Part shown: positions 1-64,000 of the stretch, piece after piece
How positions within the stretch are numbered: the stretch's first letter is position 1
Layout of the letters: every line of letters begins with the position of its first letter
Source of the DNA: Methanomassiliicoccales archaeon LGM-DZ1
GTDB lineage: Archaea; Thermoplasmatota; Thermoplasmata; Methanomassiliicoccales; Methanomethylophilaceae
Direction of reading: 5' to 3'
DNA length: 64,000 nucleotides
Assembly (NCBI GenBank): GCA_030168595.1
Contig: CP115556.1
Coordinates: 1,116,001 to 1,180,000, forward strand
The notes under the pieces: generated by a model
What the model was told of the DNA's origin: nothing
What the model saw: only the letters and a program-made list of their open reading frames with translations
Databases searched by the model: none
Translations under genes and position numbers: made by a program

Positions 1-1
1 C

Positions 2-1066
2 CCTGAGGCCCTCGCCGGACGCATCCGTCCCATCGTGGAGGAATACCACGATCCGGTCGATTCCGATCCGGGGATCGTCATAAGCCGCGTCCGCCCGGAC
101 CCGTCCTTCTACCGGCGGGGCGTGACCCGCGTCATGAAGCGCTCCGATATCGAAGCGGAGATAGAATGCATCGGCGCCGCGAAGATCGAGCTCGGCTGCG
201 GGCGCGGGATCATAGGGTGCGTCTGCGGCATGGCCTGGGTCCCTGAGGACCACACCTACGAGCTCCTGTCGTACCGCCCCCGTTCCAGGTGGGGGACGGA
301 GAGGATCTTCGACCCCTCCACCGTGGCGCGCGCGGAGCATGAGATCCCAACCTCCTTCAACAGCTGGGACGACCGTCTGGCACAGTGCGCCATGGTCCCC
401 GGGACCCCCTGCCCGGTCATGTACGGCTTCCGCGGCGACGTGCCGGAGGACCTCATCCGCGGGCATGATATCATCAAGACCGAGCCTCAGAGCAGATGGG
501 TCATATTCGAGAGCAACCAGGGCACGGACGATCATATCATCCGCGATTTCACGCCGGAGGAGTTCATCCCGAACAGCTCCTACCTCATCCGCGGGACGGT
601 CGTGTCCGAGCAGAGGATCCGCGGCGGCCACACCTTCCTCTCAATCGATACCGAATGCGGGAGGGTGGTCTGTGCGGCCTACGAGCCCTCCGGTCCTTTC
701 CGCTATCTCCTCGACTGGCTCGACCCGGGGGACACCGTGGAGGTCATGGGGGAGCTCAGGGACAGCCCGAGGACCCTGAACCTCGAGAAGGTGCATGTTA
801 TCTCCCTTGTAGATGAATGGGAGAAGGTCTCCAACCCCGTATGCCCGAACTGCGGGACCACGATGTCGTCCGCCGGCAGGGGCAAAGGCTACCGCTGCCG
901 CAAATGCGGGGCCCAGGCGGCGCAGGCCGTGATGAAGAAGAAGGTCCGCCCGGTGGTCCTGGGATGGTACGAGCCTCCCACGGAGGCCCGCAGGCATCTT
1001 TCCAAGCCCCTCAAGCGCATGGGGGAGGTACAGCCCGTGGAATTCGTCGATTGCCGTAATCACTGA
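2..1066 (+). CDS. tiaS: tRNA(Ile2) 2-agmatinylcytidine synthetase TiaS (5'-truncated by window edge)
   Basis: TiaS attaches agmatine to C34 of tRNA-Ile(CAU) so that it reads AUA, and is essential in archaea. The visible part has the central FNSWD segment, a region resembling the OB-fold (SSYLIRGTVVSEQRIRGG) and a C-terminal zinc ribbon with CPNCG and CRKCG pairs. The frame is open to the window edge with no start codon that fits. The family is normally about 420 residues and begins with a GIDDTDSP-like motif that is missing here, so the true start lies upstream. A GTG at 35 is only an internal candidate. It is followed by the thiolase promoter. Confidence 0.9.
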   Translation, partial: PEALAGRIRPIVEEYHDPVDSDPGIVISRVRPDPSFYRRGVTRVMKRSDIEAEIECIGAAKIELGCGRGIIGCVCGMAWVPEDHTYELLSYRPRSRWGTERIFDPSTVARAEHEIPTSFNSWDDRLAQCAMVPGTPCPVMYGFRGDVPEDLIRGHDIIKTEPQSRWVIFESNQGTDDHIIRDFTPEEFIPNSSYLIRGTVVSEQRIRGGHTFLSIDTECGRVVCAAYEPSGPFRYLLDWLDPGDTVEVMGELRDSPRTLNLEKVHVISLVDEWEKVSNPVCPNCGTTMSSAGRGKGYRCRKCGAQAAQAVMKKKVRPVVLGWYEPPTEARRHLSKPLKRMGEVQPVEFVDCRNH

Positions 1067-1074
1067 ACGGCATC

Positions 1075-1082
1075 GTTATATA
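1075..1082 (+). promoter_or_regulatory. TATA-like box for the thiolase gene
   Basis: GTTATATACT lies about 50 bp before the thiolase ATG at 1129. The leader contains a purine-rich GGAAGGG about 8 bases before the ATG, a plausible ribosome binding site that favours 1129 over the in-frame ATG at 1090. Confidence 0.5.
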
Positions 1083-1128
1083 CTGATGAATGGGAATCTG
1101 CCATCGCTATACACGGAAGGGACATTCC

Positions 1129-2307
1129 ATGGACGAAGCAGTAATCATAAGCGCATGCAGGACCGCAGTCGGAAAGTACGGCAAGACGCTCAGCGGGATC
1201 AAAGCGACCGATCTCGGGGCCCATTGCGTGAAAGAGGCCGTCAGGAGGGCCGGTATCGAGGCCTCCGACGTCCAGGAATGCATAATGGGGAACGTCCTGT
1301 CCGCAGGTCTGGGACAGAACCCCGCGAGGCAGGCCGCCGTCGGCGCCGGGCTCCCTGTGGAGATCGGGTCGTTCACCGTCAACGCCGTCTGCGGATCGGC
1401 CCTCAAGGCCGTGATGCTCGCCGCCGATGCCATCAAAGCAGGCGAGTACGAGTGCATCGCGGCAGGCGGCATGGAGAGCATGTCCAATGCCCCGTACCTG
1501 CTCACCGGCGCCCGCTGGGGATACAGGATGAACGACCAGACCGTCGTCGACTCGATGGTCCACGACGGGCTCTGGGACATCTTCAACAACCAGCACATGG
1601 GATTCACCGGCGAGATCGTTGCCGAGAGGTTCAACGTCACCAGGGAGGATGCCGACCAGCTCTCCGTCGACAGCCACAGGAAGGCCCATGAGGCGCAGGT
1701 CTCCGGGAAGTTCGACAAGGAGATCGTCCCCTTCACCATCCACAGCAAGAAAGGGGACATCGTGTTCGACAAGGACGAGGGCATCAGGCCCGACTCCACC
1801 CTCGAGTCCCTCGGGAAGCTCAAGCCCGTGTTCAAGAAGGACGGCATCGTGACCGCGGGGAACTCCTCGCAGCTCTCCGACGGCGGGTCCGCCGTCATCG
1901 TCGCCTCCAGGAAATGGGCGGAGGAGCACGGTATCAAGCCGATGGCCTCCATCGTCGCCTACGGCGAGAGGGGAGTCCTCCCCGAGAGGATCATGGAGGC
2001 CCCCATACCGACGACCCAGTACGTCCTGAAGAAGGCCGGCATGACCATCGACGACATCGGGCTCTTCGAGCACAACGAGGCCTTCGCGTCCGCTTCCTGC
2101 GCCGTGAAGAAGACCCTCAACGTGCCGGACGAGATCTTCAACGTCAACGGCGGCGCCGTGGCCCTCGGCCACCCCATCGGGTGCTCCGGGACCAGGGTGC
2201 TGACCACCCTGCTCTACGCCATGCAGGACAGGCAGAAGGACACCGGCCTCGCCACCCTCTGCTACGGCGGCGGCAACGCCGTCTCCATGATCGTCCGCAG
2301 GGAGTGA
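1129..2307 (+). CDS. acetyl-CoA C-acetyltransferase (thiolase, AtoB/PhaA type)
   Basis: This 392-residue thiolase condenses two acetyl-CoA into acetoacetyl-CoA, or does the reverse. The nucleophilic cysteine is in NAVCGSALKA (about residue 88). HNEAFA and the C-terminal GHPIGCSGTR motif supply the other active-site residues. The length matches bacterial biosynthetic thiolases. Archaeal mevalonate-pathway thiolases usually belong to a different subfamily and sit next to HMG-CoA synthase and a DUF35 protein. None of these is adjacent here, so this gene may have been acquired from bacteria and its physiological role is open. The ATG at 1129 follows a purine-rich site and gives the canonical MDEAVIISACRT start. 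Confidence 0.93.
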   Translation: MDEAVIISACRTAVGKYGKTLSGIKATDLGAHCVKEAVRRAGIEASDVQECIMGNVLSAGLGQNPARQAAVGAGLPVEIGSFTVNAVCGSALKAVMLAADAIKAGEYECIAAGGMESMSNAPYLLTGARWGYRMNDQTVVDSMVHDGLWDIFNNQHMGFTGEIVAERFNVTREDADQLSVDSHRKAHEAQVSGKFDKEIVPFTIHSKKGDIVFDKDEGIRPDSTLESLGKLKPVFKKDGIVTAGNSSQLSDGGSAVIVASRKWAEEHGIKPMASIVAYGERGVLPERIMEAPIPTTQYVLKKAGMTIDDIGLFEHNEAFASASCAVKKTLNVPDEIFNVNGGAVALGHPIGCSGTRVLTTLLYAMQDRQKDTGLATLCYGGGNAVSMIVRRE

Positions 2308-2320
2308 AACCCGATCGAGC

Positions 2321-2342
2321 GGGGGCGCATCCGTGCGCCCCC
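2321..2342 (+). terminator. GC hairpin after the thiolase gene
   Basis: A perfect 9-bp stem with loop TCCG begins 13 bp after the thiolase stop. No T-tract follows, so termination or 3'-end protection is an inference from position. Confidence 0.45.
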
Positions 2343-2449
2343 GTATGTGCCAGCAGGGCAGGTATCCATCCATCCGGCCGGGGGCTTCCCTGCTGCGGCT
2401 CATCTGAGCACTGCAAATGATTTTACCCCCGGCCGACGATACGCCCGGC

Positions 2450-3676
2450 ATGCAGCTGAGCGAGATCCTGGAGCGCATCGACGCATCGAAGGATGAGATC
2501 GCCGATATCATGGTCTCGATGGTGTCCATCCCCTCCATATCCCCCGAGGACGGAGGGGAGGGAGAATCGCGGCGCGCCGATTACCTGATGACCCTTCTGA
2601 AGGGCTTCGATTCCGTGGAGAGGGTGGACGTCCCCTTCGGCCCGTCCGGCATACCCCGCTCCAATATCCTGGCGAAGAAGAACGGCAGGGTGAAAGGAAC
2701 CGTCTGGCTCATTGCCCACATCGACACCGTGCCGGCCGGCGACCTGAAAGCGTGGGAGACCGACCCGTTCAAGGGGGTCCGCAAGGGGGACCGCGTCTAC
2801 GGGCGCGGCACCGAGGATAACGGCCAGTCCGTGATCTCGTCCCTTTTCGCCACCAAGTTCATCGAGAAGGGCACTCTCGACGGCCACTCGATAGGGATCG
2901 CGTGGGTCGCCGATGAGGAGATGGCCAGCGAATACGGGTGCGTCTGGCTCATTGAACACGGCTACTTCTCGCCCGACGATATCTTCCTGGTCCCGGACTG
3001 GGGGAGCCCTAACGGGAGCATGATCGAGGTCAATGAGAAGAACGTCCTCTGGCTGAAGTTCGATGTCATCGGGAAGTCCGTCCACGCGTCCACTCCACAG
3101 AAGGGGGTCAATGCCTTCGCCGCCGGCGCGGAGCTGATGCATGAGCTCCGCAGGGACTTCACCGAGAAGTACGGGAAGAGCGACCCGATGTTCATCCCCC
3201 CTGTATCCACCTTCGAGCCTACCAAAGCGGACTCGACCGTCCTGAACGTCAACACTATCCCGGGAGTATGGTCGTTCTGCATGGACTGCAGGATGCTCAC
3301 CGATTTCTCCGCGGACTCCGTGAAGGCGGAGGCGGAGAGGGTCGCGGCCGATACGGCCACCCGCACCGGCGCCGAGATCAGGGTGACCGAGCTCGTGAGG
3401 CACGTCTCCGGCGGGGCCTCCTCGACAGAGACCCAGGCGTACAAAGCACTGTCCGATGCCGTCCTGTCGGTCACGGGAACGAGGCCGAAGGCCGTCGGGG
3501 TCGGGGGCGGGACCTGCGCCAACTTCTTCAGGCTCAGGGGGTACAACGCTTATGTTTGGCAGTGCGGCGGCGGGACACTCCACGGGCCAAACGAGTATGT
3601 GGAGCTCAGCAACCTCATCACCGATGCCAAAGTGTTCGCGACGCTGTTCTACAGCATCTGCGTGAAGAACTGCTGA
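2450..3676 (+). CDS. M20-family metallohydrolase (ArgE/DapE/carboxypeptidase-like)
   Basis: A 408-residue di-zinc hydrolase of the M20 family, which removes acyl groups or hydrolyses peptide-like bonds. Metal-ligand motifs are visible: AHIDTVPAGD, GRGTEDNGQ, the catalytic ADEEMASEYG and a C-terminal GGGTLHGPNEYV. The sequence between the metal motifs fits the dimerisation domain. The closest named relatives are succinyl-diaminopimelate desuccinylase and acetylornithine deacetylase, but nothing nearby indicates the substrate. An in-frame ATG exists at 2417. The TATA-like GATTTTACC at about 2419-2427 puts transcription start near 2450, so the ATG at 2450 is preferred and the message is probably leaderless. 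Confidence 0.85.
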   Translation: MQLSEILERIDASKDEIADIMVSMVSIPSISPEDGGEGESRRADYLMTLLKGFDSVERVDVPFGPSGIPRSNILAKKNGRVKGTVWLIAHIDTVPAGDLKAWETDPFKGVRKGDRVYGRGTEDNGQSVISSLFATKFIEKGTLDGHSIGIAWVADEEMASEYGCVWLIEHGYFSPDDIFLVPDWGSPNGSMIEVNEKNVLWLKFDVIGKSVHASTPQKGVNAFAAGAELMHELRRDFTEKYGKSDPMFIPPVSTFEPTKADSTVLNVNTIPGVWSFCMDCRMLTDFSADSVKAEAERVAADTATRTGAEIRVTELVRHVSGGASSTETQAYKALSDAVLSVTGTRPKAVGVGGGTCANFFRLRGYNAYVWQCGGGTLHGPNEYVELSNLITDAKVFATLFYSICVKNC

Positions 3677-3683
3677 TCTGCAG

Positions 3684-3713
3684 AAAAAAATCCGGCGGCC
3701 CTGAGGGGCCGCC
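3684..3713 (-). terminator. Rho-independent-like terminator of the ftsY operon
   Basis: On the reverse strand, an 8-bp GC stem (3694-3713, loop four bases) is followed by seven T (the A-run at 3684-3690). It lies 10 bp beyond the ftsY stop and also separates the converging M20 gene. Confidence 0.7.
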
Positions 3714-3722
3714 CCTGGGGGA

Positions 3723-4874
3723 TCATTCATCCGAGGATTCGAAAAGTCTCCGGAGCATCCAATCGGCATCGAACTTCTCGATGTCGTCATACTCCTGGCC
3801 GTCGCAGACGAAGGCGATCGGCTTGCCGATGGTCTTCGCGATGGAAAGCGCTGCGCCGCCTTTGGCATCGGTGTCGATCTTCGTGAGGATGATCGCGTCG
3901 ACCCCTATGGCCTCATCGAAGACCTTGGCCTGCTCGATCGCGTCATTGCCGGCGAGGGCATCGCCGACGAAGACCTTCAGGTCGGGCTTGGCGATCTTCG
4001 CTATCTTCTTCATCTCGGCGATGAGGTTGCTGTTGGTCTGCATCCTTCCGGCCGTGTCGATGAGGACGACGTCCCTCATCTTGGACTTGGCATGCTCGAT
4101 GGCATCGTAGGCGACGGATGCAGGGTCGGCCTCCTGCTGGGACTTCACTATCTTGACGCCGAGCCGGTCGGCGTGTATCGAGAGCTGCTCGATCGCTCCG
4201 GCCCTGAACGTGTCGCAGGCCGCGAGCACGACGCTCTTGCCCTCTTTCTTCAGGCGGTTCGCGATCTTCGCGATGGCCGTGGTCTTCCCGGTGCCGTTTA
4301 TGCCGACGAACATGATGACGGTCGGCTTGCTCTCGGCCTGCTTCTTCTCGAGCCAGGCGTCGAAATCGAACTGGTTGACCTTCAGGACGTCCGACACGGC
4401 CTCCCTGACGGCGATCTCCACGACCTGCTCGAGGGAGTACTCTCTGCTGTACTTCTTCCCGGTCAGATTGTTCCTCACGCCGATGATGATCTCCTGGACG
4501 ACGTCGTAGGCGACGTCCGACTCGAGGAGGGTGACCTCGAGCTCGTCGAGGATGTCGTCCATCGGGTCGTCCTTGATCTTCTTCGCCAGGAAGGAGTCGC
4601 TGAGCATGTCGGAAGCGCGTCCGCTCTTCCTCTCTTTCTTAGAAATGTGGCCGTGCTCTTTGGCCGGTGCCGCAGGAGCCTTGCTGTGCTCCTCGCGGGA
4701 AGCGGTTTCGGGTGCCGGGGCTGCAGGCGCGGGGGATGCCTGAGGGGCCGGAGCGGTTTCCGGCTTCTCCTCAACGGGCTTCTCGGGCGCGGGTTCCTCG
4801 TATACGGTTTCTTCCTTCAGGTCCTTGCCTTTGCTGAAGATGCTCTTGAGCTTGGACTTGAGGGAATCGAACAT
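3723..4874 (-). CDS. ftsY: signal recognition particle receptor FtsY
   Basis: The SRP receptor GTPase docks SRP-ribosome complexes at the membrane. This 383-residue protein has an acidic, proline/alanine-rich N-terminal A region (about 20-95), the N helical bundle and the G domain. G1 is GINGTGKTT (191-199), followed by DTFRAGA (221-227), DTAGR (273-277) and TKID (331-334). These are diagnostic of the SRP GTPase pair, and the acidic N-terminus distinguishes FtsY from SRP54. It is the last gene of an LX-prefoldin-FtsY operon, a common archaeal order, and starts 6 bp after the pfdA stop. Confidence 0.97.
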   Translation of the reverse strand: MFDSLKSKLKSIFSKGKDLKEETVYEEPAPEKPVEEKPETAPAPQASPAPAAPAPETASREEHSKAPAAPAKEHGHISKKERKSGRASDMLSDSFLAKKIKDDPMDDILDELEVTLLESDVAYDVVQEIIIGVRNNLTGKKYSREYSLEQVVEIAVREAVSDVLKVNQFDFDAWLEKKQAESKPTVIMFVGINGTGKTTAIAKIANRLKKEGKSVVLAACDTFRAGAIEQLSIHADRLGVKIVKSQQEADPASVAYDAIEHAKSKMRDVVLIDTAGRMQTNSNLIAEMKKIAKIAKPDLKVFVGDALAGNDAIEQAKVFDEAIGVDAIILTKIDTDAKGGAALSIAKTIGKPIAFVCDGQEYDDIEKFDADWMLRRLFESSDE

Positions 4875-4880
4875 GATGGA

Positions 4881-5318
4881 TCACTGCTGCGGTGCGCCCT
4901 GCTGCAGCCTTCTCCTGCGGTACTCGTCCTGGACCTCGGCGGCCAGCTGCTCCGTGTACTGCTGGACTTCCTGCATGGCGGCGAGCGCTCTCTCGAGGGC
5001 GTCCTGGACCTCGGCGCCGCTGCGCATGAGGTACTCCTTGGTGTCCTCGAAGCTCTTCTCGACGGAAACGCGGTTGCCGATGCCGACGACCGCGGATTTC
5101 CTGCCGGTTACTTTGACGGAAACGAACGAGGACGCTCCGATGGGGATCATGATCTCATCGCCCTCCTTCGCTTTGGACAGGGCGTCGATGGTCCTTACCG
5201 CTCTGATGTTGTCATCGCGGGAGGACTGAAGGATCCTGATCTGGCGGGTGATGGCCTCGAGCTGCTGGTTGTAGCTGTCGAGCGTCCTGGCCGCCTCGCG
5301 GAGCTCCTCGTCGTTCAT
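4881..5318 (-). CDS. pfdA: prefoldin subunit alpha
   Basis: The prefoldin alpha subunit forms an alpha2-beta4 jellyfish-shaped co-chaperone that passes unfolded proteins to the thermosome. The 145 residues show an N-terminal coiled coil (LDSYNQQLEAITRQIRILQ), a central beta hairpin region (IMIPIGASSFVSVKV, VVGIGNRVSVEKS) and a C-terminal coiled coil, ending in a Gln/Arg-rich tail. The ATG at 5318 lies just inside the end of the LX gene. A GTG at 5327 would overlap LX more. The order rplX-pfdA-ftsY is conserved in many Euryarchaeota. Confidence 0.94.
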   Translation of the reverse strand: MNDEELREAARTLDSYNQQLEAITRQIRILQSSRDDNIRAVRTIDALSKAKEGDEIMIPIGASSFVSVKVTGRKSAVVGIGNRVSVEKSFEDTKEYLMRSGAEVQDALERALAAMQEVQQYTEQLAAEVQDEYRRRRLQQGAPQQ

Positions 5319-5319
5319 C

Positions 5320-5544
5320 TCATGCACCGATCTGGTACTTCACGACGTGGCTCTGGACCTGGTCGGCGGGGATCTCCTCGACCTTGTCGATCTTGATCTG
5401 CCACCTCTTCATCTTGTGCTTGGAGCCGATGGTGGAGAGGGCCTTCTCCCTGACTGCTGCTTCGTCGTCTGCGGCCATCTCGATGGAGAAGGGCTGCTCT
5501 TTCCTGGGGTCCGCGAAAGAACCGGTCACGAGGAATGCTTTCAT
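5320..5544 (-). CDS. rplX: 50S ribosomal protein LX (L18Ae/L20Ae)
   Basis: A 74-residue archaeal large-subunit protein corresponding to eukaryotic eL20. Typical features are the MKAFLVTGSF start, the SKHKMKRWQIKI core and the C-terminal VKYQIGA. The ATG at 5544 is chosen because it gives the family's standard start; an upstream in-frame codon at 5565 adds seven unsupported residues. It is the first gene of the operon. Archaeal operons of this type often also contain L31e and eIF6, which are absent directly upstream here. Confidence 0.95.
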   Translation of the reverse strand: MKAFLVTGSFADPRKEQPFSIEMAADDEAAVREKALSTIGSKHKMKRWQIKIDKVEEIPADQVQSHVVKYQIGA

Positions 5545-5573
5545 GATATTACCTGCCGTGCCCAACCTTTACT

Positions 5574-5584
5574 CTATAAATAAA
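5574..5584 (-). promoter_or_regulatory. TATA box of the rplX-pfdA-ftsY operon
   Basis: On the reverse strand CTTTATTTATAG lies about 30-40 bp before the LX ATG at 5544, a normal archaeal TATA position for a short leader. Confidence 0.6.
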
Positions 5585-5669
5585 GGTTTGGAGGGCATGC
5601 AGCGGAGGCTGCTGAAAGGGCCGTCCGCCGGCCGGTCCGCAGGGAGTTTTCAAAGTCGTGTTAACCCGG

Positions 5670-6935
5670 TCAGCCGAAGAGCTTCTCCCCGGCCTCGCTC
5701 GCCCATCCCCATCCGGCGTATCTCCTGCCGACCAGGAACACGGCGCAGTACTCGGGGACCTCGGTCTCCCCGCTGAGGACGAAATGCTGCCCGAGCATGT
5801 CCAGCTCCATGTCCTTCTTCATCGTCACTTTGACAGGCTCATCGGTGTAGGCGTCCGGCACTGCGTACTTCAGGGGGTCGTAATCGGTCAGCTGGTCGCG
5901 CGTCAGGTGCGATACGCGCAGGCCGGTCTTCCCGTGGACGGACCCCGGGAGGCGGATCAGCCTCTTGATGTCGGGGGTGACGGGCTTGTCCACCTCGCTT
6001 GCCATCCTCGGCGCCGCATCCTTCAGCATGCTCATGATGAACTCCTGCTCGAAGTTAGTCAGCCCCTGCATGGTGCCGCGCTCGAGCATGGTCTGTTCCA
6101 GCATGCCGATGTGCTCCGCGTACTTCGCCACGGTCTCCTTCTCCTTCTTCGCGATCGAGGGGTATTTCTTCCTCAGGTCGCGGAGGTCCATGGAGCGGAC
6201 GTCGTCCATGGCCTCGACCATCAGCTTCCTGGTCTTCGCGTACCATCCGCCCTGTTCCGCAGAAGGTATGCGGCGGAACGTCTGTGTCCCGCCGTAAGTG
6301 CTGTTACCGTACTGCCTGGTCCCCGTCGATGCCTTCTCTATGCGGAAGATCCGGTCGAGGTCGAGGCCCTGGCATGACACGTAGTCGACGATCTCCCTGC
6401 GCTCCCTCGTGCCGAGGGTGTAGATGTCATCGGTCCTGATGTGCGCATGGTACCCCCTGCCGCCGGAGAAGCAGATGTGCACCTGGTCCTCCGTGAAGCC
6501 GAGGTCGCTGTACAGGTAATCGTCGCAGAGGGAGATCATCTCCCGGCGGATCTCGACCATCATCTCGGAGTAGGTCATCTCGTCGGCGCCTGCCAGATGA
6601 TCGGCGTCGAGGTCGAATATGAGCTCCGCGCCCAGCCACTCCTTGAGGTCCATCTCGGGCTTGGCCGGGTACCTGTAATATGATGTGGAGTAGTAGCTGT
6701 GGCGGGGGACCCTGGTGGCCATGAAGAACTTCAGGTCCTCGGGCGACTGGAAGGCCATGTGCCTCCTCATGGTCCCGCCGAAGGGGATGAAGCCGAACTC
6801 CTTCCTGGCGAAACGGTGGGGCATCTCGGGGGTGAAGGAGCGGTAGTACCTCCTGAACACCCTGAAAAGGAACCTGCTGTCCGCATCCAGCAGGCCCATG
6901 TCCTGACGTTCCTGTGTCTGATTCGGCCCCTCCAT
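5670..6935 (-). CDS. priS: DNA primase small (catalytic) subunit PriS
   Basis: The catalytic subunit of the archaeo-eukaryotic primase makes RNA/DNA primers for replication. The 421-residue sequence has the N-terminal YYRSFTPEMPHRFARKEFGF region, the catalytic aspartates in LIFDLDADHL (D108 and D110) and the nucleotide-binding CFSGGRGYHAHI segment near residue 165. The start at 6935 is about 30 bp from the shared TATA box; an internal ATG at 6899 is possible. The large subunit PriL is not in the window. It shares a palindromic promoter with the divergent TatD-like gene. Confidence 0.95.
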   Translation of the reverse strand: MEGPNQTQERQDMGLLDADSRFLFRVFRRYYRSFTPEMPHRFARKEFGFIPFGGTMRRHMAFQSPEDLKFFMATRVPRHSYYSTSYYRYPAKPEMDLKEWLGAELIFDLDADHLAGADEMTYSEMMVEIRREMISLCDDYLYSDLGFTEDQVHICFSGGRGYHAHIRTDDIYTLGTRERREIVDYVSCQGLDLDRIFRIEKASTGTRQYGNSTYGGTQTFRRIPSAEQGGWYAKTRKLMVEAMDDVRSMDLRDLRKKYPSIAKKEKETVAKYAEHIGMLEQTMLERGTMQGLTNFEQEFIMSMLKDAAPRMASEVDKPVTPDIKRLIRLPGSVHGKTGLRVSHLTRDQLTDYDPLKYAVPDAYTDEPVKVTMKKDMELDMLGQHFVLSGETEVPEYCAVFLVGRRYAGWGWASEAGEKLFG

Positions 6936-6962
6936 ACCCGTTCGATGTTATCATTGCGCCCT

Positions 6963-6974
6963 GTTTTATAAAAC
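6963..6974. promoter_or_regulatory. palindromic bidirectional TATA box (priS / TatD-like gene)
   Basis: GTTTTATAAAAC is a perfect 12-bp palindrome in the 57-bp divergent gap. Its centre is about 24 bp from the forward ATG at 6993 and about 33 bp from the reverse ATG at 6935, so one element could serve both genes. Confidence 0.6.
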
Positions 6975-6992
6975 GATGGCGATGGATGCAGC

Positions 6993-7879
6993 ATGAACCG
7001 CGTCCCGGCGTACGACAACCACCTCCATATGAGCCCCGGCGGGCGCAACATCGATGCCCTGAAGGAGTTCGAGGCCGCCGGGGGGACGGGCCTGACGCTG
7101 GTCACTCTTCCCTATCCTGAGGTGCCCGTTTCGAAGGGAGAGGATTTCGCGCGCTCCTATGAGATAACCTACAGGATGGCGCAGACGGCGCGGGAGGAGA
7201 CGGGCCTGGAGGTCAACGTGGCCGTAGGGCCGTATCCGGTTCTGCTCATAGGCCTGGCGGAGAGGTACGGGCTCCCGGCGGCCGAGGACATGCTCATGCG
7301 CGGCATGGAGGACGCCGGGAAGGCAGTCGAGGAAGGCAGGGCGGCCGCAATCGGGGAAATCGGAAGGCCCCACTTCCCCTGTTCCCAGGAGATCTGGGAC
7401 AGTTCCAACCGCATCCTCGGCAGGGGGATGGAGATCGCCCGGGAGGCCGGCGTCCCCGTCATAATCCACTGCGAGTCCGGCACGGCGGAGACCAACCGGA
7501 GCCTCGCGGAGATCGCCCGCGCCGCCGGCCTGGACCCGGGGATGGTGATAAAGCACTCCTCCCCTCCCCTTGTCACCCCGGAGGAGACCTTCGGCGTCAT
7601 GCCCTCGATGCCCGCTTCCAAGACGAACATAAAGGAAGCGCTGTCGAAGGGGTCCGACCGCTTCATGTTCGAGACCGACTACATCGACGACCCCTCCAAG
7701 CCGGGGGCGGTGATGTCCGTGACCACCGTCCCGAACAAGGTCCGCTGGATGCTGGCCTCCGGCATCGCCGACGAGGACCTGGTATGCCGCATCTGCAGGG
7801 ACATCCCGGACAGGTACTACCGGCGCCGAAGGCCCCGCATATTTTGCAAGCGTTATTATCCCAGACAGGGGATTACTGA
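6993..7879 (+). CDS. TatD-related metal-dependent hydrolase, 3' end disrupted
   Basis: This is a TIM-barrel amidohydrolase related to TatD DNases and the archaeal MJ0761 group. It has the YDNHLHMSP metal motif at the start, GEIGRPHF, the VIIHCESG strand, VIKHSSPP and FETDYIDDP. Recognisable sequence ends at RDIPDRYY near 7825. In this frame there is then no stop until 8672, reading through the whole next gene as arginine-rich shadow sequence. A stop in another frame lies at 7877-7879, directly before the next ATG. A small insertion or deletion near 7820-7830, real or a sequencing error, is the simplest explanation, so the end given is provisional. Confidence 0.7.
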
Positions 7880-7881
7880 GC

Positions 7882-8646
7882 ATGAAGGCCAAGGTCACCT
7901 GCGTCTACGACGAGGGCGCTCTGCCGAACACGCACCTCATCGGGGCGATCGGAATGTCCATCATGATCGATGCGGATGGGAAGCGCTTCCTGTTCGGCCT
8001 CGGGCATCGCCCGAGGTACCTGGAGAACAACATGGGCGAGCTCGGCATCGAACCCGACTCCGTCGACGCGGTGGTCGTGTCCCACAACCACATGGACCAC
8101 CGCGGGGCGCTCGACGGGTTCATGAAGGAGCGGACGAAGCCGATCGACTTCTACGCCCCCGCGTCCTGCTTTGCCGAGGAGAGGAAGCGCTTCGGCCGCA
8201 CCGGCGGCATGTACCCTCCCGAGGGGAAGGAGGGGCTGATGTACAGGAACGATGTCGCCGGATGGACCGACCTGTCGGAGCACGTGCACATATCCCCGCC
8301 TATGACCCAGAACGGCGCGGACGAATGCTTCCTGGTCGTGAGCACCAAGGTCGGGCCCGTCCTGATAGTCGGATGCTGCCACATGGGCCTGGACCATGCG
8401 GTGGACGCCGTGAAGGAGAGGTTCGGCAGGATCCCGGCCGCCGTCATCGGAGGGCTGCACATCGGGAAGAAGAACGACAGGCTGGCCGACGTGTACGCCG
8501 GGTACCTGAAGGACCTCGGGATCAAGAGGCTCTACCTCAATCACTGCACCAACGAGAGGGGGATAGACCGCATGCGCGTGACCCTCGGGATCGACGGGGT
8601 GAAGGACTTCTTCGGGGGACAGACCCTGGAGTTCGACCTGCTCTGA
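7882..8646 (+). CDS. MBL-fold metallohydrolase, COG1237 type
   Basis: A 254-residue metallo-beta-lactamase-fold protein. The metal site is visible as SHNHMDHRGAL, then GCCHMG, GGLHIG and a late NHCTNERG. This pattern matches the COG1237 group, often annotated as a dihydropterin-(ribofuranosyl)aminobenzene-phosphate synthase of methanopterin synthesis. That specific role is not proven by the sequence. A TATA-like GTTATTATC at about 7852-7860 suggests a leaderless message from the ATG at 7882. Confidence 0.8.
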   Translation: MKAKVTCVYDEGALPNTHLIGAIGMSIMIDADGKRFLFGLGHRPRYLENNMGELGIEPDSVDAVVVSHNHMDHRGALDGFMKERTKPIDFYAPASCFAEERKRFGRTGGMYPPEGKEGLMYRNDVAGWTDLSEHVHISPPMTQNGADECFLVVSTKVGPVLIVGCCHMGLDHAVDAVKERFGRIPAAVIGGLHIGKKNDRLADVYAGYLKDLGIKRLYLNHCTNERGIDRMRVTLGIDGVKDFFGGQTLEFDLL

Positions 8647-8675
8647 TGCGGACCCGTTGCAGCCCGCACTAATGC

Positions 8676-8684
8676 TTTTTATAG
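8676..8684 (+). promoter_or_regulatory. TATA box of the HtpX-like gene
   Basis: CTTTTTATAG lies about 50 bp before the ATG at 8731, implying a leader of roughly 25 nt. Confidence 0.55.
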
Positions 8685-8730
8685 AAGGACAATCAATCCC
8701 TTAGCCAACCAATCCAACAGGGGTAATGAA

Positions 8731-9684
8731 ATGAAAGCGGCATACAGGCTCAGGACGCTCTCGATATTCGTCATCCTGACACTGTTCATGATGCTGATCG
8801 GCTTCGTGATCGGCTGGTTCTTCGGCTACGGGCTCTACGGGCTCGTGCTGATGCTGGCCGTCTCGGTGCTGATAAGCTTCTTCTCGTACTGGTTCTCCAA
8901 GCAGTCCGCCCTCAGGGCGAACCGTGTGCACCTGGTCACGCGCGAAGAGGAGCCGAGGCTGTACGGCATCGTCGAGAAGGTCGCGAAGGAGGCCGGGCTG
9001 CCTATGCCCGAGGTGGGCGTATGCGAGGCCCCCATGCCCAATGCCTTCGCCACCGGCAGGAACCCGAAGAACGCGGCCGTCGTGGCCACCAGGGGCATCC
9101 TGAGGGCGCTCAACGACGACGAGCTGGAGGCCGTCATCGGCCACGAGATGTCCCATGTGAAGAACCGCGACATCCTCGTGATGTCGGTGGCCTCCTGCAT
9201 GGTCGCCATCCTCACGTACGCAGCCAGGATGCTCTTCTACGGCGCCGTCTTCTCGGGCGGGGACAGGGACAACAGGAACAGCGCCCTGATGCTGGTCGTC
9301 GCGGCCGTCTGCGTGATATTCGTGCCGATCGCCGGTCTCATCCTGCAGCTGGCCGTCTCCCGCAACCGCGAGTACCTGGCGGACGAGACCGGGGCGAGGA
9401 TCACCCATAAGCCCCGCGAGCTGGCCAGCGCCCTGATGAAGCTCGAGCGCGGATGCAGCTCCCCGAACAACGACTACTCCGACACCGCTCATGCCAACAT
9501 GTGGATCAGCGAGCCCTGCCGGAAGGGGTTCGCCAGGAACCTCTTCTCCACCCACCCGTCCACCCAGGACAGGGTAGAGAAGCTGGAGAAGCTCGCCGCC
9601 GCCATGGACGGCGGGAGGATCAGGGAATACACTCCCGGAGAGGACTCCTCGAAGAGCGTCATGAAGACCATGACCTCCCGCTGA
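8731..9684 (+). CDS. htpX: HtpX-like M48 membrane zinc metalloprotease
   Basis: A 317-residue integral-membrane protease of the M48 family that degrades damaged membrane proteins. Two N-terminal membrane segments (about 10-55) precede the zinc-binding HEMSH motif (about 137-141). Two further hydrophobic segments follow, then the third ligand in the NREYLADETGA motif and a FSTHPSTQDRVEKL tail typical of the family. Length and motif order match bacterial and archaeal HtpX. It is monocistronic between a TATA box and a reverse-strand neighbour. Confidence 0.94.
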   Translation: MKAAYRLRTLSIFVILTLFMMLIGFVIGWFFGYGLYGLVLMLAVSVLISFFSYWFSKQSALRANRVHLVTREEEPRLYGIVEKVAKEAGLPMPEVGVCEAPMPNAFATGRNPKNAAVVATRGILRALNDDELEAVIGHEMSHVKNRDILVMSVASCMVAILTYAARMLFYGAVFSGGDRDNRNSALMLVVAAVCVIFVPIAGLILQLAVSRNREYLADETGARITHKPRELASALMKLERGCSSPNNDYSDTAHANMWISEPCRKGFARNLFSTHPSTQDRVEKLEKLAAAMDGGRIREYTPGEDSSKSVMKTMTSR

Positions 9685-9766
9685 GGCGGAGGAAACTTTT
9701 TCCGTTCCGCTGTCAGCGGGCCGCTGGGTCATTTCCCCGGCGGCCCCGGCGGAGAGCCTATGAATA

Positions 9767-11092
9767 TTATCTGAGCGGCGGAGGGGACCGAAGCTCCCCT
9801 CGCTGCACAGGCTCCCATTTGGATATCTCGTTGACCTTGGAGAGGGTGGAGCCCTTCCTGATCTCCGCGCGGACGCGGGTCTCGTGCTCATGGACGTCGA
9901 GGGCGCGGTTGGCCACCTCCACGGCCTCCTCCTTGGCGATGACGATGAGGCCGCTCTCATCGCCGACGATCCAATCGCCGGTGCGGACCCTCTGCCCCCC
10001 GATGACGATCTCGGTCCCTATGACCCCGGCGCCCTTGGCCTCTCCGGCGCAGGGGACCGCCGTGCGGGCGAAGGCCGGGAACTTCAGGTTCTCGATGTCG
10101 TCGATGTCCCTTATCGCGCCGTCGATGACGACCCCTGCGCAGCCCATCTCCATCGCAGAGTTGGATGCCAGCTCGCCCCAGACGGCCATGGGGGCCCCGC
10201 CGACGTCGATGACGATGACGTCCCCCTTCTTGGCGCGGTCGATGGCCTCCACGGGCTTCGCCCAGTCGCCGTTCGCCGTCTGGACGGTGAGGGCGCGCCC
10301 GACCATCTTCGCATTGCGCTCGATGTACGGGTGCAGGCCGTAGACGACCCCCTTCTTATGGTAGGCGTCCGAGATGTTGCAGGTGGAGACCTTGGAGAAC
10401 GCCTCGAAGAGCTCGTCCTCGGTATACTTCTTGGCTATGACCTTGCTGATCTCCAGCCCCTTCATGGCCTTCTTGATCTCCGCCGCGGCGCCCCTGATGT
10501 CGTCGGTCTTGGTGATCCCGCCGCCGACGATGATGTCATAGGCGCCCGCCTTCACATAATCGGGAACCGTGTCGGCGGTGATCCCGCCGGCCACCGCCAC
10601 GGGGATGCTTACTGCCTCCACGATCTTCCTGAGGACATCCACCGGGGCCTCCTCGCCGCGCATCTGGGTATCTATGCCCATGTGCAGGCAGATGTATGCC
10701 ACCCCGAGCTTCTCGACCTCCTTCGAGCGCTTCACCTTGTCCGGGACGTTGATCATGTCGACCATGATCTCCGCGCCGTACTTCCTCCCGGACTCGACGG
10801 CCTCGGATATGGTGGAGTCCTCGGCGAGGCCGAGCACGGTGACGATGTCGGCCCCGGCTTTGGCCATGATCTCCACTTCGAAGGCACCGGTGTCCATGGT
10901 CTTGGTGTCGGCCACGATCTTGTGGCCGGGGAACTTCCTCTTCATGGTGCGCACGGCGTCAGTGCCGGCGCTCTTTATCAGCGGGGTGCCGACCTCGACC
11001 CAGTCGGCGCCGCCGGCGACGGCCTCCTCGGCGATGCCCTCGCTGCGTTTCAGCTGCATCATGTCGAGGGCCACCTGCAATACGGGTTCCAT
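9767..11092 (-). CDS. 3-hexulose-6-phosphate synthase fused to an RraA-like domain
   Basis: A 441-residue fusion. Residues 1 to about 210 form the hexulose-phosphate synthase barrel (LQVALDMMQLKRSEGIA, VADTKTMDTG with the catalytic Asp/Lys, CLHMGIDTQ, AVAGGITADT). Residues from about 220 form an RraA/HMG-aldolase-like domain (DAYHKKGV, GDVIVIDVGGAPMAVWGELAS, GVVIDGAIRDIDDI). In archaea without an oxidative pentose pathway this synthase, run in reverse, supplies ribulose-5-phosphate for nucleotides. The usual archaeal fusion partner is the isomerase PHI, not RraA. The ATG at 11092 sits about 25 bp from a TATA-like box at 11111-11121; an in-frame start at 11221 is rejected. Confidence 0.88.
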   Translation of the reverse strand: MEPVLQVALDMMQLKRSEGIAEEAVAGGADWVEVGTPLIKSAGTDAVRTMKRKFPGHKIVADTKTMDTGAFEVEIMAKAGADIVTVLGLAEDSTISEAVESGRKYGAEIMVDMINVPDKVKRSKEVEKLGVAYICLHMGIDTQMRGEEAPVDVLRKIVEAVSIPVAVAGGITADTVPDYVKAGAYDIIVGGGITKTDDIRGAAAEIKKAMKGLEISKVIAKKYTEDELFEAFSKVSTCNISDAYHKKGVVYGLHPYIERNAKMVGRALTVQTANGDWAKPVEAIDRAKKGDVIVIDVGGAPMAVWGELASNSAMEMGCAGVVIDGAIRDIDDIENLKFPAFARTAVPCAGEAKGAGVIGTEIVIGGQRVRTGDWIVGDESGLIVIAKEEAVEVANRALDVHEHETRVRAEIRKGSTLSKVNEISKWEPVQRGELRSPPPLR

Positions 11093-11315
11093 GCCGTAGC
11101 GATGCCCTCGCGTGTATAAGAATGAGCGCCGGGGCAACAGGTTTGGGCGTCTCTGCGAAAATTTTTCGGGTCCCCGCCCCGGATTCATGTTCAGATGAAT
11201 GCCGCTCAGCTCGCCCGTCAATCATCAGCGTTCAGCTCAATGAAACGATCATCATCGCGGCGCTTCTCATATCGCGAGGAATACTTTAATGATGGCCCCC
11301 GCCATGGTACTCTCC

Positions 11316-11798
11316 ATGGCAGCAAAGAAGAAGCAGGAGAAGAAGCTCCGCATCCTCTTCGTAGATTCCAAGAACGATCTCTCCTCGCAGCTTGCCGAGC
11401 ATTATGCCAGGAAGATGTTCTCGGACAGGTACGAGGTCTACAGCGCCGGCCCCGAGCACGATATCGTCGACTGCGACCTGCTCTCGGTGATGTACTGCGC
11501 CGGCGAGGACCTCCGCGACCTGGTCTCCAAGGACTTCTCCGACGACAGGTTCCTCCCGCGCGACGAGGGCTTCGACTTCGTGGTCTACACGGAGAAGCCC
11601 GTGTTCGACCGCCTCGCGAAGAAATCCCCCTGGCAGGGGCGCCAGATCTGCGCCCACATGGGGACTAGGGAGGAGTTCACCGCTACCGACGACGCCGAGC
11701 TCGCCGATCAGCTCCTGGCCATGGCGGACCGCGTGTCCAAATGGGTCGCGGAGAACCTGGCAGACCCTGAGAAGCTCAGGTCCCTGATCTCGGCATGA
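11316..11798 (+). CDS. ArsC/low-molecular-weight phosphatase-fold protein lacking the catalytic P-loop
   Basis: The 160 residues align by eye with the ArsC/LMW tyrosine phosphatase fold: KLRILFVDSKNDLSSQLAEHY then DRYEVYSAGPE. Active members have CX5R in the first loop; here those positions are D17 and S23, so phosphatase or arsenate reductase chemistry by the known mechanism is not expected. It may bind anions or partner proteins. The ATG at 11316 fits a TATA-like ACTTTAATG at about 11281-11289. Earlier in-frame ATGs (11289, 11292) would lie too close to that box. Its stop overlaps the tsr3 start, so the two are co-translated. Confidence 0.75.
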   Translation: MAAKKKQEKKLRILFVDSKNDLSSQLAEHYARKMFSDRYEVYSAGPEHDIVDCDLLSVMYCAGEDLRDLVSKDFSDDRFLPRDEGFDFVVYTEKPVFDRLAKKSPWQGRQICAHMGTREEFTATDDAELADQLLAMADRVSKWVAENLADPEKLRSLISA

Positions 11799-12367
11799 TC
11801 CCCATACTCGTCTACGATAAGGACCAGTGCGACCCGAAGAAGTGCACCGCCAAGAGGATGGAGAAGTTCGGCCTGGCCCGCGAGGTCAGGCTCGACCGGA
11901 TCCCCCGCGGGGCCCTGGTCCTCGACCCCACCGCGGACACCATGCTCTCGCCCGCGGATGCTAAGCACGCGCATCTGGGTCTCGTCGTTCTGGACCTCAC
12001 CTGGACCCATATCTCGGAGCTCCCGCGCATCCGCGCGGCCCGCGGCAGGTGCCTCCCCTATCTGGTGGCCGCCAATCCGGTGAACTGGGGGAAGCCGTGG
12101 AGGCTCAACAGCGCCGAGGCGGTCCTGGCCTCGCTGATCATCATGGGCATGGACGAGCAGGCCGAGCTGTTCATGGGGAGGTTCAACTGGGCCCCCGAGC
12201 TGGTGACTCTCAACAAGGCGCTCTTCGACGAGTACAGGACGGCGGCCGACTCCGATGAGGTCCGGAGCATGTCCGACAGCTACGTCAGGTCGGTGGCCGG
12301 AGACGGTGGCGGGGACCGATGTCCGCAGGATGTCCGCGGGCTTGTTTTTAATATTGCGCGAGCATAG
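11795..12367 (+). CDS. tsr3: rRNA aminocarboxypropyltransferase Tsr3
   Basis: Tsr3 (DUF367) transfers the aminocarboxypropyl group of S-adenosylmethionine to a small-subunit rRNA nucleotide during ribosome maturation. Diagnostic segments are the N-terminal DKDQCDPKKCTAKRM, LVLDPTADTMLSPAD, LDLTWTH, PYLVAANPVNWGKPW and LNSAEAVLASLIIMG. The 190-residue length fits. The ATG overlaps the previous stop (ATGA). It ends in TAG at 12365-12367, one of two amber stops seen among the genes checked here. Confidence 0.95.
   Translation: MIPILVYDKDQCDPKKCTAKRMEKFGLAREVRLDRIPRGALVLDPTADTMLSPADAKHAHLGLVVLDLTWTHISELPRIRAARGRCLPYLVAANPVNWGKPWRLNSAEAVLASLIIMGMDEQAELFMGRFNWAPELVTLNKALFDEYRTAADSDEVRSMSDSYVRSVAGDGGGDRCPQDVRGLVFNIARA
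12345..12355 (+). promoter_or_regulatory. TATA-like box ahead of the mcm cluster
   Basis: TTTTTAATATT lies in the 3' end of tsr3 about 28 bp before the ATG at 12379. It could start a leaderless mcm-cluster transcript independent of tsr3. GCGCG follows it directly. Confidence 0.5.
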
Positions 12368-12378
12368 GAGACGACGCA

Positions 12379-12609
12379 ATGCCGGACGAACTGTTGGAAA
12401 TGGTATGGAAGGCCCTGGGGGATGAGCGCATCACCACGGCCGAGGCGGCCGCGAGGCTGGAATCGTATTTCCATTACAGGTGCCCGGACGATCTGATCAA
12501 GACGCTCAGCAAATACCGCCGCGAGGGCCTCGTGAAGGGGAAGGTCTCCTTCGAGGACGGCGGATGGATCTGGTGGGCCGACGGCGAATGCCGTTCCAAA
12601 GAGGCGTGA
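12379..12609 (+). CDS. small hypothetical protein upstream of mcm
   Basis: A 76-residue protein I do not recognise. It is helical and charged (LLEMVWKALGDERITTAEAAARLESYF) and ends in a short beta-like segment (GLVKGKVSFEDGGWIWWADGE), a layout compatible with a winged-helix domain. It ends one base before the mcm ATG, so it is very likely co-transcribed and perhaps translationally coupled. A link to MCM is inferred only from position. Confidence 0.75.
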   Translation: MPDELLEMVWKALGDERITTAEAAARLESYFHYRCPDDLIKTLSKYRREGLVKGKVSFEDGGWIWWADGECRSKEA

Positions 12610-12610
12610 G

Positions 12611-14710
12611 ATGGCTGTTTTCCAGGATGATGAGCTGAAGGAGGCATGGGCGAGCATCCTCGGCAAGGAGAAGTACGTCCTGATGCTGAGGGAGATAGCG
12701 GACAGTTACCCGGACAAGCGCAGCGTGTTCATAGACTACGACGATATCGACATGTACAGCTCGCAGTTCGCGATGTACGTCATGGAGGCGCCGGACCGCT
12801 GCATCGCGGCGGCGTCGGAGTACATCAAGGAATCCGCCATGCCCCCTTCGTGGGACCCTGTCAACATCGTGAACGTCAGGATCACCTCGATCCCCCACGA
12901 CGCCAAGGTCGGGATCAGGAAGCTGAGGGCGAAGCACCTCGGCAGGCTGGTCTCCGTGGACGGCATAGTGAAAAGGGTCACCCCCGTTCGCCCCAGGATG
13001 ACCAAGGCGCTCTTCAGGTGCGCCAAGTGCGGCCAGGAGATATGGGTGGACCAGCCGGGCATGATCCTCGCGGAGCCGGCCATGTGCACCAACCCGGCGA
13101 CCACCTGCAACCGGGGCCCGCTGAAGTTCATACTCGACGAGCAGGAGTCGATATACCGCGATACCCAGAGGATCGATTTCCAGGAATCCCCCGAGGACCT
13201 GAGGGGAGGCGACCAGCCCGAGAGGATGAGCGGCTACCTCGAGGACGACATCGCCGGGGAGGTCACCCCCGGGTCCAGGGTCACCTTCAACGGGATCCTC
13301 CGGTCGGCCGAGAAGCAGGACAGGAACAAGACCACCACCTTCGAGACCTACCTGGACGTTATCTCGGTGGAGTACGAGCAGCACGAGTACGACGAGATCG
13401 TCATAACGGACGAGGACGAGAAGGCGATCCTGGAGATGTCCAGGGACCCCCACCTCTTCGAGAACATCATCGACTCCATCTCGCCGACCATCTACGGCAT
13501 GAGGGAGGTCAAGGCGGCCGTCGCCCTGCAGCTCTTCGGAGGCTGCCACAAGGTCATGGACGACGGCTCGGCGATCAGGGGGGATATGCACATCCTCATC
13601 GTCGGAGACCCCGGTGTCGCGAAGTCCCAGATCCTCCGTTACATGTCCCAGCTGTCCCCCCGCGGGATCTACGCCTCCGGCAAGTCCGCCTCGGCGGCCG
13701 GCCTCACGGCAACCGCAGTGAAGGACGAGGATACCGGCGGCTGGGTCCTCGAAGCGGGGGCGCTCGTCCTGGCGGACGGCGGCCTGGCATGCATCGATGA
13801 GCTCGACAAGATGACCGAGCAGGACCGCTCCTCGCTCCATGAGGCCATGGAGTCCCAGAGGATCTCGGTGGCGAAGGCCGGCCTGACCATGGCCCTCCAG
13901 TGCAGGTGCTCCATGCTGGCCGCGGCCAACCCCAAGCTGGGGAGGTTCGACACCGAAGGCTCGGCGATAGCCACCCAGATAGACCTCCCGGCCCCCCTGC
14001 TCTCGCGTTTCGACCTCATCTTCGTCATGAACGACGTGCCGGAGCCGAAATACGACCGCAAGGTCACCCAGTACATCCTCAAGGTCCACAGGAGAGGGGA
14101 GGCGAGGCAGTACAGCGGCTCCGAGTCCCCGGAAGGCGTGGACATCGACCAGATCATGGAGGAGACGGTCGACATCAAGCCCAAGTACTCCATAGAGCAG
14201 CTGAGGAAGTACGTGGCCTACGCCAAGCAGCATATCGTGCCGGTCATGACGGACTCGGCCGCCAAGATGATCGAGGACAATTACGTCAGGATCAGGAGCG
14301 GCTATTCGGAATCTAAGACGGTCCCCATCACTGCCAGGCAGCTCGAGGCGTATGTGAGGATAGCCGAGGCCTCTGCGAAGATGCGCCTGTCCAACACCGT
14401 CACCGACGTCGACGCGCAGCGCGCCATCGACCTGGTCGCGTACTACATGGACAAGATCGCGAGGACCCAGGGAGGCATCCTGGACATCGACAGGATGTCC
14501 GAGTTCTCGTCGAAGGACCGCGCCGACATCAACCAGATCGAGAAGATAATCAAGGACGCCGGCGAAAACGGGATCACGACCGAGGACATCATCTCGGCAG
14601 CGTCCCATGACGGGATAAAGGCCGCCGAGGTCAACCAGACGCTCGAGAAGCTGAGCCGGAGAGGGGTCATCTACAGCCCCAAGAGCGGGCACTACAGGCA
14701 CGCAGGGTGA
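12611..14710 (+). CDS. mcm: MCM replicative DNA helicase
   Basis: The archaeal MCM hexamer unwinds DNA at the fork. The 699-residue protein has the N-terminal domain with a zinc site (FRCAKCGQE and CTNPATTCNRG) and the AAA+ core: Walker A GDPGVAKSQ (about 331), Walker B ACIDELDKM (about 393) and the arginine-finger LLSRFDLIF region (about 465). The C-terminal tail resembles a winged helix (NQIEKIIKDAGENGITTEDI). It overlaps or abuts both neighbours in a cluster with DUF424, nmd3 and fumAB. Confidence 0.97.
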   Translation: MAVFQDDELKEAWASILGKEKYVLMLREIADSYPDKRSVFIDYDDIDMYSSQFAMYVMEAPDRCIAAASEYIKESAMPPSWDPVNIVNVRITSIPHDAKVGIRKLRAKHLGRLVSVDGIVKRVTPVRPRMTKALFRCAKCGQEIWVDQPGMILAEPAMCTNPATTCNRGPLKFILDEQESIYRDTQRIDFQESPEDLRGGDQPERMSGYLEDDIAGEVTPGSRVTFNGILRSAEKQDRNKTTTFETYLDVISVEYEQHEYDEIVITDEDEKAILEMSRDPHLFENIIDSISPTIYGMREVKAAVALQLFGGCHKVMDDGSAIRGDMHILIVGDPGVAKSQILRYMSQLSPRGIYASGKSASAAGLTATAVKDEDTGGWVLEAGALVLADGGLACIDELDKMTEQDRSSLHEAMESQRISVAKAGLTMALQCRCSMLAAANPKLGRFDTEGSAIATQIDLPAPLLSRFDLIFVMNDVPEPKYDRKVTQYILKVHRRGEARQYSGSESPEGVDIDQIMEETVDIKPKYSIEQLRKYVAYAKQHIVPVMTDSAAKMIEDNYVRIRSGYSESKTVPITARQLEAYVRIAEASAKMRLSNTVTDVDAQRAIDLVAYYMDKIARTQGGILDIDRMSEFSSKDRADINQIEKIIKDAGENGITTEDIISAASHDGIKAAEVNQTLEKLSRRGVIYSPKSGHYRHAG

Positions 14711-14715
14711 TACGC

Positions 14716-15018
14716 ATGGCAGGAGGATTCTATTTCAGGACGCACAGGCACCCTAAGGAGACCATCATCGCGGTCTGCGATGAGGAGGTCCTCGGGAAGA
14801 CATTCGCGGAGGGGAAGCTCCACATCACCGTCAACGAGGGCTTCTACGGAGGGGACCTCATCGACGAGGCCGAGCTCCGCTCGAGGTTCGAGGCGTTCAC
14901 CATCCTGAACATCGCCGGGAACCGCGCGGTGGACATAGCGGTGGAGATGGGGATCATCGACAGGGGCGCCGTCCTGGAGATAGGCGGCATCAGGCATGCG
15001 CAGGCGGTGACGCTGTGA
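14716..15018 (+). CDS. DUF424 family protein
   Basis: A 100-residue archaeal protein of the DUF424 family, recognisable by CDEEVLGKTFAEGKLHITV, FYGGDLIDEAE and the late NIAGNRAVDIAVEMG. Its function is not established; it is typically found near translation and replication genes in Euryarchaeota, as here between mcm and nmd3. The ATG at 14716 is preferred over an overlapping GTG at 14707. Its last bases overlap the GTG of nmd3, implying coupled translation. Confidence 0.85.
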   Translation: MAGGFYFRTHRHPKETIIAVCDEEVLGKTFAEGKLHITVNEGFYGGDLIDEAELRSRFEAFTILNIAGNRAVDIAVEMGIIDRGAVLEIGGIRHAQAVTL

Positions 15019-16052
15019 ACGGGTTCTGCGTCGAATGCGGCAAGGAGACCGACCAGACCGTCAACGGGATGTGCCTGGAATGCTTCCTGAAGGACAGGCA
15101 GGTCCTCTCCCTGCCGGACCATGTCGACCTCCAGAGATGCACCACCTGCGGCCAGTTCTACCGTCACGGGGCCTTCGTGCCGATGGAGCAGGACGAGGCG
15201 GTCATATGCGCCGCGGCCGAGGAGCTCCAGTGCATCAGCGAGGGCAAGGTCACGGACATCTCCGCCGCCCTCGGGTACCTGGACGATTACAACGTGTCCG
15301 TCACCCTCAACTGCAAGGTGGCCGTCGGCGGCTTCACGACCGACGCGGCGGCGACCACCGTCGTCAGGATCAAGAACACCGTCTGCAGGATATGCTCGCG
15401 CCGCAGCGGGAACTACTACGAGGCCATACTCCAGATCAGGAGCTCCGGCAAGACGCTGTCCAAGGACCTGCAGGACGAGGTCCTGGCCAGGGTGGAGAAG
15501 CTGGTGGACGGCGCCATGAAGACCGACCAGAACGCCTTCATCACCAAGATGGAGATCGTCACGGGCGGGGTGGACGTCTACCTGTCGCTGATCGCCCTGG
15601 GGAAGTCATGCGCGCGCGACCTGGCTGATGTCTACGCCGCGGAGACCGACGAGTCCTCCAAGCTGGTGGGGCAGACCCGCGACGGGCTCGACATGTACCG
15701 CGTCACCTACCTGGTCAGGCTCCCCGAGTTCCATGTCGGGGACGTCGTCCGCTTCAAGAAGAAGTACTGGCTCCTGTCGCGCGTGTCCGGCAGGGGAGGG
15801 AAGATCGTCTCCCTGGACAATTTCCGCGAGACCTCTATCGAGAGGAGGGAGATGCCCGATCTGAAGGTCTACTGCAAGTATTCCGACCTCATCCGCGCCG
15901 ATGTGATTACGGCCTCCGAGGGCGAGGTCCAGGTCCTGGACCCCTCGAGCTACCAGACCGTGGACCTGCTGGTGCCCAAGGACGCGTCGATCGGGGACAG
16001 GGTGCCGGCCGTGAGGATCGATGACGTCCTCTACTACGTGCCGCTGAGGTGA
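15015..16052 (+). CDS. NMD3-family ribosome-associated protein
   Basis: The archaeal homologue of eukaryotic NMD3, the 60S export adaptor; in archaea it presumably acts in 50S assembly or quality control. The N-terminus has paired zinc-binding CX2C motifs (FCVECGKE, CLECF, CTTCGQFY) and a later CRICSRR motif. The C-terminal half contains OB/SH3-like segments (EFHVGDVVRFKKKYWLL). The 345-residue length is typical. The GTG start at 15015 overlaps the DUF424 stop. Confidence 0.9.
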   Translation: MNGFCVECGKETDQTVNGMCLECFLKDRQVLSLPDHVDLQRCTTCGQFYRHGAFVPMEQDEAVICAAAEELQCISEGKVTDISAALGYLDDYNVSVTLNCKVAVGGFTTDAAATTVVRIKNTVCRICSRRSGNYYEAILQIRSSGKTLSKDLQDEVLARVEKLVDGAMKTDQNAFITKMEIVTGGVDVYLSLIALGKSCARDLADVYAAETDESSKLVGQTRDGLDMYRVTYLVRLPEFHVGDVVRFKKKYWLLSRVSGRGGKIVSLDNFRETSIERREMPDLKVYCKYSDLIRADVITASEGEVQVLDPSSYQTVDLLVPKDASIGDRVPAVRIDDVLYYVPLR

Positions 16053-16057
16053 TTTCC

Positions 16058-16930
16058 ATGGTGGTCAAACTTCCGGAGACAAGGGAACAGATAGTCGAGA
16101 ACCTGCTGAAACTGGCCAACACCAAGATCCCCGAGGACATCGGCTGGGCGCTGGAGGCGGCGGCCGAATGGGAGGCGGACGCCTCGGCGCGCACGGTGCT
16201 CGGAGCGATCCTGGACAACATCAGGAAGGCCGAGCACCTGGGGAAACCGATGTGCCAGGATACGGGAGTGCCCGTGTTCTGGGTCCGCGGGAGGATCGAC
16301 CCCGGCATTGCGGACGACATCCGCGAGGCTATCGTCCGCAGCACCGCGAAGGTCCCTATGAGGCCGAACGCGGTCGACCCGTTCACCAGGAAGAACTCCG
16401 GCGACAACACCGGCGCGGGGATGCCCTTCATCCATTACATCCCCACCGCCGATCCGTTCACCGAGATCTCGGTCATGCTGAAGGGCGCCGGGTCGGAGAA
16501 CATGACGAAGCTCGCCATGCTGAACCCCGCCGAGGGCAGGGAAGGCATCGTGAAGTTCATCATCGACTCCGTCCTGGACGCCGGCGGGCGCCCCTGCCCT
16601 CCGGGGATCGTCGGGATAGGCATCGGCGGCACCTCGGACGAGTGCGCCGCGGCCGCCAAGCGCGCCCTGATGGAGCCCCTTGACCATGAGGACCCGGACC
16701 CGGAGATCAGGAAGCTCGAGGAGGACCTGTTCATCAAGCTGAACAGCTCCGGCCTCGGCCCTATGGGGCTGGGCGGGAACACCACCGTCCTCGGCGTCAA
16801 GATAAGGAAGATGGCCTGCCATACCGCCTCCCTCCCCGTCTGCGTCAACATCGGCTGCTGGGCCACCAGGAGGGCGTCCGCACGGATCACCGATTCGGAC
16901 GTCGAGTACTCCCAGGGGGCGGTTCTGTGA
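16058..16930 (+). CDS. fumA: fumarate hydratase class I, alpha subunit
   Basis: The alpha part of the two-subunit iron-sulfur fumarase interconverts fumarate and malate in the incomplete TCA cycle of methanogens. Three cysteines suited to the labile [4Fe-4S] cluster are visible: C66 in KPMCQDTG, one in GTSDECAAAAK and one in CVNIGCWATRR. The ATG at 16058 gives 290 residues; an overlapping GTG at 16049 is possible. The last four bases overlap the beta-subunit GTG. Confidence 0.95.
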   Translation: MVVKLPETREQIVENLLKLANTKIPEDIGWALEAAAEWEADASARTVLGAILDNIRKAEHLGKPMCQDTGVPVFWVRGRIDPGIADDIREAIVRSTAKVPMRPNAVDPFTRKNSGDNTGAGMPFIHYIPTADPFTEISVMLKGAGSENMTKLAMLNPAEGREGIVKFIIDSVLDAGGRPCPPGIVGIGIGGTSDECAAAAKRALMEPLDHEDPDPEIRKLEEDLFIKLNSSGLGPMGLGGNTTVLGVKIRKMACHTASLPVCVNIGCWATRRASARITDSDVEYSQGAVL

Positions 16931-17493
16931 AGACCCTTAACGCTCCGCTGTCCGACAGGGACGTCAGGTCCCTGAAGCTGGGCGAGACCGTCTACATCAA
17001 CGGCCCCGTGATCACCGGCAGGGACGATGTGCACATCCGCGCACTGGAGTACCTCGATGAGGGGAAGGAGGTCCCGGAATGCCTCCGCGGCGCGGTCATC
17101 TACCACTGCGGGCCCATCATGAAGAAGAACGGCGACAGGTGGACCGTGGTCGCCGCCGGGCCCACCACCAGCGCGAGGATGAACTCGCTGGAGCCCCGTT
17201 TCATCAGGGAGTTCGGCATCAAGGCGATCATCGGCAAGGGCGGCATGGACCGCGCCACGGCCGAGGCGATGAAGAAGGAAGGCTGCGTCTATCTCGCGGC
17301 CGTCGGCGGAGCGGCGGTGTCCCTCGCGGAGGGCCTGTCGCAGGTCATAGGGTGCGAGTGGGAGGACCTCGGAATGCCCGAGGCGCTCTGGAAGTTCAAC
17401 ACTGTCCGTCTGGGCCCCCTCACGGTCGCGATGGATGCCGACGGCAACAGCCTTTATGAGAAGGTCAGGCAGAACATCAAAAGAGTATACTGA
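16927..17493 (+). CDS. fumB: fumarate hydratase class I, beta subunit
   Basis: The 188-residue C-terminal fumarase component. Typical motifs are YINGPVITGRDDVHIRAL, IYHCGPIMKK, AAGPTTSARMNSLEP and the GKGGMD segment. The GTG start overlaps the alpha-subunit stop, giving a fixed subunit ratio. It is the last gene of the forward cluster; a convergent reverse-strand gene ends 17 bp later with no clear terminator between. Confidence 0.95.
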   Translation: MKTLNAPLSDRDVRSLKLGETVYINGPVITGRDDVHIRALEYLDEGKEVPECLRGAVIYHCGPIMKKNGDRWTVVAAGPTTSARMNSLEPRFIREFGIKAIIGKGGMDRATAEAMKKEGCVYLAAVGGAAVSLAEGLSQVIGCEWEDLGMPEALWKFNTVRLGPLTVAMDADGNSLYEKVRQNIKRVY

Positions 17494-17510
17494 CCCAGCA
17501 GGGCCCCCGC

Positions 17511-18383
17511 TTACGAGTCCAGCTTCTTTCCGGTGCGGTGGAGGGCCCATGCCGCTGCGGCCATGAAGATGCCGATCAGCAGGCCGGCGAGCATCATGAC
17601 ATGGGCGATGTCGAAGCCCCACAGGTAGTGCGTATGGGTCCTCTCAGTCAGATTCGCATCCGTCGTTGTGCCGCCCTCTCCGACGGTCACTGTGGACTCG
17701 TAAGTCTCGAATCCGTCGGCCTTGACAACGATGCTGTATTCACCTACCGATATATTGTTGAACTCGGCGTATCCGCGGGAATTGCTCTCAACAGTATTGC
17801 TGTCGCTGTCGCCGACTTTGCTGATGGTGACTTTGGCTCCCTCGATGAAATCGCCGACGTAGATCACCCTGATGGTGAGGGTGCTGGTGGTGGAGGCCAT
17901 CAGCACCACCCTCAGATCGGAACCGCTCTGGGACATGTCATCGGTCAGCATGTAATAGGTGTTCCCATCGGTGGTCGTGGACGTGGGAAGCGTCAGTGTG
18001 TAGTATCCCTCGGAGTCCGTCGATGTCGAGACTGACTGGGGCAGGTTCCTCATAGTGTAGTCTTCTAGGGCGAACAGTATGCCGAACGTTGCAGTGGTGT
18101 CGAAGCCTTCCGTGATATTGACATCGAACCTGCCGTCGGATCCGGTTGCTGCGCTGAACCTGATTACGTTCCCATCGGACAGGGTCATCTTCACGGTCAC
18201 CGTCGCTCCCTCGATCGGCCCGTTCCCGGATGACAGGGGCTCGTAGATGTATCCGGAGATGTAGGTCTGCCCGGTCTCGGTTCCCTCGCCGTCGGCATCC
18301 GAGCCGTCTGCGAAGACCAGGGACGGCAGGAGCATGCATATGGCGGCGGCCGCAATCAATGCGGCGGATACATGTTTCATCAT
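17511..18383 (-). CDS. secreted, membrane-anchored protein with repeated carboxypeptidase-regulatory-like domains
   Basis: A 290-residue surface protein. It has an N-terminal signal peptide (HVSAALIAAAAICMLLPSL, likely cut near VFA-DG), a Thr/Ser-rich extracellular part and a C-terminal membrane anchor (HVMMLAGLLIGIFMAAAAWAL) with a basic tail. At least two beta-sandwich-like units are visible, with ISGYIYEP...GATVTVKMTLSDG and later FIEGAKVTISKV, GYAEFNNISVGEYSIVV. This is the pattern of CarboxypepD_reg or Cna-B-like folds. No enzymatic motif is seen. A cell-envelope or adhesion role is an inference. Confidence 0.8.
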   Translation of the reverse strand: MMKHVSAALIAAAAICMLLPSLVFADGSDADGEGTETGQTYISGYIYEPLSSGNGPIEGATVTVKMTLSDGNVIRFSAATGSDGRFDVNITEGFDTTATFGILFALEDYTMRNLPQSVSTSTDSEGYYTLTLPTSTTTDGNTYYMLTDDMSQSGSDLRVVLMASTTSTLTIRVIYVGDFIEGAKVTISKVGDSDSNTVESNSRGYAEFNNISVGEYSIVVKADGFETYESTVTVGEGGTTTDANLTERTHTHYLWGFDIAHVMMLAGLLIGIFMAAAAWALHRTGKKLDS

Positions 18384-18397
18384 CTTTCGATATCAGC

Positions 18398-18407
18398 GAT
18401 TCGCTTT
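18398..18407. promoter_or_regulatory. shared TATA box between divergent surface-protein and HAD genes
   Basis: CTTTATAATC reads as TATA-like on both strands. It lies about 20 bp from the reverse ATG at 18383 and about 30 bp from the forward ATG at 18433. The whole gap is only 49 bp, so both messages should be leaderless or nearly so. Confidence 0.5.
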
Positions 18408-18432
18408 ATAATCTGCGCGTATAGGGCGTTCA

Positions 18433-19083
18433 ATGGCAAAGACTCTCGCCGTGTTCGACATGGACGGCACTCTGACGGACTCCAGGGAGTCCATTTGGCG
18501 TTCCTACAGGCATGCGGCCCGCAGGCTAGGTGTCCCGGAACCCTCGGATGCGGTGCTGAATGACCATCTCTGCGGAGGCCTTCCGGGCAACTGTAGGGCG
18601 ATCTTCGGCCCTGAGCTGGCGGACGAAGCGGTAAAGCTCTACCGCGAGGACTACCTTGGGCGTGCCGCCGATGACGGCGTGTCCCTCTATCCGGGCGTGA
18701 AGGAGGCCCTGGAGAGGCTGAGGGCATCAGGGATAGCCCTGGCGGTGGCGACGATGAAGGTCCGGCCGGCGGCGGAGGCAGCGGTCGAGGCCTTCGGGCT
18801 CGGCGGTCTCTTCGGGGCAGTGGCGGGCGCCGACCCCGAGGGGAAGCGCACCAAGGGCAGGATGATCCTCGACTGCGCCGAAGCATTGGGCGCGGACCGC
18901 ATCATCATGATCGGCGACTGCATCCAGGACCTGGAGGCCGCCAAAGAGGCAAGATGCTGGTTCATCGCTGCCTCCTACGGCTACGGGCTCCCCTTATCGA
19001 AGTGCCTGGGTCTCGGCGTCGCATCCGCGGCCACTCCGGCCGAGGCCGCCGATATCGCCATCCGCATATCCAGGCGCCCCTGA
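18433..19083 (+). CDS. HAD-superfamily hydrolase, phosphoglycolate phosphatase-like
   Basis: A 216-residue HAD phosphatase. Motif I is FDMDGTLTDS, a helical cap follows, motif II is in AVATMKVRP, the lysine is in EGKRTKGRM and motif IV is MIGDCIQDLEAA. The cap size suits phosphoglycolate phosphatase or pyrophosphatase-like members. The substrate cannot be told from sequence, and neighbours give no pathway clue. Confidence 0.85.
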   Translation: MAKTLAVFDMDGTLTDSRESIWRSYRHAARRLGVPEPSDAVLNDHLCGGLPGNCRAIFGPELADEAVKLYREDYLGRAADDGVSLYPGVKEALERLRASGIALAVATMKVRPAAEAAVEAFGLGGLFGAVAGADPEGKRTKGRMILDCAEALGADRIIMIGDCIQDLEAAKEARCWFIAASYGYGLPLSKCLGLGVASAATPAEAADIAIRISRRP

Positions 19084-19107
19084 TGCATTCCGGCGGCCCG
19101 ATGAAGG

Positions 19108-19115
19108 GTTTATAA
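19108..19115 (+). promoter_or_regulatory. TATA box of the Asp-rich small membrane protein gene
   Basis: GGTTTATAAC lies about 75 bp before the ATG at 19186, so a leader of about 45 nt is expected. This is longer than for most genes here. Confidence 0.5.
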
Positions 19116-19185
19116 CAGGCCAGGGGATTCACAGTACTATTCGAACGGGGAGGGGCTGTACACCCGCCCCGGGAATGTGGCTCAT

Positions 19186-19467
19186 ATGGCAGAAACCAAG
19201 ATGATGACTTCCAGGAAATACGCCGTCCTCGCTGTCCTTGCGGCGGCCGTCGCGGTAATGGCCTGCGTAAGTGTGTTCGATTCCGGCGAATCCGATGCCG
19301 AGACTGCGGCCGATGCGGATGCCTACCCTGCAGATTCCGTATACGCCTCCGACTGCGATGACGACGATGACGACACCGACTGCATCGAGATCGCGATCGA
19401 GGCCGTCCTCGGCATCGCTGTGCTCGTAATACTCGTCTATTTCGCGATGCAGGTACGCAAGCACTGA
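19186..19467 (+). CDS. small membrane protein with a cysteine-flanked poly-aspartate loop
   Basis: A 93-residue protein I do not recognise. An N-terminal hydrophobic segment (YAVLAVLAAAVAVMACVSV) resembles a signal peptide or anchor. An acidic outer segment contains DCDDDDDDTDC, a run of aspartates bracketed by two cysteines. A second membrane segment (AVLGIAVLVILVYFAM) and a basic end follow. The acidic loop could bind divalent cations; that is inference. The ATG at 19186 is preferred to an in-frame GTG at 19177. A UUCG-capped hairpin follows the stop. Confidence 0.65.
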   Translation: MAETKMMTSRKYAVLAVLAAAVAVMACVSVFDSGESDAETAADADAYPADSVYASDCDDDDDDTDCIEIAIEAVLGIAVLVILVYFAMQVRKH

Positions 19468-19471
19468 AACC

Positions 19472-19485
19472 GGGCCTTCGGGCCC
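19472..19485 (+). terminator. hairpin with TTCG loop after the small membrane protein gene
   Basis: GGGCC-TTCG-GGCCC begins 5 bp after the stop codon. UUCG is an unusually stable tetraloop. Only a weak T-containing tail follows, so it may protect the 3' end rather than terminate. Confidence 0.45.
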
Positions 19486-19584
19486 TTGAAACCCTTTACC
19501 GCATGCTGGCGGCCGGGCATCCCCCTGCGGGAACCCGTCCCGGCAGCGCATGATGATGCCGCGGCCTTACTGGCTGTTACCTAT

Positions 19585-19597
19585 TGTTTTTATACGG
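19585..19597 (+). promoter_or_regulatory. TATA box of the giant Lhr-like helicase gene
   Basis: TTGTTTTTATACG lies about 40-50 bp before the GTG at 19636, giving a short leader. Confidence 0.55.
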
Positions 19598-19635
19598 CGA
19601 TTTGATAGGCTTCCCGTCCACTTTCCTTTCAAGAG

Positions 19636-22600
19636 GTGCCAGATACGGAGAAGATAGACAGGAGATACACGATGGACGAGGTCCTCGGCCTCATGGAGCC
19701 GCTCACGGCGGCCTGGTTCAGGAAGAGCTTCAGGTCCCTGACGGAACCGCAGAGCATGGCCATCCCCGTGATCCATGAACGCAAGAGCGTCCTCGTCTCC
19801 TCTCCCACCGGCTCCGGAAAGACCCTCACCGCCTTCACGAGCATCCTCAACCAGCTGATCAAATACTACAATGAGGGGAAGCTCGAGGAGAGGATCTACT
19901 GCATCTACATCTCGCCGCTCAAGGCCCTCGCCAACGATGTCAACAGGAACCTCAACGAGCCTCTGAGGCAGATGCGCGAGCTCGCGGCCGAGATCGGCAT
20001 GCCGGTCCCCGAGATCTCCGTGGCCGTACGTTCGGGCGACACCCCGCAGAGCGAGAGGCAGAGGATGGTCCGCCATCCGCCGCACATCCTCATCACCACG
20101 CCGGAGTCCATGGCCCTCATCCTCGCCTCCCCCAAGTTCAAGGAGGCGCTGAAGAAGACCGAATGGGTCATCCTCGACGAGATCCACGACATCTGCGATT
20201 CGAAGAGGGGCGCGTTCCTGTCGCTGACCCTAGAGATGCTGAAGAACTACTGCGAGACCGACTTCACCCGCATCGGGCTCTCCGCCACCATGGCGCCCAT
20301 CGAGGAGATAGCGAAGTACCTCGTCGGGTTCGACGGGCCCGGAGAGGCCCGGCCGGTCGCCCTCATCCAGTCCAGTTCGAAGAAGGTCCTGGACCTGAAG
20401 GTCATCTGCCCCACCGACGACATGACCGCCCTGCCCACCGAGGTCGTCAGCTCCATGATGTACGACAAGCTCAAGGAGCTCATCGACGAGCACGACACCA
20501 CCCTGGTGTTCACCAACACCCGTTCTGGGGCCGAGGCCGTCGTCTACAAGCTCAAGGAGCGCGGCCTGGAGAGCGTGGAGGTCCACCACAGCTCCCTCGG
20601 CAAGGACATCCGCCTGGACGTCGAGGAGAGGCTGAAGAAGGGGCTGATCAAGTGCGTGGTCTCCTCCACGTCTCTGGAGCTGGGCATCGACATCGGTTCG
20701 GTGGACCTGGTGTGCCAGATCGGCTCTCCCAAGAGCGTCGCCAAGGGCCTGCAGAGGATCGGCAGGTCGGGGCACAGCTTCGGGAAGGTCGCTATGGGCA
20801 GGCTCATCGTGTTCGACCCGGACGACCTGTCCGAGTGCGCCGTCATGTGCCGCGCCGCCCACCGCAGCGACATCGACAGGGTCGGGATCCCGGAGAACTG
20901 CCTCGACGTGCTGTCCCAGGCGGTCGTGGGTATGTCCATCGACCGCAGGTGGGGTGTCGACGAGGCCTACCGCGTGGTGCAGTCGTCCTATTGCTTCCAC
21001 AACCTGCCGTACGACAAGTTCATCGGCGTTCTGAGGTACCTCGGGAGCAAAGAGGAGCACGAGAACGTATACTCGAAGATCTGGTACGACGAGGACGAGG
21101 GCGTATTCGGGAAGAAGAAGGGCGCGAGGATGATCTACTTCATGAACCTCGGCACCATCCCGGAGGAATCCAATTACCGCGTCATAACGTCCTACGGATC
21201 CGTCGCCGGGGAGCTCTCGGAGAAGTTCGTCGAGAGGCTCTCCCCCGGGGACGTCTTCGTGCTCGGCGGGAGGTCCCTGGAGTTCGTGCGCTCCAAAGGC
21301 ATGACCGCCTATGTCAAGGAGGCCAACGGCAGGAAGCCCACGGTGCCGTCGTGGGCGGGCGAGATGCTGCCCAGGTCCTTCGACCTCTCGATGGACGTGG
21401 CGAGGTTCAGGAAGGAGATGTCCCAGCTGATCGACGAGAACCCTCCGGACATCCTTCCGAGGCTGTCCGAGGAGTTCGACATCGACGAAGGCTCGGCCCG
21501 CTCGCTCGTGTCGTACTTCCGGGAGCAGAAGGCGGTCGCGGGGTTCATCCCCGACATAGACTGCCTTGCGATAGAGGAGTACATCGACCCCTCGGGGAAC
21601 CAGAGGCTGATCTTCCACTATCCCTTCGGCAGGAGGGTCAACGACGCCCTCTCCCGCGGCTATGCGTACCGCATCACCGCCGCCACCGGGTCGAACGTGT
21701 CCGTCACCATCACCGACGATGACTTCATGATCGGGACGACCCACAGGATAGACGTGGCGCAGGTCCCGCGCATGCTGGGGACGAGGGACCTCGAGCCGGT
21801 GCTGAGGAAGGCCATCAAGGACTCGGAGATCTTCAAGCTGAGGTTCAGGCACACGGCCGCCCGCAGCTTCATGATCCTCAGGAACTACATGGGCAGGCCG
21901 ATATCGGTCAACAGGCAGCAGGTCCGCTCCACCTACCTCCTGGACATGCTCCGCGACATGGACAACGAGCCGGTCATCGAGGAGACCTACAGGGAGATCC
22001 TGGAGGACGACATGGACATCAAGAACGCCAGGGTAGTCCTGGAGATGATCGAGAGCGGGAAGATGGGTGTCAGGGCCGTCCCGTTCACCGGCACCCCCTC
22101 GCCGTTCGCCCACAGCGTCATACTCGCAGGATTCTCGGACATCGTGCTGATGGAGGACAGGAGCGCCCTCCTCAAGGAGCTCCACCGGAAGGTCCTGGAG
22201 CGCGCCCTCGGGGACAGCGTCCGCGAGTTCGAGTTCGATGCCGACGCAGTGACCCAGTACTTCCGCGCCAAGGTCGGGCGCGTGTCCTCCGAGGACGACA
22301 TACCCAAGCTGCTCATGAAGACCGGCCCGCTGCAGGTGCTCAGGGACAGGGGGAGGAGCATCTACCCCTACTGCGACCCCGACAAGAAGGACGTCGACGC
22401 CTGGGTCAGGGACCTGATCCGCAAGGGCGCCCTCCGCACCGTGTTCCTGGACGAGGCCTACGCCGTCCCGGCGGAGATCGCCGAGGAGTACGCGGCCGCC
22501 ACCGTGAGGCAGAGGGCCCTCTCCGATGCGGACAACCAGGTGCTGGAGCACATCGGCGCCCGTACCCTGCTGAGCGAGGTCAAGGACGCCCTGCCGGACC

Positions 22601-25014
22601 TGACCGACGACATAATCTTCCGTTCGGTCAGGAAGCTCGAGTCCATGTACCTGGTCGAGCGCACCGACGTCGCGGAGAACAACCGCTGGTACTTCGGCCG
22701 GAGGGAGCCCCCGAAGAACCCCCGCGCCGAGGCGGTCGACAGCGTGCTGCTGAGGCATCTCGGCGCCTACGGGCCGACCACCGTCCAGGAGGCGGCCTTC
22801 GCCCTCAGCATCCCGGACGGGGAGGTGCAGCTGTCCCTCGACGGCCTCGCGGCCGCCGGAGAGGTGGCCAAGGGCAGGTTCCTGGTCTCGGAGAACGACC
22901 AGTACATGCTGTCGTCCGACAGGCTCCGCCTGAGGTCCGGCAAGGACAATGTGTACGATTACGAGACGGTGGAGAACTACCGCCTCACCAAGGGCGAGAG
23001 CTTCGATTCCATCGAGGACTTCTTCAGGTTCTATGTCACGGCCGGGTCCGAGCTCGACGTCTTCTCCAGGGTCAAAGGGTTCAGCCTCGACCGCTGGCAG
23101 GAGATGCGCGCGTCCGGGAAGATCCTCCTGGGGAGGTTCGCGAGGGGGCGCGTCAGGTTCATGCTCGCGGAGGACGCGGCGAGGTACGCCTACTTCGCCC
23201 AGGACTCCACCCAGCCGTCCGACGCCGAGGTCCTGGCGGCCATCGCCGGGGCCGGCCCCGCCGGGACGACCATGAGGGAGATCGCCGCCTCGACCGGCAG
23301 GGAGAAGGAGCAGGTCAAGGAGTCCATCCTGCGCCTCGACCGCTCCATGAAGATAATCCACGCGTTCAGCGACCGCGAGGACTGGGGGACGGAGAACCAT
23401 TACGCCGTCTATTCCCCGGAGATACCGGCGGAGAGCCCGGAGGACCGCATCGTGGAGCAGGCCATCAGGGCGTTCGGCCCGGTGCCGGTGACCTCTGTTA
23501 GGTACATAGTCAGCGTCCCGGACGGCGACATCGATGCCGCCGCCGAGCGCGTGGGCGCGGTCAGGATCCTCGTCGGCCCCGGGCAGGCCGCGATGTACAT
23601 CATGAAGGACGAGCTGCCGAAGCTCAACAGCCCCGGCGCGGCCCCCGAGGAGACCAGGGTCCTCTCCCTGTTCGACCCGGACCTGGGGTCCAAGTGGGCG
23701 GAGATCTCCGCGCGCTACGGTGACCGCTGGATCTATCCGGTGATGAAGGGGAGCAGGGTCATCGGCGCCATGGAGATCTGGGAGATGTCCGGCGCCATAG
23801 AGGTCCGCTCTGTCGATGTGGACTCGCCCGACCTGCTGGCGGACGCCCTCGGCGCCATGGACCGCCTGATGGGCTATTTCAAGATGAAGGGTACGGACAT
23901 CGTCCGCGTCAGGGAGGTCCTGGGCAGCGATGCCGCCGAGCTCCCGCCCGAGATCGCGGAGATAATGAGGTCCTGCGGCTATGTGTTCGTCAACGGATTC
24001 TGGGCGAAGGGCAGGTTCTCCGAGAGGGTCATGACCCGCTCCGAGGCCCTGAGCCTCGTCTTCCGCCGCCAGAGGCTCGCCAAGGACAGCCGCTACCCCA
24101 CCCTCCAGGACCTCCTGGACGCGAGGGGGTACATCCGCAGCGACCAGGAGCTGGTCCCGCGCGTTACCGCCCGTTCGTCGCTGAAGAAGTACGCCGACCG
24201 CGGCGCCGTCGTGAAGGGGAACCTCATGCCTCCGTTCATCGGATATGCCAGGCCCGAGCTCATGAAGGTCTTCCGCGCCGCCAAGCAGGCCGAGCGCACC
24301 GAGGAGATGAAGCACGTCGAGAAGATCGTGAAGGAGAGGGGGCCGATAGACAAGAAGGAGCTCAGGTACCGCTCCAGGCTCTCGTACGACAGCACGACTG
24401 AGGCCGTATCGGACCTCATGAAGGCGTCCATGGTGTGCCAGGACTCGGACGGATACTACAGGTGGGTCCCGGACACGGAGGACCCGGAGGCCGCCGCCGA
24501 GGAGATCGCGATGCTCCACCTCCGGGATTTCAGCATCTTCTCCGCCGACATGATGGCGAGGTTCCTCGGCCTGAAGATGTGGAGGACCAGGAAGGTCCTG
24601 GGGGCCCTGGAGGCCCGCGGGGAGGTGGTCAAGGGGTTCTTCATCGAGGGCGACCCGACGCTCTACTGGATGCCCGCCGAGGATGCGGACGCGCCGGCAG
24701 AGCCGTTCGACGGGACGTTCATCCTCAATACCCAGGACAACCTGAGCTTCTACCTCAGGGAGGACATCCGCAAGGCCTGCGGGTCCTCGGTGAGCACGGT
24801 GTGGAAGGGCACCGAGATCATCGGGCACTTCAAGGGCAAGATCACCCCGGACGGGGCCAAGGTGGACGATTTCGAGGGCACGGACGAGGCGAAGGCCCTG
24901 ATCGAGAAGACGCTCCGCTCCTACGGGGTCTCTGTCGAGAAGAAGGACGACAGCGGGTACGACACTGACTGGGACTCCAGCGAGTTCTACAACCGCGTCA
25001 ACCCGGGGATATGA
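19636..25014 (+). CDS. very large Lhr-like ATP-dependent helicase (1,792 residues)
   Basis: An SF2 helicase of the Lhr group, involved in DNA repair in other organisms. Visible motifs are Q-motif EPQSMAIP, Walker A SSPTGSGKT (about 55-63), the ISPLKALAND segment, motif II LDEIHD, SATMAP, SSTSLELGIDIGSVDLV and QRIGRSGH. These are followed by about 1,400 residues with repeated winged-helix-like segments, for example around YGPTTVQEAAFALSI and KKELRYRSRLSYDS. Ordinary archaeal Lhr proteins are about 850-950 residues and bacterial Lhr about 1,500, so this is longer than either. The GTG at 19636 is used; the ATG at 19672 is an alternative. A second, standard-size Lhr is at 40856-43606. Confidence 0.92.
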   Translation: MPDTEKIDRRYTMDEVLGLMEPLTAAWFRKSFRSLTEPQSMAIPVIHERKSVLVSSPTGSGKTLTAFTSILNQLIKYYNEGKLEERIYCIYISPLKALANDVNRNLNEPLRQMRELAAEIGMPVPEISVAVRSGDTPQSERQRMVRHPPHILITTPESMALILASPKFKEALKKTEWVILDEIHDICDSKRGAFLSLTLEMLKNYCETDFTRIGLSATMAPIEEIAKYLVGFDGPGEARPVALIQSSSKKVLDLKVICPTDDMTALPTEVVSSMMYDKLKELIDEHDTTLVFTNTRSGAEAVVYKLKERGLESVEVHHSSLGKDIRLDVEERLKKGLIKCVVSSTSLELGIDIGSVDLVCQIGSPKSVAKGLQRIGRSGHSFGKVAMGRLIVFDPDDLSECAVMCRAAHRSDIDRVGIPENCLDVLSQAVVGMSIDRRWGVDEAYRVVQSSYCFHNLPYDKFIGVLRYLGSKEEHENVYSKIWYDEDEGVFGKKKGARMIYFMNLGTIPEESNYRVITSYGSVAGELSEKFVERLSPGDVFVLGGRSLEFVRSKGMTAYVKEANGRKPTVPSWAGEMLPRSFDLSMDVARFRKEMSQLIDENPPDILPRLSEEFDIDEGSARSLVSYFREQKAVAGFIPDIDCLAIEEYIDPSGNQRLIFHYPFGRRVNDALSRGYAYRITAATGSNVSVTITDDDFMIGTTHRIDVAQVPRMLGTRDLEPVLRKAIKDSEIFKLRFRHTAARSFMILRNYMGRPISVNRQQVRSTYLLDMLRDMDNEPVIEETYREILEDDMDIKNARVVLEMIESGKMGVRAVPFTGTPSPFAHSVILAGFSDIVLMEDRSALLKELHRKVLERALGDSVREFEFDADAVTQYFRAKVGRVSSEDDIPKLLMKTGPLQVLRDRGRSIYPYCDPDKKDVDAWVRDLIRKGALRTVFLDEAYAVPAEIAEEYAAATVRQRALSDADNQVLEHIGARTLLSEVKDALPDLTDDIIFRSVRKLESMYLVERTDVAENNRWYFGRREPPKNPRAEAVDSVLLRHLGAYGPTTVQEAAFALSIPDGEVQLSLDGLAAAGEVAKGRFLVSENDQYMLSSDRLRLRSGKDNVYDYETVENYRLTKGESFDSIEDFFRFYVTAGSELDVFSRVKGFSLDRWQEMRASGKILLGRFARGRVRFMLAEDAARYAYFAQDSTQPSDAEVLAAIAGAGPAGTTMREIAASTGREKEQVKESILRLDRSMKIIHAFSDREDWGTENHYAVYSPEIPAESPEDRIVEQAIRAFGPVPVTSVRYIVSVPDGDIDAAAERVGAVRILVGPGQAAMYIMKDELPKLNSPGAAPEETRVLSLFDPDLGSKWAEISARYGDRWIYPVMKGSRVIGAMEIWEMSGAIEVRSVDVDSPDLLADALGAMDRLMGYFKMKGTDIVRVREVLGSDAAELPPEIAEIMRSCGYVFVNGFWAKGRFSERVMTRSEALSLVFRRQRLAKDSRYPTLQDLLDARGYIRSDQELVPRVTARSSLKKYADRGAVVKGNLMPPFIGYARPELMKVFRAAKQAERTEEMKHVEKIVKERGPIDKKELRYRSRLSYDSTTEAVSDLMKASMVCQDSDGYYRWVPDTEDPEAAAEEIAMLHLRDFSIFSADMMARFLGLKMWRTRKVLGALEARGEVVKGFFIEGDPTLYWMPAEDADAPAEPFDGTFILNTQDNLSFYLREDIRKACGSSVSTVWKGTEIIGHFKGKITPDGAKVDDFEGTDEAKALIEKTLRSYGVSVEKKDDSGYDTDWDSSEFYNRVNPGI

Positions 25015-25056
25015 GGATTCAACAATCGTAAATATTAACACGTCTTCGGTGAAGGC

Positions 25057-25461
25057 ATGAAAACCCCCTGCGAGATCGTCGTCTGGTACGTGCTCCCCAC
25101 CATCAGGAGGGAGATCGCCAAGGAGATGGTCGGGACCTACCATATGCGCCAGTCTGATGTCGGGCGCGTGTTCGGGGTGACCGATGCCGCCATATCCCAG
25201 TATCTGAAGAACAAGCGCGGCGGCAGCATCCTCATCGAGCAGAGCGAGTATTATCCAAGCTTCATCGATGAGGTCAAGAAGAGCGCCAAGCTCATCGTCG
25301 AGGAGAAGTCCGATATGTCCGTCGAGATGTGCAGGATCTGCAATTACATCAAGAGCATCGGCCTCCTCGCCAAGATCTACACCGACATAACCGGTGCCGA
25401 AGCTCCCTCCTGCGCATGGGGGAAGACGCCCGATCCGAACTGCATCACCAGCATAGAGTGA
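25057..25461 (+). CDS. small HTH transcriptional regulator (COG2522-like)
   Basis: A 134-residue DNA-binding protein. A Xre/phage-repressor-type helix-turn-helix is clear in MRQSDVGRVFGVTDAAISQYL. The C-terminal half has spaced cysteines (MCRICNYI, then PSCAWG and PNCI) that could bind a metal or an iron-sulfur cluster, a layout seen in archaeal regulators of this group. The target genes are unknown. A TATA-like AAATATTAAC at about 25029-25039 precedes it and suggests transcription independent of the helicase. Confidence 0.8.
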   Translation: MKTPCEIVVWYVLPTIRREIAKEMVGTYHMRQSDVGRVFGVTDAAISQYLKNKRGGSILIEQSEYYPSFIDEVKKSAKLIVEEKSDMSVEMCRICNYIKSIGLLAKIYTDITGAEAPSCAWGKTPDPNCITSIE

Positions 25462-25493
25462 GCCGGCGGCGCGGGCCGGAGGGCCGCCCCGGC

Positions 25494-26297
25494 TCAGATG
25501 AACTCAGAATGATAGAGGAACTCCTGGGCGTATCCGGCGTAAGGGCCGAACATCTTCCTGCCGCGCGCGGCGACGGCCTTGTAGCTTCCGGACACCCCGT
25601 AGCGGGCCTCCATGACCTTCTGGATCCTCACGTCCACCGGGAACGCTTCCAGGCGGCCGTAGCCGAACAGGGCGACGCAGTCGGCCACCTTCGGGCCGAC
25701 GCCTTTGATGCCCATGAGCGACTGGGTCAGTTCTTCGTAAGGGAGCTCTTCCAGGGCCTTCACGTCCACATCCCCGTCCTCGGCGCGCTGTGCCAGCAGC
25801 AGGAAGCGTTCCTCGCGGAACCCCAGCCTGCATTCTCCTATCCTCTCCTTCCCGTCGAGGATCTGCTTCGGGGTCGGGAACGCCCTGCGGGCCCCGAGAT
25901 CGGTGCCGAAGAGGTCGCAGACGGACTCAACCATCTTGGCGATCCTCTTGACGTTGACATTGGTGGCGAGGACGTACGTCGCGAGGCACTCCCATTCCGG
26001 CTGCCTGAGGATGCGGAGGCCGGGGCATCTCTCCGAGAGGCCGGCCACATACGGGTCCCTGGCCGAGATGTCGGCGATTATGGCCGGGAGGTCGTCCCCG
26101 GTGCGGAAATACTCCTCGACAGCGGAGCGGGGCGCGTCCCCCTCGCACTCGAAACCGTCCTCCGTCTGCCTGAGCGTGACGCAGGACCTTCCGATGACCC
26201 CCTGCCACGATCCGTCCGCCTGTTTCCTCCAGCGGTGGGCCTGGCCGCACCCGAGGGTCGGGTCCAGGGAGATATCAGTTTCAATCCTCATGCTCAT
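25494..26297 (-). CDS. 8-oxoguanine DNA glycosylase/AP lyase (OGG1-like)
   Basis: A 267-residue HhH-GPD glycosylase that removes oxidised guanine. It has the N-terminal OGG1-type DPTLGCGQAHRW segment, the helix-hairpin-helix with the catalytic lysine in GIKGVGPKVADC (K203) and the activating aspartate in AFPVDVRI (D222). These match OGG1 rather than MutY or Nth, since no iron-sulfur cysteine cluster is present. It ends a two-gene reverse unit and sits close to an endonuclease IV gene, forming a base-excision-repair locus. Confidence 0.9.
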   Translation of the reverse strand: MSMRIETDISLDPTLGCGQAHRWRKQADGSWQGVIGRSCVTLRQTEDGFECEGDAPRSAVEEYFRTGDDLPAIIADISARDPYVAGLSERCPGLRILRQPEWECLATYVLATNVNVKRIAKMVESVCDLFGTDLGARRAFPTPKQILDGKERIGECRLGFREERFLLLAQRAEDGDVDVKALEELPYEELTQSLMGIKGVGPKVADCVALFGYGRLEAFPVDVRIQKVMEARYGVSGSYKAVAARGRKMFGPYAGYAQEFLYHSEFI

Positions 26298-26320
26298 ACG
26301 GCACGGATGCCCTGCCCTTC

Positions 26321-26692
26321 TTAAGAATCCGCGCCTTCATCACCGCTGTACATGCGGTAGGCGTGCTTCAGGCGGGCATCGTCCTTCCATTCGGACGCTT
26401 TGGCCGCTGCCTCCTCCTCTGCGCGGGAGAGCTTCCCTTTGAGCCCGTACTCGTCGAACGCCTGCACGGACACCGTCTCCATCGCTTTCGAGAAACCGGG
26501 GCAGAGCCTCTCCATGATCTCCGGGGCGTCCGAGACGTCGGGCCTGTCGGTGTAGACCGTCACGTACCTGACATGCTCGGGATCGTCCGGCCACTTCCTC
26601 GGCCTGAAGAAGATCCTGAGGTAGCGGCGCGAGTCGCGCCCGTAGTAGGTGTCGGCCGTGAACCTCATGTGCATGATATTGGACATCGGCAT
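26321..26692 (-). CDS. hypothetical protein upstream of the OGG1 gene
   Basis: A 123-residue charged protein I do not recognise, with a basic beta-like N-terminal part (MRFTADTYYGRDSRRYLRIFFRPRKW) and an acidic helical C-terminal part. It ends about 23 bp before the OGG1 start on the same strand and is probably in its operon, and it diverges from endonuclease IV. A role in repair is inferred only from this position. The stop codon is TAA, uncommon here. Confidence 0.65.
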   Translation of the reverse strand: MPMSNIMHMRFTADTYYGRDSRRYLRIFFRPRKWPDDPEHVRYVTVYTDRPDVSDAPEIMERLCPGFSKAMETVSVQAFDEYGLKGKLSRAEEEAAAKASEWKDDARLKHAYRMYSGDEGADS

Positions 26693-26734
26693 CGGGATGG
26701 GGATGCGCGCTTATGCCTGTGTCGGAGAAGATTA

Positions 26735-26743
26735 AGTTATACC
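26735..26743. promoter_or_regulatory. TATA-like element between divergent repair genes
   Basis: AGTTATACC is about 22 bp from the forward ATG at 26761, and its complement GGTATAACT is about 45 bp from the reverse start at 26692. It can plausibly drive the endonuclease IV gene as a leaderless message and perhaps the OGG1 unit. Confidence 0.45.
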
Positions 26744-26760
26744 TGGAGGATACGGAGCGC

Positions 26761-27579
26761 ATGAGGTTCGGACCTGCCGGGTATCCGGCGATCGGAAGCA
26801 AGAGCGACCCGGAGGGGTCGCTGAAATACACCCGCGGACTGGGGCTGGACTGCCTCGAGGTGGAATTCGTCCGCGGGGCCAGGATCTCGGAGGACAGGGC
26901 CCGCCAGATAGGGAAATGCGCCAAGGACCTGGACATACGGCTGAGCTGCCACGCTCCCTATTTCATCAGCTTCAACTCGGACAGCCCGGAGACGGTGGAC
27001 AAGAGCGTCGCATGGGTCGTGGACACCGCCAAGGCCGCCCATTGGCTCGGCGCGTACATCATCGTGATCCACGCGGCATCCTACGGGAAGCATCCGGAGA
27101 CCGCCCTCCCGAATGTCATCTCCGGCCTGACCAGATGCAAGGAGCAGCTCGACGACCTCGGGATACATGATGTCACCCTCGGGGTGGAGACCATGGGGAA
27201 GAAAGGGCAGTTCGGGACGCTGAAGGAGATCGCCGGGGTGATGGAGGAGGTGGACGGGGTCCGCCCGGTCCTCGATGTCGCCCATGTCCACGCCAGGGGC
27301 GTCGGGTGCCTGAAGACGAAGAAGGACATGCAGGACCTCATCGACGAGTTCTTCCCGCTGGCCGGCCCGACGGCCCACTTCCACATCAGCTGCATCAAGT
27401 ACGGCGAGAAGGGGGAGATAAGCCATCTTCCGCTCAGCGAGAAAGAGCCCGACCTGCAGATGCTCGCCGACATCCTGAACGACAGCGACATGGACTGCAA
27501 CTTCGTCTGCGAGTCTCCGCTCATCGAGAAGGACGCCGTCGTCTTCAGGGACATGTTCCCCAGGTACAGGCGGTCCTGA
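26761..27579 (+). CDS. nfo: endonuclease IV (AP endonuclease family 2)
   Basis: A 272-residue TIM-barrel AP endonuclease that incises abasic sites after glycosylase action. Metal-binding segments include LSCHAPYFISF, IVIHAASYG, LGVETMGKKGQFG, VLDVAHVHARG and HFHISCIKYG, with the late CESPL carrying the last glutamate. An in-frame start at 26713 would precede the TATA-like element, so the ATG at 26761 is chosen. It follows an OGG1-like glycosylase unit on the other strand, matching consecutive steps of base-excision repair. Confidence 0.9.
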   Translation: MRFGPAGYPAIGSKSDPEGSLKYTRGLGLDCLEVEFVRGARISEDRARQIGKCAKDLDIRLSCHAPYFISFNSDSPETVDKSVAWVVDTAKAAHWLGAYIIVIHAASYGKHPETALPNVISGLTRCKEQLDDLGIHDVTLGVETMGKKGQFGTLKEIAGVMEEVDGVRPVLDVAHVHARGVGCLKTKKDMQDLIDEFFPLAGPTAHFHISCIKYGEKGEISHLPLSEKEPDLQMLADILNDSDMDCNFVCESPLIEKDAVVFRDMFPRYRRS

Positions 27580-27731
27580 TGAGGCGCAGCACCCCGATCC
27601 TGGCGATCGCCATCGCGGCCGCGATCATAGCCGCCGCCATAATAATCGGCTGGGTGCTCCCCGATTCGGGAGGGAGCGGGGAAGATTCGGGCAGCATCGC
27701 CGTTTGGTTCGATTGGCTCTTCAGAGACTGA
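27579..27731 (+). CDS. 50-residue single-span membrane protein
   Basis: A small open frame starting on the endonuclease IV stop codon (TGATG overlap). It encodes a short basic start, one strongly hydrophobic span (ILAIAIAAAIIAAAIIIGWVL) and an acidic, Gly/Ser-rich tail ending in aromatic residues. I do not recognise it. The overlap argues for coupled translation. Such short proteins are hard to prove from sequence alone. Confidence 0.5.
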   Translation: MRRSTPILAIAIAAAIIAAAIIIGWVLPDSGGSGEDSGSIAVWFDWLFRD

Positions 27732-27816
27732 ACCCAGTCAAATCAAGTCAATCATAAATTTACAATCATTCGAAGACCGGAGAACCTCACTCGGGGCACG
27801 ATTGGAAATGCATTGT

Positions 27817-27890
27817 GCACGGAAGCAGGCGGCCTCTCCTCACTGGCCGTGCGGCAGGCGTGCATCCGTCTCCCGCGGATGCTTCCCTGC
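27817..27890 (+). ncRNA. candidate structured RNA ahead of the insertion sequence
   Basis: Two adjacent stems are possible: GCACGG (27817-27822) with CCGTGC (27847-27852), and GCAGG/CCTGC (27854-27858 with 27886-27890) enclosing the 7-bp stem GCATCCG/CGGATGC (27862-27868 with 27876-27882). A TATA-like ATAAATTTAC lies about 50 bp upstream. No coding frame with a recognisable product is present in this 170-bp gap. It may be a small RNA or merely a remnant. Confidence 0.3.
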
Positions 27891-27894
27891 TCGA

Positions 27895-27902
27895 ATCCAT
27901 CG
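27895..27902. repeat. 8-bp target-site duplication, left copy
   Basis: ATCCATCG directly precedes the left inverted repeat and matches 29239-29246 exactly. An 8-bp duplication is characteristic of ISL3-family insertion. Confidence 0.9.
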
Positions 27903-27947
27903 GGTTCTCTTTCATTTTGAGTGGAAACGATTTGGGGAAGGAACGCG
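27903..27947 (+). repeat. left terminal inverted repeat of the insertion sequence
   Basis: Forty-five bases beginning GGTTCTCTTTC are the exact reverse complement of 29194-29238. This is longer than the 15-39 bp usually quoted for the family. Confidence 0.93.
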
Positions 27948-27959
27948 GTACAACGTCCG

Positions 27960-29192
27960 ATGGACGTATGCGAAATGATGGGGGAGCACCTGGGACTGGT
28001 GCCTCCCTGGAAAGCGACCGAGTTCTGGAGCGAACCGAACGCGAGAGGGGAGCTGGACGACCACCTGCGGGTGGAGGTGCCGCCCGGGAGCTGTATGCCC
28101 TGTCCGCAGTGCGGGCGCATGTGCCGGATACACGACCGTACTCCGGAGAGGGCCTGGAGGAGCCTGGACGTCGTGTCCAGGCGCCTGTACATCCATGCGC
28201 GGATACCGCGCACGGACTGCCCGGACTGCGGCGTCAGGAGGGCGGACGTCCCGTGGGCCCGCCCCCACTCGCACTTCACCCTCTCCATGGAGTCCATGAT
28301 CATGGCCATGTGCAGGGAGATGGCGGTATCCGCGGCGGCCGCCCTCATACACGAGGACGCGAACCGCATATGGCGCCTTGTGAGGCACAGTGCCAGGAAG
28401 TTGGTGGAAGGCATGGACCTGTCGCACGTGACGGCGGTCGGTGTCGACGAGAAGTGCTTCTCCGGCCACGATGCGTTCGTGACCGTCTTCGCGGACATCG
28501 TGCGGCATCGGGTGCTCTTCGTGACCCCCGGCAAAGGCTCCGGCGCCGTCGGGGAGTTCAGGGATTTCCTGACGGAGCACGGGGGACGTGCGGCGAACAT
28601 CGCCGATTTCACCTGCGACTTCGGAGCGGCGTACGTCTCAGGCATCGGGCGCTACTTCAAGAGGGCGCGGATAACCTTCGACAGGTTCCACCTCGTGAAG
28701 CTGGCCAACGACGCCATGAACGACGTGAACTTCGGGAAGATGAAGCTGGCGGTCAACCGCATGAAGGTCAAGTACATGATGGTCCGGAACTCCGGCAGCC
28801 TGACCGACGGGGAGAAGGAGCTGAGGGACAGGATCTGCGAGGACAACGAGGAACTGGGCCATGCGTACAGGCTCAAGGAGTCGCTGGTGTCGGTGTACTC
28901 GATGGGGGATGCCGACATCGCGAGGGACCATCTCCTGGGATGGGTCTCCTGGGCCGGGCGCTCGGGCTTCCGCCCGTTCGCCAGGCTGGCCAAGACCGTG
29001 GAGGCGAACATCGAGGGGATACTCCGGTGGTTCTCCACCGGGATGTCCAACGCCCTCCTGGAGGGGACCAACTCGCTGATCTCCCTCATCAAGAGGCGCG
29101 CCAGGGGATTCAAGCGGGTCGAGAACCTGATAGCCGTTTGTTATCTCACCGGTGCCAGAGGCAAAGTGGATCTGTACGGGGCTCCGAGGTGA
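27960..29192 (+). CDS. ISL3-family transposase
   Basis: A 410-residue DDE transposase. The N-terminal zinc-binding domain has CPQCGRMCRIH and CPDCGVRR, and a DNA-binding helical region follows. The catalytic core shows aspartates in TAVGVDEKCF and FTCDFGAAY and the glutamate in LLEGTNSLIS. This cysteine and DDE arrangement matches the zf-ISL3/DDE_Tnp_ISL3 pair. The ATG at 27960 is preferred because an in-frame GTG at 27921 lies inside the inverted repeat. The frame is uninterrupted and ends just before the right repeat. Confidence 0.92.
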   Translation: MDVCEMMGEHLGLVPPWKATEFWSEPNARGELDDHLRVEVPPGSCMPCPQCGRMCRIHDRTPERAWRSLDVVSRRLYIHARIPRTDCPDCGVRRADVPWARPHSHFTLSMESMIMAMCREMAVSAAAALIHEDANRIWRLVRHSARKLVEGMDLSHVTAVGVDEKCFSGHDAFVTVFADIVRHRVLFVTPGKGSGAVGEFRDFLTEHGGRAANIADFTCDFGAAYVSGIGRYFKRARITFDRFHLVKLANDAMNDVNFGKMKLAVNRMKVKYMMVRNSGSLTDGEKELRDRICEDNEELGHAYRLKESLVSVYSMGDADIARDHLLGWVSWAGRSGFRPFARLAKTVEANIEGILRWFSTGMSNALLEGTNSLISLIKRRARGFKRVENLIAVCYLTGARGKVDLYGAPR

Positions 29193-29193
29193 G

Positions 29194-29238
29194 CGCGTTC
29201 CTTCCCCAAATCGTTTCCACTCAAAATGAAAGAGAACC
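29194..29238 (-). repeat. right terminal inverted repeat of the insertion sequence
   Basis: Exact 45-base reverse complement of the left repeat; starts immediately after the transposase stop. Confidence 0.93.
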
Positions 29239-29246
29239 ATCCATCG
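29239..29246. repeat. 8-bp target-site duplication, right copy
   Basis: ATCCATCG follows the right repeat and runs into CGAAAG, which resembles the BRE of the tRNA-Thr promoter. Confidence 0.9.
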
Positions 29247-29253
29247 AAAGCGA

Positions 29254-29260
29254 TTTTATA
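29254..29260 (+). promoter_or_regulatory. TATA box of tRNA-Thr
   Basis: GATTTTATAG lies about 29 bp before the tRNA 5' end, preceded by CGAAAG, a plausible BRE. The insertion sequence ends only about 15 bp upstream. Confidence 0.65.
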
Positions 29261-29285
29261 GTCCGACCCTATGCTCATCTTCGGC

Positions 29286-29360
29286 GCCGATGTGGCTCAG
29301 CGGTAGAGCGACGGTTTCGTAAACCGTCGGCCGGGGGTTCAAATCCCTCCATCGGCTCCA
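29286..29360 (+). tRNA. tRNA-Thr (anticodon CGT)
   Basis: A full cloverleaf: acceptor GCCGATG/CATCGGC, D-arm GCTCAGCGGTAGAGC, anticodon stem ACGGT/ACCGT with loop TTCGTAA (anticodon CGT), T-arm with GGTTCAAATCC, discriminator T and encoded CCA. It reads ACG codons. The discriminator base fits archaeal threonine tRNAs. No intron is seen. thiC ends 4 bp downstream on the opposite strand. Confidence 0.96.
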
Positions 29361-29363
29361 TTC

Positions 29364-30689
29364 TCATTCGCAGCTGTGCTTTCCCGACGGTACGTCCGGC
29401 CTTATCGGCCCGCTGCTTTTGGTGAGGTACTGGTTCACGATCTTGATCGCGCAGACGTCCCCGCACATGGAGCAGCCGTCCTGCTCCTCGGTGCATCCGC
29501 GGGCGCGGTAGGCCTTCGCCTTCTCCGGGTCGAGGCAGACTCCGTACATGGCGTTCCAGTCCAGCTTCTTCCTCGCCTTGGCCATCTCGTCGTCTCTCTC
29601 GGATCCCTTCCCGTGGGCCAGGTCCGCGGCGTGGGCGGCGATCTTGGACGCGATGACGCCTTCCTTGACGTCGTTCTCGTCCGGAAGGGACAGGTGCTCC
29701 GCGGGGGTGACGTAGCAGAGGAAATCGGCCCCCGCCTGCGCCGCGATGGCCCCTCCGATGGCCGACGTGATGTGGTCGTAGCCCGGAGCTATGTCCGTCA
29801 CCAGAGGCCCGAGGACGTAGAAAGGCGCCCCGTGGCAGAGCGCCTTCTCCATCTTCATATTCGCGGCGATCTGGTCCATCGCCATGTGGCCCGGCCCTTC
29901 GACCATGGCCTGCACCCCGGCCGCCCTCGCCCTCTTCACCAAGTGCCCTAGCACCATCAGCTCGGAGACCTGCGCAGGGTCCGAGGCATCGCGGATGCAC
30001 CCCGGCCTGAACCCGTCCCCCAGGGAGAGGGTGAACTCGTACTTCCTCGCGAGGTCCAGGAGCACATCGAAGTCCTTGTAGAGGGGGTTCTCCTCGTCAT
30101 TGTGCAGGATCCATGCGGTCAGGAAGGAGCCGCCGCGGGAGACGACGTCCATCAGCCTTTCCGAGTTCCCGATCCATTTCACGGTCTCGCGGGTGATGCC
30201 GCAGTGGACGGTCATGAAGTCCATGCCGTCCTTCGCGTGCTTCTCGATCCCGGAGAAGATGTCGTCCTCGGTCATCTCGACGACGGCGTTCTTCCTGGCG
30301 GCCGTCAGCCCGACCTCGTAGATGGGGACGGAGCCCATCATGACCGGGCAGCGGGAGAGCAGGCGCTTCCTGATGGCATCGATGTCGCCGCCGGTGGAGA
30401 GGTCCATCACGGCATCGGCGCCGTACTTCACGGCGATGTCCATCTTGCGGATCTCGGGCTCTATGTCAGGCATGTCGCGGGACGTCCCGATGTTGGCGTT
30501 GACCTTCACGGAGAGCCCCTCCCCGACGGCGGCGGGTATGGGGTCGTGGGCGGGGTTGCAGGGCATGACGATGCGCCCGGCCGCGATGCCGTCCATGACG
30601 AACCTCTCGGTCACGCCCTCCCTCTCGGCGATCTTCTTGATCCTGTGGTCGGACTCCCCGCGGGCGGCCTGCTCCATGATGGTGCTCAT
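29364..30689 (-). CDS. thiC: phosphomethylpyrimidine synthase ThiC
   Basis: ThiC is the radical-SAM enzyme that turns aminoimidazole ribotide into the pyrimidine half of thiamine. The 441-residue protein shows NIGTSRDMPD, DAVMDLSTGGD, TVHCGITRE, LGDGFRPGCI, EGPGHMAMDQI, LGPLVTDIAPGYDHI and the C-terminal cluster motif CSMCGDVC. The ATG at 30689 gives the normal start (MSTIMEQAA); further in-frame starts up to 30800 run into the leader hairpin. No other thiamine gene is nearby. Confidence 0.95.
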   Translation of the reverse strand: MSTIMEQAARGESDHRIKKIAEREGVTERFVMDGIAAGRIVMPCNPAHDPIPAAVGEGLSVKVNANIGTSRDMPDIEPEIRKMDIAVKYGADAVMDLSTGGDIDAIRKRLLSRCPVMMGSVPIYEVGLTAARKNAVVEMTEDDIFSGIEKHAKDGMDFMTVHCGITRETVKWIGNSERLMDVVSRGGSFLTAWILHNDEENPLYKDFDVLLDLARKYEFTLSLGDGFRPGCIRDASDPAQVSELMVLGHLVKRARAAGVQAMVEGPGHMAMDQIAANMKMEKALCHGAPFYVLGPLVTDIAPGYDHITSAIGGAIAAQAGADFLCYVTPAEHLSLPDENDVKEGVIASKIAAHAADLAHGKGSERDDEMAKARKKLDWNAMYGVCLDPEKAKAYRARGCTEEQDGCSMCGDVCAIKIVNQYLTKSSGPIRPDVPSGKHSCE

Positions 30690-30747
30690 TTGAATCGCCG
30701 AAGAATCCGCCTCGTCGTATTTCATACTTGACGGCTGGCGCCCCCCG

Positions 30748-30777
30748 CTCCCCCGGTCCCGCCGCCGCACCGGGGAG
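30748..30777 (-). promoter_or_regulatory. GC-rich hairpin in the thiC leader
   Basis: The reverse-strand leader folds into a stem of about 9 bp with one bulged base and an 11-base loop, roughly 60 bp before the ThiC start. It could influence translation or transcription. The conserved core of a TPP riboswitch is not present. Confidence 0.35.
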
Positions 30778-30812
30778 AGCATGCCGGAGCATACCTCCAA
30801 TTCAGTTATTAA

Positions 30813-30853
30813 CGCGCGCGTACGCTCGCGCCTAATTATTATAATATATTAAG
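30813..30853. promoter_or_regulatory. divergent thiC/gyrB promoter region with a GCGTACGC element
   Basis: A CG-alternating block with the palindrome GCGTACGC (30813-30830) is followed by the AT-rich TTATTATAATATATTAAG. The latter fits a strong TATA region for gyrB, whose ATG is at 30892. On the other strand TTAATAACT near 30802-30812 could serve thiC. The GC block is a possible operator. Confidence 0.45.
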
Positions 30854-30891
30854 ACCGACATGCCCAGCCACATATTTTCGGAAGTCAGAAA

Positions 30892-32838
30892 ATGGGCAAA
30901 GATGACGACATAAGGAACGGGGAGGTTTACGACGAGAACTCCATCCGCGCCCTGAAGGGCCTGGAGGCCGTCAGGGTCCGCCCCGGCATGTACATCGGCA
31001 GCACCGATACCAGAGGGCTGCACCATCTCGTGTACGAGGTGGTCGACAACTCCATCGACGAGGTCATGGCCGGTTTCGCGACCAGGATCGACGTCACCGT
31101 CAATGTGGACGGATCGGTGACCGTGGCGGATGACGGCAGAGGCATCCCTGTGGGGATAGTGCCCGAGGAGGGCAAATCCGGCCTTGAGGTCTGCCTCACC
31201 GACCTCCATGCCGGAGGTAAGTTCGACCAGAACGCGTACAAGGTCTCCGGCGGTCTGCACGGGGTCGGCGTATCGGTCGTGAACGCGCTCTCCACATGGC
31301 TGATCGCCACCGTCAAGAGGGACGGGCACATCCACAGGCAGTCGTACCATACCGGCATCCCGGACGGGCCCGTAGAGGTCATCGGGGACGCCCACGACAC
31401 CGGGACCACCATAACGTTCCTCCCGGACCCCACCATGTTCGAGACGGTCGATTTCGACTTCGGGACCCTGCAGAACAGGTTCAGGAACCAGGCGTTCCTG
31501 AACACCAAGGTCACCATCAACTTCGAGGACAAGAGGACCGAGAAGAAGGAGACCTACCACTACGAGGGCGGAGTGAGCGAGTTCGTCAGGTACCTCAACC
31601 GCGCGAAGACACCCATACACCCCGACCCGATCACCGTCAACGGCACCTACAGCGAGAAGGACCCCGAAGGCAAGGAGAGGGACGTCCTGGTTGACATCGC
31701 CATGCAGTACACCGACGGGTACAACGAGTCCGTGGACGCCTTCGTGAACACGGTCAGCACCCCCGACGGCGGAACGCACCTCACCGGCTTCAGGACCGCC
31801 CTGACCAAGATCCTGAACGACTACGGGAAGGAGAACAACCTCCTGAAGGACATAACCCTCGAGGGGCCGGACACCAGGGAAGGGCTCACGGCGGTCATCA
31901 GCATCAAGATGGCCGACCCCCAGTTCGAGTCCCAGACCAAGGAGAAGCTCGGGTCCTCCATCGCCCAGACCGCCGTCATGGGCATCATGGGCCAGAAGTT
32001 CAGGGAGTACCTGGACGAGCACCCTCAGGTGGCGCAGGTAATCGTGAAGAAATGCATGTCCGCCTACGAGGGCAGGATGGCGGCCAAGAAGGCCAGGGAC
32101 GCCACCCGCAGGAAGTCCCTCCTCGAGAGCACGTCCCTCCCCGGGAAGCTCGCGGACTGCTCCGAGAAGGACCCCGCGAAATGCGAGATATTCATCGTCG
32201 AGGGAGAGTCTGCAGGAGGCTCCGCCAAGATGGGCAGGGACAGGACCTTCCAGGCCATCCTCCCCATCAGAGGGAAGATCCTGAACGTCGAGAAGACCCG
32301 CCAGGACAAGCTCCTCGACCATGAGGAGATCAAGAACCTGACCGTCGCCATCGGCGGCGGCATAGGGAAGGACTTCGACATCACCAAGGCGAGGTACCAC
32401 AAGGTCGTCATCATGACCGATGCCGATGTGGACGGGGCGCACATCGCGACCCTCCTCCTGACGCTGTTCTACAGGCAGATGCGCCCGCTGGTCGACAACG
32501 GGTACGTCTACCTCGCGATGCCCCCTCTGTACGGCGTCTTCAAAGGCAAGAACAAGCCGAAATACTGCTGGACGGACCAGCAGCTGGCGAAGCTCGTCGA
32601 GGAGGCGGGCGGCCAGGACAAGGTCAACATCAGCCGCTACAAGGGTCTGGGAGAGATGAACCCGCAGCAGCTGTGGGAGACGACCATGGACCCGGAGCAG
32701 AGGTACATGAAGCAGGTGAAGGTGGCGGACGCCATCATGGCGGACCAGCTGTTCAGCACCCTCATGGGAGAAGATGTCGAGCCCCGCAGGGAGTTCATAA
32801 TCGAGCACTCCAACGAGGTCGAGAACCTGGATGTGTGA
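30892..32838 (+). CDS. gyrB: DNA gyrase subunit B
   Basis: The ATPase subunit of gyrase. The GHKL ATP site is visible in [20 protein letters not shown] and [15 protein letters not shown], the transducer domain follows, and the TOPRIM motifs are EGESAGG (about 436) and DADVDGAHI (about 509). The 648-residue length matches gyrases without the large insertion of enterobacteria. Gyrase in archaea is considered an ancient bacterial acquisition and is general in Thermoplasmata and several euryarchaeal groups. gyrA follows with a 4-bp gap. Confidence 0.97.
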
Positions 32839-32842
32839 TCCC

Positions 32843-35317
32843 ATGGAAGGCGAAGAGAGGATCATCAAGGAAACAGTCGAGAAGACGATGCAGAAATCCT
32901 ACATCGATTACTCGATGTCGGTCATCGTCAGCAGGGCGCTTCCGGACGCGCGCGACGGCCTGAAGCCGGTACACAGGAAGATCATGTACGCCATGTACGA
33001 CATGGGACTGGCGTACAACAGGCCCCACAAGAAGTCGGCCACCGTGGTCGGAGAAGTGCTGGGTCATTACCATCCCCACGGCGATTCGTCCGCGTACGAC
33101 GCCATGGTGAGGATGGGGCAGCCGTTCTCCCTCAGGTATCCGCTGATCGACGGCCAGGGTAACTTCGGATCCGTCGACGGGGACCCGCCGGCCGCGATGC
33201 GTTACACCGAGGCCAGGCTCTCCAAGATGGCGAGCGACCTGCTGATGGACCTGGACAAGGACACCGTCGACATGATGGACAACTTCGACGGCACCGTCAA
33301 GGAGCCCACCGTGCTCCCGTCCAAGTTCCCGAACCTGCTCGTGAACGGGTCCGACGGCATAGCCGTGGGCATGGCGACCAAGATGCCACCCCACAACCTC
33401 AACGAGGTCTGCGACGCCATCATGTACGCCATCGACAATCCGGACAACGCGGGCGTCGAGCAGCTGATGCAGTTCGTCAGGGGGCCCGACTTCCCCACCG
33501 GCGGCATCGTGAACGGCATCTCGGGCATCGTGGACGCCTACACCACCGGCCGCGGCCGCATCAAGGTGAGGTCCAAGACCCACATCGAGGACAGCGGCAG
33601 GAAGGAGGCCATCGTCGTCGACGAGATCCCCTATCAGGTGAACAAGGCCGAGCTCGTCAAGAGCATAGCCGAGCTCGTCAAGAACAAGGCGGTCAACGGC
33701 ATCAGCGACCTCAGGGATGAGTCCGACCGCCACGGGATGAGGATCGTCATCGAGCTCCACAAGGACGCCATACCCGACGTGGTCCTGGAGAACCTGATGA
33801 AGAAGACCCAGCTGGAGATCACCTACGGCATCATCAACCTCGCCCTGGTGAAGGACGCCAAAGGCAAGGACGTGCCGAAGCTCCTCGGCCTGAGGCAGCT
33901 CATCGACCAGTACATCGGCCACAGGCGGAGCGTCGTGACCCGCAGGACCCAGTTCGACCTGAGGAAGGCCGAGGAGAGGTTCCACATCCTCGACGGCCTG
34001 ATCAAGGCGCTGAACATGCTCGACCAGACCATCGCCCTCATCAGGGGCTCTACTTCCGGGCCCGAGGCGAACCAGGGCCTGCAGAACCTGCTCGGCATCG
34101 ACCAGCAGCAGGCCCAGGCGATCCTGGACATGAGGCTCCAGAAGCTGACCGGCCTGGAGATCGACGCGCTCAGGAAGGAGTACAACGACCTCATCGCCAC
34201 CATGGAGGACCTGAAGGACATCCTGGCCAAGCCTGCGAGGATCGACGCCATCATCAAGTCCGAGCTCAAGGAGATGAAGGACACCTACGGCGACGCCCGC
34301 AGGACCCAGATCAACAGGGACGCCATCGACGTCAACGCCGAGGACCTCATACCCAAGGAGGACACGGTCTACACCCTGTCGGCGGCCGATTACGTGAAGA
34401 GGATACCCCTCCGCGCCTACCGCCAGCAGTCCCGCGGCGGCGTCGGCACCAAGGGCATGGAGACCAAGGACGAGGACTACGTCAAGACAATGTTCGTGGC
34501 CTCGTCCCACGACTACCTCATGTTCGTGACCAACACCGGCAGGATCCTCTGGCTCAAGGGATACGCCATCCCCGAGGGGAGCAGGCAGGCCAAAGGCAAG
34601 CCGATCGTCAACCTGCTGCCGGACCTGCATGAGGACGAGACGGTCATCACGGTCATCCCCACCTCCGCCTTCCCGGACGACCAGTTCCTGGCGTTCTGCA
34701 CCAGGAACGGCCTGTTCAAGAAGACCCAGCTGTCCGCCTACGGCAATGTGAGGAACAAGGGCATCATCGCGCTCAACATCGATGACGGCGACAGCCTGGT
34801 CGAGGCCGCCAAGGTCGAGGCCGGGTCCGACATCATCCTCGCCACCGACGACGGGCTCGCCTGCAGGTTCGACGAGAAGGAGGTCAGGCCGACAGGGCGC
34901 GCCGCCATGGGCGTCAAGGGCATGAACCTGGGCCTGAACAACCACGTCGTGTCCATGACCGTGGTCCACCCGCAGGACCAGCTCCTGACCGTGACCGAGT
35001 TCGGCATGGGGAAGATCTCCTCCGTGGACGACTACACCAAGCACCACCGCGGCTCCAAGGGCGTGACCACCATCAAGCTCACCAAGAAGAGCGGCGCCGT
35101 GGTCTCCGTGCGCAAGGTCGAGGACGGCGACGAGCTCATGCTGGTCTCCGAGTCCGGCAAGATCATCCGCATCGACGTCGGCTCGATCCGCAAGACCGGC
35201 AGGTCGGCGCAGGGCGTCAGGGTCATGGACCTCCGCGACGGCGACAGGATCACCGCCGTGGAGCCCGTGAACCCCTCCGGCGTCCGCTGCGATGACGAAA
35301 CGGAGGAGCAGCAGTGA
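32843..35317 (+). CDS. gyrA: DNA gyrase subunit A
   Basis: The DNA-cleaving subunit. The N-terminal [20 protein letters not shown] segment, [10 protein letters not shown] and the catalytic tyrosine in [10 protein letters not shown] (about residue 121) are present. The C-terminal beta-pinwheel carries a gyrase-A-box-like [11 protein letters not shown] (about 526), which supports gyrase rather than topoisomerase IV. The ATG at 32843 is chosen; an overlapping GTG at 32831 inside gyrB is possible. Its stop overlaps the next small gene. Confidence 0.97.
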
Positions 35318-35565
35318 GCGCCGCCTCGGCGGAGGACGGGGCCAGGTGGTTCCTGGCCTTCTTCGGCCTCGTGGCCGGCATCCTCTGTCTGGCGGCCTCG
35401 GCCATGAGCTTCGCCGGCGGCGATGCGGGCCTGGGGGCGGTGTTCGCCGCCGTCTGCATCGCCTGCTTCCTGCTGGCATTCCTGCTCCGCCGCAGCCTCC
35501 GGCGGGGCTTCGGGCGCGGTCCGTTCCCCCCAGGCCGCCGCCCCATGTGCCGCGGAAGACGGTAA
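35314..35565 (+). CDS. 83-residue two-span membrane protein downstream of gyrA
   Basis: A small unrecognised protein starting with GTG overlapping the gyrA stop (GTGA). It has two hydrophobic segments ([20 protein letters not shown] and [17 protein letters not shown]) and a strongly basic, Arg/Gly/Pro-rich end. The overlap suggests coupled translation with gyrase, though a functional link is not shown. The tRNA-Phe promoter follows at once. Confidence 0.6.
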
Positions 35566-35575
35566 GTTTATAATA
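35566..35575 (+). promoter_or_regulatory. TATA box of tRNA-Phe
   Basis: AGTTTATAAT lies about 29 bp before the tRNA 5' end. Confidence 0.65.
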
Positions 35576-35599
35576 GAGGGGACTTTAACGGAAGTCTAA

Positions 35600-35675
35600 G
35601 CCGCCGTAGCTCAGTTGGGAGAGCGCATGACTGAAGATCATGAGGTCGCTGGTTCGAACCCGGCTGGCGGCACCA
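35600..35675 (+). tRNA. tRNA-Phe (anticodon GAA)
   Basis: A complete cloverleaf: acceptor GCCGCCG/TGGCGGC (one G-T pair), D-arm GCTCAGTTGGGAGAGC, anticodon stem CATGA/TCATG with loop CTGAAGA (anticodon GAA), T-arm around GGTTCGAACC, discriminator A and encoded CCA. No intron is present. Confidence 0.96.
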
Positions 35676-35718
35676 TGCATTTTTACCTCCTCTGATCTCG
35701 TCTGCGGAGCATCGTATC

Positions 35719-36684
35719 ATGAACAAGGAGATCTGGGACTCATATCACCGCGACGGCACCCCTGCCGGCGGCGACCTCGTCAGAGGCCACCGGATCCCCA
35801 ACGGGCTCTATCACATGATCTGCACAGTGGCCGTCACCAACACCGACGGCAGCGTCCTCCTGGTGCAGAGGGACAGGAGGAAGTCCTTCGGCGGGATGTG
35901 GGAGGCCTCCGCGGGAGGATCCGCCCTCAAGGGGGAGTCCCCCGAGCAGTGCGCGATGCGCGAGCTGCGCGAGGAGACCGGCATCGACGGCACGGGGATG
36001 AGGTCCGAAGGGTTCTACCCCGATGACAAGTTCCGCTCGATAATCTACGAGTTCTCGCTCTCCACGGACATCCCCAAGGACTCGGTGAAGCTGCAGGCCG
36101 GAGAGACCCAGGATTACAGATGGGTCCCCCGCGAGGAGTTCGCCGAGATGATGCGCTCCCGCAGCAGGTGGAACATCTCTCCCAGGTCCCGCCATTTCGG
36201 CTACCGCATCATCAGGGAGGCCGAGGAGAAGGGCCTCATACCCAAGCGCGAAGGCAGGAGGCCGAAGAAGAAGGCGTCCGGAGCCCCTGCCGGCCCCGGT
36301 GCGGAGAAGCCCGCCCGGCCCCGCTCCGACAACAGGGAACGGAAGCAGAACGCCTCCAAGGACCGGACGGACTCCCCCAGGCCGGTCCGCCCGCCCGCCA
36401 AGGGCACCGGCAGGAGAAAGTCCGGGCGCCGCGGAGACCAGGAAACCAAGGGCGGAAACCAGACCGGGACGCCCCGCCGCCCGCAGGACAGGAGGCCGCG
36501 GGAAGGGTCCGCGCCCAAGGGCCCTAAGGGGAACGCACCGAAGGCGCAGCCGTCAGGCAGGCCCCGGACCGGCACCCCTGCCCAGGGAGCGCCGCGCGGA
36601 GGCAGAGGCCGCCGCCGGCACGGGCAGCGCAGCGGGGAGAAGCGCTCAGGAGGCGGCGGAGACGGCCAGCGAAGACACCGATGA
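35719..36684 (+). CDS. NUDIX hydrolase with a long basic disordered tail
   Basis: Residues 1 to about 170 form a NUDIX domain of the type that includes IPP isomerase-like proteins (DLVRGHRIPNGLYHMIC, then the Nudix box within GGSALKGESPEQCAMREL followed by REETGI). The last 140 or so residues are low-complexity, rich in Arg, Gly, Pro and Lys, with RGG-like elements at the end (GGRGRRRHGQRSG). Ordinary NUDIX proteins of this type are about 170-190 residues. The tail may bind RNA or nucleic acid, an inference from composition. The substrate is unknown. The gene ends one base before the small downstream frame. Confidence 0.85.
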   Translation: MNKEIWDSYHRDGTPAGGDLVRGHRIPNGLYHMICTVAVTNTDGSVLLVQRDRRKSFGGMWEASAGGSALKGESPEQCAMRELREETGIDGTGMRSEGFYPDDKFRSIIYEFSLSTDIPKDSVKLQAGETQDYRWVPREEFAEMMRSRSRWNISPRSRHFGYRIIREAEEKGLIPKREGRRPKKKASGAPAGPGAEKPARPRSDNRERKQNASKDRTDSPRPVRPPAKGTGRRKSGRRGDQETKGGNQTGTPRRPQDRRPREGSAPKGPKGNAPKAQPSGRPRTGTPAQGAPRGGRGRRRHGQRSGEKRSGGGGDGQRRHR

Positions 36685-36685
36685 G

Positions 36686-36835
36686 GTGCTGATCGATCTC
36701 AAGACCACGTCCCTCACCCTGGGCGAGGTCATGGAGAGGATCCAGAGCCTCAAGAGCGATCCGAAATACAAGGGGTACGAGATATTCATGGACGGGGACA
36801 GGTATGCAATCGTCGCGCGCAGGAGGCCTGAATGA
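36686..36835 (+). CDS. small hypothetical protein between the NUDIX and DUF531 genes
   Basis: A 49-residue frame starting with GTG one base after the NUDIX stop and overlapping the DUF531 ATG. It has mixed alpha/beta character (LDLKTTSLTLGEVMERIQSL-like then YEIFMDGDRYAIVARRR) and looks like a compact real domain, unlike the shadow frame upstream. A later ATG at 36731 would leave 34 residues. I do not recognise the family. Confidence 0.5.
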   Translation: MLIDLKTTSLTLGEVMERIQSLKSDPKYKGYEIFMDGDRYAIVARRRPE

Positions 36836-37398
36836 TGGTTTACGCGAAAGGCGGCCGCCGCGGCCGCGTGACCATCGGGATCTACAACGCCTACGACCCC
36901 AGGACGTTCAGGGAGCCACACCGCAGGGTGATCGCCCGCGCGGGGGACCTCGCCATGGCCTTCGGGATGAACCTGGCACTGTTCGGCTTCCCCATCCCGG
37001 AGGACGCCAAGACGCCTGTGGAGATCGCGGATTTCATCGCCGGTACGACCAGCATCGGCGCCCACGGCGGCAATTTCCAGAAGCTCGCCGAGCTGGGACG
37101 TTTCCAGACGTTCCCGTTCCCCAACAAAGGGTTCCCGCCGCAGCTGGGTAAGGTCGTGCTGACCACCTGCAGGCCGGACAGAGGGAAGCAGATGCGCACC
37201 TCGGAGCTCGCCGCCCTCATAGAAGGGGGGCAGTCGGTGCTGCTGGTCTTCGGCATCGGCCCGCACGGCACCCCGAAGGAGGTCCATGACATCTCCGACA
37301 TCGATTACGAGGTGACGGGAGGGTGCTTCTCGCTGGAGACCTGCACCGCTCTCGGTGCCGTATGCGGGAAGATTGACGCCGTCCTCAATCCCGACTGA
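36832..37398 (+). CDS. DUF531 family protein
   Basis: A 188-residue archaeal protein of unknown function. The DUF531 signature is visible in VTIGIYNAYDPRTFREPHRRVIARAGDLAMAFG split over its N-terminal part, followed by GAHGGNFQKL and VLLVFGIGPHGTP. The late glycine-rich segment before HDISDIDYEVTGG recalls the knot of SPOUT methyltransferases, so an RNA-modifying role is possible but unproven. It overlaps the preceding small gene. Confidence 0.82.
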   Translation: MMVYAKGGRRGRVTIGIYNAYDPRTFREPHRRVIARAGDLAMAFGMNLALFGFPIPEDAKTPVEIADFIAGTTSIGAHGGNFQKLAELGRFQTFPFPNKGFPPQLGKVVLTTCRPDRGKQMRTSELAALIEGGQSVLLVFGIGPHGTPKEVHDISDIDYEVTGGCFSLETCTALGAVCGKIDAVLNPD

Positions 37399-37415
37399 GG
37401 CCGGGAAAACATCCG

Positions 37416-37434
37416 CGGGGGCTTTCGGCCCCCG
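37416..37434. terminator. bidirectional hairpin between DUF531 and purM
   Basis: CGGGGGC-TTTCG-GCCCCCG, a 7-bp stem in the 43-bp gap between convergent genes. On the reverse strand a short T-run follows. Confidence 0.55.
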
Positions 37435-37441
37435 ATAGGTT

Positions 37442-38479
37442 TCAGTAATGGTCGTAGAGGATGTTCTCGGGGGCGTAGAGCACTCCGGAGCCTTCCTCGA
37501 CGCGCCCGACGACCTGTGCGTTGGGGTTCTCCTTCGCGATGTCCTCCGCGTCCTCCTCGGGCGCGATGATGGTGAATCCCATGCCCATGTTGAACGTCTG
37601 GTACGCTTCCCTGGTGTCGACGTTCCCCATCTCCACGAGGAGCTCGAATATCCTCTGGGGCTTCACCGGGTCGTCGATGACGTACCTGCATCCCTTGGCC
37701 ATTCTCAGTATGTTCCTGAGGCCGCCTCCGGTGATGTCGACGAGCCCGTGGACCTCGTGCTTCGAGGTGATCCCGAGCACCTGCTTCACATAGATCTCGG
37801 TGGGGGTCAGGAGCTCCTTCCCCACGGACTGGTTCAGCCCGGGGGCGCTGTCGGTCATCTTCATGCCTGCAGACTCGACTATCTTCCTGGCGAGGGTGAG
37901 GCCGTTGGAATGGATCCCGGAGGACTTCAGGGAGACGATGAGGTCGCCCTTGCGGCATGCGTCGCCGGTAATGATCCTGTCCTTGTCCACCATTCCCATA
38001 CAGGTCCCGGATAGGTCGAGCCCTTTCACGATCTCGGGCAGGACTGCTATCTCCCCGCCGACGATCTCCATGTCCGAGAGCTCGGCGCCTCTGTTCAGCC
38101 CGACGCCGATCTTCCCGGTGACCTCCTCGTCCGGCCTGTCGATGGCCACGTAATCGACGAAGGAGACGGGCTGCGCGTTGACGCAGATGGTGTCGTTGAC
38201 GTTCATCGCGATGCAGTCGATCCCGATGGTGTCCCAGATGCCCAGCTGCTCGGCGATGAGGATCTTGGTGCCGACCCCGTCGGTGGCCAGGGTGATGTAC
38301 CGGTCGCCCATGTCGACGAGGCTGGCGAAGAGGCCGGACTTCCTGACCATCTGGCCGATCCCGGACCTGCGGTAGGTGAGGTTCTGCACCAGGGACTCGA
38401 TCGAGCTTGATTTCTTGTCGATGTTAACGCCCGCTTTGGAGTACGTCCATCCTGCTGCCATTGTTATCGCATCGGTCAT
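37442..38479 (-). CDS. purM: phosphoribosylformylglycinamidine cyclo-ligase (AIR synthase)
   Basis: PurM closes the imidazole ring using ATP, directly after the PurSLQ step encoded at 59591-62968. The 345-residue sequence shows WTYSKAGVNIDKKSS, LATDGVGTKILIA, DCIAMNVNDTICVNAQPVSFVDY, GGEIAVLPE and the GLVDITGGGLRNI segment. The family fold and length fit. The start at 38479 or an in-frame ATG at 38461 are both possible. It stands alone here, away from the other purine genes. Confidence 0.95.
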   Translation of the reverse strand: MTDAITMAAGWTYSKAGVNIDKKSSSIESLVQNLTYRRSGIGQMVRKSGLFASLVDMGDRYITLATDGVGTKILIAEQLGIWDTIGIDCIAMNVNDTICVNAQPVSFVDYVAIDRPDEEVTGKIGVGLNRGAELSDMEIVGGEIAVLPEIVKGLDLSGTCMGMVDKDRIITGDACRKGDLIVSLKSSGIHSNGLTLARKIVESAGMKMTDSAPGLNQSVGKELLTPTEIYVKQVLGITSKHEVHGLVDITGGGLRNILRMAKGCRYVIDDPVKPQRIFELLVEMGNVDTREAYQTFNMGMGFTIIAPEEDAEDIAKENPNAQVVGRVEEGSGVLYAPENILYDHY

Positions 38480-38575
38480 CCGTCCGCCTCTTAATTATTG
38501 TTCGCCGAAACGGGCCGCTCGGGCGTCATTTCAATGAAGGCATCTTTATCCGTCCGCCCGCCGTTCCCGTTCCCC

Positions 38576-39352
38576 ATGAGGACAGCGGTGCTGATCATCG
38601 CGCACGGAGGGGACTCCGCAGGGGCCGCGGACGCGGCCTCCTTCCATGCGGAGCGCATAACGAAGCAGACGGGCATGGAGGTGCGCACCGCATACCTGCA
38701 CAGCCTGCCGGGCATCGCCGAGACCGCCTCGGCCATGGCGGCGGACGGGATCGAAAGGATCATCGCCCTGCCCCTGTTCATGACCGATGGATACCTTCCG
38801 GACAAGGTCGTGCGCATGAAGCTGGGTCTTTCCCCCGGAGCGATGTCGGGCAGGGTGTCCGGCGGCGGGAAGGAAGCGGACATTGTCTTCACCGGGACGT
38901 TCGGGGGCCGTCAGAAGATGAGGACGGTCCTGGTTCAGGCGTGCGACGCGAACGGGGCATCGCCGGAGAGAACCTCCGTCATGCTGGTGTTCCACGGCAG
39001 CAACGGGAAGGAAGGGGTGCCCTGCGCCGAACCCTGCGCCGGATACCTGAAGGAGAGGGGGTACCTCACGGAGGTGGCCTACAATGAGTTCCAGAGTCCC
39101 GGTGTGGAGGAGGCGCTGAGCGGCCTCATGCGCGCGGGGAAGGATATCCTCGTCATCCCCATGTTCGTCTCCCCCGGGAAGCATACCACAGAGGACATCC
39201 CCGGGAAGCTCGGTCTGAATGGAAGTGCCAGGGCCCGCAGTTTCGAGACTCCGGGAGGTCCCCGCCGCATTACCTACACGCACGAGATCGGCCTGTGCCC
39301 GGGTGTGACCTACATCCTGAAGGACCTCATTTCCGAAGCGTTCGCCCGCTGA
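38576..39352 (+). CDS. CbiX/CfbA-type sirohydrochlorin chelatase, two-domain form
   Basis: A class II chelatase that inserts Co or Ni into sirohydrochlorin for cobalamin or F430 synthesis. Two tandem CbiX units are visible in 258 residues: LIIAHGGDS...ALPLFMTDGYLPDK and VMLVFHGSN...IPMFVSPGKHTTEDIP, each with metal-site histidines. Methanogen CfbA proteins are usually single-domain, about 130-140 residues, so which metal and cofactor this one serves is open. An in-frame start at 38498 is rejected because a TATA-like ATCTTTATCC near 38541-38550 places a leaderless start at 38576. Confidence 0.85.
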   Translation: MRTAVLIIAHGGDSAGAADAASFHAERITKQTGMEVRTAYLHSLPGIAETASAMAADGIERIIALPLFMTDGYLPDKVVRMKLGLSPGAMSGRVSGGGKEADIVFTGTFGGRQKMRTVLVQACDANGASPERTSVMLVFHGSNGKEGVPCAEPCAGYLKERGYLTEVAYNEFQSPGVEEALSGLMRAGKDILVIPMFVSPGKHTTEDIPGKLGLNGSARARSFETPGGPRRITYTHEIGLCPGVTYILKDLISEAFAR

Positions 39353-39514
39353 TCGGTTTAGTTCTCTCCCGTTCATCCCGCAGTCCACTGTGAAGAAGTC
39401 CAGGAAATAGGTGGCAATGGCTGCCGGCGGGGTCCGGCATAAGTCAAGTCCCAGATCATAGATGCGGATCATCATCGAGAGAAGATCAGGGACGTTTACA
39501 GCGTCAGCACGAGA

Positions 39515-39532
39515 ACCGCCGTGGGCGGCGGT
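39515..39532 (+). other. perfect hairpin in a 237-bp non-coding gap
   Basis: ACCGCCG-TGGG-CGGCGGT sits in the gap 39353-39589, 75 bp before the flavodoxin ATG. No T-tract follows. I see no coding frame in the gap. It may belong to a structured RNA or terminate the chelatase message. Confidence 0.35.
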
Positions 39533-39557
39533 CCTGGTGCCCATGTGAGTACCGCAT

Positions 39558-39568
39558 CATATATATGA
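39558..39568 (+). promoter_or_regulatory. TATA box of the flavodoxin gene
   Basis: TCATATATATG lies about 27 bp before the ATG at 39590, so the message is probably leaderless. Confidence 0.55.
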
Positions 39569-39589
39569 CACGATGTAAATAAACCGCCC

Positions 39590-40099
39590 ATGAAAAGGGT
39601 CCTGATTGTCTGTTACTCATGGTCGAACGGCAACACCTCGCGCATCGCCGGGGTGCTGCGCGATGCTCTGGGTGCGGATTACGCCGAGATAAAGACAGCT
39701 GTCCCTTATCCGAAGGACTACAATGAGACCGTAGACCAGGGACAGAGGGAGGTTGAGGACGGATTCACGCCCGAGATCGAGCCCATCAGCAGGAATCCGG
39801 ATGATTATGAGATCATCGTCCTCGCCACCCCGACCTGGTGGTACACCATGGCCCCTGCGATGCTCTCCTACGTCCGCTCGGTCGATTGGAACGGGAGGAC
39901 AGTCGTCCCTCTGGCCACTAACGGCGGCTGGCCGGGGCATCTCATGGACGACATCAGGGCCGAATGCAGGGGCGCGCGCATCGAGTGCCCCATGGAGGTG
40001 AGGTTCGACTCCGAGGGCGGGCCCGATATGGTGACCCCGGAGAAGGACGTCAGGTCCTGGATCGGATCGGTGAAGGAGCTCGCCGGGATGCAGTCCTGA
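39590..40099 (+). CDS. flavodoxin-family protein
   Basis: A 169-residue FMN-binding electron carrier or NAD(P)H-linked flavoprotein. The phosphate-binding loop is CYSWSNGNTSRIA and the isoalloxazine-contact segment is LATPTWWYTMAPAMLSYV. The VEDGFTPEIEP insert and length resemble the flavodoxin_4 group, often called flavodoxin or NADPH-dependent reductase. The redox partner is unknown. Confidence 0.88.
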   Translation: MKRVLIVCYSWSNGNTSRIAGVLRDALGADYAEIKTAVPYPKDYNETVDQGQREVEDGFTPEIEPISRNPDDYEIIVLATPTWWYTMAPAMLSYVRSVDWNGRTVVPLATNGGWPGHLMDDIRAECRGARIECPMEVRFDSEGGPDMVTPEKDVRSWIGSVKELAGMQS

Positions 40100-40147
40100 G
40101 CCGTTCCCGGGGTACATTCTTATATCCCCGGCACTGATGGGAACTCC

Positions 40148-40834
40148 GTGTCCGATCTGCACGACAGATGGGTCGCTGAACGCCACAGCGAATACTACTA
40201 CAAGCTTGCGAAGAAAGAGGGGTACCGCTCGAGGGCCTCCTACAAGCTGATGCAGATCGACGACCGCTTCCACATCTTCCATGAGGGCGACAACGTCGTC
40301 GACCTCGGGGCCTGCCCCGGAGGATGGTCCCAGGTGGCCCGCGAGCGCGTGGGCGACACCTCCAAGGTCATCGGTGTGGACCTCCGCTACATCCATCCCC
40401 TCCCCGGGGTGGACTTCATCATCGGGGACATCACCGAGGACTCCACCATGATACGCCTCCTCGAAATGGTCGGGGGCAAGGTGGACGTCGTCCTCTCCGA
40501 TATGGCGCCCAACATCGCCGGCCAGTACTCGATGGACCACGCGAGGTCGATAGAGCTCTGCATGTACGCCGTGGACGTATGCGACCGCATCCTCAAGAAA
40601 GGCGGGCGCTGCGTCATGAAGGTCTTCATGGGGGACCTCTTCGACAGCCTCACCAAGGAGCTCGACAAGAGGTTCGAGAAGGTCATCGTCCACTCTCCCG
40701 ATGCGTCGCGCCCGACCTCCTCCGAGGTCTACGTCATCTCCAAAGGATTCCTGGGGACTCACAATGTCAAGCCCAGGAAACTGGAGGCCGCGCCCGAGGA
40801 GCCTGATTTCAAGCCGAAGGGCGGGAACTTCTGA
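40148..40834 (+). CDS. rlmE: 23S rRNA 2'-O-methyltransferase RlmE (FtsJ/RrmJ)
   Basis: This enzyme methylates the 2'-OH of a uridine in the A-loop of 23S rRNA. The catalytic tetrad is visible: Lys in RASYKLMQ, Asp in LSDMAPN, Lys in CVMKVFMGD and Glu in SSEVYVIS. The SAM-binding loop is VVDLGACPGGWSQVA. 228 residues is typical. The GTG start at 40148 is about 27 bp from the TATA-like TTCTTATATCC, so a leaderless GTG message is likely. Confidence 0.95.
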   Translation: MSDLHDRWVAERHSEYYYKLAKKEGYRSRASYKLMQIDDRFHIFHEGDNVVDLGACPGGWSQVARERVGDTSKVIGVDLRYIHPLPGVDFIIGDITEDSTMIRLLEMVGGKVDVVLSDMAPNIAGQYSMDHARSIELCMYAVDVCDRILKKGGRCVMKVFMGDLFDSLTKELDKRFEKVIVHSPDASRPTSSEVYVISKGFLGTHNVKPRKLEAAPEEPDFKPKGGNF

Positions 40835-40855
40835 CCGTCCGGACGGTCCTCTGTA

Positions 40856-43606
40856 TCAGTCCCAGAACCTCTTGGTCCGGGCGTACCTGACCTCTGCGGC
40901 CATGATGTCGCGCAGGAGGTCGTCCTCGTCCACGTGCATCTTCATGAGGATCCTGGCCGCGACCTCGGGCCCGATGCCCCTGCCGGCGAGGACGATCGCC
41001 GCCTTCCCGCCGTAGGAGTTCACGAGGTTGGCGTTCTTGACGATCCTCTTGTCGGTGTTCTTCCCCTTGGCATCCCTGTCCGGCTTGGCGAAGTCGGCGA
41101 TCTCATCGCGCTCGTAGTCCTTCAGGAGCGCGATCATGTAGCCCCCGCATTTGGGGCAGACGAACTTCTTCGGGGACTGGCCGACCACCACCCGGCGCTG
41201 GTTCTTGCAGCTGAGGCAGGTGGCGTAGAGGACCTCGGACTCCAGCCTCTTCTTCATGGCGGCCAGGATGGCATGGTCCGCACGGGCGGGCTGCATCAGC
41301 TCCTTGGTCCGGGTGATCCCCTCGAGGCCGATATCGGAGATGCCCTGCTCCACGACCTTGATCTTCCCCTCGGATATCAGCCTGACCACGGTCTCGGTGT
41401 CCGGGACGTCGAGGTCCTCCCAGATGACCATGTTGAAGGCGTCGTTGTAGGCGGGAGTGTCCTTGTGGAGGTCGAAGAGCCTGCCGTAGTTGATGTAGCG
41501 GCGGTCCGCGCCCTTCTCGATGATGCCGAACTTCTTCGCTATGTTCACGAAACGCCATTTCAGCTGGCTGGAGTTCAGGATGGAGAGCTTGCAGAGCGCC
41601 TCTACCGTCCCCGGCCTGATCGAGAGGAAGGTGTCCCTGACGACCCTGCGATCGATGCTCCTGGGCAGCTGGATGATTATGCGGTAAGCGTCGGTGGTGA
41701 GGCCGATGCTCTCCCCTATCCTGGCCATCAGGAGCGCCGACACGATCTTGGCGAGGGTCTCGTTCACCCTGCTCCCGAAGCAGCAGTTTATGATGGCCAG
41801 CCTGTCGCCGGTCTCGATGGTGACGGTGCGGTCGTCGGGCATGGTCCATTTCTCCGTCTGGCCCGAGAAGTACCCGTCTATGCGCTCAACGGCCGCCTTG
41901 TCCCCCGGATAGCGCCCGTAGTCCCTCACGCGGCGGAGATGGCCCACTTCCATCGCGACCTCGAACGGGACGGGTATGTCGGAGCCTTCCCAGGCCGGCA
42001 CGTTGCCGACGGTCTTGGCCTCCTCGACCAGCAGCTCGTTCTCCCTCTCCTCGATGACCCTCCAGGTCCTTCCCTTGGCGATGAACAGCGCCTCGGACTC
42101 CTCCAGGGTGGCGACGAAGTTCTCGTCCAGGGTGCCGATCACCGCGCGGGAGCCGATGTCGCGGACGAGGTAGATCTTCTCGTCGGGGATCATCGAGATG
42201 TTGCTGTAGAAGTACTCCATGCCCTTGCGGGACCTCTTGAGGGACCCGTCGTACTCCAGGAGGATGCGGATGGACTTCAGCTGCTCCACGGTGGCGTCGA
42301 AGACGGAGCGTTCGAGGTCCTTGAACGGGTAGGAGCGCTTGATGAGCGCGAACGCCCGGTCCGCATCGATGGCCCCGGTCATGGTCATGGCGACCAGCTG
42401 GTTGGCCAGGACCGAGAGGGGGGAGGGGCGGCCCGCGCCGTGCTCCATGAGCTTCTCCTCGCACCTGCGGGCCACCACCATGGCCTCCGCGATCTCGTCC
42501 GGGGCGGTGGCGAGGATCTCCGCGCGGATCTTCCCGCCGACGCGGTGGCCCGCCCTGCCGGCCCTCTGGGTCATGCGTGCCACCTGCCTCGGGCTGTTGT
42601 ACTGCAGCACGAGGTCGGCCGATCCGATGTCGATCCCCAGCTCCAGCGACGATGTGCAGATGAGGGCCTTCAGCTTCTGGGTCTTGAACGCGTCCTCGGT
42701 CTCGGTCCTGTGCTCCTTGGACAGTGACCCGTGGTGGACGCCTATGGGGTACTTCTCGTCCCACATGAGGTAGCGGGATGCCAGCCACTCGGCCGTCTCG
42801 CGGGTGTTCACGAAGAACAGGGCGGAGGTGACGCTGTCGATGAGCTCGCGGGCGCGCTTCATCACCGCCAGGATGTCTGGGTCGGCCTGCAGCTTGTCCT
42901 GCAGGGCGGCATCCTCCTCTTTCGGTACGGGGCATTCGACCTTGATGGAGAAGTCCCTGAACGAATCATGCTTGCACAGGGAGACCTTCCTCCCGGCCCC
43001 GGCCAGGTAATCGCGGACCTCCTCCAGGTTGCCGACGGTCGCGGACAGGCCGATCCTCTGGAACTCGCCGCAGAGCAGGGTGAGCCTCTCGAGGGCGACC
43101 GCCAGCTGGGCGCCTCTCTCGTTGCCGGCGAGCTCATGGATCTCATCGACCACCACCCACTGGACCCTCTTCATCGCCGACCTCAGGTTCTTGCCGGTGA
43201 ACATGACCTGCAGCGTCTCGGGGGTGGTGATGAGGATCTGAGGGGGGTTCTTGGACTGCCTCTGCCTCTCGGCGGCCGGCGTGTCCCCGTGGCGGACCCC
43301 GACGGTTATCCCCAGCTTGGACCCGAGGTCCGACATCCTGCGGAGCATATCGCGGTTCAGCGCTCTGAGCGGCGTGATGTATATGCAGCGGATGCCCTCG
43401 CCGCTGTTGGTGGAGTATATGCTGTCGAAGATCGGCAGCATCGCGGATTCGGTCTTCCCGATCCCGGTGGGGGCGACGACGAGAACGTTCTCGCCCTTCT
43501 GGATCCTGGGTATGGCGTCCTTCTGGGGATCTGTGGGCTCGGTTATGCCCATCCCGGCCAGAGCATCTACAACGGCTTGGCCGAGCGTATCGAAGGGCAT
43601 GTTCAA
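40856..43606 (-). CDS. Lhr-type ATP-dependent helicase, standard archaeal size
   Basis: A 916-residue SF2 helicase. Motifs include TDPQKDAIP, VVAPTGIGKTESAMLP, ITPLRALNRDMLRRM, VVVDEIHELAGNERGAQ, GLSATVGN, CTSSLELGIDIGSADLV and TQRAGRAGHR, followed by the winged-helix and Lhr-specific region. The C-terminus has a zinc ribbon (CLSCKNQ and CPKCG) and a helical end resembling a helix-hairpin-helix (VLAGRGIGPEVAARIL). This is the usual archaeal Lhr layout, in contrast to the giant relative at 19636. The start codon lies directly after the terminator of hdrD. Confidence 0.93.
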   Translation of the reverse strand: MNMPFDTLGQAVVDALAGMGITEPTDPQKDAIPRIQKGENVLVVAPTGIGKTESAMLPIFDSIYSTNSGEGIRCIYITPLRALNRDMLRRMSDLGSKLGITVGVRHGDTPAAERQRQSKNPPQILITTPETLQVMFTGKNLRSAMKRVQWVVVDEIHELAGNERGAQLAVALERLTLLCGEFQRIGLSATVGNLEEVRDYLAGAGRKVSLCKHDSFRDFSIKVECPVPKEEDAALQDKLQADPDILAVMKRARELIDSVTSALFFVNTRETAEWLASRYLMWDEKYPIGVHHGSLSKEHRTETEDAFKTQKLKALICTSSLELGIDIGSADLVLQYNSPRQVARMTQRAGRAGHRVGGKIRAEILATAPDEIAEAMVVARRCEEKLMEHGAGRPSPLSVLANQLVAMTMTGAIDADRAFALIKRSYPFKDLERSVFDATVEQLKSIRILLEYDGSLKRSRKGMEYFYSNISMIPDEKIYLVRDIGSRAVIGTLDENFVATLEESEALFIAKGRTWRVIEERENELLVEEAKTVGNVPAWEGSDIPVPFEVAMEVGHLRRVRDYGRYPGDKAAVERIDGYFSGQTEKWTMPDDRTVTIETGDRLAIINCCFGSRVNETLAKIVSALLMARIGESIGLTTDAYRIIIQLPRSIDRRVVRDTFLSIRPGTVEALCKLSILNSSQLKWRFVNIAKKFGIIEKGADRRYINYGRLFDLHKDTPAYNDAFNMVIWEDLDVPDTETVVRLISEGKIKVVEQGISDIGLEGITRTKELMQPARADHAILAAMKKRLESEVLYATCLSCKNQRRVVVGQSPKKFVCPKCGGYMIALLKDYERDEIADFAKPDRDAKGKNTDKRIVKNANLVNSYGGKAAIVLAGRGIGPEVAARILMKMHVDEDDLLRDIMAAEVRYARTKRFWD

Positions 43607-43607
43607 A

Positions 43608-43653
43608 AAAGGGAAAACGCGGCCTTCGGGGGATGGAAGCGGCCCCGAAGGCC
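43608..43653 (-). terminator. strong terminator of hdrD immediately before the Lhr start
   Basis: On the reverse strand an 11-bp perfect stem (43621-43631 with 43643-43653) is followed by T-rich sequence ending in six T about 4 bases before the Lhr ATG. It should end hdrD transcripts and could also control read-through into the helicase gene. Confidence 0.75.
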
Positions 43654-43669
43654 GTCAGCAGCGTTTCGT

Positions 43670-44887
43670 TCAGGCCTTCTGCGAAGGCTTCTCGGCAGGC
43701 GCGGTGACCTGCAGGAGGATCTCGCCGATGTCCATGACCTTGATCTTGGAGTTGATCGCCTTAGCGCCCTGGCTCAGGTTGGTGACGCAGAACGGGCAGG
43801 CGGTGACGAGGATCTCGGCGCCGGTGGCCTCGGCATCCCTGATCCTGTCGGCGGCGATCCTGACGGCGAAGTTGTTGAACTGGGACTTGTAGCCTCCTCC
43901 GGCGCCGCAGCACCTGGAGTTGGCCCTGTTCCTGGACATCTCGACGAACTCGAGGCCCTTGATGGCCTTCAGGATCTCCCTGGGCTCCTCGTACACTCCC
44001 ATGTGCCTTCCGAGGTGGCACGGGTCGTGGTAGGTGACCTTGTGGGGGAAGGGCTGGAGGATGGCGAGCTTCCTCGTCTTGATGAGGTTGTTGACGTACT
44101 GGGTGAAGTGGTAGACGTTCTGTCCGACCTTGGCGTAGTATTTGCCGAAGTCGGTCGAGACGGTCTTGAAGCATCCGGAGCAGGTCATGACCATGTCCTT
44201 GGCGCCCATTCCGTCGGCCTTCTCGACGATGTGCTCGGCGCACTCGAGGGAGTAGCTGTCGTCGCCGGTCCTCAGGAGGGGGGAGGTGCAGCACCACTCG
44301 TCCTCGCCGAGGATGTTCATCTTGACGCCTGCCCTGTTGAGGACGCGGACGCCGGTCTGGGGGATGGTCTGCTGCCTGAAGGAGCCGGTGCATCCTGCGA
44401 AGAAGATCACATCGGGCACGTCGTACTTGGGGACCTCTGCAGGCCACCAGTCGCCGCGGTGCTTCTGGTCGCCGCCGTACGGGTTGCGGACCTTGGCGAC
44501 CTTCTCGGCCATGCCCTTGTGGGCGTTGAGGGGCCCCATGCCGTTCTCGACGATCCAGGCCCTGAGGGACTCCCAGAGCTCGACCAGGGGGATCTTGGCG
44601 TGGCAGACGGCCTCGCAGTTCCCGCAGCCGGTGCACTTGTACATGGCATCGACGAAGTAGGGGTTGAGCGAGGCGACCCTCTTCAGGGGCTTGTCCATCG
44701 GACCGGCCACGTTGATCTGGTTCATGTAGTAGATTTTGCCGCGGGGAGTGTCAGACTCCCAGGGGGTCTGCCTGTGGGCTTCGCATACCGAGATGCAGTA
44801 ACCGCACTGAACGCAGGCGGTGAGATATTGCTCGATGAACGGCATCTTCGCGGGGATGACCGATTTCGGGGCTTCTTTTGCTTCCAT
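43670..44887 (-). CDS. hdrD: heterodisulfide reductase subunit D-like iron-sulfur protein
   Basis: HdrD reduces CoM-S-S-CoB at the end of methanogenesis. The 405 residues hold two [4Fe-4S] motifs (C25, C28, C31, C35 and C85, C88, C91, C95) and two CCG domains (one with WCCTSPL and CSGCFK, one with CHLGRHMG, RCCGAGGG and CPFC). There is no membrane HdrE next to it. In Methanomassiliicoccales stand-alone HdrD has been proposed to work with an Fpo-like complex. Related GlcF/LldF-type proteins have the same domains, so exact function is not certain. The ATG at 44887 has a TATA-like TAATATTAAG about 45-55 bp upstream; a longer frame to 45184 is rejected. Confidence 0.85.
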   Translation of the reverse strand: MEAKEAPKSVIPAKMPFIEQYLTACVQCGYCISVCEAHRQTPWESDTPRGKIYYMNQINVAGPMDKPLKRVASLNPYFVDAMYKCTGCGNCEAVCHAKIPLVELWESLRAWIVENGMGPLNAHKGMAEKVAKVRNPYGGDQKHRGDWWPAEVPKYDVPDVIFFAGCTGSFRQQTIPQTGVRVLNRAGVKMNILGEDEWCCTSPLLRTGDDSYSLECAEHIVEKADGMGAKDMVMTCSGCFKTVSTDFGKYYAKVGQNVYHFTQYVNNLIKTRKLAILQPFPHKVTYHDPCHLGRHMGVYEEPREILKAIKGLEFVEMSRNRANSRCCGAGGGYKSQFNNFAVRIAADRIRDAEATGAEILVTACPFCVTNLSQGAKAINSKIKVMDIGEILLQVTAPAEKPSQKA

Positions 44888-45357
44888 CTTGAAAACCTCT
44901 GTCCGGAAGAGAGCGGATTGCAGCCGCTTTCTTAATATTAGCAGGAAAGAGGAAACTTGTTTAATAAGCCTTTTGTGGGACACGCTGGACGGTCTGAATG
45001 CCTCGGCGGCGCGCGCGGTCATTTCCGTGCCGCATGGAAGGAAATGTGCCAGCGGGAGGATGCGCGCATCGATGCTGTTCCCTGGGAAGGCGATACAGCC
45101 AAGAGATGTACCGTCCCGGCAGTCTGTCTGAATTCGCCACTGGGTTTTAGACCATATGAGCCAGATGTCAGATTTCTTATACATCTGCGGGAAAACGTCA
45201 GCTGCGATCGAACTTATGTATGCTGCCGGAGTGCGAGATAGTTAACGCATCCCGATGATCGCACCGGAATTAGAGACAGCAGACCGATCGCGGTCATGTC
45301 CAGACAGCGCCTGATATAAAGTACGAAATGGTTGCCGGCATCAGGAGCTCGCTGAGC
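44888..45357. other. 470-bp region with no recognisable gene
   Basis: Apart from the hdrD TATA box (44931-44940) and a TATA-like TGATATAAAG near 45311-45320 for the next gene, I see nothing that looks like a real gene. Codon texture is poor in all frames and the GC content is visibly lower than its surroundings. It may be remnant DNA of a small inserted island. Confidence 0.5.
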
Positions 45358-45768
45358 ATGGCTGATGTCGATGGGATGATAGCGGAGATGAAGGAGGCTC
45401 TGTGCCCGGAGGTCTCGGCGGAAGAAGTCGGCAAAGATACTTACCGGATACATACTGGGTATTTCTTCCAGGACGGCGACGAGCTGTATATCGTCCTCCG
45501 CAGAGGAGAGAACGGCTGGGTGCTGACCGACAACGGCCACACTGTTATGTGGTTGTCCTACGAGGATTTCGAGCTCACCGAGTCCCAGATGTCCGCCCTT
45601 ACGAGGACGCCGCCATGCAGCTATGCTAGATATGATGGGGGCTGCATATGGGTACCGATAGGGGAGACGGATGCCGGTGGCGCCATCAGGTCCATAGTGC
45701 AGGTCATCCTCGGGGCGGCAGACCTGCTCTATCTGAACCGCCGGAACGCGCGTATCATGCCCTCCTGA
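45358..45768 (+). CDS. DUF1828-like protein, orphan
   Basis: A 136-residue protein resembling DUF1828 domains: HTGYFFQDGDELYIVLRRG, the GWVLTDNGHTVMWL segment and an ILGAADLLYLNRR C-terminal helix. DUF1828 is usually found in mobile or accessory DNA, often with a C-terminal DUF1829 partner that I do not find here. Function is unknown. The ATG at 45358 suits the TATA-like element near 45316; the in-frame ATG at 45328 is too close to it. It lies between an empty low-GC stretch and a tRNA, an island-like setting. Confidence 0.65.
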   Translation: MADVDGMIAEMKEALCPEVSAEEVGKDTYRIHTGYFFQDGDELYIVLRRGENGWVLTDNGHTVMWLSYEDFELTESQMSALTRTPPCSYARYDGGCIWVPIGETDAGGAIRSIVQVILGAADLLYLNRRNARIMPS

Positions 45769-45982
45769 TGCCTAGGCGTGCTTTGGGAGTGCCGGAAAGC
45801 TGTCCGACAGACGACGGATTCAGACAGGGCTGGTTTTTCACGGCATCATACTCGCTGGATGTCGCTTCGGATATCTCAGCCGTGATGGCTTTGCGAATCG
45901 CAGCGGTCTGTTCCGATGCCGGCGGAGAACGGAAAGCTATTCTTTATCAGTTTCAGGGAACTAATATGCTGGACAGAAAAAT

Positions 45983-46059
45983 TGGCGGGCTTGAGGGGAT
46001 TCGAACCCTTGGCCGTTCGATTAAGAGTCGAACGCTCTACCTAGCTGAGCTACAAGCCC
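45983..46059 (-). tRNA. tRNA-Lys (anticodon CTT)
   Basis: A reverse-strand cloverleaf: acceptor GGGCTTG/CAAGCCC, D-arm GCTCAGCTAGGTAGAGC, anticodon stem TTCGA/TCGAA with loop CTCTTAA (anticodon CTT), T-loop TTCGAAT, discriminator G and encoded CCA. The T-stem contains one A-C mismatch at its second pair. TATA-like sequences lie about 15-25 bp upstream on the reverse strand. Confidence 0.93.
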
Positions 46060-46154
46060 TTGTAAATCTGCCCATATTATTGTGGTATTTAACTATACCG
46101 ATTGGCGAAGAGGTTTCAGGACGCCCGGGGCCCCGAACCCCGGGCATCCTGGCA

Positions 46155-48878
46155 TCAGCAGGCGAAATAACCCTTGGTTTTGAGCATGTGCCTCTTGATG
46201 AGATGGGCCCCGGTGAAGTAGACCGCTCCGATGAACGGCATCCAGAGCAGCGCCCAGAGCGGGATCGACAGCAGGTCGGTGCATCCGGAGATCGCCTCCC
46301 ACAGCGGGGTTATGAACGGCAGCGACGTACCGACGGCCAGCGCCGCTATGGTGGTCACTATGAGGATCTTCGCGGAGCACGTCTGGAAGAACGGCAGGCT
46401 GTCCGTCCTCACGATGTGGATCGCCCATACCTGCATCCAGAACTGCTCGATGAACCACATCGACTGGAAGAGCACGGCGACCGGCAGCAGGCTGTCTATG
46501 GAATCTAGCGGCTTGCCGGAGAGGACGGCCTCGGAGGCGTTCGTGAAGTCGTAGCCGTCGGGCGAGATGCCGACGGTGGGCATGACCACGAACACGAAGA
46601 AGGCCCAGGACAGGAGGTCCGTGACCACGCACATCGGTCCGTAGCGGTACATGACGTTCCAGAGGTTCTCCGGTTCCCATTTCCTCGGTCTCTCGACGAA
46701 CTTGTCCTCGACCTTGTCCATGCAGATGAACAGGCAGGCGATGTCGTTGATGAGGTTGAACACGAGGATCATGGCCGCGCCCATGGGCTCGAAGTTGAAC
46801 AGGATGGTCCCGATGATGAGGGAGATCATGTAACCGAAGTTGATCGAGGCGATCATCTTCACGTACTTGATCGAGTTGACGTAGACCTTCCTGCCCTCGA
46901 TCGCCCCGGTGCGGAGTATGTTGAGGTCCTTCTCCAGGAGGATCATGTCGGCGGCCTCCTTCGCGATGTCGGTGCCGGTGTCCACAGATATTCCGACATC
47001 GGCCGCGTTCATCGCTATGACGTCGTTGATGCCGTCCCCGATGGCGCCGACCGTGTGGCCGTTGTCGCCCAGGGCGGTGACTATCCTCCCTTTGTCGTTG
47101 GGGTTGAGGCGGGCGAACACGCAGCATTCCTCGACCTCCTTCCTGAGCTCCTCATCGCTCATGGAGGCGATCTGGGGCCCGACGAGGATCTTCCCGGTCG
47201 GTATCCCGATCTGGTCGCAGACGTACTTGGAGACGAACTCGTTGTCCCCGGAGAGCACCTTGACGTCGATCCCGCCCTCGCGGAGCTTGCCGATGGCCTC
47301 CTTGGCGGAGGGCTTGATGGGGTCGGTGAACACGATGAGTCCCTCGAGGATGAGGTCCTTCTCGTCGTCGGCGGTGAAGTCCTTCTTGGCAGGGTCTCCG
47401 GGGCGGGACGCGACTCCCAGGACGCGCATGCCGCGGGCGCTGTAGTCGCGGATGCTGTCGACGATCTCGTTCTTCTTCCGGTCGTCGAGAGGGCTGATGC
47501 CGCCGTTCTCGTCCTTGTACCTGGTGGAGATCGAGAGGATCTCGGGCATGGCGCCCTTGGAGATGACGATCCTCCCCTCCGGCCCGTCGACCACCGCAGT
47601 GGCGCGCCGGCGGTTGAAGTCGAAGGGGACGTCGGCGACGTAGGCGTACTCGTCCCTTTCCTCGGTCAGGTACTCCTCCTCGGCAGTCTCGTCGAGTGTC
47701 CAGTCGATCTGGTTGGTCGCCGACATCAGGTTATGGGAGTTTATGCAGGCGAGGAGCCTCACACGCTCGGAGGCCCTCCCTCCCGGATCGCTGCAGAAGT
47801 GGAGGCTGATGCTATTCTGGGTCAGCGTCCCGGTCTTGTCGGAGCAGAGGACGTCCATGGCTCCGAAGTTCTGGATGGCCGTGACGTCCTTCACGATGAC
47901 CTTCTTCCTGGCCATCTCGATGGACCCCTTCGCGAGGTTGGCGGACACGATGGTCGGGAGCATCTCGGGCATCAGGCCGATGGCCAGGGACACCGAGTAC
48001 TTCACCGCGTCAATGAGGTCGTCGGTGAGCTCGGTCTCGGTGTTGAAGTACCCGCGGATCATCATGATCGCGAACACGGCCGGGACCATGTACAGCATGA
48101 TCTTGAGCAGGAGGTTGACGATGGCCTTGCTCCCTTCGTCATAGGTTGTCGGAGGCTTCTTGGCGGACAGCCTGTCCGTCATCGCCCCGAGGACCGTATC
48201 GTTCCCCACGGCGACGACCATCGCCTCGGCGGACCCGCCGACGACGGCGGTGCCGGAGAACGCGAGGTTGTTGCAGCCGAGGACGGAATCCTCCTCCCCC
48301 AGCGATACTGGGTCAGACGATTTGGTCTGGCTGTCGGCCTCGCCGGTGAGGACGGACTGGTCGACCTTCAGGTGGTTGGAGTCGATGATCCTGGCATCGG
48401 CGGGGATGATGTCCCCGGTGTCCAGGACGATGATGTCCCCGACGACTATCTCGCGGGACTCCACATCGGTCTCTATGCCGTCGCGGCGGACGGTAATCTC
48501 CGTGGTCACCATGCTTATCAGTGCGTCGGCGGCCCGGTTGTTGCGGTACTCCTGCACGAAAGTGACCACTCCGCTGATGATGATCAGCGACGTGAGGATG
48601 ATGAAATAGATGATGTCGGGGTCGATGACCATCCAGAGGACGTCTATCGCCGCCAGAACGAGGATGAAGACGTTTGAGAACGCGTGAACGAGTCTCCTCA
48701 GGTTCTGGAAGCGGGGCCCCGCGGAAAGGACGTTGTTCCCGTATTTGACACGGGAAACGGTCGTCTCCTCGGCGCTCAGGCCGTCGGTATGGCTGCCGTA
48801 CTCCCTGAGCACCTCCTCCGCAGTCTCGCCCGCCGCTCTCCTGAGCCTGTCCGTGGATGCAGCCTGACCTTCTACCAC
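46155..48878 (-). CDS. mgtA: magnesium-translocating P-type ATPase (MgtA/MgtB type)
   Basis: A 907-residue P-type ATPase of the P3B group that imports magnesium. Motifs: LTGE (177-180), the family-specific PEMLP in the fourth membrane helix (304-308), phosphorylated D347 in DKTGT, and the hinge GDGINDVIAM. The N-terminus has the SRVKYGNNVLS segment and the C-terminus a cluster of membrane spans with FQSMWFIEQFW, typical of MgtA. The start at 48878 is used. It is a single gene read toward tRNA-Lys. Confidence 0.93.
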   Translation of the reverse strand: MVEGQAASTDRLRRAAGETAEEVLREYGSHTDGLSAEETTVSRVKYGNNVLSAGPRFQNLRRLVHAFSNVFILVLAAIDVLWMVIDPDIIYFIILTSLIIISGVVTFVQEYRNNRAADALISMVTTEITVRRDGIETDVESREIVVGDIIVLDTGDIIPADARIIDSNHLKVDQSVLTGEADSQTKSSDPVSLGEEDSVLGCNNLAFSGTAVVGGSAEAMVVAVGNDTVLGAMTDRLSAKKPPTTYDEGSKAIVNLLLKIMLYMVPAVFAIMMIRGYFNTETELTDDLIDAVKYSVSLAIGLMPEMLPTIVSANLAKGSIEMARKKVIVKDVTAIQNFGAMDVLCSDKTGTLTQNSISLHFCSDPGGRASERVRLLACINSHNLMSATNQIDWTLDETAEEEYLTEERDEYAYVADVPFDFNRRRATAVVDGPEGRIVISKGAMPEILSISTRYKDENGGISPLDDRKKNEIVDSIRDYSARGMRVLGVASRPGDPAKKDFTADDEKDLILEGLIVFTDPIKPSAKEAIGKLREGGIDVKVLSGDNEFVSKYVCDQIGIPTGKILVGPQIASMSDEELRKEVEECCVFARLNPNDKGRIVTALGDNGHTVGAIGDGINDVIAMNAADVGISVDTGTDIAKEAADMILLEKDLNILRTGAIEGRKVYVNSIKYVKMIASINFGYMISLIIGTILFNFEPMGAAMILVFNLINDIACLFICMDKVEDKFVERPRKWEPENLWNVMYRYGPMCVVTDLLSWAFFVFVVMPTVGISPDGYDFTNASEAVLSGKPLDSIDSLLPVAVLFQSMWFIEQFWMQVWAIHIVRTDSLPFFQTCSAKILIVTTIAALAVGTSLPFITPLWEAISGCTDLLSIPLWALLWMPFIGAVYFTGAHLIKRHMLKTKGYFAC

Positions 48879-48981
48879 AGGTGGCCGAATGTCCTTATGA
48901 TATTTATTTCAGGCCGACCCAGGGAAGGCCCTCTGACTGCAGAAGGCAATGATTTTATCGTTGTCCGACGATGGGGAAGCA

Positions 48982-49464
48982 ATGGTCCAGATAAGGGTAA
49001 GGGATTTGATGACGACCCAGGTCATCACTGTCAAGCCGACCGACACGGTCAGGCAGGCGGTCATAAAGATGGCTCTCGACAACGTCACCGGCGCACCGGT
49101 CGTCGACAACAGGAACCATGTTCTGGGCCTCATAACCCAGACGGACATCCTCAAGCTCATCCTGCATTACCAGGATATGCTCGACAGGGCCGGCGAGGGC
49201 GACAAGATGCTCCTGCAGCCCCTCGACGAGAAGGAGTCCGACCCGGACGTCTCGGCCGTGAACCAGAAGTTCTCGGACATGAAGGTCTCGGACATCATGA
49301 TCAGGTCCATCCTCTACACCACCCCCGACGCGGAGGTCATAGAGGCGCTCAGGATCATGATGAAGATGGATGTGGGCAGGCTCCCGGTCCTGGAGCAGGG
49401 CGTCCTCGTCGGCACCGTCTCGCGCTCCGACGTCATATTCGCCATCTACAAGAAGAAGGCCTGA
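48982..49464 (+). CDS. CBS-domain-pair protein
   Basis: A 160-residue protein made of two CBS domains (VRDLMTTQVITVKPTDTVRQA... and VSDIMIRSILYTTPDAEVIEA...), a module that binds adenosyl ligands and usually regulates an enzyme or transporter. No other domain is present, so it probably acts on a partner. The ATG at 48982 is about 27 bp from the TATA-like ATGATTTTATC; an in-frame ATG at 48949 would overlap that box. It diverges from mgtA. Confidence 0.88.
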   Translation: MVQIRVRDLMTTQVITVKPTDTVRQAVIKMALDNVTGAPVVDNRNHVLGLITQTDILKLILHYQDMLDRAGEGDKMLLQPLDEKESDPDVSAVNQKFSDMKVSDIMIRSILYTTPDAEVIEALRIMMKMDVGRLPVLEQGVLVGTVSRSDVIFAIYKKKA

Positions 49465-49473
49465 AGCCGGTTG

Positions 49474-50250
49474 ATGGATGTCCACGTTCTTTCCAGCGGC
49501 AGCCACGGCAACTGCACCGTCATCCGCCGCGACGACGAGGCCGTCATGGTGGACGACGGCCTCAGCGGACGCATGACCCAGCGCATGCTGGATTACGAGG
49601 GCATAGACGGGAAGGAGATCAAGGCCATCCTCCTCACGCACGAGCACCATGACCATGCCCAGGGGGCCGGCGTCACCGCCAGGAAACTGGGCATCCCCAT
49701 CTACTCCACGGTCGGGACCTTCATGAACTTCGACCACGGGGACGGGGTGGATTTCCATCCGTTCACCATATCAGGTTCCTTCCCCCTCTGCGGGATGGAG
49801 ATCGCTCCCCTCCCCACCAACCACGATGCCGCCGAGCCCTGCGCGTTCCGGATCTCCGAAGGGGACAGGAGCATCCTCTATGTCACGGACACCGGGAAGC
49901 TCAGCTTCCCCATCGAGGCCGCCCTCGCCGACGCGGACCTGGCGATCATCGAGGCCAATTACGATGCCCAGATGCTCCGCGACGGGTTCTACCCGGAGGC
50001 GACGAAACGGAGGATCGCCTCGAGCAACGGCCACATGAGCAACGTGCAGACGGCCGCCGCCATCAAGAGGACCGCCGGCAACAAGGACCGGAGGATATTC
50101 CTGGCACATCTGAGCGAGAACAACAACACGCCGGACGATGCCCGCCAGACCGTCTCCGACATCACCGGGATATCGCGTTTCCGGATAGACTGCCTCGAGT
50201 TCCGCCCCACCAGGGACAGGCCCGGGGACACCAGGCACCTCACCGTCTGA
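49474..50250 (+). CDS. MBL-fold exonuclease-like protein (YycJ/WalJ type)
   Basis: A 258-residue metallo-beta-lactamase-fold protein of the YycJ group. The start VHVLSSGSHGNCTVI is typical and the metal motif is LTHEHHDHAQG. Later ligands are in PTNHDA, YVTDTGKL and LAHLSENNNTP. Bacterial YycJ is linked to DNA exonuclease activity; the archaeal role is unknown. It starts 9 bp after the CBS protein and is probably co-transcribed. Confidence 0.85.
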   Translation: MDVHVLSSGSHGNCTVIRRDDEAVMVDDGLSGRMTQRMLDYEGIDGKEIKAILLTHEHHDHAQGAGVTARKLGIPIYSTVGTFMNFDHGDGVDFHPFTISGSFPLCGMEIAPLPTNHDAAEPCAFRISEGDRSILYVTDTGKLSFPIEAALADADLAIIEANYDAQMLRDGFYPEATKRRIASSNGHMSNVQTAAAIKRTAGNKDRRIFLAHLSENNNTPDDARQTVSDITGISRFRIDCLEFRPTRDRPGDTRHLTV

Positions 50251-50292
50251 AGGGGCGCCGGCGCTTATTAAATGGGCACGAAGCGGCCCGGT

Positions 50293-51411
50293 TCATTTCG
50301 AGTATCTTATCTCTGCCGCGATGCCTGCCTGCACGAGCGGAAGTGCCAGGACATCAGGCATGTACAGGACGTCGCCGCGCTTGAGTATGTAGGAGCGGTC
50401 CGGTCCGGCGATGGGCATCGGCGCGTCCTGCAGGATCCTGATGAGGGCGAGATCGTTCCTGACCTTCTTCTTGGGCGCTGCGGAGGCGGGCCTCATCGGC
50501 ATGCCCATCTCCGCGTCCAGGGCCATCTCCTCGTCCGTGCCCTCCTCCTCATCCTCGTTCCCTCCCTCGGGGACGGCCTCCGGCGCCGGGGCGTCATGGA
50601 CCTGCGCCGCCGGGAGCGGGGAGGGAGCGCGCTGCGGAGGCGCCGAGGGCATGGCGGCCATCCTGTCGAGGCCGTCGTCTTCCGTGTCCTTCCCGTCATC
50701 AGGGATGTCCAGGTTCTCGTCGGGGGGATCGGCCGAAGGTTCTCCCCAGTCATCGGGTATCTCGGAGGCGGACGGAGACGGGGCCGGGGCGCTCCCGCGG
50801 ACCTCAGGCGCTTTTCCGGAGCCGGCGGCGGGAGCCCCCCAGTCGTCAGGGATCTCCTCAGGCTCAGGCTCCGGCTTGCTGGGCTCAGGTTTCTTGATCG
50901 GCTCCCTGACAGGTTCTGAGGGCGGTATCGGGGACGGCGTCGGGAACCTGCCGTCGTTCGGCTCCGGCTTGCTGGGCTCCGGCATCTGTATGTCGGGAAG
51001 CCGGAAGGGCGCATTGCCGCTGAGCCTGTCGACCAGGCCGCGCATGTACTCGGCGCCTTTCAGGATGTTATCGTAGAAGGCGCGCTCCTCCTTCGTCATC
51101 CTGGATATGTCGATGTCCCCTCCCATCGAGCCGCGGAGGGCCATCTTGGATATCTTCCCCAGGCGGAGGTCGACGATCGAGCGGGCGTGGTCCCTGGCCT
51201 TCTTCCTCTTGTCGTTGATGCCCTCGGCCAGAGGGGAATCGATGTCCTTGGCAAGTATGCTCTCGTACTCTGACTTGAGCTGTCTGATCAGGGCCGCCAT
51301 GGCCGGATAGAGGTCCTTGCGGACCTCGGTCAGTGTTTTGGACTTGTGCTCGACGCGGAAGAGCTCGGAGATCTCATCGAACGTCATGGGCGAGTCCGCC
51401 AATAGGGACAT
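50293..51411 (-). CDS. GINS-complex subunit (Gins51/Gins15-like) with a long acidic repeat-bearing linker
   Basis: Archaeal GINS binds MCM and GAN/RecJ in the replicative CMG-like complex. Residues 1 to about 130 look like the helical A domain (FDEISELFRVEHKSK, LYPAMAALIRQLKSEYE, MTKEERAFYDNIL) and 316-372 like the small B domain (LALIRILQDAPMPIAG, YILKRGDVLYMPDVLA). Archaeal homologues are about 190 residues; the extra 180 form a Pro/Glu/Asp-rich linker with IPDDWG at 187-192 and 218-223, IPDDG at 236-240 and PEPSKPEP at 144-151 and 175-182. Assignment rests on domain order and sequence feel and should be checked by structure prediction. Confidence 0.75.
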   Translation of the reverse strand: MSLLADSPMTFDEISELFRVEHKSKTLTEVRKDLYPAMAALIRQLKSEYESILAKDIDSPLAEGINDKRKKARDHARSIVDLRLGKISKMALRGSMGGDIDISRMTKEERAFYDNILKGAEYMRGLVDRLSGNAPFRLPDIQMPEPSKPEPNDGRFPTPSPIPPSEPVREPIKKPEPSKPEPEPEEIPDDWGAPAAGSGKAPEVRGSAPAPSPSASEIPDDWGEPSADPPDENLDIPDDGKDTEDDGLDRMAAMPSAPPQRAPSPLPAAQVHDAPAPEAVPEGGNEDEEEGTDEEMALDAEMGMPMRPASAAPKKKVRNDLALIRILQDAPMPIAGPDRSYILKRGDVLYMPDVLALPLVQAGIAAEIRYSK

Positions 51412-51520
51412 CTTGCGCCCGTCTTATGCGCCCGCGCGTTAAAATAATCTCCCACCTCCGGCCTGCGGCACCGGTTTTCCGCAGGAAACGGTAATATGCG
51501 TGCATGCAGATTGTGCCAGC

Positions 51521-51829
51521 ATGAGGATTTCGGACGTCAGCCGCAGGAGGCCGGACGGCCTCGAGATCGATGTCCTGGTCTCCCCCCGTTCGCCGAAACG
51601 CTGCCTGGACGGGTTCGATGAATGGAGGAAGAGGCTCATCGTCAGGGTGCGCGCCCCTCCGGTCGGCGGGAAGGCCGACGAGGACGTATGCGGCCTCTTC
51701 TCGGAGATCGCCGGTTGCAGGTCCGAGATAACCGCCGGCATGACGTCCAGGCAGAAGACCGTGCTCGTCCGCGGGGATGCGGCGGATATCGAAGCGGCGC
51801 TGGAAAAAGCAGCGGAAAGCGACCGCTGA
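51521..51829 (+). CDS. DUF167 (YggU) family protein
   Basis: A 102-residue protein of the DUF167 family, recognisable by LIVRVRAPPVGGKADEDV and the helix-strand end TSRQKTVLVRGDAADIEAAL. The family is widespread but its role is unresolved. The ATG at 51521 lies about 25 bp from the TATA-like GGTAATATGC; an in-frame ATG at 51500 is rejected. It diverges from the GINS gene. Confidence 0.87.
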   Translation: MRISDVSRRRPDGLEIDVLVSPRSPKRCLDGFDEWRKRLIVRVRAPPVGGKADEDVCGLFSEIAGCRSEITAGMTSRQKTVLVRGDAADIEAALEKAAESDR

Positions 51830-51915
51830 ACGGGTTATTGCCATGATGCAATCAGAATCCCGGTTATTGCGTCAGCGAAAGCATTTCCGGGATCCGGGCC
51901 GGGCAGGCGCTCGGC

Positions 51916-52014
51916 TCAGTAGTAGGTATAGGCGATGACGAGGGCGAAGACGATCGCCACTCCCATGATGGCGGCGATGATAGCGTGCCTCTTGTTGTCC
52001 GCAGAGACTTCCAT
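51916..52014 (-). CDS. 32-residue membrane microprotein
   Basis: A tiny reverse-strand frame: a short polar start (MEVSADNKRH) followed by one hydrophobic span (AIIAAIMGVAIVFALVIAY) and TYY. Its ATG lies about 26 bp from TTTAATAG (52037-52044 region), the right spacing for a leaderless message. This correspondence of promoter and start is the main support, since length alone would not be convincing. Function unknown. Confidence 0.5.
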   Translation of the reverse strand: MEVSADNKRHAIIAAIMGVAIVFALVIAYTYY

Positions 52015-52036
52015 GCGCTCCCGTACGGCGAAGGGC

Positions 52037-52044
52037 TATTAAAC
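52037..52044 (-). promoter_or_regulatory. TATA box of the 32-residue microprotein gene
   Basis: On the reverse strand TTTAATAG lies about 26 bp ahead of the ATG at 52014. It is divergent to the tmk promoter. Confidence 0.45.
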
Positions 52045-52056
52045 ATTTGACGGGTC

Positions 52057-52080
52057 TGCGCGCGACTGTAAGCATTATAG
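52057..52080 (+). promoter_or_regulatory. tmk promoter with GCGCGCG element
   Basis: TGCGCGCGAC is followed by the TATA-like GCATTATAGG (about 52071-52080), some 28 bp before the tmk ATG. A similar CG block precedes the prs and gyrB promoters. Confidence 0.4.
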
Positions 52081-52104
52081 GGGGAGGACGGCATTACGGG
52101 ACGG

Positions 52105-52734
52105 ATGAGAGGAAGGTTCGTGGTCCTGGAGGGGATCGACGGATCCGGCAAGACCACGCTGGCCCGCGGGCTGGCCGGGCTGGTCCCGGACGCATGGGTC
52201 ACGTCGGAGCCCACCGACGGCCCGCTGGGCTCCGCTCTGCGCTTCGGATCGCTCGGGGACATACCCCCGGCGGCCGAGGCGCTGCTGTTCGCGGCCGACC
52301 GCGCCGTGCACACCGAGCAGATCGAGAAGGACCTGTCCGAAGGGCGCTGGGTCATCTGCGACAGGTACCTCGCGAGCACCGCGGCCTACCAGGCGGCCGC
52401 CATGGGCGAGGCCGCCGACCGCGAATGGCTCGTCTCCATGCAGAAGCACTCGGTCACCGAGCCGGACCTGACGATCCTCCTCGACATGGACCCTGAGGAG
52501 AGCCTCGGAAGAGTGGAGGGGCGCGGGCTGGAGAGGAGCAGGTTCGAGAAGCTCGGCTACCTGCGCGCCGTCAGGGAAGAATACCTGAGGCTGGCCTCCG
52601 AGATGGGCTTCGAGATCATAGACGCCTCAAAGGGCCGGGACGAGGTCCTGGCCAGGGCCGTCGAATTACTGAAACAGAAGGGAATATATGCATCCGAGCG
52701 AAGAGATCTACGCAGAGAAGAGCAACAAGCTTAG
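52105..52734 (+). CDS. tmk: thymidylate kinase
   Basis: This kinase phosphorylates dTMP to dTDP. It has the P-loop EGIDGSGKTT, the DR motif in VICDRYLAS and the TILLDMDPEE strand with the LID-like arginine segment after it. 209 residues is standard. The last 47 bases overlap the coaBC start, and the stop is TAG at 52732-52734. The shared bases mean the basic Arg/Glu-rich end of this protein is partly constrained by the coaBC start. Confidence 0.95.
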   Translation: MRGRFVVLEGIDGSGKTTLARGLAGLVPDAWVTSEPTDGPLGSALRFGSLGDIPPAAEALLFAADRAVHTEQIEKDLSEGRWVICDRYLASTAAYQAAAMGEAADREWLVSMQKHSVTEPDLTILLDMDPEESLGRVEGRGLERSRFEKLGYLRAVREEYLRLASEMGFEIIDASKGRDEVLARAVELLKQKGIYASERRDLRREEQQA

Positions 52735-53875
52735 CGGCAAGACCATCGTGCTGGGGATCACCGGGAGCATCGCTGCCGTCCAGTGCTTCTCGCTGATCCG
52801 CGAGCTCATCAGGAACGGCGCCAAGGTCATCCCCGTGATGACCCCCGCCGCGGTGAAACTGGTCGCGCCGGACGCGCTCGAGTTCGCATCCGGGGTGAAA
52901 CCGGTCACGGAGATAACCGGGCAGACCGAGCACATCAAGTACCTCGGCGACCCGGCGGACGCCGATCTTTTCCTCGTCTACCCCGCTACCGCCAACACGG
53001 TCTCCAAGATGGCCAACGGCATCTGCGACACCCCGGTCACCACCATGGCCTCGGTGGCCCTGGGCTCCGAGATCCCCGTGGCGGTCGCTCCCGCCATGCA
53101 CGGGTACATGGAGGAGAACCCGACCGTTAAGAAGAACATCGCCGTCCTGAAGGAGATGGGGGTCAGCATCATCGGCCCGAGGGTCGTCGACGGCGTCGCC
53201 AAGGCCGCTTCGGTGTCGGAGGTGGTCGCCTGGGCGATCAAGCTGCTCTCGCACGATGACCTCTCCGGGAAGAAGATCCTCATCATCGGCGGCAGGAGCG
53301 AGGAGCCCCTCGACTCCATGCGCCTGATCACCAACAGGTCCTCCGGGCTCATGGCCGTGTCCCTCGCCCAGCGCGCCTTCGAGCGCGGCGCCGGGGTCGA
53401 GCTGTGGATGGGCGCCAGCTCCGTCCCCGTCCCGGACTACATACCTACAAGGGAATACGAGACCGTCGCCGACCTCGTCTCCATGCTCCCGGACATCGAC
53501 GCCGACGTGGTCATCGTCCCGGCGGCCCTGGCCGATTTCACGCCCGAGGAGAAGTACGACGGGAAGATACCCAGCGGGAAGGGCTTCGAGATGAAGATGA
53601 AGCCCGTCCCCAAGGTCCTGCCCCTGATCAGGGAGAAGTGCGGGTTCGTCATCGGCTACAAGGCCGAATCGGGGCTCAGCCGCGACGAGCTGATCAAGAG
53701 GGCCAGGGGAAGGCTGGAGGAGTACGACCTCAGGGCCTGCGTGGCCAACGACGTCGATTCCGCCGGGAAGACCTCCGCCTCCATGATCCTGGTGACCAAG
53801 GACGGCGCGGATGACATCACCGGTTCCAAGGCGGCCATCTCCGACTCCATCCTCAACTTCATCGCAAGGAACTGA
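52688..53875 (+). CDS. coaBC: bifunctional phosphopantothenoylcysteine decarboxylase/phosphopantothenate-cysteine ligase
   Basis: CoaBC makes 4'-phosphopantetheine from phosphopantothenate and cysteine. The flavin-binding decarboxylase half contains LGITGSIAAVQ, PATANTVSKMANGICDTP and APAMHGYM, where the histidine region is typical. The ligase half contains IGGRSEEPLDSMRLITNRSSGLMA and VIVPAALADF. The HPSEEIYAEKSNKLSGK start matches archaeal members and supports the ATG at 52688 despite the overlap with tmk. Pantoate kinase follows with a one-base gap, forming a CoA operon. Confidence 0.95.
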   Translation: MHPSEEIYAEKSNKLSGKTIVLGITGSIAAVQCFSLIRELIRNGAKVIPVMTPAAVKLVAPDALEFASGVKPVTEITGQTEHIKYLGDPADADLFLVYPATANTVSKMANGICDTPVTTMASVALGSEIPVAVAPAMHGYMEENPTVKKNIAVLKEMGVSIIGPRVVDGVAKAASVSEVVAWAIKLLSHDDLSGKKILIIGGRSEEPLDSMRLITNRSSGLMAVSLAQRAFERGAGVELWMGASSVPVPDYIPTREYETVADLVSMLPDIDADVVIVPAALADFTPEEKYDGKIPSGKGFEMKMKPVPKVLPLIREKCGFVIGYKAESGLSRDELIKRARGRLEEYDLRACVANDVDSAGKTSASMILVTKDGADDITGSKAAISDSILNFIARN

Positions 53876-53876
53876 G

Positions 53877-54746
53877 ATGCCTTCCGCCTACTGCCCGGGG
53901 CACATAACCTGCATCTTCAGGCCGTGCGCGGGCAGCGAGGAGACGGACCTCCTCAAGATCGGCTCGGTGGGCGTCGGCATCCGCATCTCCCTCGGCGCCG
54001 AGGCTACCTTGGAGGAGCGCTCCGCCGGGAAGACTATCATCACCGTGGACGGGGAGGAAGGGGATTTCCCCGTGTCCCGTGCGGCCATGGCGCGTATGCT
54101 GCCAGGCCGCGGGTTCGAGCTCACGGTGAGGAACGGTGCACCGACCGGCCAGGGGTTCGGGATGAGCGCCGCCGGGGCCGTGGCCGCTGCCCTCTGCGCC
54201 GCCGAGCTGAAAGGGGAGACCATGCAGGCCGCCTATGTCTCGGCGCACATGGCCGAACTGATAGGCGGCGGAGGCCTGGGAGATGTCTCGGCCATAACCT
54301 GCCCCGCCCACGTGCCGGTGCGCGTCCGTCCGGGCCTGCCTCCCGACGGCGAGGTGCGCGGGACGGACATAAAACTGCCGAAGCTGGCACTTGCGGTCCT
54401 CGGACCCAAGATGAACACCGGGAAGATCCTCGTGAACCCGGCGAACTACGCCCGCATCGCTGCCGCCGGCATATCCTGCCTGGAGGCGTTCTCCGCCGAT
54501 GAGAGCGGGGAGAACCTCTTCAGGCAGTCCAATGCCTTCTCCTCGGCCACGGGGATCGAGGCCCCCGAGGTCTCGTCCGCGGTGGCCGAGCTCAATTCTG
54601 CGGGCATACCCGCCGCCATGTGCATGCTCGGCAACAGCATCGTGGCCCAATGCGGGCCGGACGAGCTATCGGAGCTCCTCGGAGGGGTGCCGGCGATCGG
54701 GTGCTCTTCGACCGGAGCCCTCCCGCACATCACTCGTAGAGGGTGA
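53877..54746 (+). CDS. pantoate kinase (archaeal CoA pathway)
   Basis: Pantoate kinase, a GHMP-family enzyme, phosphorylates pantoate; with phosphopantothenate synthetase it replaces the bacterial PanC/PanK route in archaea. Visible are the AYCPGHITCIFRP start, the GHMP phosphate loop PTGQGFGMSAAGAVAAAL and GGGGLGDVSAI. 289 residues fits. The adjacent coaBC supports the function. Phosphopantothenate synthetase is not in the window. The last 17 bases overlap the convergent DUF357 gene. Confidence 0.9.
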   Translation: MPSAYCPGHITCIFRPCAGSEETDLLKIGSVGVGIRISLGAEATLEERSAGKTIITVDGEEGDFPVSRAAMARMLPGRGFELTVRNGAPTGQGFGMSAAGAVAAALCAAELKGETMQAAYVSAHMAELIGGGGLGDVSAITCPAHVPVRVRPGLPPDGEVRGTDIKLPKLALAVLGPKMNTGKILVNPANYARIAAAGISCLEAFSADESGENLFRQSNAFSSATGIEAPEVSSAVAELNSAGIPAAMCMLGNSIVAQCGPDELSELLGGVPAIGCSSTGALPHITRRG

Positions 54747-55035
54747 AGAGCCGGTCGTCCCCTCCGACGTCGAACAGGCCGATCCTGGCGCCGCAGTCGA
54801 GCCATCCGTGGGCATAGTTGACGGCCGCGAAGGCGGTCACCAGGTCGCCGGTCTCCCTGAAGTGCTTGGCGTCGCTGTAGTAGGCCTGGGCCATCTCCAT
54901 GAAGCTGTCCGCCAGGCGGCGGTTGAACGAACGCTCCGGCGCGGCGATCTTAATCTTCGCCAGGGCGCGCGCGGTGATGTCGAGGTACCTGTCGATCCTC
55001 TCGTCCGTTACGATGTTCTTGACCTCGTTCTCCAT
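54730..55035 (-). CDS. DUF357 family protein
   Basis: A 101-residue helical archaeal protein of the DUF357 family: DERIDRYLDITARALAKIKI, FMEMAQAYYSDAKHF, LVTAFAAVNYAHGWLDCGARIG split over several helices. The function is unknown; the pattern resembles small four-helix HEPN-like proteins. The ATG lies about 25 bp from the TATA-like ATTTTTATC at about 55059-55067. Its 3' end overlaps the pantoate kinase gene on the other strand. Confidence 0.85.
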   Translation of the reverse strand: MENEVKNIVTDERIDRYLDITARALAKIKIAAPERSFNRRLADSFMEMAQAYYSDAKHFRETGDLVTAFAAVNYAHGWLDCGARIGLFDVGGDDRLFTLYE

Positions 55036-55110
55036 GCCTGCCCCATCGCTCAGCGCCGATAAAAATCCAGCCGGGCCCCGAGTCTCCCGCTCTCTATGTC
55101 AGGGCGATGC

Positions 55111-55138
55111 GCGCGCATACGCGCGAAATGTAATTAAG
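55111..55138 (+). promoter_or_regulatory. prs promoter with GCGCG palindrome
   Basis: The palindrome GCGCG-CATA-CGCGC (55111-55124) sits directly ahead of AAATGTAATTAAG, a BRE/TATA-like segment about 25 bp before the prs ATG. The palindrome could be a regulator site. Confidence 0.45.
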
Positions 55139-55159
55139 GGCGGTGCGGATGGCGGATTC

Positions 55160-56032
55160 ATGATAATCGTAGGCGGGTCTGCATCGATGGACCTGGCCAA
55201 GGAACTGGCCTCCATCCTCGAGTGCGACTACATCCAGGCGGCGACGACCTCCTTCCCAGACGGGGAGTGCTACACAAGGATCGACAGGGAATCCCTCGAC
55301 GACGATGTCGTCATCGTGCAGACGACCTTCCCGGACAGCAAGCTCGTGGAGATGTTCCTCCTCCAGGATGCCGTCAGGAGGCTCGGAGCGAGGACCATCA
55401 CCCTCGTCATCCCCTATTTCGGGTACGCCAGGCAGGACAGGGTCTTCAAGCCCGGGGAGCCCGAGTCGGCCAAGGTCATGTGCCAGCACCTGGACATGAA
55501 CTGCGACCGCGTGATCACCGTCGATATCCACAAGGAGGCGATCCTGAACTACTTCAACCATCCCCACAAGGACATCAAGGCCGCCGCCGCCATCGCCGAG
55601 TACTTCAAGGCCAAGGGCATCGACATCGTCATGTCCCCCGACATCGGCGCCGCCGGGCGCGCGAAGATGGTCGGGGACTTCATGGGGCTCCCCTACGACC
55701 ACCTGAACAAGACCCGCCTGTCCGGGACCGAGGTCCGCATCGCGCCCGCCGAGGCGGATGTGAAGGGGAAGAAGGTCCTCATCGTCGACGACATGATCTC
55801 CACCGGCGGGACCATCGTCGCGGCCGCCGCCGCGCTCAGGGAAGCGGGCGCGGCCGGGATATCCGTCGCCTGCACCCACGGCCTGTTCCTGAACAACTCC
55901 CTCGAGAGGTTCACCGGCGCCTCGTTCGATTCGGTGCTGAGCTGCAACACGCTCAACAGCCCCGTCTCCCATATCTCCGTCGCCCGCCTGATCGCTGACG
56001 CGCTCAGGGAAGCCAAGGAAGGGAAGTGGTGA
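55160..56032 (+). CDS. prs: ribose-phosphate pyrophosphokinase
   Basis: Prs makes PRPP from ribose-5-phosphate and ATP for nucleotide, histidine and methanopterin synthesis. The 290-residue archaeal form shows FPDGECYTRID, the ATP-binding FGYARQDRVFKPGEP, the SPDIGAAGRAK segment and the PRPP loop VLIVDDMISTGGTI. The ATG at 55160 gives the normal start (MIIVGGSASMDLAKEL). Its stop overlaps the GTG of proS. Confidence 0.95.
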   Translation: MIIVGGSASMDLAKELASILECDYIQAATTSFPDGECYTRIDRESLDDDVVIVQTTFPDSKLVEMFLLQDAVRRLGARTITLVIPYFGYARQDRVFKPGEPESAKVMCQHLDMNCDRVITVDIHKEAILNYFNHPHKDIKAAAAIAEYFKAKGIDIVMSPDIGAAGRAKMVGDFMGLPYDHLNKTRLSGTEVRIAPAEADVKGKKVLIVDDMISTGGTIVAAAAALREAGAAGISVACTHGLFLNNSLERFTGASFDSVLSCNTLNSPVSHISVARLIADALREAKEGKW

Positions 56033-57474
56033 CCACGGCCGGAAACGAGAAATCGGACAAGCTGAAGACCGCCAAGGACGACGACTTCTTCGAGTGGTAC
56101 AACGACATCGTCATCAAGGCGAACCTCTGCGACAACCGCTACCCCATCAAGGGCATGAACGTCTGGACCCCCTACGGCTGGAAGCTCATGAGGCAGATTG
56201 ACGCCTTCATACGCAGGGAGATGGACGCCACGGACCACGAGGAGGTGTGCTTCCCCCTGCTGATCCCGGAGACCGAGTTCAAGAAGGAGAAGGACCACAT
56301 CAAAGGCTTCGACGAGGAGGTCTACTGGGTCACCCACGCCGGCCTCAACCCCCTGGACATCAGGCTGGTCGTCCGCCCCACCTCGGAGACCGCCATGTAC
56401 CCCATGTTCTCCCTCTGGGTCAGGTCGCACCAGGACCTCCCGCTCAAGATCTTCCAGATCGTCAACACCTTCAGGTACGAGACCAAGCAGACCCGCGCGT
56501 TCATGCGCGTCAGGGAGATCCACTTCTTCGAATCCCACACCTGCCATGCCGACCGCGAGGACGCCGAAAGGCAGGTGAAGCAGGACATCGAGATCGTCGA
56601 CGCTGTGTGCAGAGAGCTGTGCATACCCCATTCCTTCCTCATCAGGACCGACTGGGACAAGTTCCCCGGAGCGTTCTACACTGTCGGAATCGACACCATC
56701 ATGCCCGACGGGAGGACCCTGCAGATCGGTTCCGCCCACTACTACAGCACCAACTTCTCCAAGCCCTACAACATCACTTACGAGAAGGAGAACGGGGAGC
56801 ACGAGTACGTCCACCAGACGACCCTAGGCATGACCGAGAGGCTGCTCGGAGCCGTGGTCGGCATCCACGGGGACAACAGCGGACTGGTCCTCCCGCCCGC
56901 CATCGCCCCCGTGCAGGCGGTCATCATCCCCATCTTCAAGAAGGACAACGAGGCCGAGGTCATGCAGGTCTGCAGGGCCGCCGAGGCCGCGCTAGCATCG
57001 GCGGGCATCAGGGCCAAGCTCGACGACAGCGACGGCAGGCCGGGCGCCAAGTTCTACGTCTGGGAGCTCAAAGGCGTGCCCCTGAGGCTCGAGATCGGCG
57101 GAAAGGACATCGAGAACGGCGTCGCTACCTTCGCGAGGAGGGACACCGGCGCCAAGGGCACTGTCGAGCTGGAGTCCATCGGCCAGGGCGTGCGGATGAT
57201 GCTGGACATCATAGCCTCCGACATGATGAAGAGCGCGGAGGAGAAGCAGAAAGGGTTCATCGACGATTTCTCCGACATGTCCGCCGAGAGCATTCCCGAG
57301 GGCCGCATCGTCAGGATAGGATGGTGCGGGAGCCCCGAATGCGGCCACAAGTTCGAGGACAAGTACGACATGAAGATCCTCGGAACCCCCTACAGGCCCG
57401 AGGAATGGAAGGGCAGGTGCGTCTGCTGCGGCAAGGAAGGATGCGGCCCTGCCTACGCCGCCCGCACCCTCTGA
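56026..57474 (+). CDS. proS: prolyl-tRNA synthetase (archaeal/eukaryotic type)
   Basis: ProRS of the class II archaeal type, 482 residues. Motif 1 lies in the VWTPYGWKLMRQIDAF region, motif 2 in FRYETKQTRAFMRVREIHFFE and motif 3 near GIHGDNSGLVLPPAIAP, with a zinc-binding C-terminal domain containing CGSPECGHKF and CVCCGKEGCG. It starts with GTG at 56026 or 56029, overlapping prs. Confidence 0.96.
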   Translation: MVTTAGNEKSDKLKTAKDDDFFEWYNDIVIKANLCDNRYPIKGMNVWTPYGWKLMRQIDAFIRREMDATDHEEVCFPLLIPETEFKKEKDHIKGFDEEVYWVTHAGLNPLDIRLVVRPTSETAMYPMFSLWVRSHQDLPLKIFQIVNTFRYETKQTRAFMRVREIHFFESHTCHADREDAERQVKQDIEIVDAVCRELCIPHSFLIRTDWDKFPGAFYTVGIDTIMPDGRTLQIGSAHYYSTNFSKPYNITYEKENGEHEYVHQTTLGMTERLLGAVVGIHGDNSGLVLPPAIAPVQAVIIPIFKKDNEAEVMQVCRAAEAALASAGIRAKLDDSDGRPGAKFYVWELKGVPLRLEIGGKDIENGVATFARRDTGAKGTVELESIGQGVRMMLDIIASDMMKSAEEKQKGFIDDFSDMSAESIPEGRIVRIGWCGSPECGHKFEDKYDMKILGTPYRPEEWKGRCVCCGKEGCGPAYAARTL

Positions 57475-57487
57475 ACGGGGACGGGGC

Positions 57488-58738
57488 CTGCCCGTCCTCT
57501 TCCCCCGCGGCACCGAGAAGCAGCTGCTGATCTTCGCGGCGGTATGCCTCGGCGCCGTCTGGGTATTCTGCAACGCCGTCCTGGGGCCGGCGGACGACGC
57601 CGAAGTGTGGTATGCCAAATGGCAGCTGATCGAGGGCGGCGCCCTGCCGTACCGCGATTTCAATTTCTCCTACCCCCCGCTGGCCCTGGCCCTCTTCATC
57701 ATCCCGGGGCTGGCCTCCGGCACCGCCGAAGGGTTCTACGCTGTCTTCTCGGCGCAGATGCTGGCCATCGCCTGGCTAACCGTCCTCCTGGTCTCCAGGA
57801 CAGCCTCCAGGATGGGGCTGGACGGTTTCAGGGCGGCGGCCCTGTACTTCATCGTCCTGCTGATGTACTCCACGGAGCTCACCAAGAAGCTCGACATCGC
57901 GGCCGCTGCCGCGGTGCTGTCGGCGATGTGGCTCTGGCTATCGGGGCGCAGGACGGGATCGTACCTGATGCTGGTTCTCGGAGCGCTCGTCAAGATCTAC
58001 CCGGTTTTCCTGATCCCGGTTTTCCTGATGGCATCATATCTCGCGCCCGGCGGAGACCGCCGCATCGGGATCCTGAAGGGCATCGCCGCGGCCGCCGGGC
58101 TGGGCGTTGCTGCCGCATTGCTGATGCTGGCCGCCGGCGTCCCGATGTCCGGGCTGAGCGAGGCCTTCCTGAGCCAGACCGGGCGCAGCTTCCAGGCCGA
58201 GAGCGTTCCGGGGAACATCACCCATCTGCTGGGCCTCCTGGGTATATCCGATTACGGGGTGGCCGAGAGCGCCCACACCTACATCATCACGCAGGGCCCC
58301 CTGGCCGGTCTCCGGGACGGATGGATATGGGTTGTCGCGGCCATGTGCATCCTGTCGTACATCGCTGTCTGGGTCTTCGGGAAGAGGTCCTCCGCCGGCG
58401 GCCCCGCCAGGGTCCTCGCGCTCGGTTCCTGCCTCACCGTGCTGGCCGTCCTGCTCAGCTACATGGTCTTCTCCACCCAGTACATGCTGTGGATCGTCAC
58501 CCTCCTCCCGTTCGCGATCATGGGCGAGAAGGGGCCTTCCGCCCGCCTGAGGATGCAGGCCGCTTACCTGGCCCTCTTCCCGGTCCTGCTCCCGCTGATG
58601 GTCTGGTACCTTTTCGGCATAGGGGAGGCCGCCGCGGCCCTGTCCGTGCTGGTCCGCAACCTGCTCCTCCTGTGGTTCGCCCTGCGCATAATATCTATGC
58701 TCTCGGGCCGCCGCCTTGCTTTCCCGCGCCGTCAATGA
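57488..58738 (+). CDS. GT-C type membrane glycosyltransferase (GT87/DUF2029-like), start codon unclear
   Basis: A polytopic protein with about nine to ten membrane segments and the outer-loop motif GALPYRDFNFSYPPLALAL typical of GT87/PIG-M-like polyprenyl-phosphate mannosyltransferases. The first ATG/GTG/TTG in frame is the GTG at 57605, but clear coding sequence lies before it: a first membrane helix (QLLIFAAVCLGAVWVFCNAV) and the probable catalytic GPADDAE. No usual start exists upstream in this frame. A CTG at 57488 shortly after the proS stop, or an indel, would explain it. The start given is provisional. Confidence 0.7.
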   Translation: MPVLFPRGTEKQLLIFAAVCLGAVWVFCNAVLGPADDAEVWYAKWQLIEGGALPYRDFNFSYPPLALALFIIPGLASGTAEGFYAVFSAQMLAIAWLTVLLVSRTASRMGLDGFRAAALYFIVLLMYSTELTKKLDIAAAAAVLSAMWLWLSGRRTGSYLMLVLGALVKIYPVFLIPVFLMASYLAPGGDRRIGILKGIAAAAGLGVAAALLMLAAGVPMSGLSEAFLSQTGRSFQAESVPGNITHLLGLLGISDYGVAESAHTYIITQGPLAGLRDGWIWVVAAMCILSYIAVWVFGKRSSAGGPARVLALGSCLTVLAVLLSYMVFSTQYMLWIVTLLPFAIMGEKGPSARLRMQAAYLALFPVLLPLMVWYLFGIGEAAAALSVLVRNLLLLWFALRIISMLSGRRLAFPRRQ

Positions 58739-58766
58739 TATAACCGCCGGCAGCGTCTGGTGGACC

Positions 58767-59534
58767 ATGGCATTCCAGGAAGGCGAATACCTCTACCTCC
58801 AGGGAGAGGACGGCAGGAGGTACTTCTTCAGGCTCCAGAACTCCATGGTCAAGCTCGGCGGCCTGGGGGTCATCGACGGCAGCCGCTTCTGCGGCAAAGA
58901 TGACGGGGACATGGTGGAGATCGTCGGGAAGAGGTTCAATGTCTTCCGCCCCGGCACGGTCGATCTCATGGAGTCCCTGGAGAGGGGGGCGCAGATCATC
59001 ACCCCCAAGGACGCCTGCGAGATCCTGTTCGAATGCGACATCCGCGCCGGGAGCAGGGTGATCGAGGTCGGGGCCGGCTCCGGCGGGCTGACCACCGCCC
59101 TGCTGAACGCCGTCGCCCCGACGGGGCATGTGCATACCGTCGAGTTCAAGCAGCAGAACGCGGACCGTGCCCTCAGGAACGTGAAGAGGACCGGGCTCGA
59201 CCAATATTGGACGTGCCAGATCGGAGATGCGAGGGATGCCCCCATCGAATTCGACAACGCCGACGCCCTCATCACCGACATGCCGGACGCGGAGAACGCC
59301 CTCGACAACCTGGTCCCCCATCTGAGGAACGGCGGGAGGATATGCACCTACGTCCCGAACGTCAACCAGCTCGAGCTCTCCGTCAGGGCGCTCAGGGACA
59401 GGGGCTTCGCCGATGTCCGCTCGTTCGAGGTCATGCGCCGGGGGATGGAGGTCCACGAGGGCGGCACCCGCCCCAGCTTCGAGATGCTCGGCCACACGGG
59501 CTACCTGACCTTCGCCAGGAAGCGCTCGGTCTGA
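58767..59534 (+). CDS. trmI: tRNA (adenine-N1)-methyltransferase TrmI
   Basis: Archaeal TrmI makes m1A at positions 57/58 of tRNAs. The 255 residues include a small N-terminal beta domain, the family-typical AQIITPKDAC, the SAM loop VIEVGAGSGGLTTAL, the acidic VEFKQQNAD and the catalytic-side DALITDMPDAENAL. The ATG at 58767 is about 25-30 bp from the TATA-like ATGATATAAC (about 58735-58744); an in-frame start at 58716 precedes that box and is rejected. Confidence 0.93.
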   Translation: MAFQEGEYLYLQGEDGRRYFFRLQNSMVKLGGLGVIDGSRFCGKDDGDMVEIVGKRFNVFRPGTVDLMESLERGAQIITPKDACEILFECDIRAGSRVIEVGAGSGGLTTALLNAVAPTGHVHTVEFKQQNADRALRNVKRTGLDQYWTCQIGDARDAPIEFDNADALITDMPDAENALDNLVPHLRNGGRICTYVPNVNQLELSVRALRDRGFADVRSFEVMRRGMEVHEGGTRPSFEMLGHTGYLTFARKRSV

Positions 59535-59558
59535 CCTCGGTCCGACGTGCGTCTGAAC

Positions 59559-59582
59559 GTTTATAATAACCGCGCGCGTTAC
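59559..59582 (+). promoter_or_regulatory. promoter of the purSLQ operon
   Basis: GTTTATAATAAC (59559-59570) is a good TATA box, followed at once by CGCGCGCGTTAC before the purS ATG at 59591. The CG block lies between TATA and start. Confidence 0.55.
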
Positions 59583-59590
59583 AGCGCCCG

Positions 59591-59830
59591 ATGACAGTAA
59601 TCGATATCAGGATCGAGCTGAAGAAAGGGGTCGCAGACCCGGAGGGATCCAACACCATGAAGACCCTCGAGTCCCTGGGTTTCAAGGGCATCAGGTCCGT
59701 GAAATCGGTGAAGACCTTCGTCATGGACCTCGACATGCCCGCCGAAGAGGCGAAGAAGGCCGGCGAAGAGTACTGCAGGAGGCTCCTCGCCAATCCTGTC
59801 GTTCAGAGCTACAGCGTCACCGTGAGATGA
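59591..59830 (+). CDS. purS: phosphoribosylformylglycinamidine synthase subunit PurS
   Basis: PurS is the 79-residue structural subunit that bridges PurL and PurQ for ammonia transfer. Diagnostic segments are IDIRIELKKGVADPEG and the LGFKGIRSVKSVKTFVMDL strand-helix pattern. It heads the purS-purL-purQ operon with a 4-bp gap to purL. Confidence 0.95.
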   Translation: MTVIDIRIELKKGVADPEGSNTMKTLESLGFKGIRSVKSVKTFVMDLDMPAEEAKKAGEEYCRRLLANPVVQSYSVTVR

Positions 59831-59834
59831 TCCG

Positions 59835-62153
59835 ATGGGGCTGATGGTCAAACGCGACGCCCCCTACGATCTCTGCGATGTGAAGATCAGGGGCGCGTCG
59901 GACGCGGAACTGGAGGAGATATCTTCCTCCATGGCGCTCGGCCTTTCCCTCGACGAGATGAAGACCGTCCGCAAGTACTTCGAGGACGAGGGCAGGGACG
60001 CCACCGATGCGGAGCTGCAGTCCCTCGGCCAGGCCTGGTCCGAGCACTGCTGCTACAAGAGCTCCAAGACCTTCCTCAAGGAGTTCGTCTTCGGTCTCGA
60101 CAGGGACGACATCCTCTCCCGCGGGGACGCGGGGGTCATGGTGTTCGATGATGACTACGGGTATGCTCTCAGGATCGAGAGCCACAACCACCCGTCCGCC
60201 ATCGAGCCCTACGGCGGGGCGGCGACAGGCATCGGCGGCATCGTCAGGGATGTCATCTGCATGGGTGCGCAGCCCATCGGGCTCATCGACCCGCTGTGCT
60301 TCGGCCCCATCGACAGGCAGGTCAGCCTGCCGAAGGGGATCAAGGACCCCAAGTACCTGATGAGCGGCGTCGTGTCCGGCATCAGGGACTACGGCAACAG
60401 GATCGGGATCCCGACCATCTCCGGAGCGATCTTCTTCGACGAGAAGTACACCGGGAACTGCCTGGTCAACGTCTGCTGCCTCGGGATCGTCAAGAGGAGC
60501 GACCTCCTGAAGAACTACGCGGCCGGGCCCGGGGAGGTCATGATCCTCTTCGGCGGCCGGACCGGGAGGGACGGCATCCACGGCGTGAACTTCGCCTCCA
60601 AGGACATAACCTCTGATTCGGAGGAGGACTCCAGGGGCGCCGTCCAGCTGGGAGACCCCATCACCAAGGAGCCGGTCATCCATGCCTGCACGGAGCTGGC
60701 GAGGAGGCACCTCGTCACCGGCATGAAGGACCTCGGTGGCGGAGGGCTCTCCTGCGTCGTCGGCGAGATGGCCATCGAGAAGGGATGCGGGGCGGACGTG
60801 GACCTCGAGAAGGTCCCCCTGAAAGAATCCGGCCTGGCGCCCTGGGAGATCTGGGTCTCCGAGTCGCAGGAGCGCATGATGTGCACCTGCAAGCCCGAGA
60901 ACGTGGACGAGATCATGAAAATCTTCGACCTCTGGGACATCACCGCCACGGCCGTCGGCAGGACGACAGACACCGGCAGGACCAGGCTGTTCTGGAACGG
61001 CGAGAAGATCTTCGACATGGATATCGAGTTCCTCACCGGCGGCCCGATGTACAAGAGGCCGTTCAACCTGCCGAAGCCTCCCTCCAAGAAGGATGAGGTC
61101 TTCCCCAAGCTGCCTTCCCTCAAAGAGGTCATCCTGGCCATGCTCTCGGACCCCAACGTGGCGTCCAAGGAGTGGGCCATCAGGCAGTACGACCACGAGG
61201 TCAGGGCGTCGACCGTCGTCCACCCGCTGGTCGGCAGGATGAACGCTGCCGGGCCGGGCGACGCATCCGTGCTCAGGCCGGTCCACGACAGGTGGAACGG
61301 GCTGGCCGCTGCCGTCGGCTGCAACCCCTGGTTCACCGCCGCCGACCCCTACAGGGGCGGCATGGCGTCCATCGACGAGGCGTACAGGAACGTCGTCGCC
61401 GTGGGAGGGGAGCCCAACGCCTTCACGGACTGCCTCAACTTCGGCAATCCCGAGAACCCCGACAGGCTCGGGGAGTTCAGGGAGGCCGTCCGCGGCATCG
61501 GCGACATGGCGAGGGGGCTCGGGATACCGATCCCCTCCGGCAACGTGTCGATGTACAACCAGGCCCCCGGCGGGGAGCACATCCTGCCCACGCCGATGAT
61601 CGTCTGCTGCGGGCTCGTGAAGGATGTCAGGAAGAGCGTCACCGCGGACTTCAAGAAGACCGGGTCCTGCATCTTCGCCATCGGGGACACCAAGGACGAG
61701 ATGGGCGCCTCGCTCCTGTTCAGGAAGTTCGGCGGCGCCGGCGGGGAGGTCCCCGTCTGCGTCCCGGAGAGGCTGAAGGAGGTCTCCGGCAGGCTGCTGA
61801 AGGCGATGTCCGAAGGGCTCGTCCTGAGCTGCCACGACTGCTCCGACGGAGGGATAGCCATAGCGGTCGCCGAGATGTGCATCTCCGGGCAGGTCGGTGC
61901 CGTGCTCGACATGACCGCGGTCGAAGGGCCGTCCGAAGAGGCCAAGCTGTTCTCCGAATCGGCGTCCAGGTGGATCGCCGAGGTCGATGCCGGGGATGCC
62001 GATGCGTTCACCGCCCTCATGGGCGATGCCGCCGTCCCGATAGGGTTCACCAAGGGCGATTCCCTGGTCATCGGTTCCGAAGAGGTGCCGGTCAGGGAGC
62101 TGAGGGCCGCGTGGAGCGATCCCATCTGGAAGATCATGGGGGGATCCAAGTGA
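59835..62153 (+). CDS. purL: phosphoribosylformylglycinamidine synthase subunit PurL (small type)
   Basis: The ATP-dependent synthetase subunit that forms FGAM from FGAR. The 772-residue small PurL has LGQAWSEHCCYKSSK, ESHNHPSAIEPYGGAATG, GGRTGRDGIHGVNFAS, the MKDLGGGGLSCVVGEMA segment and a second half with the GGEHILPTPMIVCCG region. It works with PurS and PurQ encoded on either side. An alternative ATG is at 59844. The last bases overlap the purQ GTG. Confidence 0.97.
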   Translation: MGLMVKRDAPYDLCDVKIRGASDAELEEISSSMALGLSLDEMKTVRKYFEDEGRDATDAELQSLGQAWSEHCCYKSSKTFLKEFVFGLDRDDILSRGDAGVMVFDDDYGYALRIESHNHPSAIEPYGGAATGIGGIVRDVICMGAQPIGLIDPLCFGPIDRQVSLPKGIKDPKYLMSGVVSGIRDYGNRIGIPTISGAIFFDEKYTGNCLVNVCCLGIVKRSDLLKNYAAGPGEVMILFGGRTGRDGIHGVNFASKDITSDSEEDSRGAVQLGDPITKEPVIHACTELARRHLVTGMKDLGGGGLSCVVGEMAIEKGCGADVDLEKVPLKESGLAPWEIWVSESQERMMCTCKPENVDEIMKIFDLWDITATAVGRTTDTGRTRLFWNGEKIFDMDIEFLTGGPMYKRPFNLPKPPSKKDEVFPKLPSLKEVILAMLSDPNVASKEWAIRQYDHEVRASTVVHPLVGRMNAAGPGDASVLRPVHDRWNGLAAAVGCNPWFTAADPYRGGMASIDEAYRNVVAVGGEPNAFTDCLNFGNPENPDRLGEFREAVRGIGDMARGLGIPIPSGNVSMYNQAPGGEHILPTPMIVCCGLVKDVRKSVTADFKKTGSCIFAIGDTKDEMGASLLFRKFGGAGGEVPVCVPERLKEVSGRLLKAMSEGLVLSCHDCSDGGIAIAVAEMCISGQVGAVLDMTAVEGPSEEAKLFSESASRWIAEVDAGDADAFTALMGDAAVPIGFTKGDSLVIGSEEVPVRELRAAWSDPIWKIMGGSK

Positions 62154-62968
62154 AAGCAGAGGATGTCAGGGTATGCGTCATCAGGATCGAGGGGACGAAC
62201 TGCGAGGACGAGATGGCCGAGGCCTTCGAATCCGTGGGCGCCAAGGCGGAGAAGGTCCACCTGAAGCAGCTCCTGGGTCAGTGCGCTCCCGAGATGAAGC
62301 GCAGCCTGGAGGATTACGATGCCCTTGCCTTCCCCGGAGGGTTCTCCGCCGGGGACTACGTGCGCGCGGGCGCCCTCTTCGCCGCGAGGATCAAGGCCGG
62401 CATGTCGAAGGAGATCCAGCAGTTCGTGGACGAAGGCAAGCCGGTTCTAGGCGTATGCAACGGCTTCCAGATCCTGGTGGAGCTCGGCCTCCTGCCGGGA
62501 TTCGGAGCGAAGATGGACCCGGAGCCGACGGCCGCCCTCTATACCAATGATTCCGGCAGGTTCGAATGCCGCCCGTCGGTGCTCCGCATGGAGAACCGCG
62601 GGAAGTGCGCCTTCACCGGCAAGATCGCGAAAGGGTCCCTCCTCAAGATACCCGTGGCCCACGCTGAAGGAAAACTCCTCAGCGCCGACCCGGACTTCAT
62701 CTCCAAACTGGAGGATGCCGACCAGGTCGTCTTCAGGTACGCAGGCCCGGACGGAGGGCCCGCCCCGTACCCGTGGAACCCCAACGGCTCGCCCTCGGGC
62801 ATCGCCGGGATATGCAATTCCCAGGGCAACGTCATGGGCATGATGCCCCACCCCGAGAGGGTCATGACCGCTTACAACAATGCGGATTGGACCCGCGGGC
62901 ATGCATCCGAGGACGGCGACGGGAAGGCCGTCTTCGAGTCCGTGATGGACTATCTCTCTAAGAGGTGA
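62150..62968 (+). CDS. purQ: phosphoribosylformylglycinamidine synthase subunit PurQ (glutaminase)
   Basis: The class I glutamine amidotransferase of the complex. The nucleophilic cysteine is in VLGVCNGFQIL and the catalytic His/Glu in MMPHPERVM. FPGGFSAGDYVRAGA is typical. The GTG start at 62150 overlaps the purL stop (GTGA) and gives 272 residues, within the range of archaeal PurQ. A strong terminator follows. Confidence 0.96.
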   Translation: MKAEDVRVCVIRIEGTNCEDEMAEAFESVGAKAEKVHLKQLLGQCAPEMKRSLEDYDALAFPGGFSAGDYVRAGALFAARIKAGMSKEIQQFVDEGKPVLGVCNGFQILVELGLLPGFGAKMDPEPTAALYTNDSGRFECRPSVLRMENRGKCAFTGKIAKGSLLKIPVAHAEGKLLSADPDFISKLEDADQVVFRYAGPDGGPAPYPWNPNGSPSGIAGICNSQGNVMGMMPHPERVMTAYNNADWTRGHASEDGDGKAVFESVMDYLSKR

Positions 62969-62974
62969 GGGAGC

Positions 62975-62990
62975 GGGCGGGTCCCGCCCC
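62975..62990. repeat. GC palindrome after purQ
   Basis: GGCGGGTCCCGCC and flanking bases form an almost unlooped palindrome just before the main terminator hairpin. It may assist 3'-end formation. Confidence 0.4.
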
Positions 62991-62996
62991 CATCTT

Positions 62997-63025
62997 CCCG
63001 CCGCAAACGCGGCGGGATCTTTTTT
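62997..63025 (+). terminator. terminator of the purSLQ operon
   Basis: CCCGCCGC-AAAC-GCGGCGGG, an 8-bp perfect stem, is followed by ATCTTTTTT. It ends exactly at the last base of the convergent riboflavin kinase gene. Confidence 0.8.
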
Positions 63026-63687
63026 CAAAGGACGATCTTAACTTCGACCTTGTCGCCGGTGCTCAGGCCGAGAGTGCGCCTGATGTGGTACTGGCATATG
63101 ATCTCGATGACGTCCGCATAGATCGTTCTCTCCGGGACGACGACGGCGCATTCGAGGTTCTTGATGCTCGCTTTGTAAGCGATGACGTTTCCGAAGGTCC
63201 TCCCGTCGTGGGTGAACCCTTTGATGAAGATCCCGGCGGTGGCGCGGATGACATCGAGCTTCCCGATGTCCTCCTTGTCGACGGCGACATTGAACGTGCC
63301 GTTGAACGGCTTGAAGCCGAGCTTGTCGACGAACTGGTCGACGTATCCTTTCTGGCCGATGTAATATCCGCCTTCGCCGAGCCCGTCCTTGACGGTGCCG
63401 TGTATGGTTATGTGGTCCGTAAGCTCGAAGATCCTCCTGTATTCGTTATATTCCTGTTTAAGGGCCTCCGAACCGGACGGCGTGATCTTTATGCGCTGCT
63501 TCCTGGCCCCCAGGTCGCGCACGATGAGGCCTTGGTCGAGAAGTTCGAGGATGCGTTTGGATGCCGACTGCTGGCTCATTTCCAGGGCATCTCCGAGCTC
63601 CCTTGAGGAGACGGCGATGTAGTCATCGAGCCCTCCGAGAAGCGCGAGTTTCCGCAAAGCGAAGGTGTATTTCTCGTCCAAGGACAT
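63025..63687 (-). CDS. CTP-dependent riboflavin kinase with N-terminal regulator domain (RbkR type)
   Basis: A 220-residue two-domain protein. Residues 1 to about 80 are a winged helix-turn-helix (SSRELGDALEMSQQSASKRI, LIVRDLGARKQRIKIT). Residues from about 95 form the DUF120 kinase that uses CTP to make FMN (ITIHGTVKDGLGEGGYYIGQ, NGTFNVAV, DVIEIICQYHIRRTLGLSTGD). Such fusions are called RbkR and are known to repress riboflavin genes in archaea, so autoregulation is likely. The TATA-like TCTTTAAACA at 63711-63720 puts a leaderless start at 63687. Confidence 0.92.
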   Translation of the reverse strand: MSLDEKYTFALRKLALLGGLDDYIAVSSRELGDALEMSQQSASKRILELLDQGLIVRDLGARKQRIKITPSGSEALKQEYNEYRRIFELTDHITIHGTVKDGLGEGGYYIGQKGYVDQFVDKLGFKPFNGTFNVAVDKEDIGKLDVIRATAGIFIKGFTHDGRTFGNVIAYKASIKNLECAVVVPERTIYADVIEIICQYHIRRTLGLSTGDKVEVKIVL

Positions 63688-63710
63688 TGCCCGACGAATG
63701 TTGGTTCAAT

Positions 63711-63741
63711 TGTTTAAAGATAACTAAATCTCCGAAGGAGA
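63711..63741 (-). promoter_or_regulatory. promoter and possible operator of the riboflavin kinase/regulator gene
   Basis: TCTTTAAACA (reverse strand, 63711-63720) is the TATA-like box. About 10 bp upstream TCTCC-GAA-GGAGA (63729-63741) forms a short inverted repeat at a position suited to an operator. It could equally be a small hairpin. Confidence 0.4.
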
Positions 63742-63755
63742 ATGAACATAAAAGT

Positions 63756-63773
63756 ACCGGCCCGAAGGCCGGT
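63756..63773 (-). terminator. terminator hairpin of the partial membrane protein gene
   Basis: On the reverse strand a 7-bp stem ACCGGCC/GGCCGGT with loop TTCG is followed by TACTTTTATG. It lies 14 bp after the stop of the next gene. Confidence 0.6.
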
Positions 63774-63786
63774 GTTGAAGTTTGGA

Positions 63787-64000
63787 TCAGGCCTCGTGGG
63801 GCTCGGCAGTCCAGAGTTTGCCGTCCTTGCTGTAGGAGATCACGCAGATGAGCGCGATGCAGACGAACTCGACGCATCCGAACCAGAGCTCGAAGTACTG
63901 GGCGGCGGTGGCGCCGGCGATGACTCCGAGGGTCAGGAAGTTCATGAACATGAGGAGGTTCCAGTTCCACTGCCCGTGCATCCCGAACGCGCCTGCGAGG
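63787..64000 (-). CDS. membrane protein, C-terminal part (5' end beyond window)
   Basis: The frame is open to the window edge, so an ATG at 63981 is probably internal. The visible 71 residues contain two hydrophobic segments (LLMFMNFLTLGVIAGATAA and FVCIALICVISYS) joined by an aromatic stretch, and end in a polar WTAEPHEA tail. The family cannot be named from this fragment. Confidence 0.7.
   Translation of the reverse strand, partial: LAGAFGMHGQWNWNLLMFMNFLTLGVIAGATAAQYFELWFGCVEFVCIALICVISYSKDGKLWTAEPHEA

Follow-up and report, generated by a model that had tools for sequence, protein, structure and literature searches.

A Gins51-type GINS protein with a long acidic linker and candidate docking motifs in Methanomassiliicoccales archaeon LGM-DZ1

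Introduction

The closest described counterpart of the protein analyzed here is the T. acidophilum GINS, a homotetramer built from a single AB-type gene product, TacGins51, with a disordered loop between the A and B domains. The passages of PMC3114041 that concern this loop describe nearly 40 residues rich in Glu, Gln and Pro that act as a spacer and as a blocker of stacking. T. acidophilum GINS51 contacts MCM and TaRecJ2. For T. kodakarensis Gins51, the same passages report 16 linker residues without density in the crystal. In Haloferax volcanii and other haloarchaea, GINS is one Gins51 protein whose A and B domains are separated by a large insertion, the function of which is given as unknown in the corresponding part of PMC7776575. 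Short acidic and hydrophobic peptides are known as docking elements of eukaryotic replisome proteins. The CIP-box of Sld5 docks Ctf4 (excerpt of PMC4980431), and the RPA70N ligands PrimPol, WRN and BLM use stretches of about 20 residues with mixed acidic and hydrophobic character, of which WRN has two identical tandem copies between domains (excerpts of PMC5457501 and PMC10479964).

The gene described here lies in a 64,000-nucleotide stretch of contig CP115556.1 from Methanomassiliicoccales archaeon LGM-DZ1, hereafter called the window. Its product shares with TacGins51 the single AB-type gene and the disordered interdomain segment, but this segment is 181 residues long and bears repeated and genus-conserved motifs, whereas the role given to the TacGINS loop in the cited passages is that of a spacer and stacking blocker, not docking. 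The haloarchaeal proteins have the same single-gene, large-insertion layout, a likeness drawn from their published description. T. kodakarensis Gins51 (3anw_A; B domain 5ghr/5ghs) is matched in both domains by fold and in the A domain by sequence profile, but differs in working with a Gins23 partner. The CIP-box and RPA70N-binding motifs are comparable by analogy only, as short acidic-hydrophobic peptides, sometimes duplicated, in flexible replisome proteins. Long disordered Gins51 linkers are already known. A literature search confined to papers outside subscription, and thus lacking the main publication on T. acidophilum GINS, turned up no description of docking motifs in archaeal GINS linkers.

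Materials and methods

The orthologue search matched 131 of 151 genomes and 130 loci were taken, 126 of them with an A-domain match (the exceptions are L124, L126, L128 and L129). Loci L031, L090, L096 and L116 have a broken frame or run into the end of a contig; their exclusion left 122 orthologues. Alignment A1 consists of the window protein and 84 orthologues. A wider phylum sample produced matches in 146 of 194 genomes, and the open frames are mostly about 185–300 aa long among the matches listed.

Linker motifs were searched by expectation-maximisation after the first 16 linker residues had been cut off, because the conserved end of the last A-domain helix would otherwise dominate the result. 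The motif runs also omitted second GINS copies and short linkers. For the second motif of the protein's own genus (g1), near-identical linkers were removed and the first motif was masked. The shuffle controls leave shared ancestry in, and the strongest check on a motif is the otherwise poor likeness of the same linkers. In the DNA pattern used for IPDDWG, the Ile position may also be L, V, F or M, and Asp may be replaced by E.

Results and discussion

Read on the plus strand, 50293–51411 yields stops; the open reading frame is on the minus strand, from 51411 down to 50293 (Table 1). The sequence-only reading had taken the two ends of its product for the A and B domains of an archaeal Gins51, and profile, fold and orthologue evidence agree on this assignment. 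The window protein alone reaches E 0.013 against Pfam Sld5, under the curated cut-off, and E 0.25 against 3anw_A by phmmer. The A1 profile matches 3anw_A at E 1.2e-12 and S. solfataricus GINS (9moj_C) at E 1.6e-5, and the Gins51 B domain 5ghr_B by sequence at E 0.12 only. At E values up to 0.1, Pfam Sld5 matches 64 of 85 orthologues and Gins51_C, which is not reported for the window protein, 77 of the 85.

The AlphaFold2 model contains a four-helix A domain and a small B domain, both confidently predicted, separated by residues without helix or strand and with pLDDT mostly 43–68. Using VIA-align, the A domain superimposes on 3anw_A with Z 13.7 (rmsd 2.6, 110 residues, over 9–125) and the B domain on 5ghr_B with Z 8.7 (rmsd 1.9, 53 residues, over 319–372). 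Unrelated helical proteins (14-3-3) score up to about Z 7.8, a background that the A-domain match clearly exceeds. Foldseek returns 3anw_A as the sole match below E 0.001. The locus encodes a real Gins51-type GINS subunit with the order A, linker, B.

A Gins23 (BA) type was considered and rejected. The NCBIfam Gins23 model scores the protein at E 1.3e-8 and 34.9 bits, below its cut-off of 120, through a match of residues 7–120 to profile positions 46–150 that covers the A part only, and the A-then-B order of the AlphaFold2 model contradicts such a type as well. Among the NCBIfam GINS models, Gins23 alone reports the window protein, and automatic naming could mislabel a Gins51-order protein.

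Table 1. Features of the GINS gene in window coordinates
Feature	Residues	Coordinates	Strand	Details
Gins51-type GINS gene	372 aa + TGA stop	50293..51411	(-)	
A domain, helical	11-131	51019..51381	(-)	AlphaFold2 pLDDT about 95-98; 3anw_A
Pro/Asp/Glu-rich linker without predicted fold	132-320	50452..51018	(-)	pLDDT, composition, length
PEPSKPEP unit 1	144-151	50959..50982	(-)	
PEPSKPEP unit 2	175-182	50866..50889	(-)	
EIPDDWG unit 1, followed by AP	186-192	50836..50856	(-)	
EIPDDWG unit 2, followed by EP	217-223	50743..50763	(-)	
IPDDG, degenerate unit	236-240	50692..50706	(-)	
TEDDGLDRM, degenerate copy of genus motif IPxDELDxM	243-251	50659..50685	(-)	
B domain, small mixed alpha/beta	321-367	50311..50451	(-)	pLDDT about 91-97; 5ghr_B

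Searches of the organism's own genome (one contig, 1,768,094 bases) with A1 and the Gins23 model found no second GINS gene, and for this reason the protein probably forms a homotetramer. The same genome encodes two DHH-family proteins above the Pfam cut-off, which are candidate GAN/RecJ-like proteins. The GINS gene is convergent with an MBL-fold gene (49471–50250) and divergent from a DUF167 gene, after which come dTMP kinase and CoaBC; among the neighbouring genes inspected, none is a replication partner adjoining GINS. At 46155–48878 the window encodes a magnesium-translocating P-type ATPase (TIGR01524, 745.2 bits, above its cut-off).

The linker measures 181 aa between the two domain profiles (about residues 132–320 in the AlphaFold model). 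Linkers of the 122 orthologues range from 11 to 181 aa with a median of 76.5, the window linker being the longest, and are rich in Pro, Glu, Ala, Asp and Val. The unusual length noticed at first therefore holds for the linker, and the repeats listed from the sequence, namely two IPDDWG(A/E)P units, one IPDDG and two PEPSKPEP units, are all found in the 372-aa protein. The longest non-overlapping repeat in the linker is 8 residues. In 5000 shuffles, the longest repeat was 3–6 residues in 4990 cases, 7 in 10 and never 8, so the 8- and 7-residue repeats exceed what composition predicts.

Such repeats could also arise in a linker that is a flexible spacer only, with a length and charge that allow the B domains of identical subunits to take different positions and keep tetramers from stacking, and with the repeats as by-products of drift in a low-complexity sequence. 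We consider this possible, though the less probable kind of explanation. A spacer role has already been proposed for the TacGINS loop of about 40 residues (E/Q/P-rich; passages of PMC3114041), linker length varies widely among orthologues, and PEPSKPEP, like the 11-residue linker repeats of G063 and G025, looks like simple expansion. The two EIPDDWG units, in contrast, have kept their peptide although 4 of their 21 bases are not the same, each change being synonymous; among 20000 random placements of four differences, a crude null with no mutation or codon bias, a fraction of 0.0002 preserves the peptide.

The literal IPDDWG motif is rare, a point in favour of the spacer. Its coding pattern occurs in the GINS gene of 3/102 family genomes (the own genome, G151 and G001), which represent two species, and in the GINS linker of 2 of the 12 usable species of the genus. 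The expectation that close relatives would conserve it thus largely failed, and IPDDWG is rejected as a widely conserved motif. The DNA pattern is carried by 19 further genomes outside GINS coordinates. In the own genome it occurs at five places, two in this gene and three in rubredoxin-like proteins (two in one two-segment protein and one in a small protein), so it is also rejected as a signature common to another replication protein. The PDDW matches outside GINS in this genome read LPDDWVCP.CG or VPDDWKCPMCG, and a weak NCBIfam rubredoxin match at residues 183–200 (E 1.1) has the same cause. A rubredoxin identity, suggested by the resemblance of IPDDWGAP to LPDDWVCP, is rejected because the GINS protein lacks any cysteine. 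At C1:860800-860994 (L133), one long ORF has two rubredoxin-like segments, after which comes a stretch that by eye resembles a glutamate-synthase-type FMN domain. Near C1:1719856 (L137), two small rubredoxin-like ORFs adjoin in different frames.

Broader motifs are conserved within genera. In g1, IPxDELDxM scores above zero in 12/12 usable members and is clear in 10/12, with a score of 131.0, whereas the best of 20 shuffles reached 56.5 (w=9, 12 genus members); it is degenerate in the window protein and in G007 (ILDDSLDPP). Restricted to non-redundant linkers, the motif is found in 11/11 (130.7 against 62.3), and the string PDDELDAM is still readable in the frame-broken copy of G002. A second g1 motif occurs in 6/11 linkers with a score of 74.6, compared with 62.3 as the shuffle maximum for first motifs. 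Its instances are DWGEPSADPP (window), DWGESNDDVP (G001), EYSEPQEIVP, EYYEPEDDIP, EYSADIDIVP and EYYEPEEEIP, an alignment that puts a Tyr of other genus members at the position of the IPDDWG Trp. The right flank of EIPDDWG unit 2 resembles the G001 unit (DWGESNDDVP).

In genus g4, FDD[IV]P is present in 19/20 linkers (204.7 against a shuffle maximum of 94.9) and a second motif resembling PPE[LMEQ][FW]DEP in 17/20, with W and F exchanged in G069 and G088 and EWAEEP in G081. The combined genera g6, g12 and g3 share a TLKDMPVFDD-like motif in 9/9 linkers (126.8 against 56.9). The linkers drift otherwise, with median linker identities of 0.33–0.37.

Across the family, the pattern P[DE].[FWY][DEGAS][DE] occurs 20 times in 18/82 linkers, whereas 1.6 occurrences are expected from full shuffles and 2.6 from shuffles within 20-residue blocks (0/500 reach 20). 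Enrichment extends to the reversed pattern [FWY][DE][DE].P (29 occurrences, 3.6–5.6 in shuffles), and none of the 37 linkers from other families contains the forward pattern. Within 3 positions of an aromatic residue there are 2.91 acidic neighbours, compared with 1.77 after shuffling (n=191, 0/200). The effect is weaker for Leu/Ile/Met (2.22 against 1.78), small for Pro and Gly, and not seen for Val. With both orders of the pattern enriched, these patterns may reflect clustering of acidic and aromatic residues and not one fixed motif. A family-wide motif scored below zero in 14/32 family linkers, and in a set of 29 genera represented by one linker each no order-wide motif beat shuffles (117.9, shuffle maximum 132.4). 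Motifs would then turn over from genus to genus, a common behaviour of docking motifs, or be relics of particular lineages. IPDDWG looks like the Trp version of a broader acidic-aromatic/hydrophobic motif class that is conserved within genera. Neither genus-wide motifs in otherwise dissimilar linkers nor aromatics embedded in acid would be predicted for a bare spacer.

DNA-mimicking tails are generally rich in Asp and Glu and carry aromatics in acidic surroundings. With its own high Asp/Glu content and aromatics of this kind, the linker could be such a mimic, folding onto its own tetramer or onto the DNA-binding channel of MCM and restraining activity until a partner displaces the linker. We regard this as very improbable: in neither AlphaFold model does the linker lie against one of the folded domains, although monomer models are a weak test, and in both the linker has low confidence and no secondary structure.

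The reading that we favour, with some confidence, is that the linker is a flexible tether whose several motifs dock a putative replisome partner. By inference from the T. acidophilum and T. kodakarensis assemblies, the A domain would build the tetramer core, from which the small B domain, folded as predicted, would hang on the long acidic tether. The tether bears short motifs with an aromatic or hydrophobic residue among Asp and Glu; their apparent genus pattern is a [W/Y/F]-in-acid stretch with IPxDELDxM nearer the B domain, and in this species the first seems to have become the repeated IPDDWG and the second to have degenerated. Each tetramer would present many copies of these motifs, which may serve as weak docking sites and keep a replisome partner, basic and grooved, near the helicase. 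Candidates for this partner are a ssDNA-binding protein, MCM, a RecJ/GAN-like protein, primase or PolD. The docking sites suggested by the sequence-only reading thus survive in altered form: docking in general is supported because the acidic-aromatic class beats shuffles and the genus motifs are conserved, whereas the literal IPDDWG is too narrowly distributed to carry the claim. The motifs would be dispensable in some lineages, since orthologues work with short linkers of 11–60 aa. By analogy, the composition of the linker motifs resembles the CIP-box and the RPA70N-binding motif, an acidic peptide whose spaced hydrophobic residues fit RPA70N's basic cleft. A search of the genome for the RPA C-terminal OB family (Rep_fac-A_C) reached a best E of 0.24, below cut-off.

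A more speculative and rather doubtful proposal is that GINS in Methanomethylophilus and relatives is a multivalent docking hub made of four identical subunits, each presenting several acidic-aromatic motifs along its long tether. Such a hub would bring a partner to the helicase, for example a ssDNA-binding protein or polymerase-primase. It would be a separately invented archaeal counterpart of Sld5/Ctf4 or RPA70N-type tethering, with motif turnover fast enough for each genus to have its own motif. If docking is true, archaea use the tethering logic of the eukaryotic replisome with other parts. The genus-conserved motifs provide concrete residues (W191/W222 and the DELD stretch) with which the role of the linker becomes testable.

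The nearest named relative, Candidatus Methanomethylophilus sp. 1R26 (L132), shows 98% identity in the best segment and is probably the genome G151, which is of the same species. Its GINS copy keeps both IPDDWG units; compared with the window, codon 277 has lost one base and three bases are inserted near codon 314. When the window frame is followed beyond the deletion, 9 changes are still synonymous and 2 are not, which makes an assembly error or a very recent break likely. The two genes differ by 16 substitutions, 14 of them synonymous and one in the linker, a number uninformative on linker selection. Frame breaks inside the low-complexity linker are seen in L132 (1R26), L031 (G002) and L090 (G114), and these are likely draft-assembly errors in GC-rich repeats, though all three cases fall in the same region. 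Two g4 genomes carry a second GINS copy with a short linker, at L198:8835-9443 (G045) and at G027:C1:1001725-1002156. The G045 copy has two ORFs nearby, one in which a reverse-transcriptase-like YRFADD motif was recognised by eye and one with Sel1-like repeats, and the G027 copy has an internal TGA.
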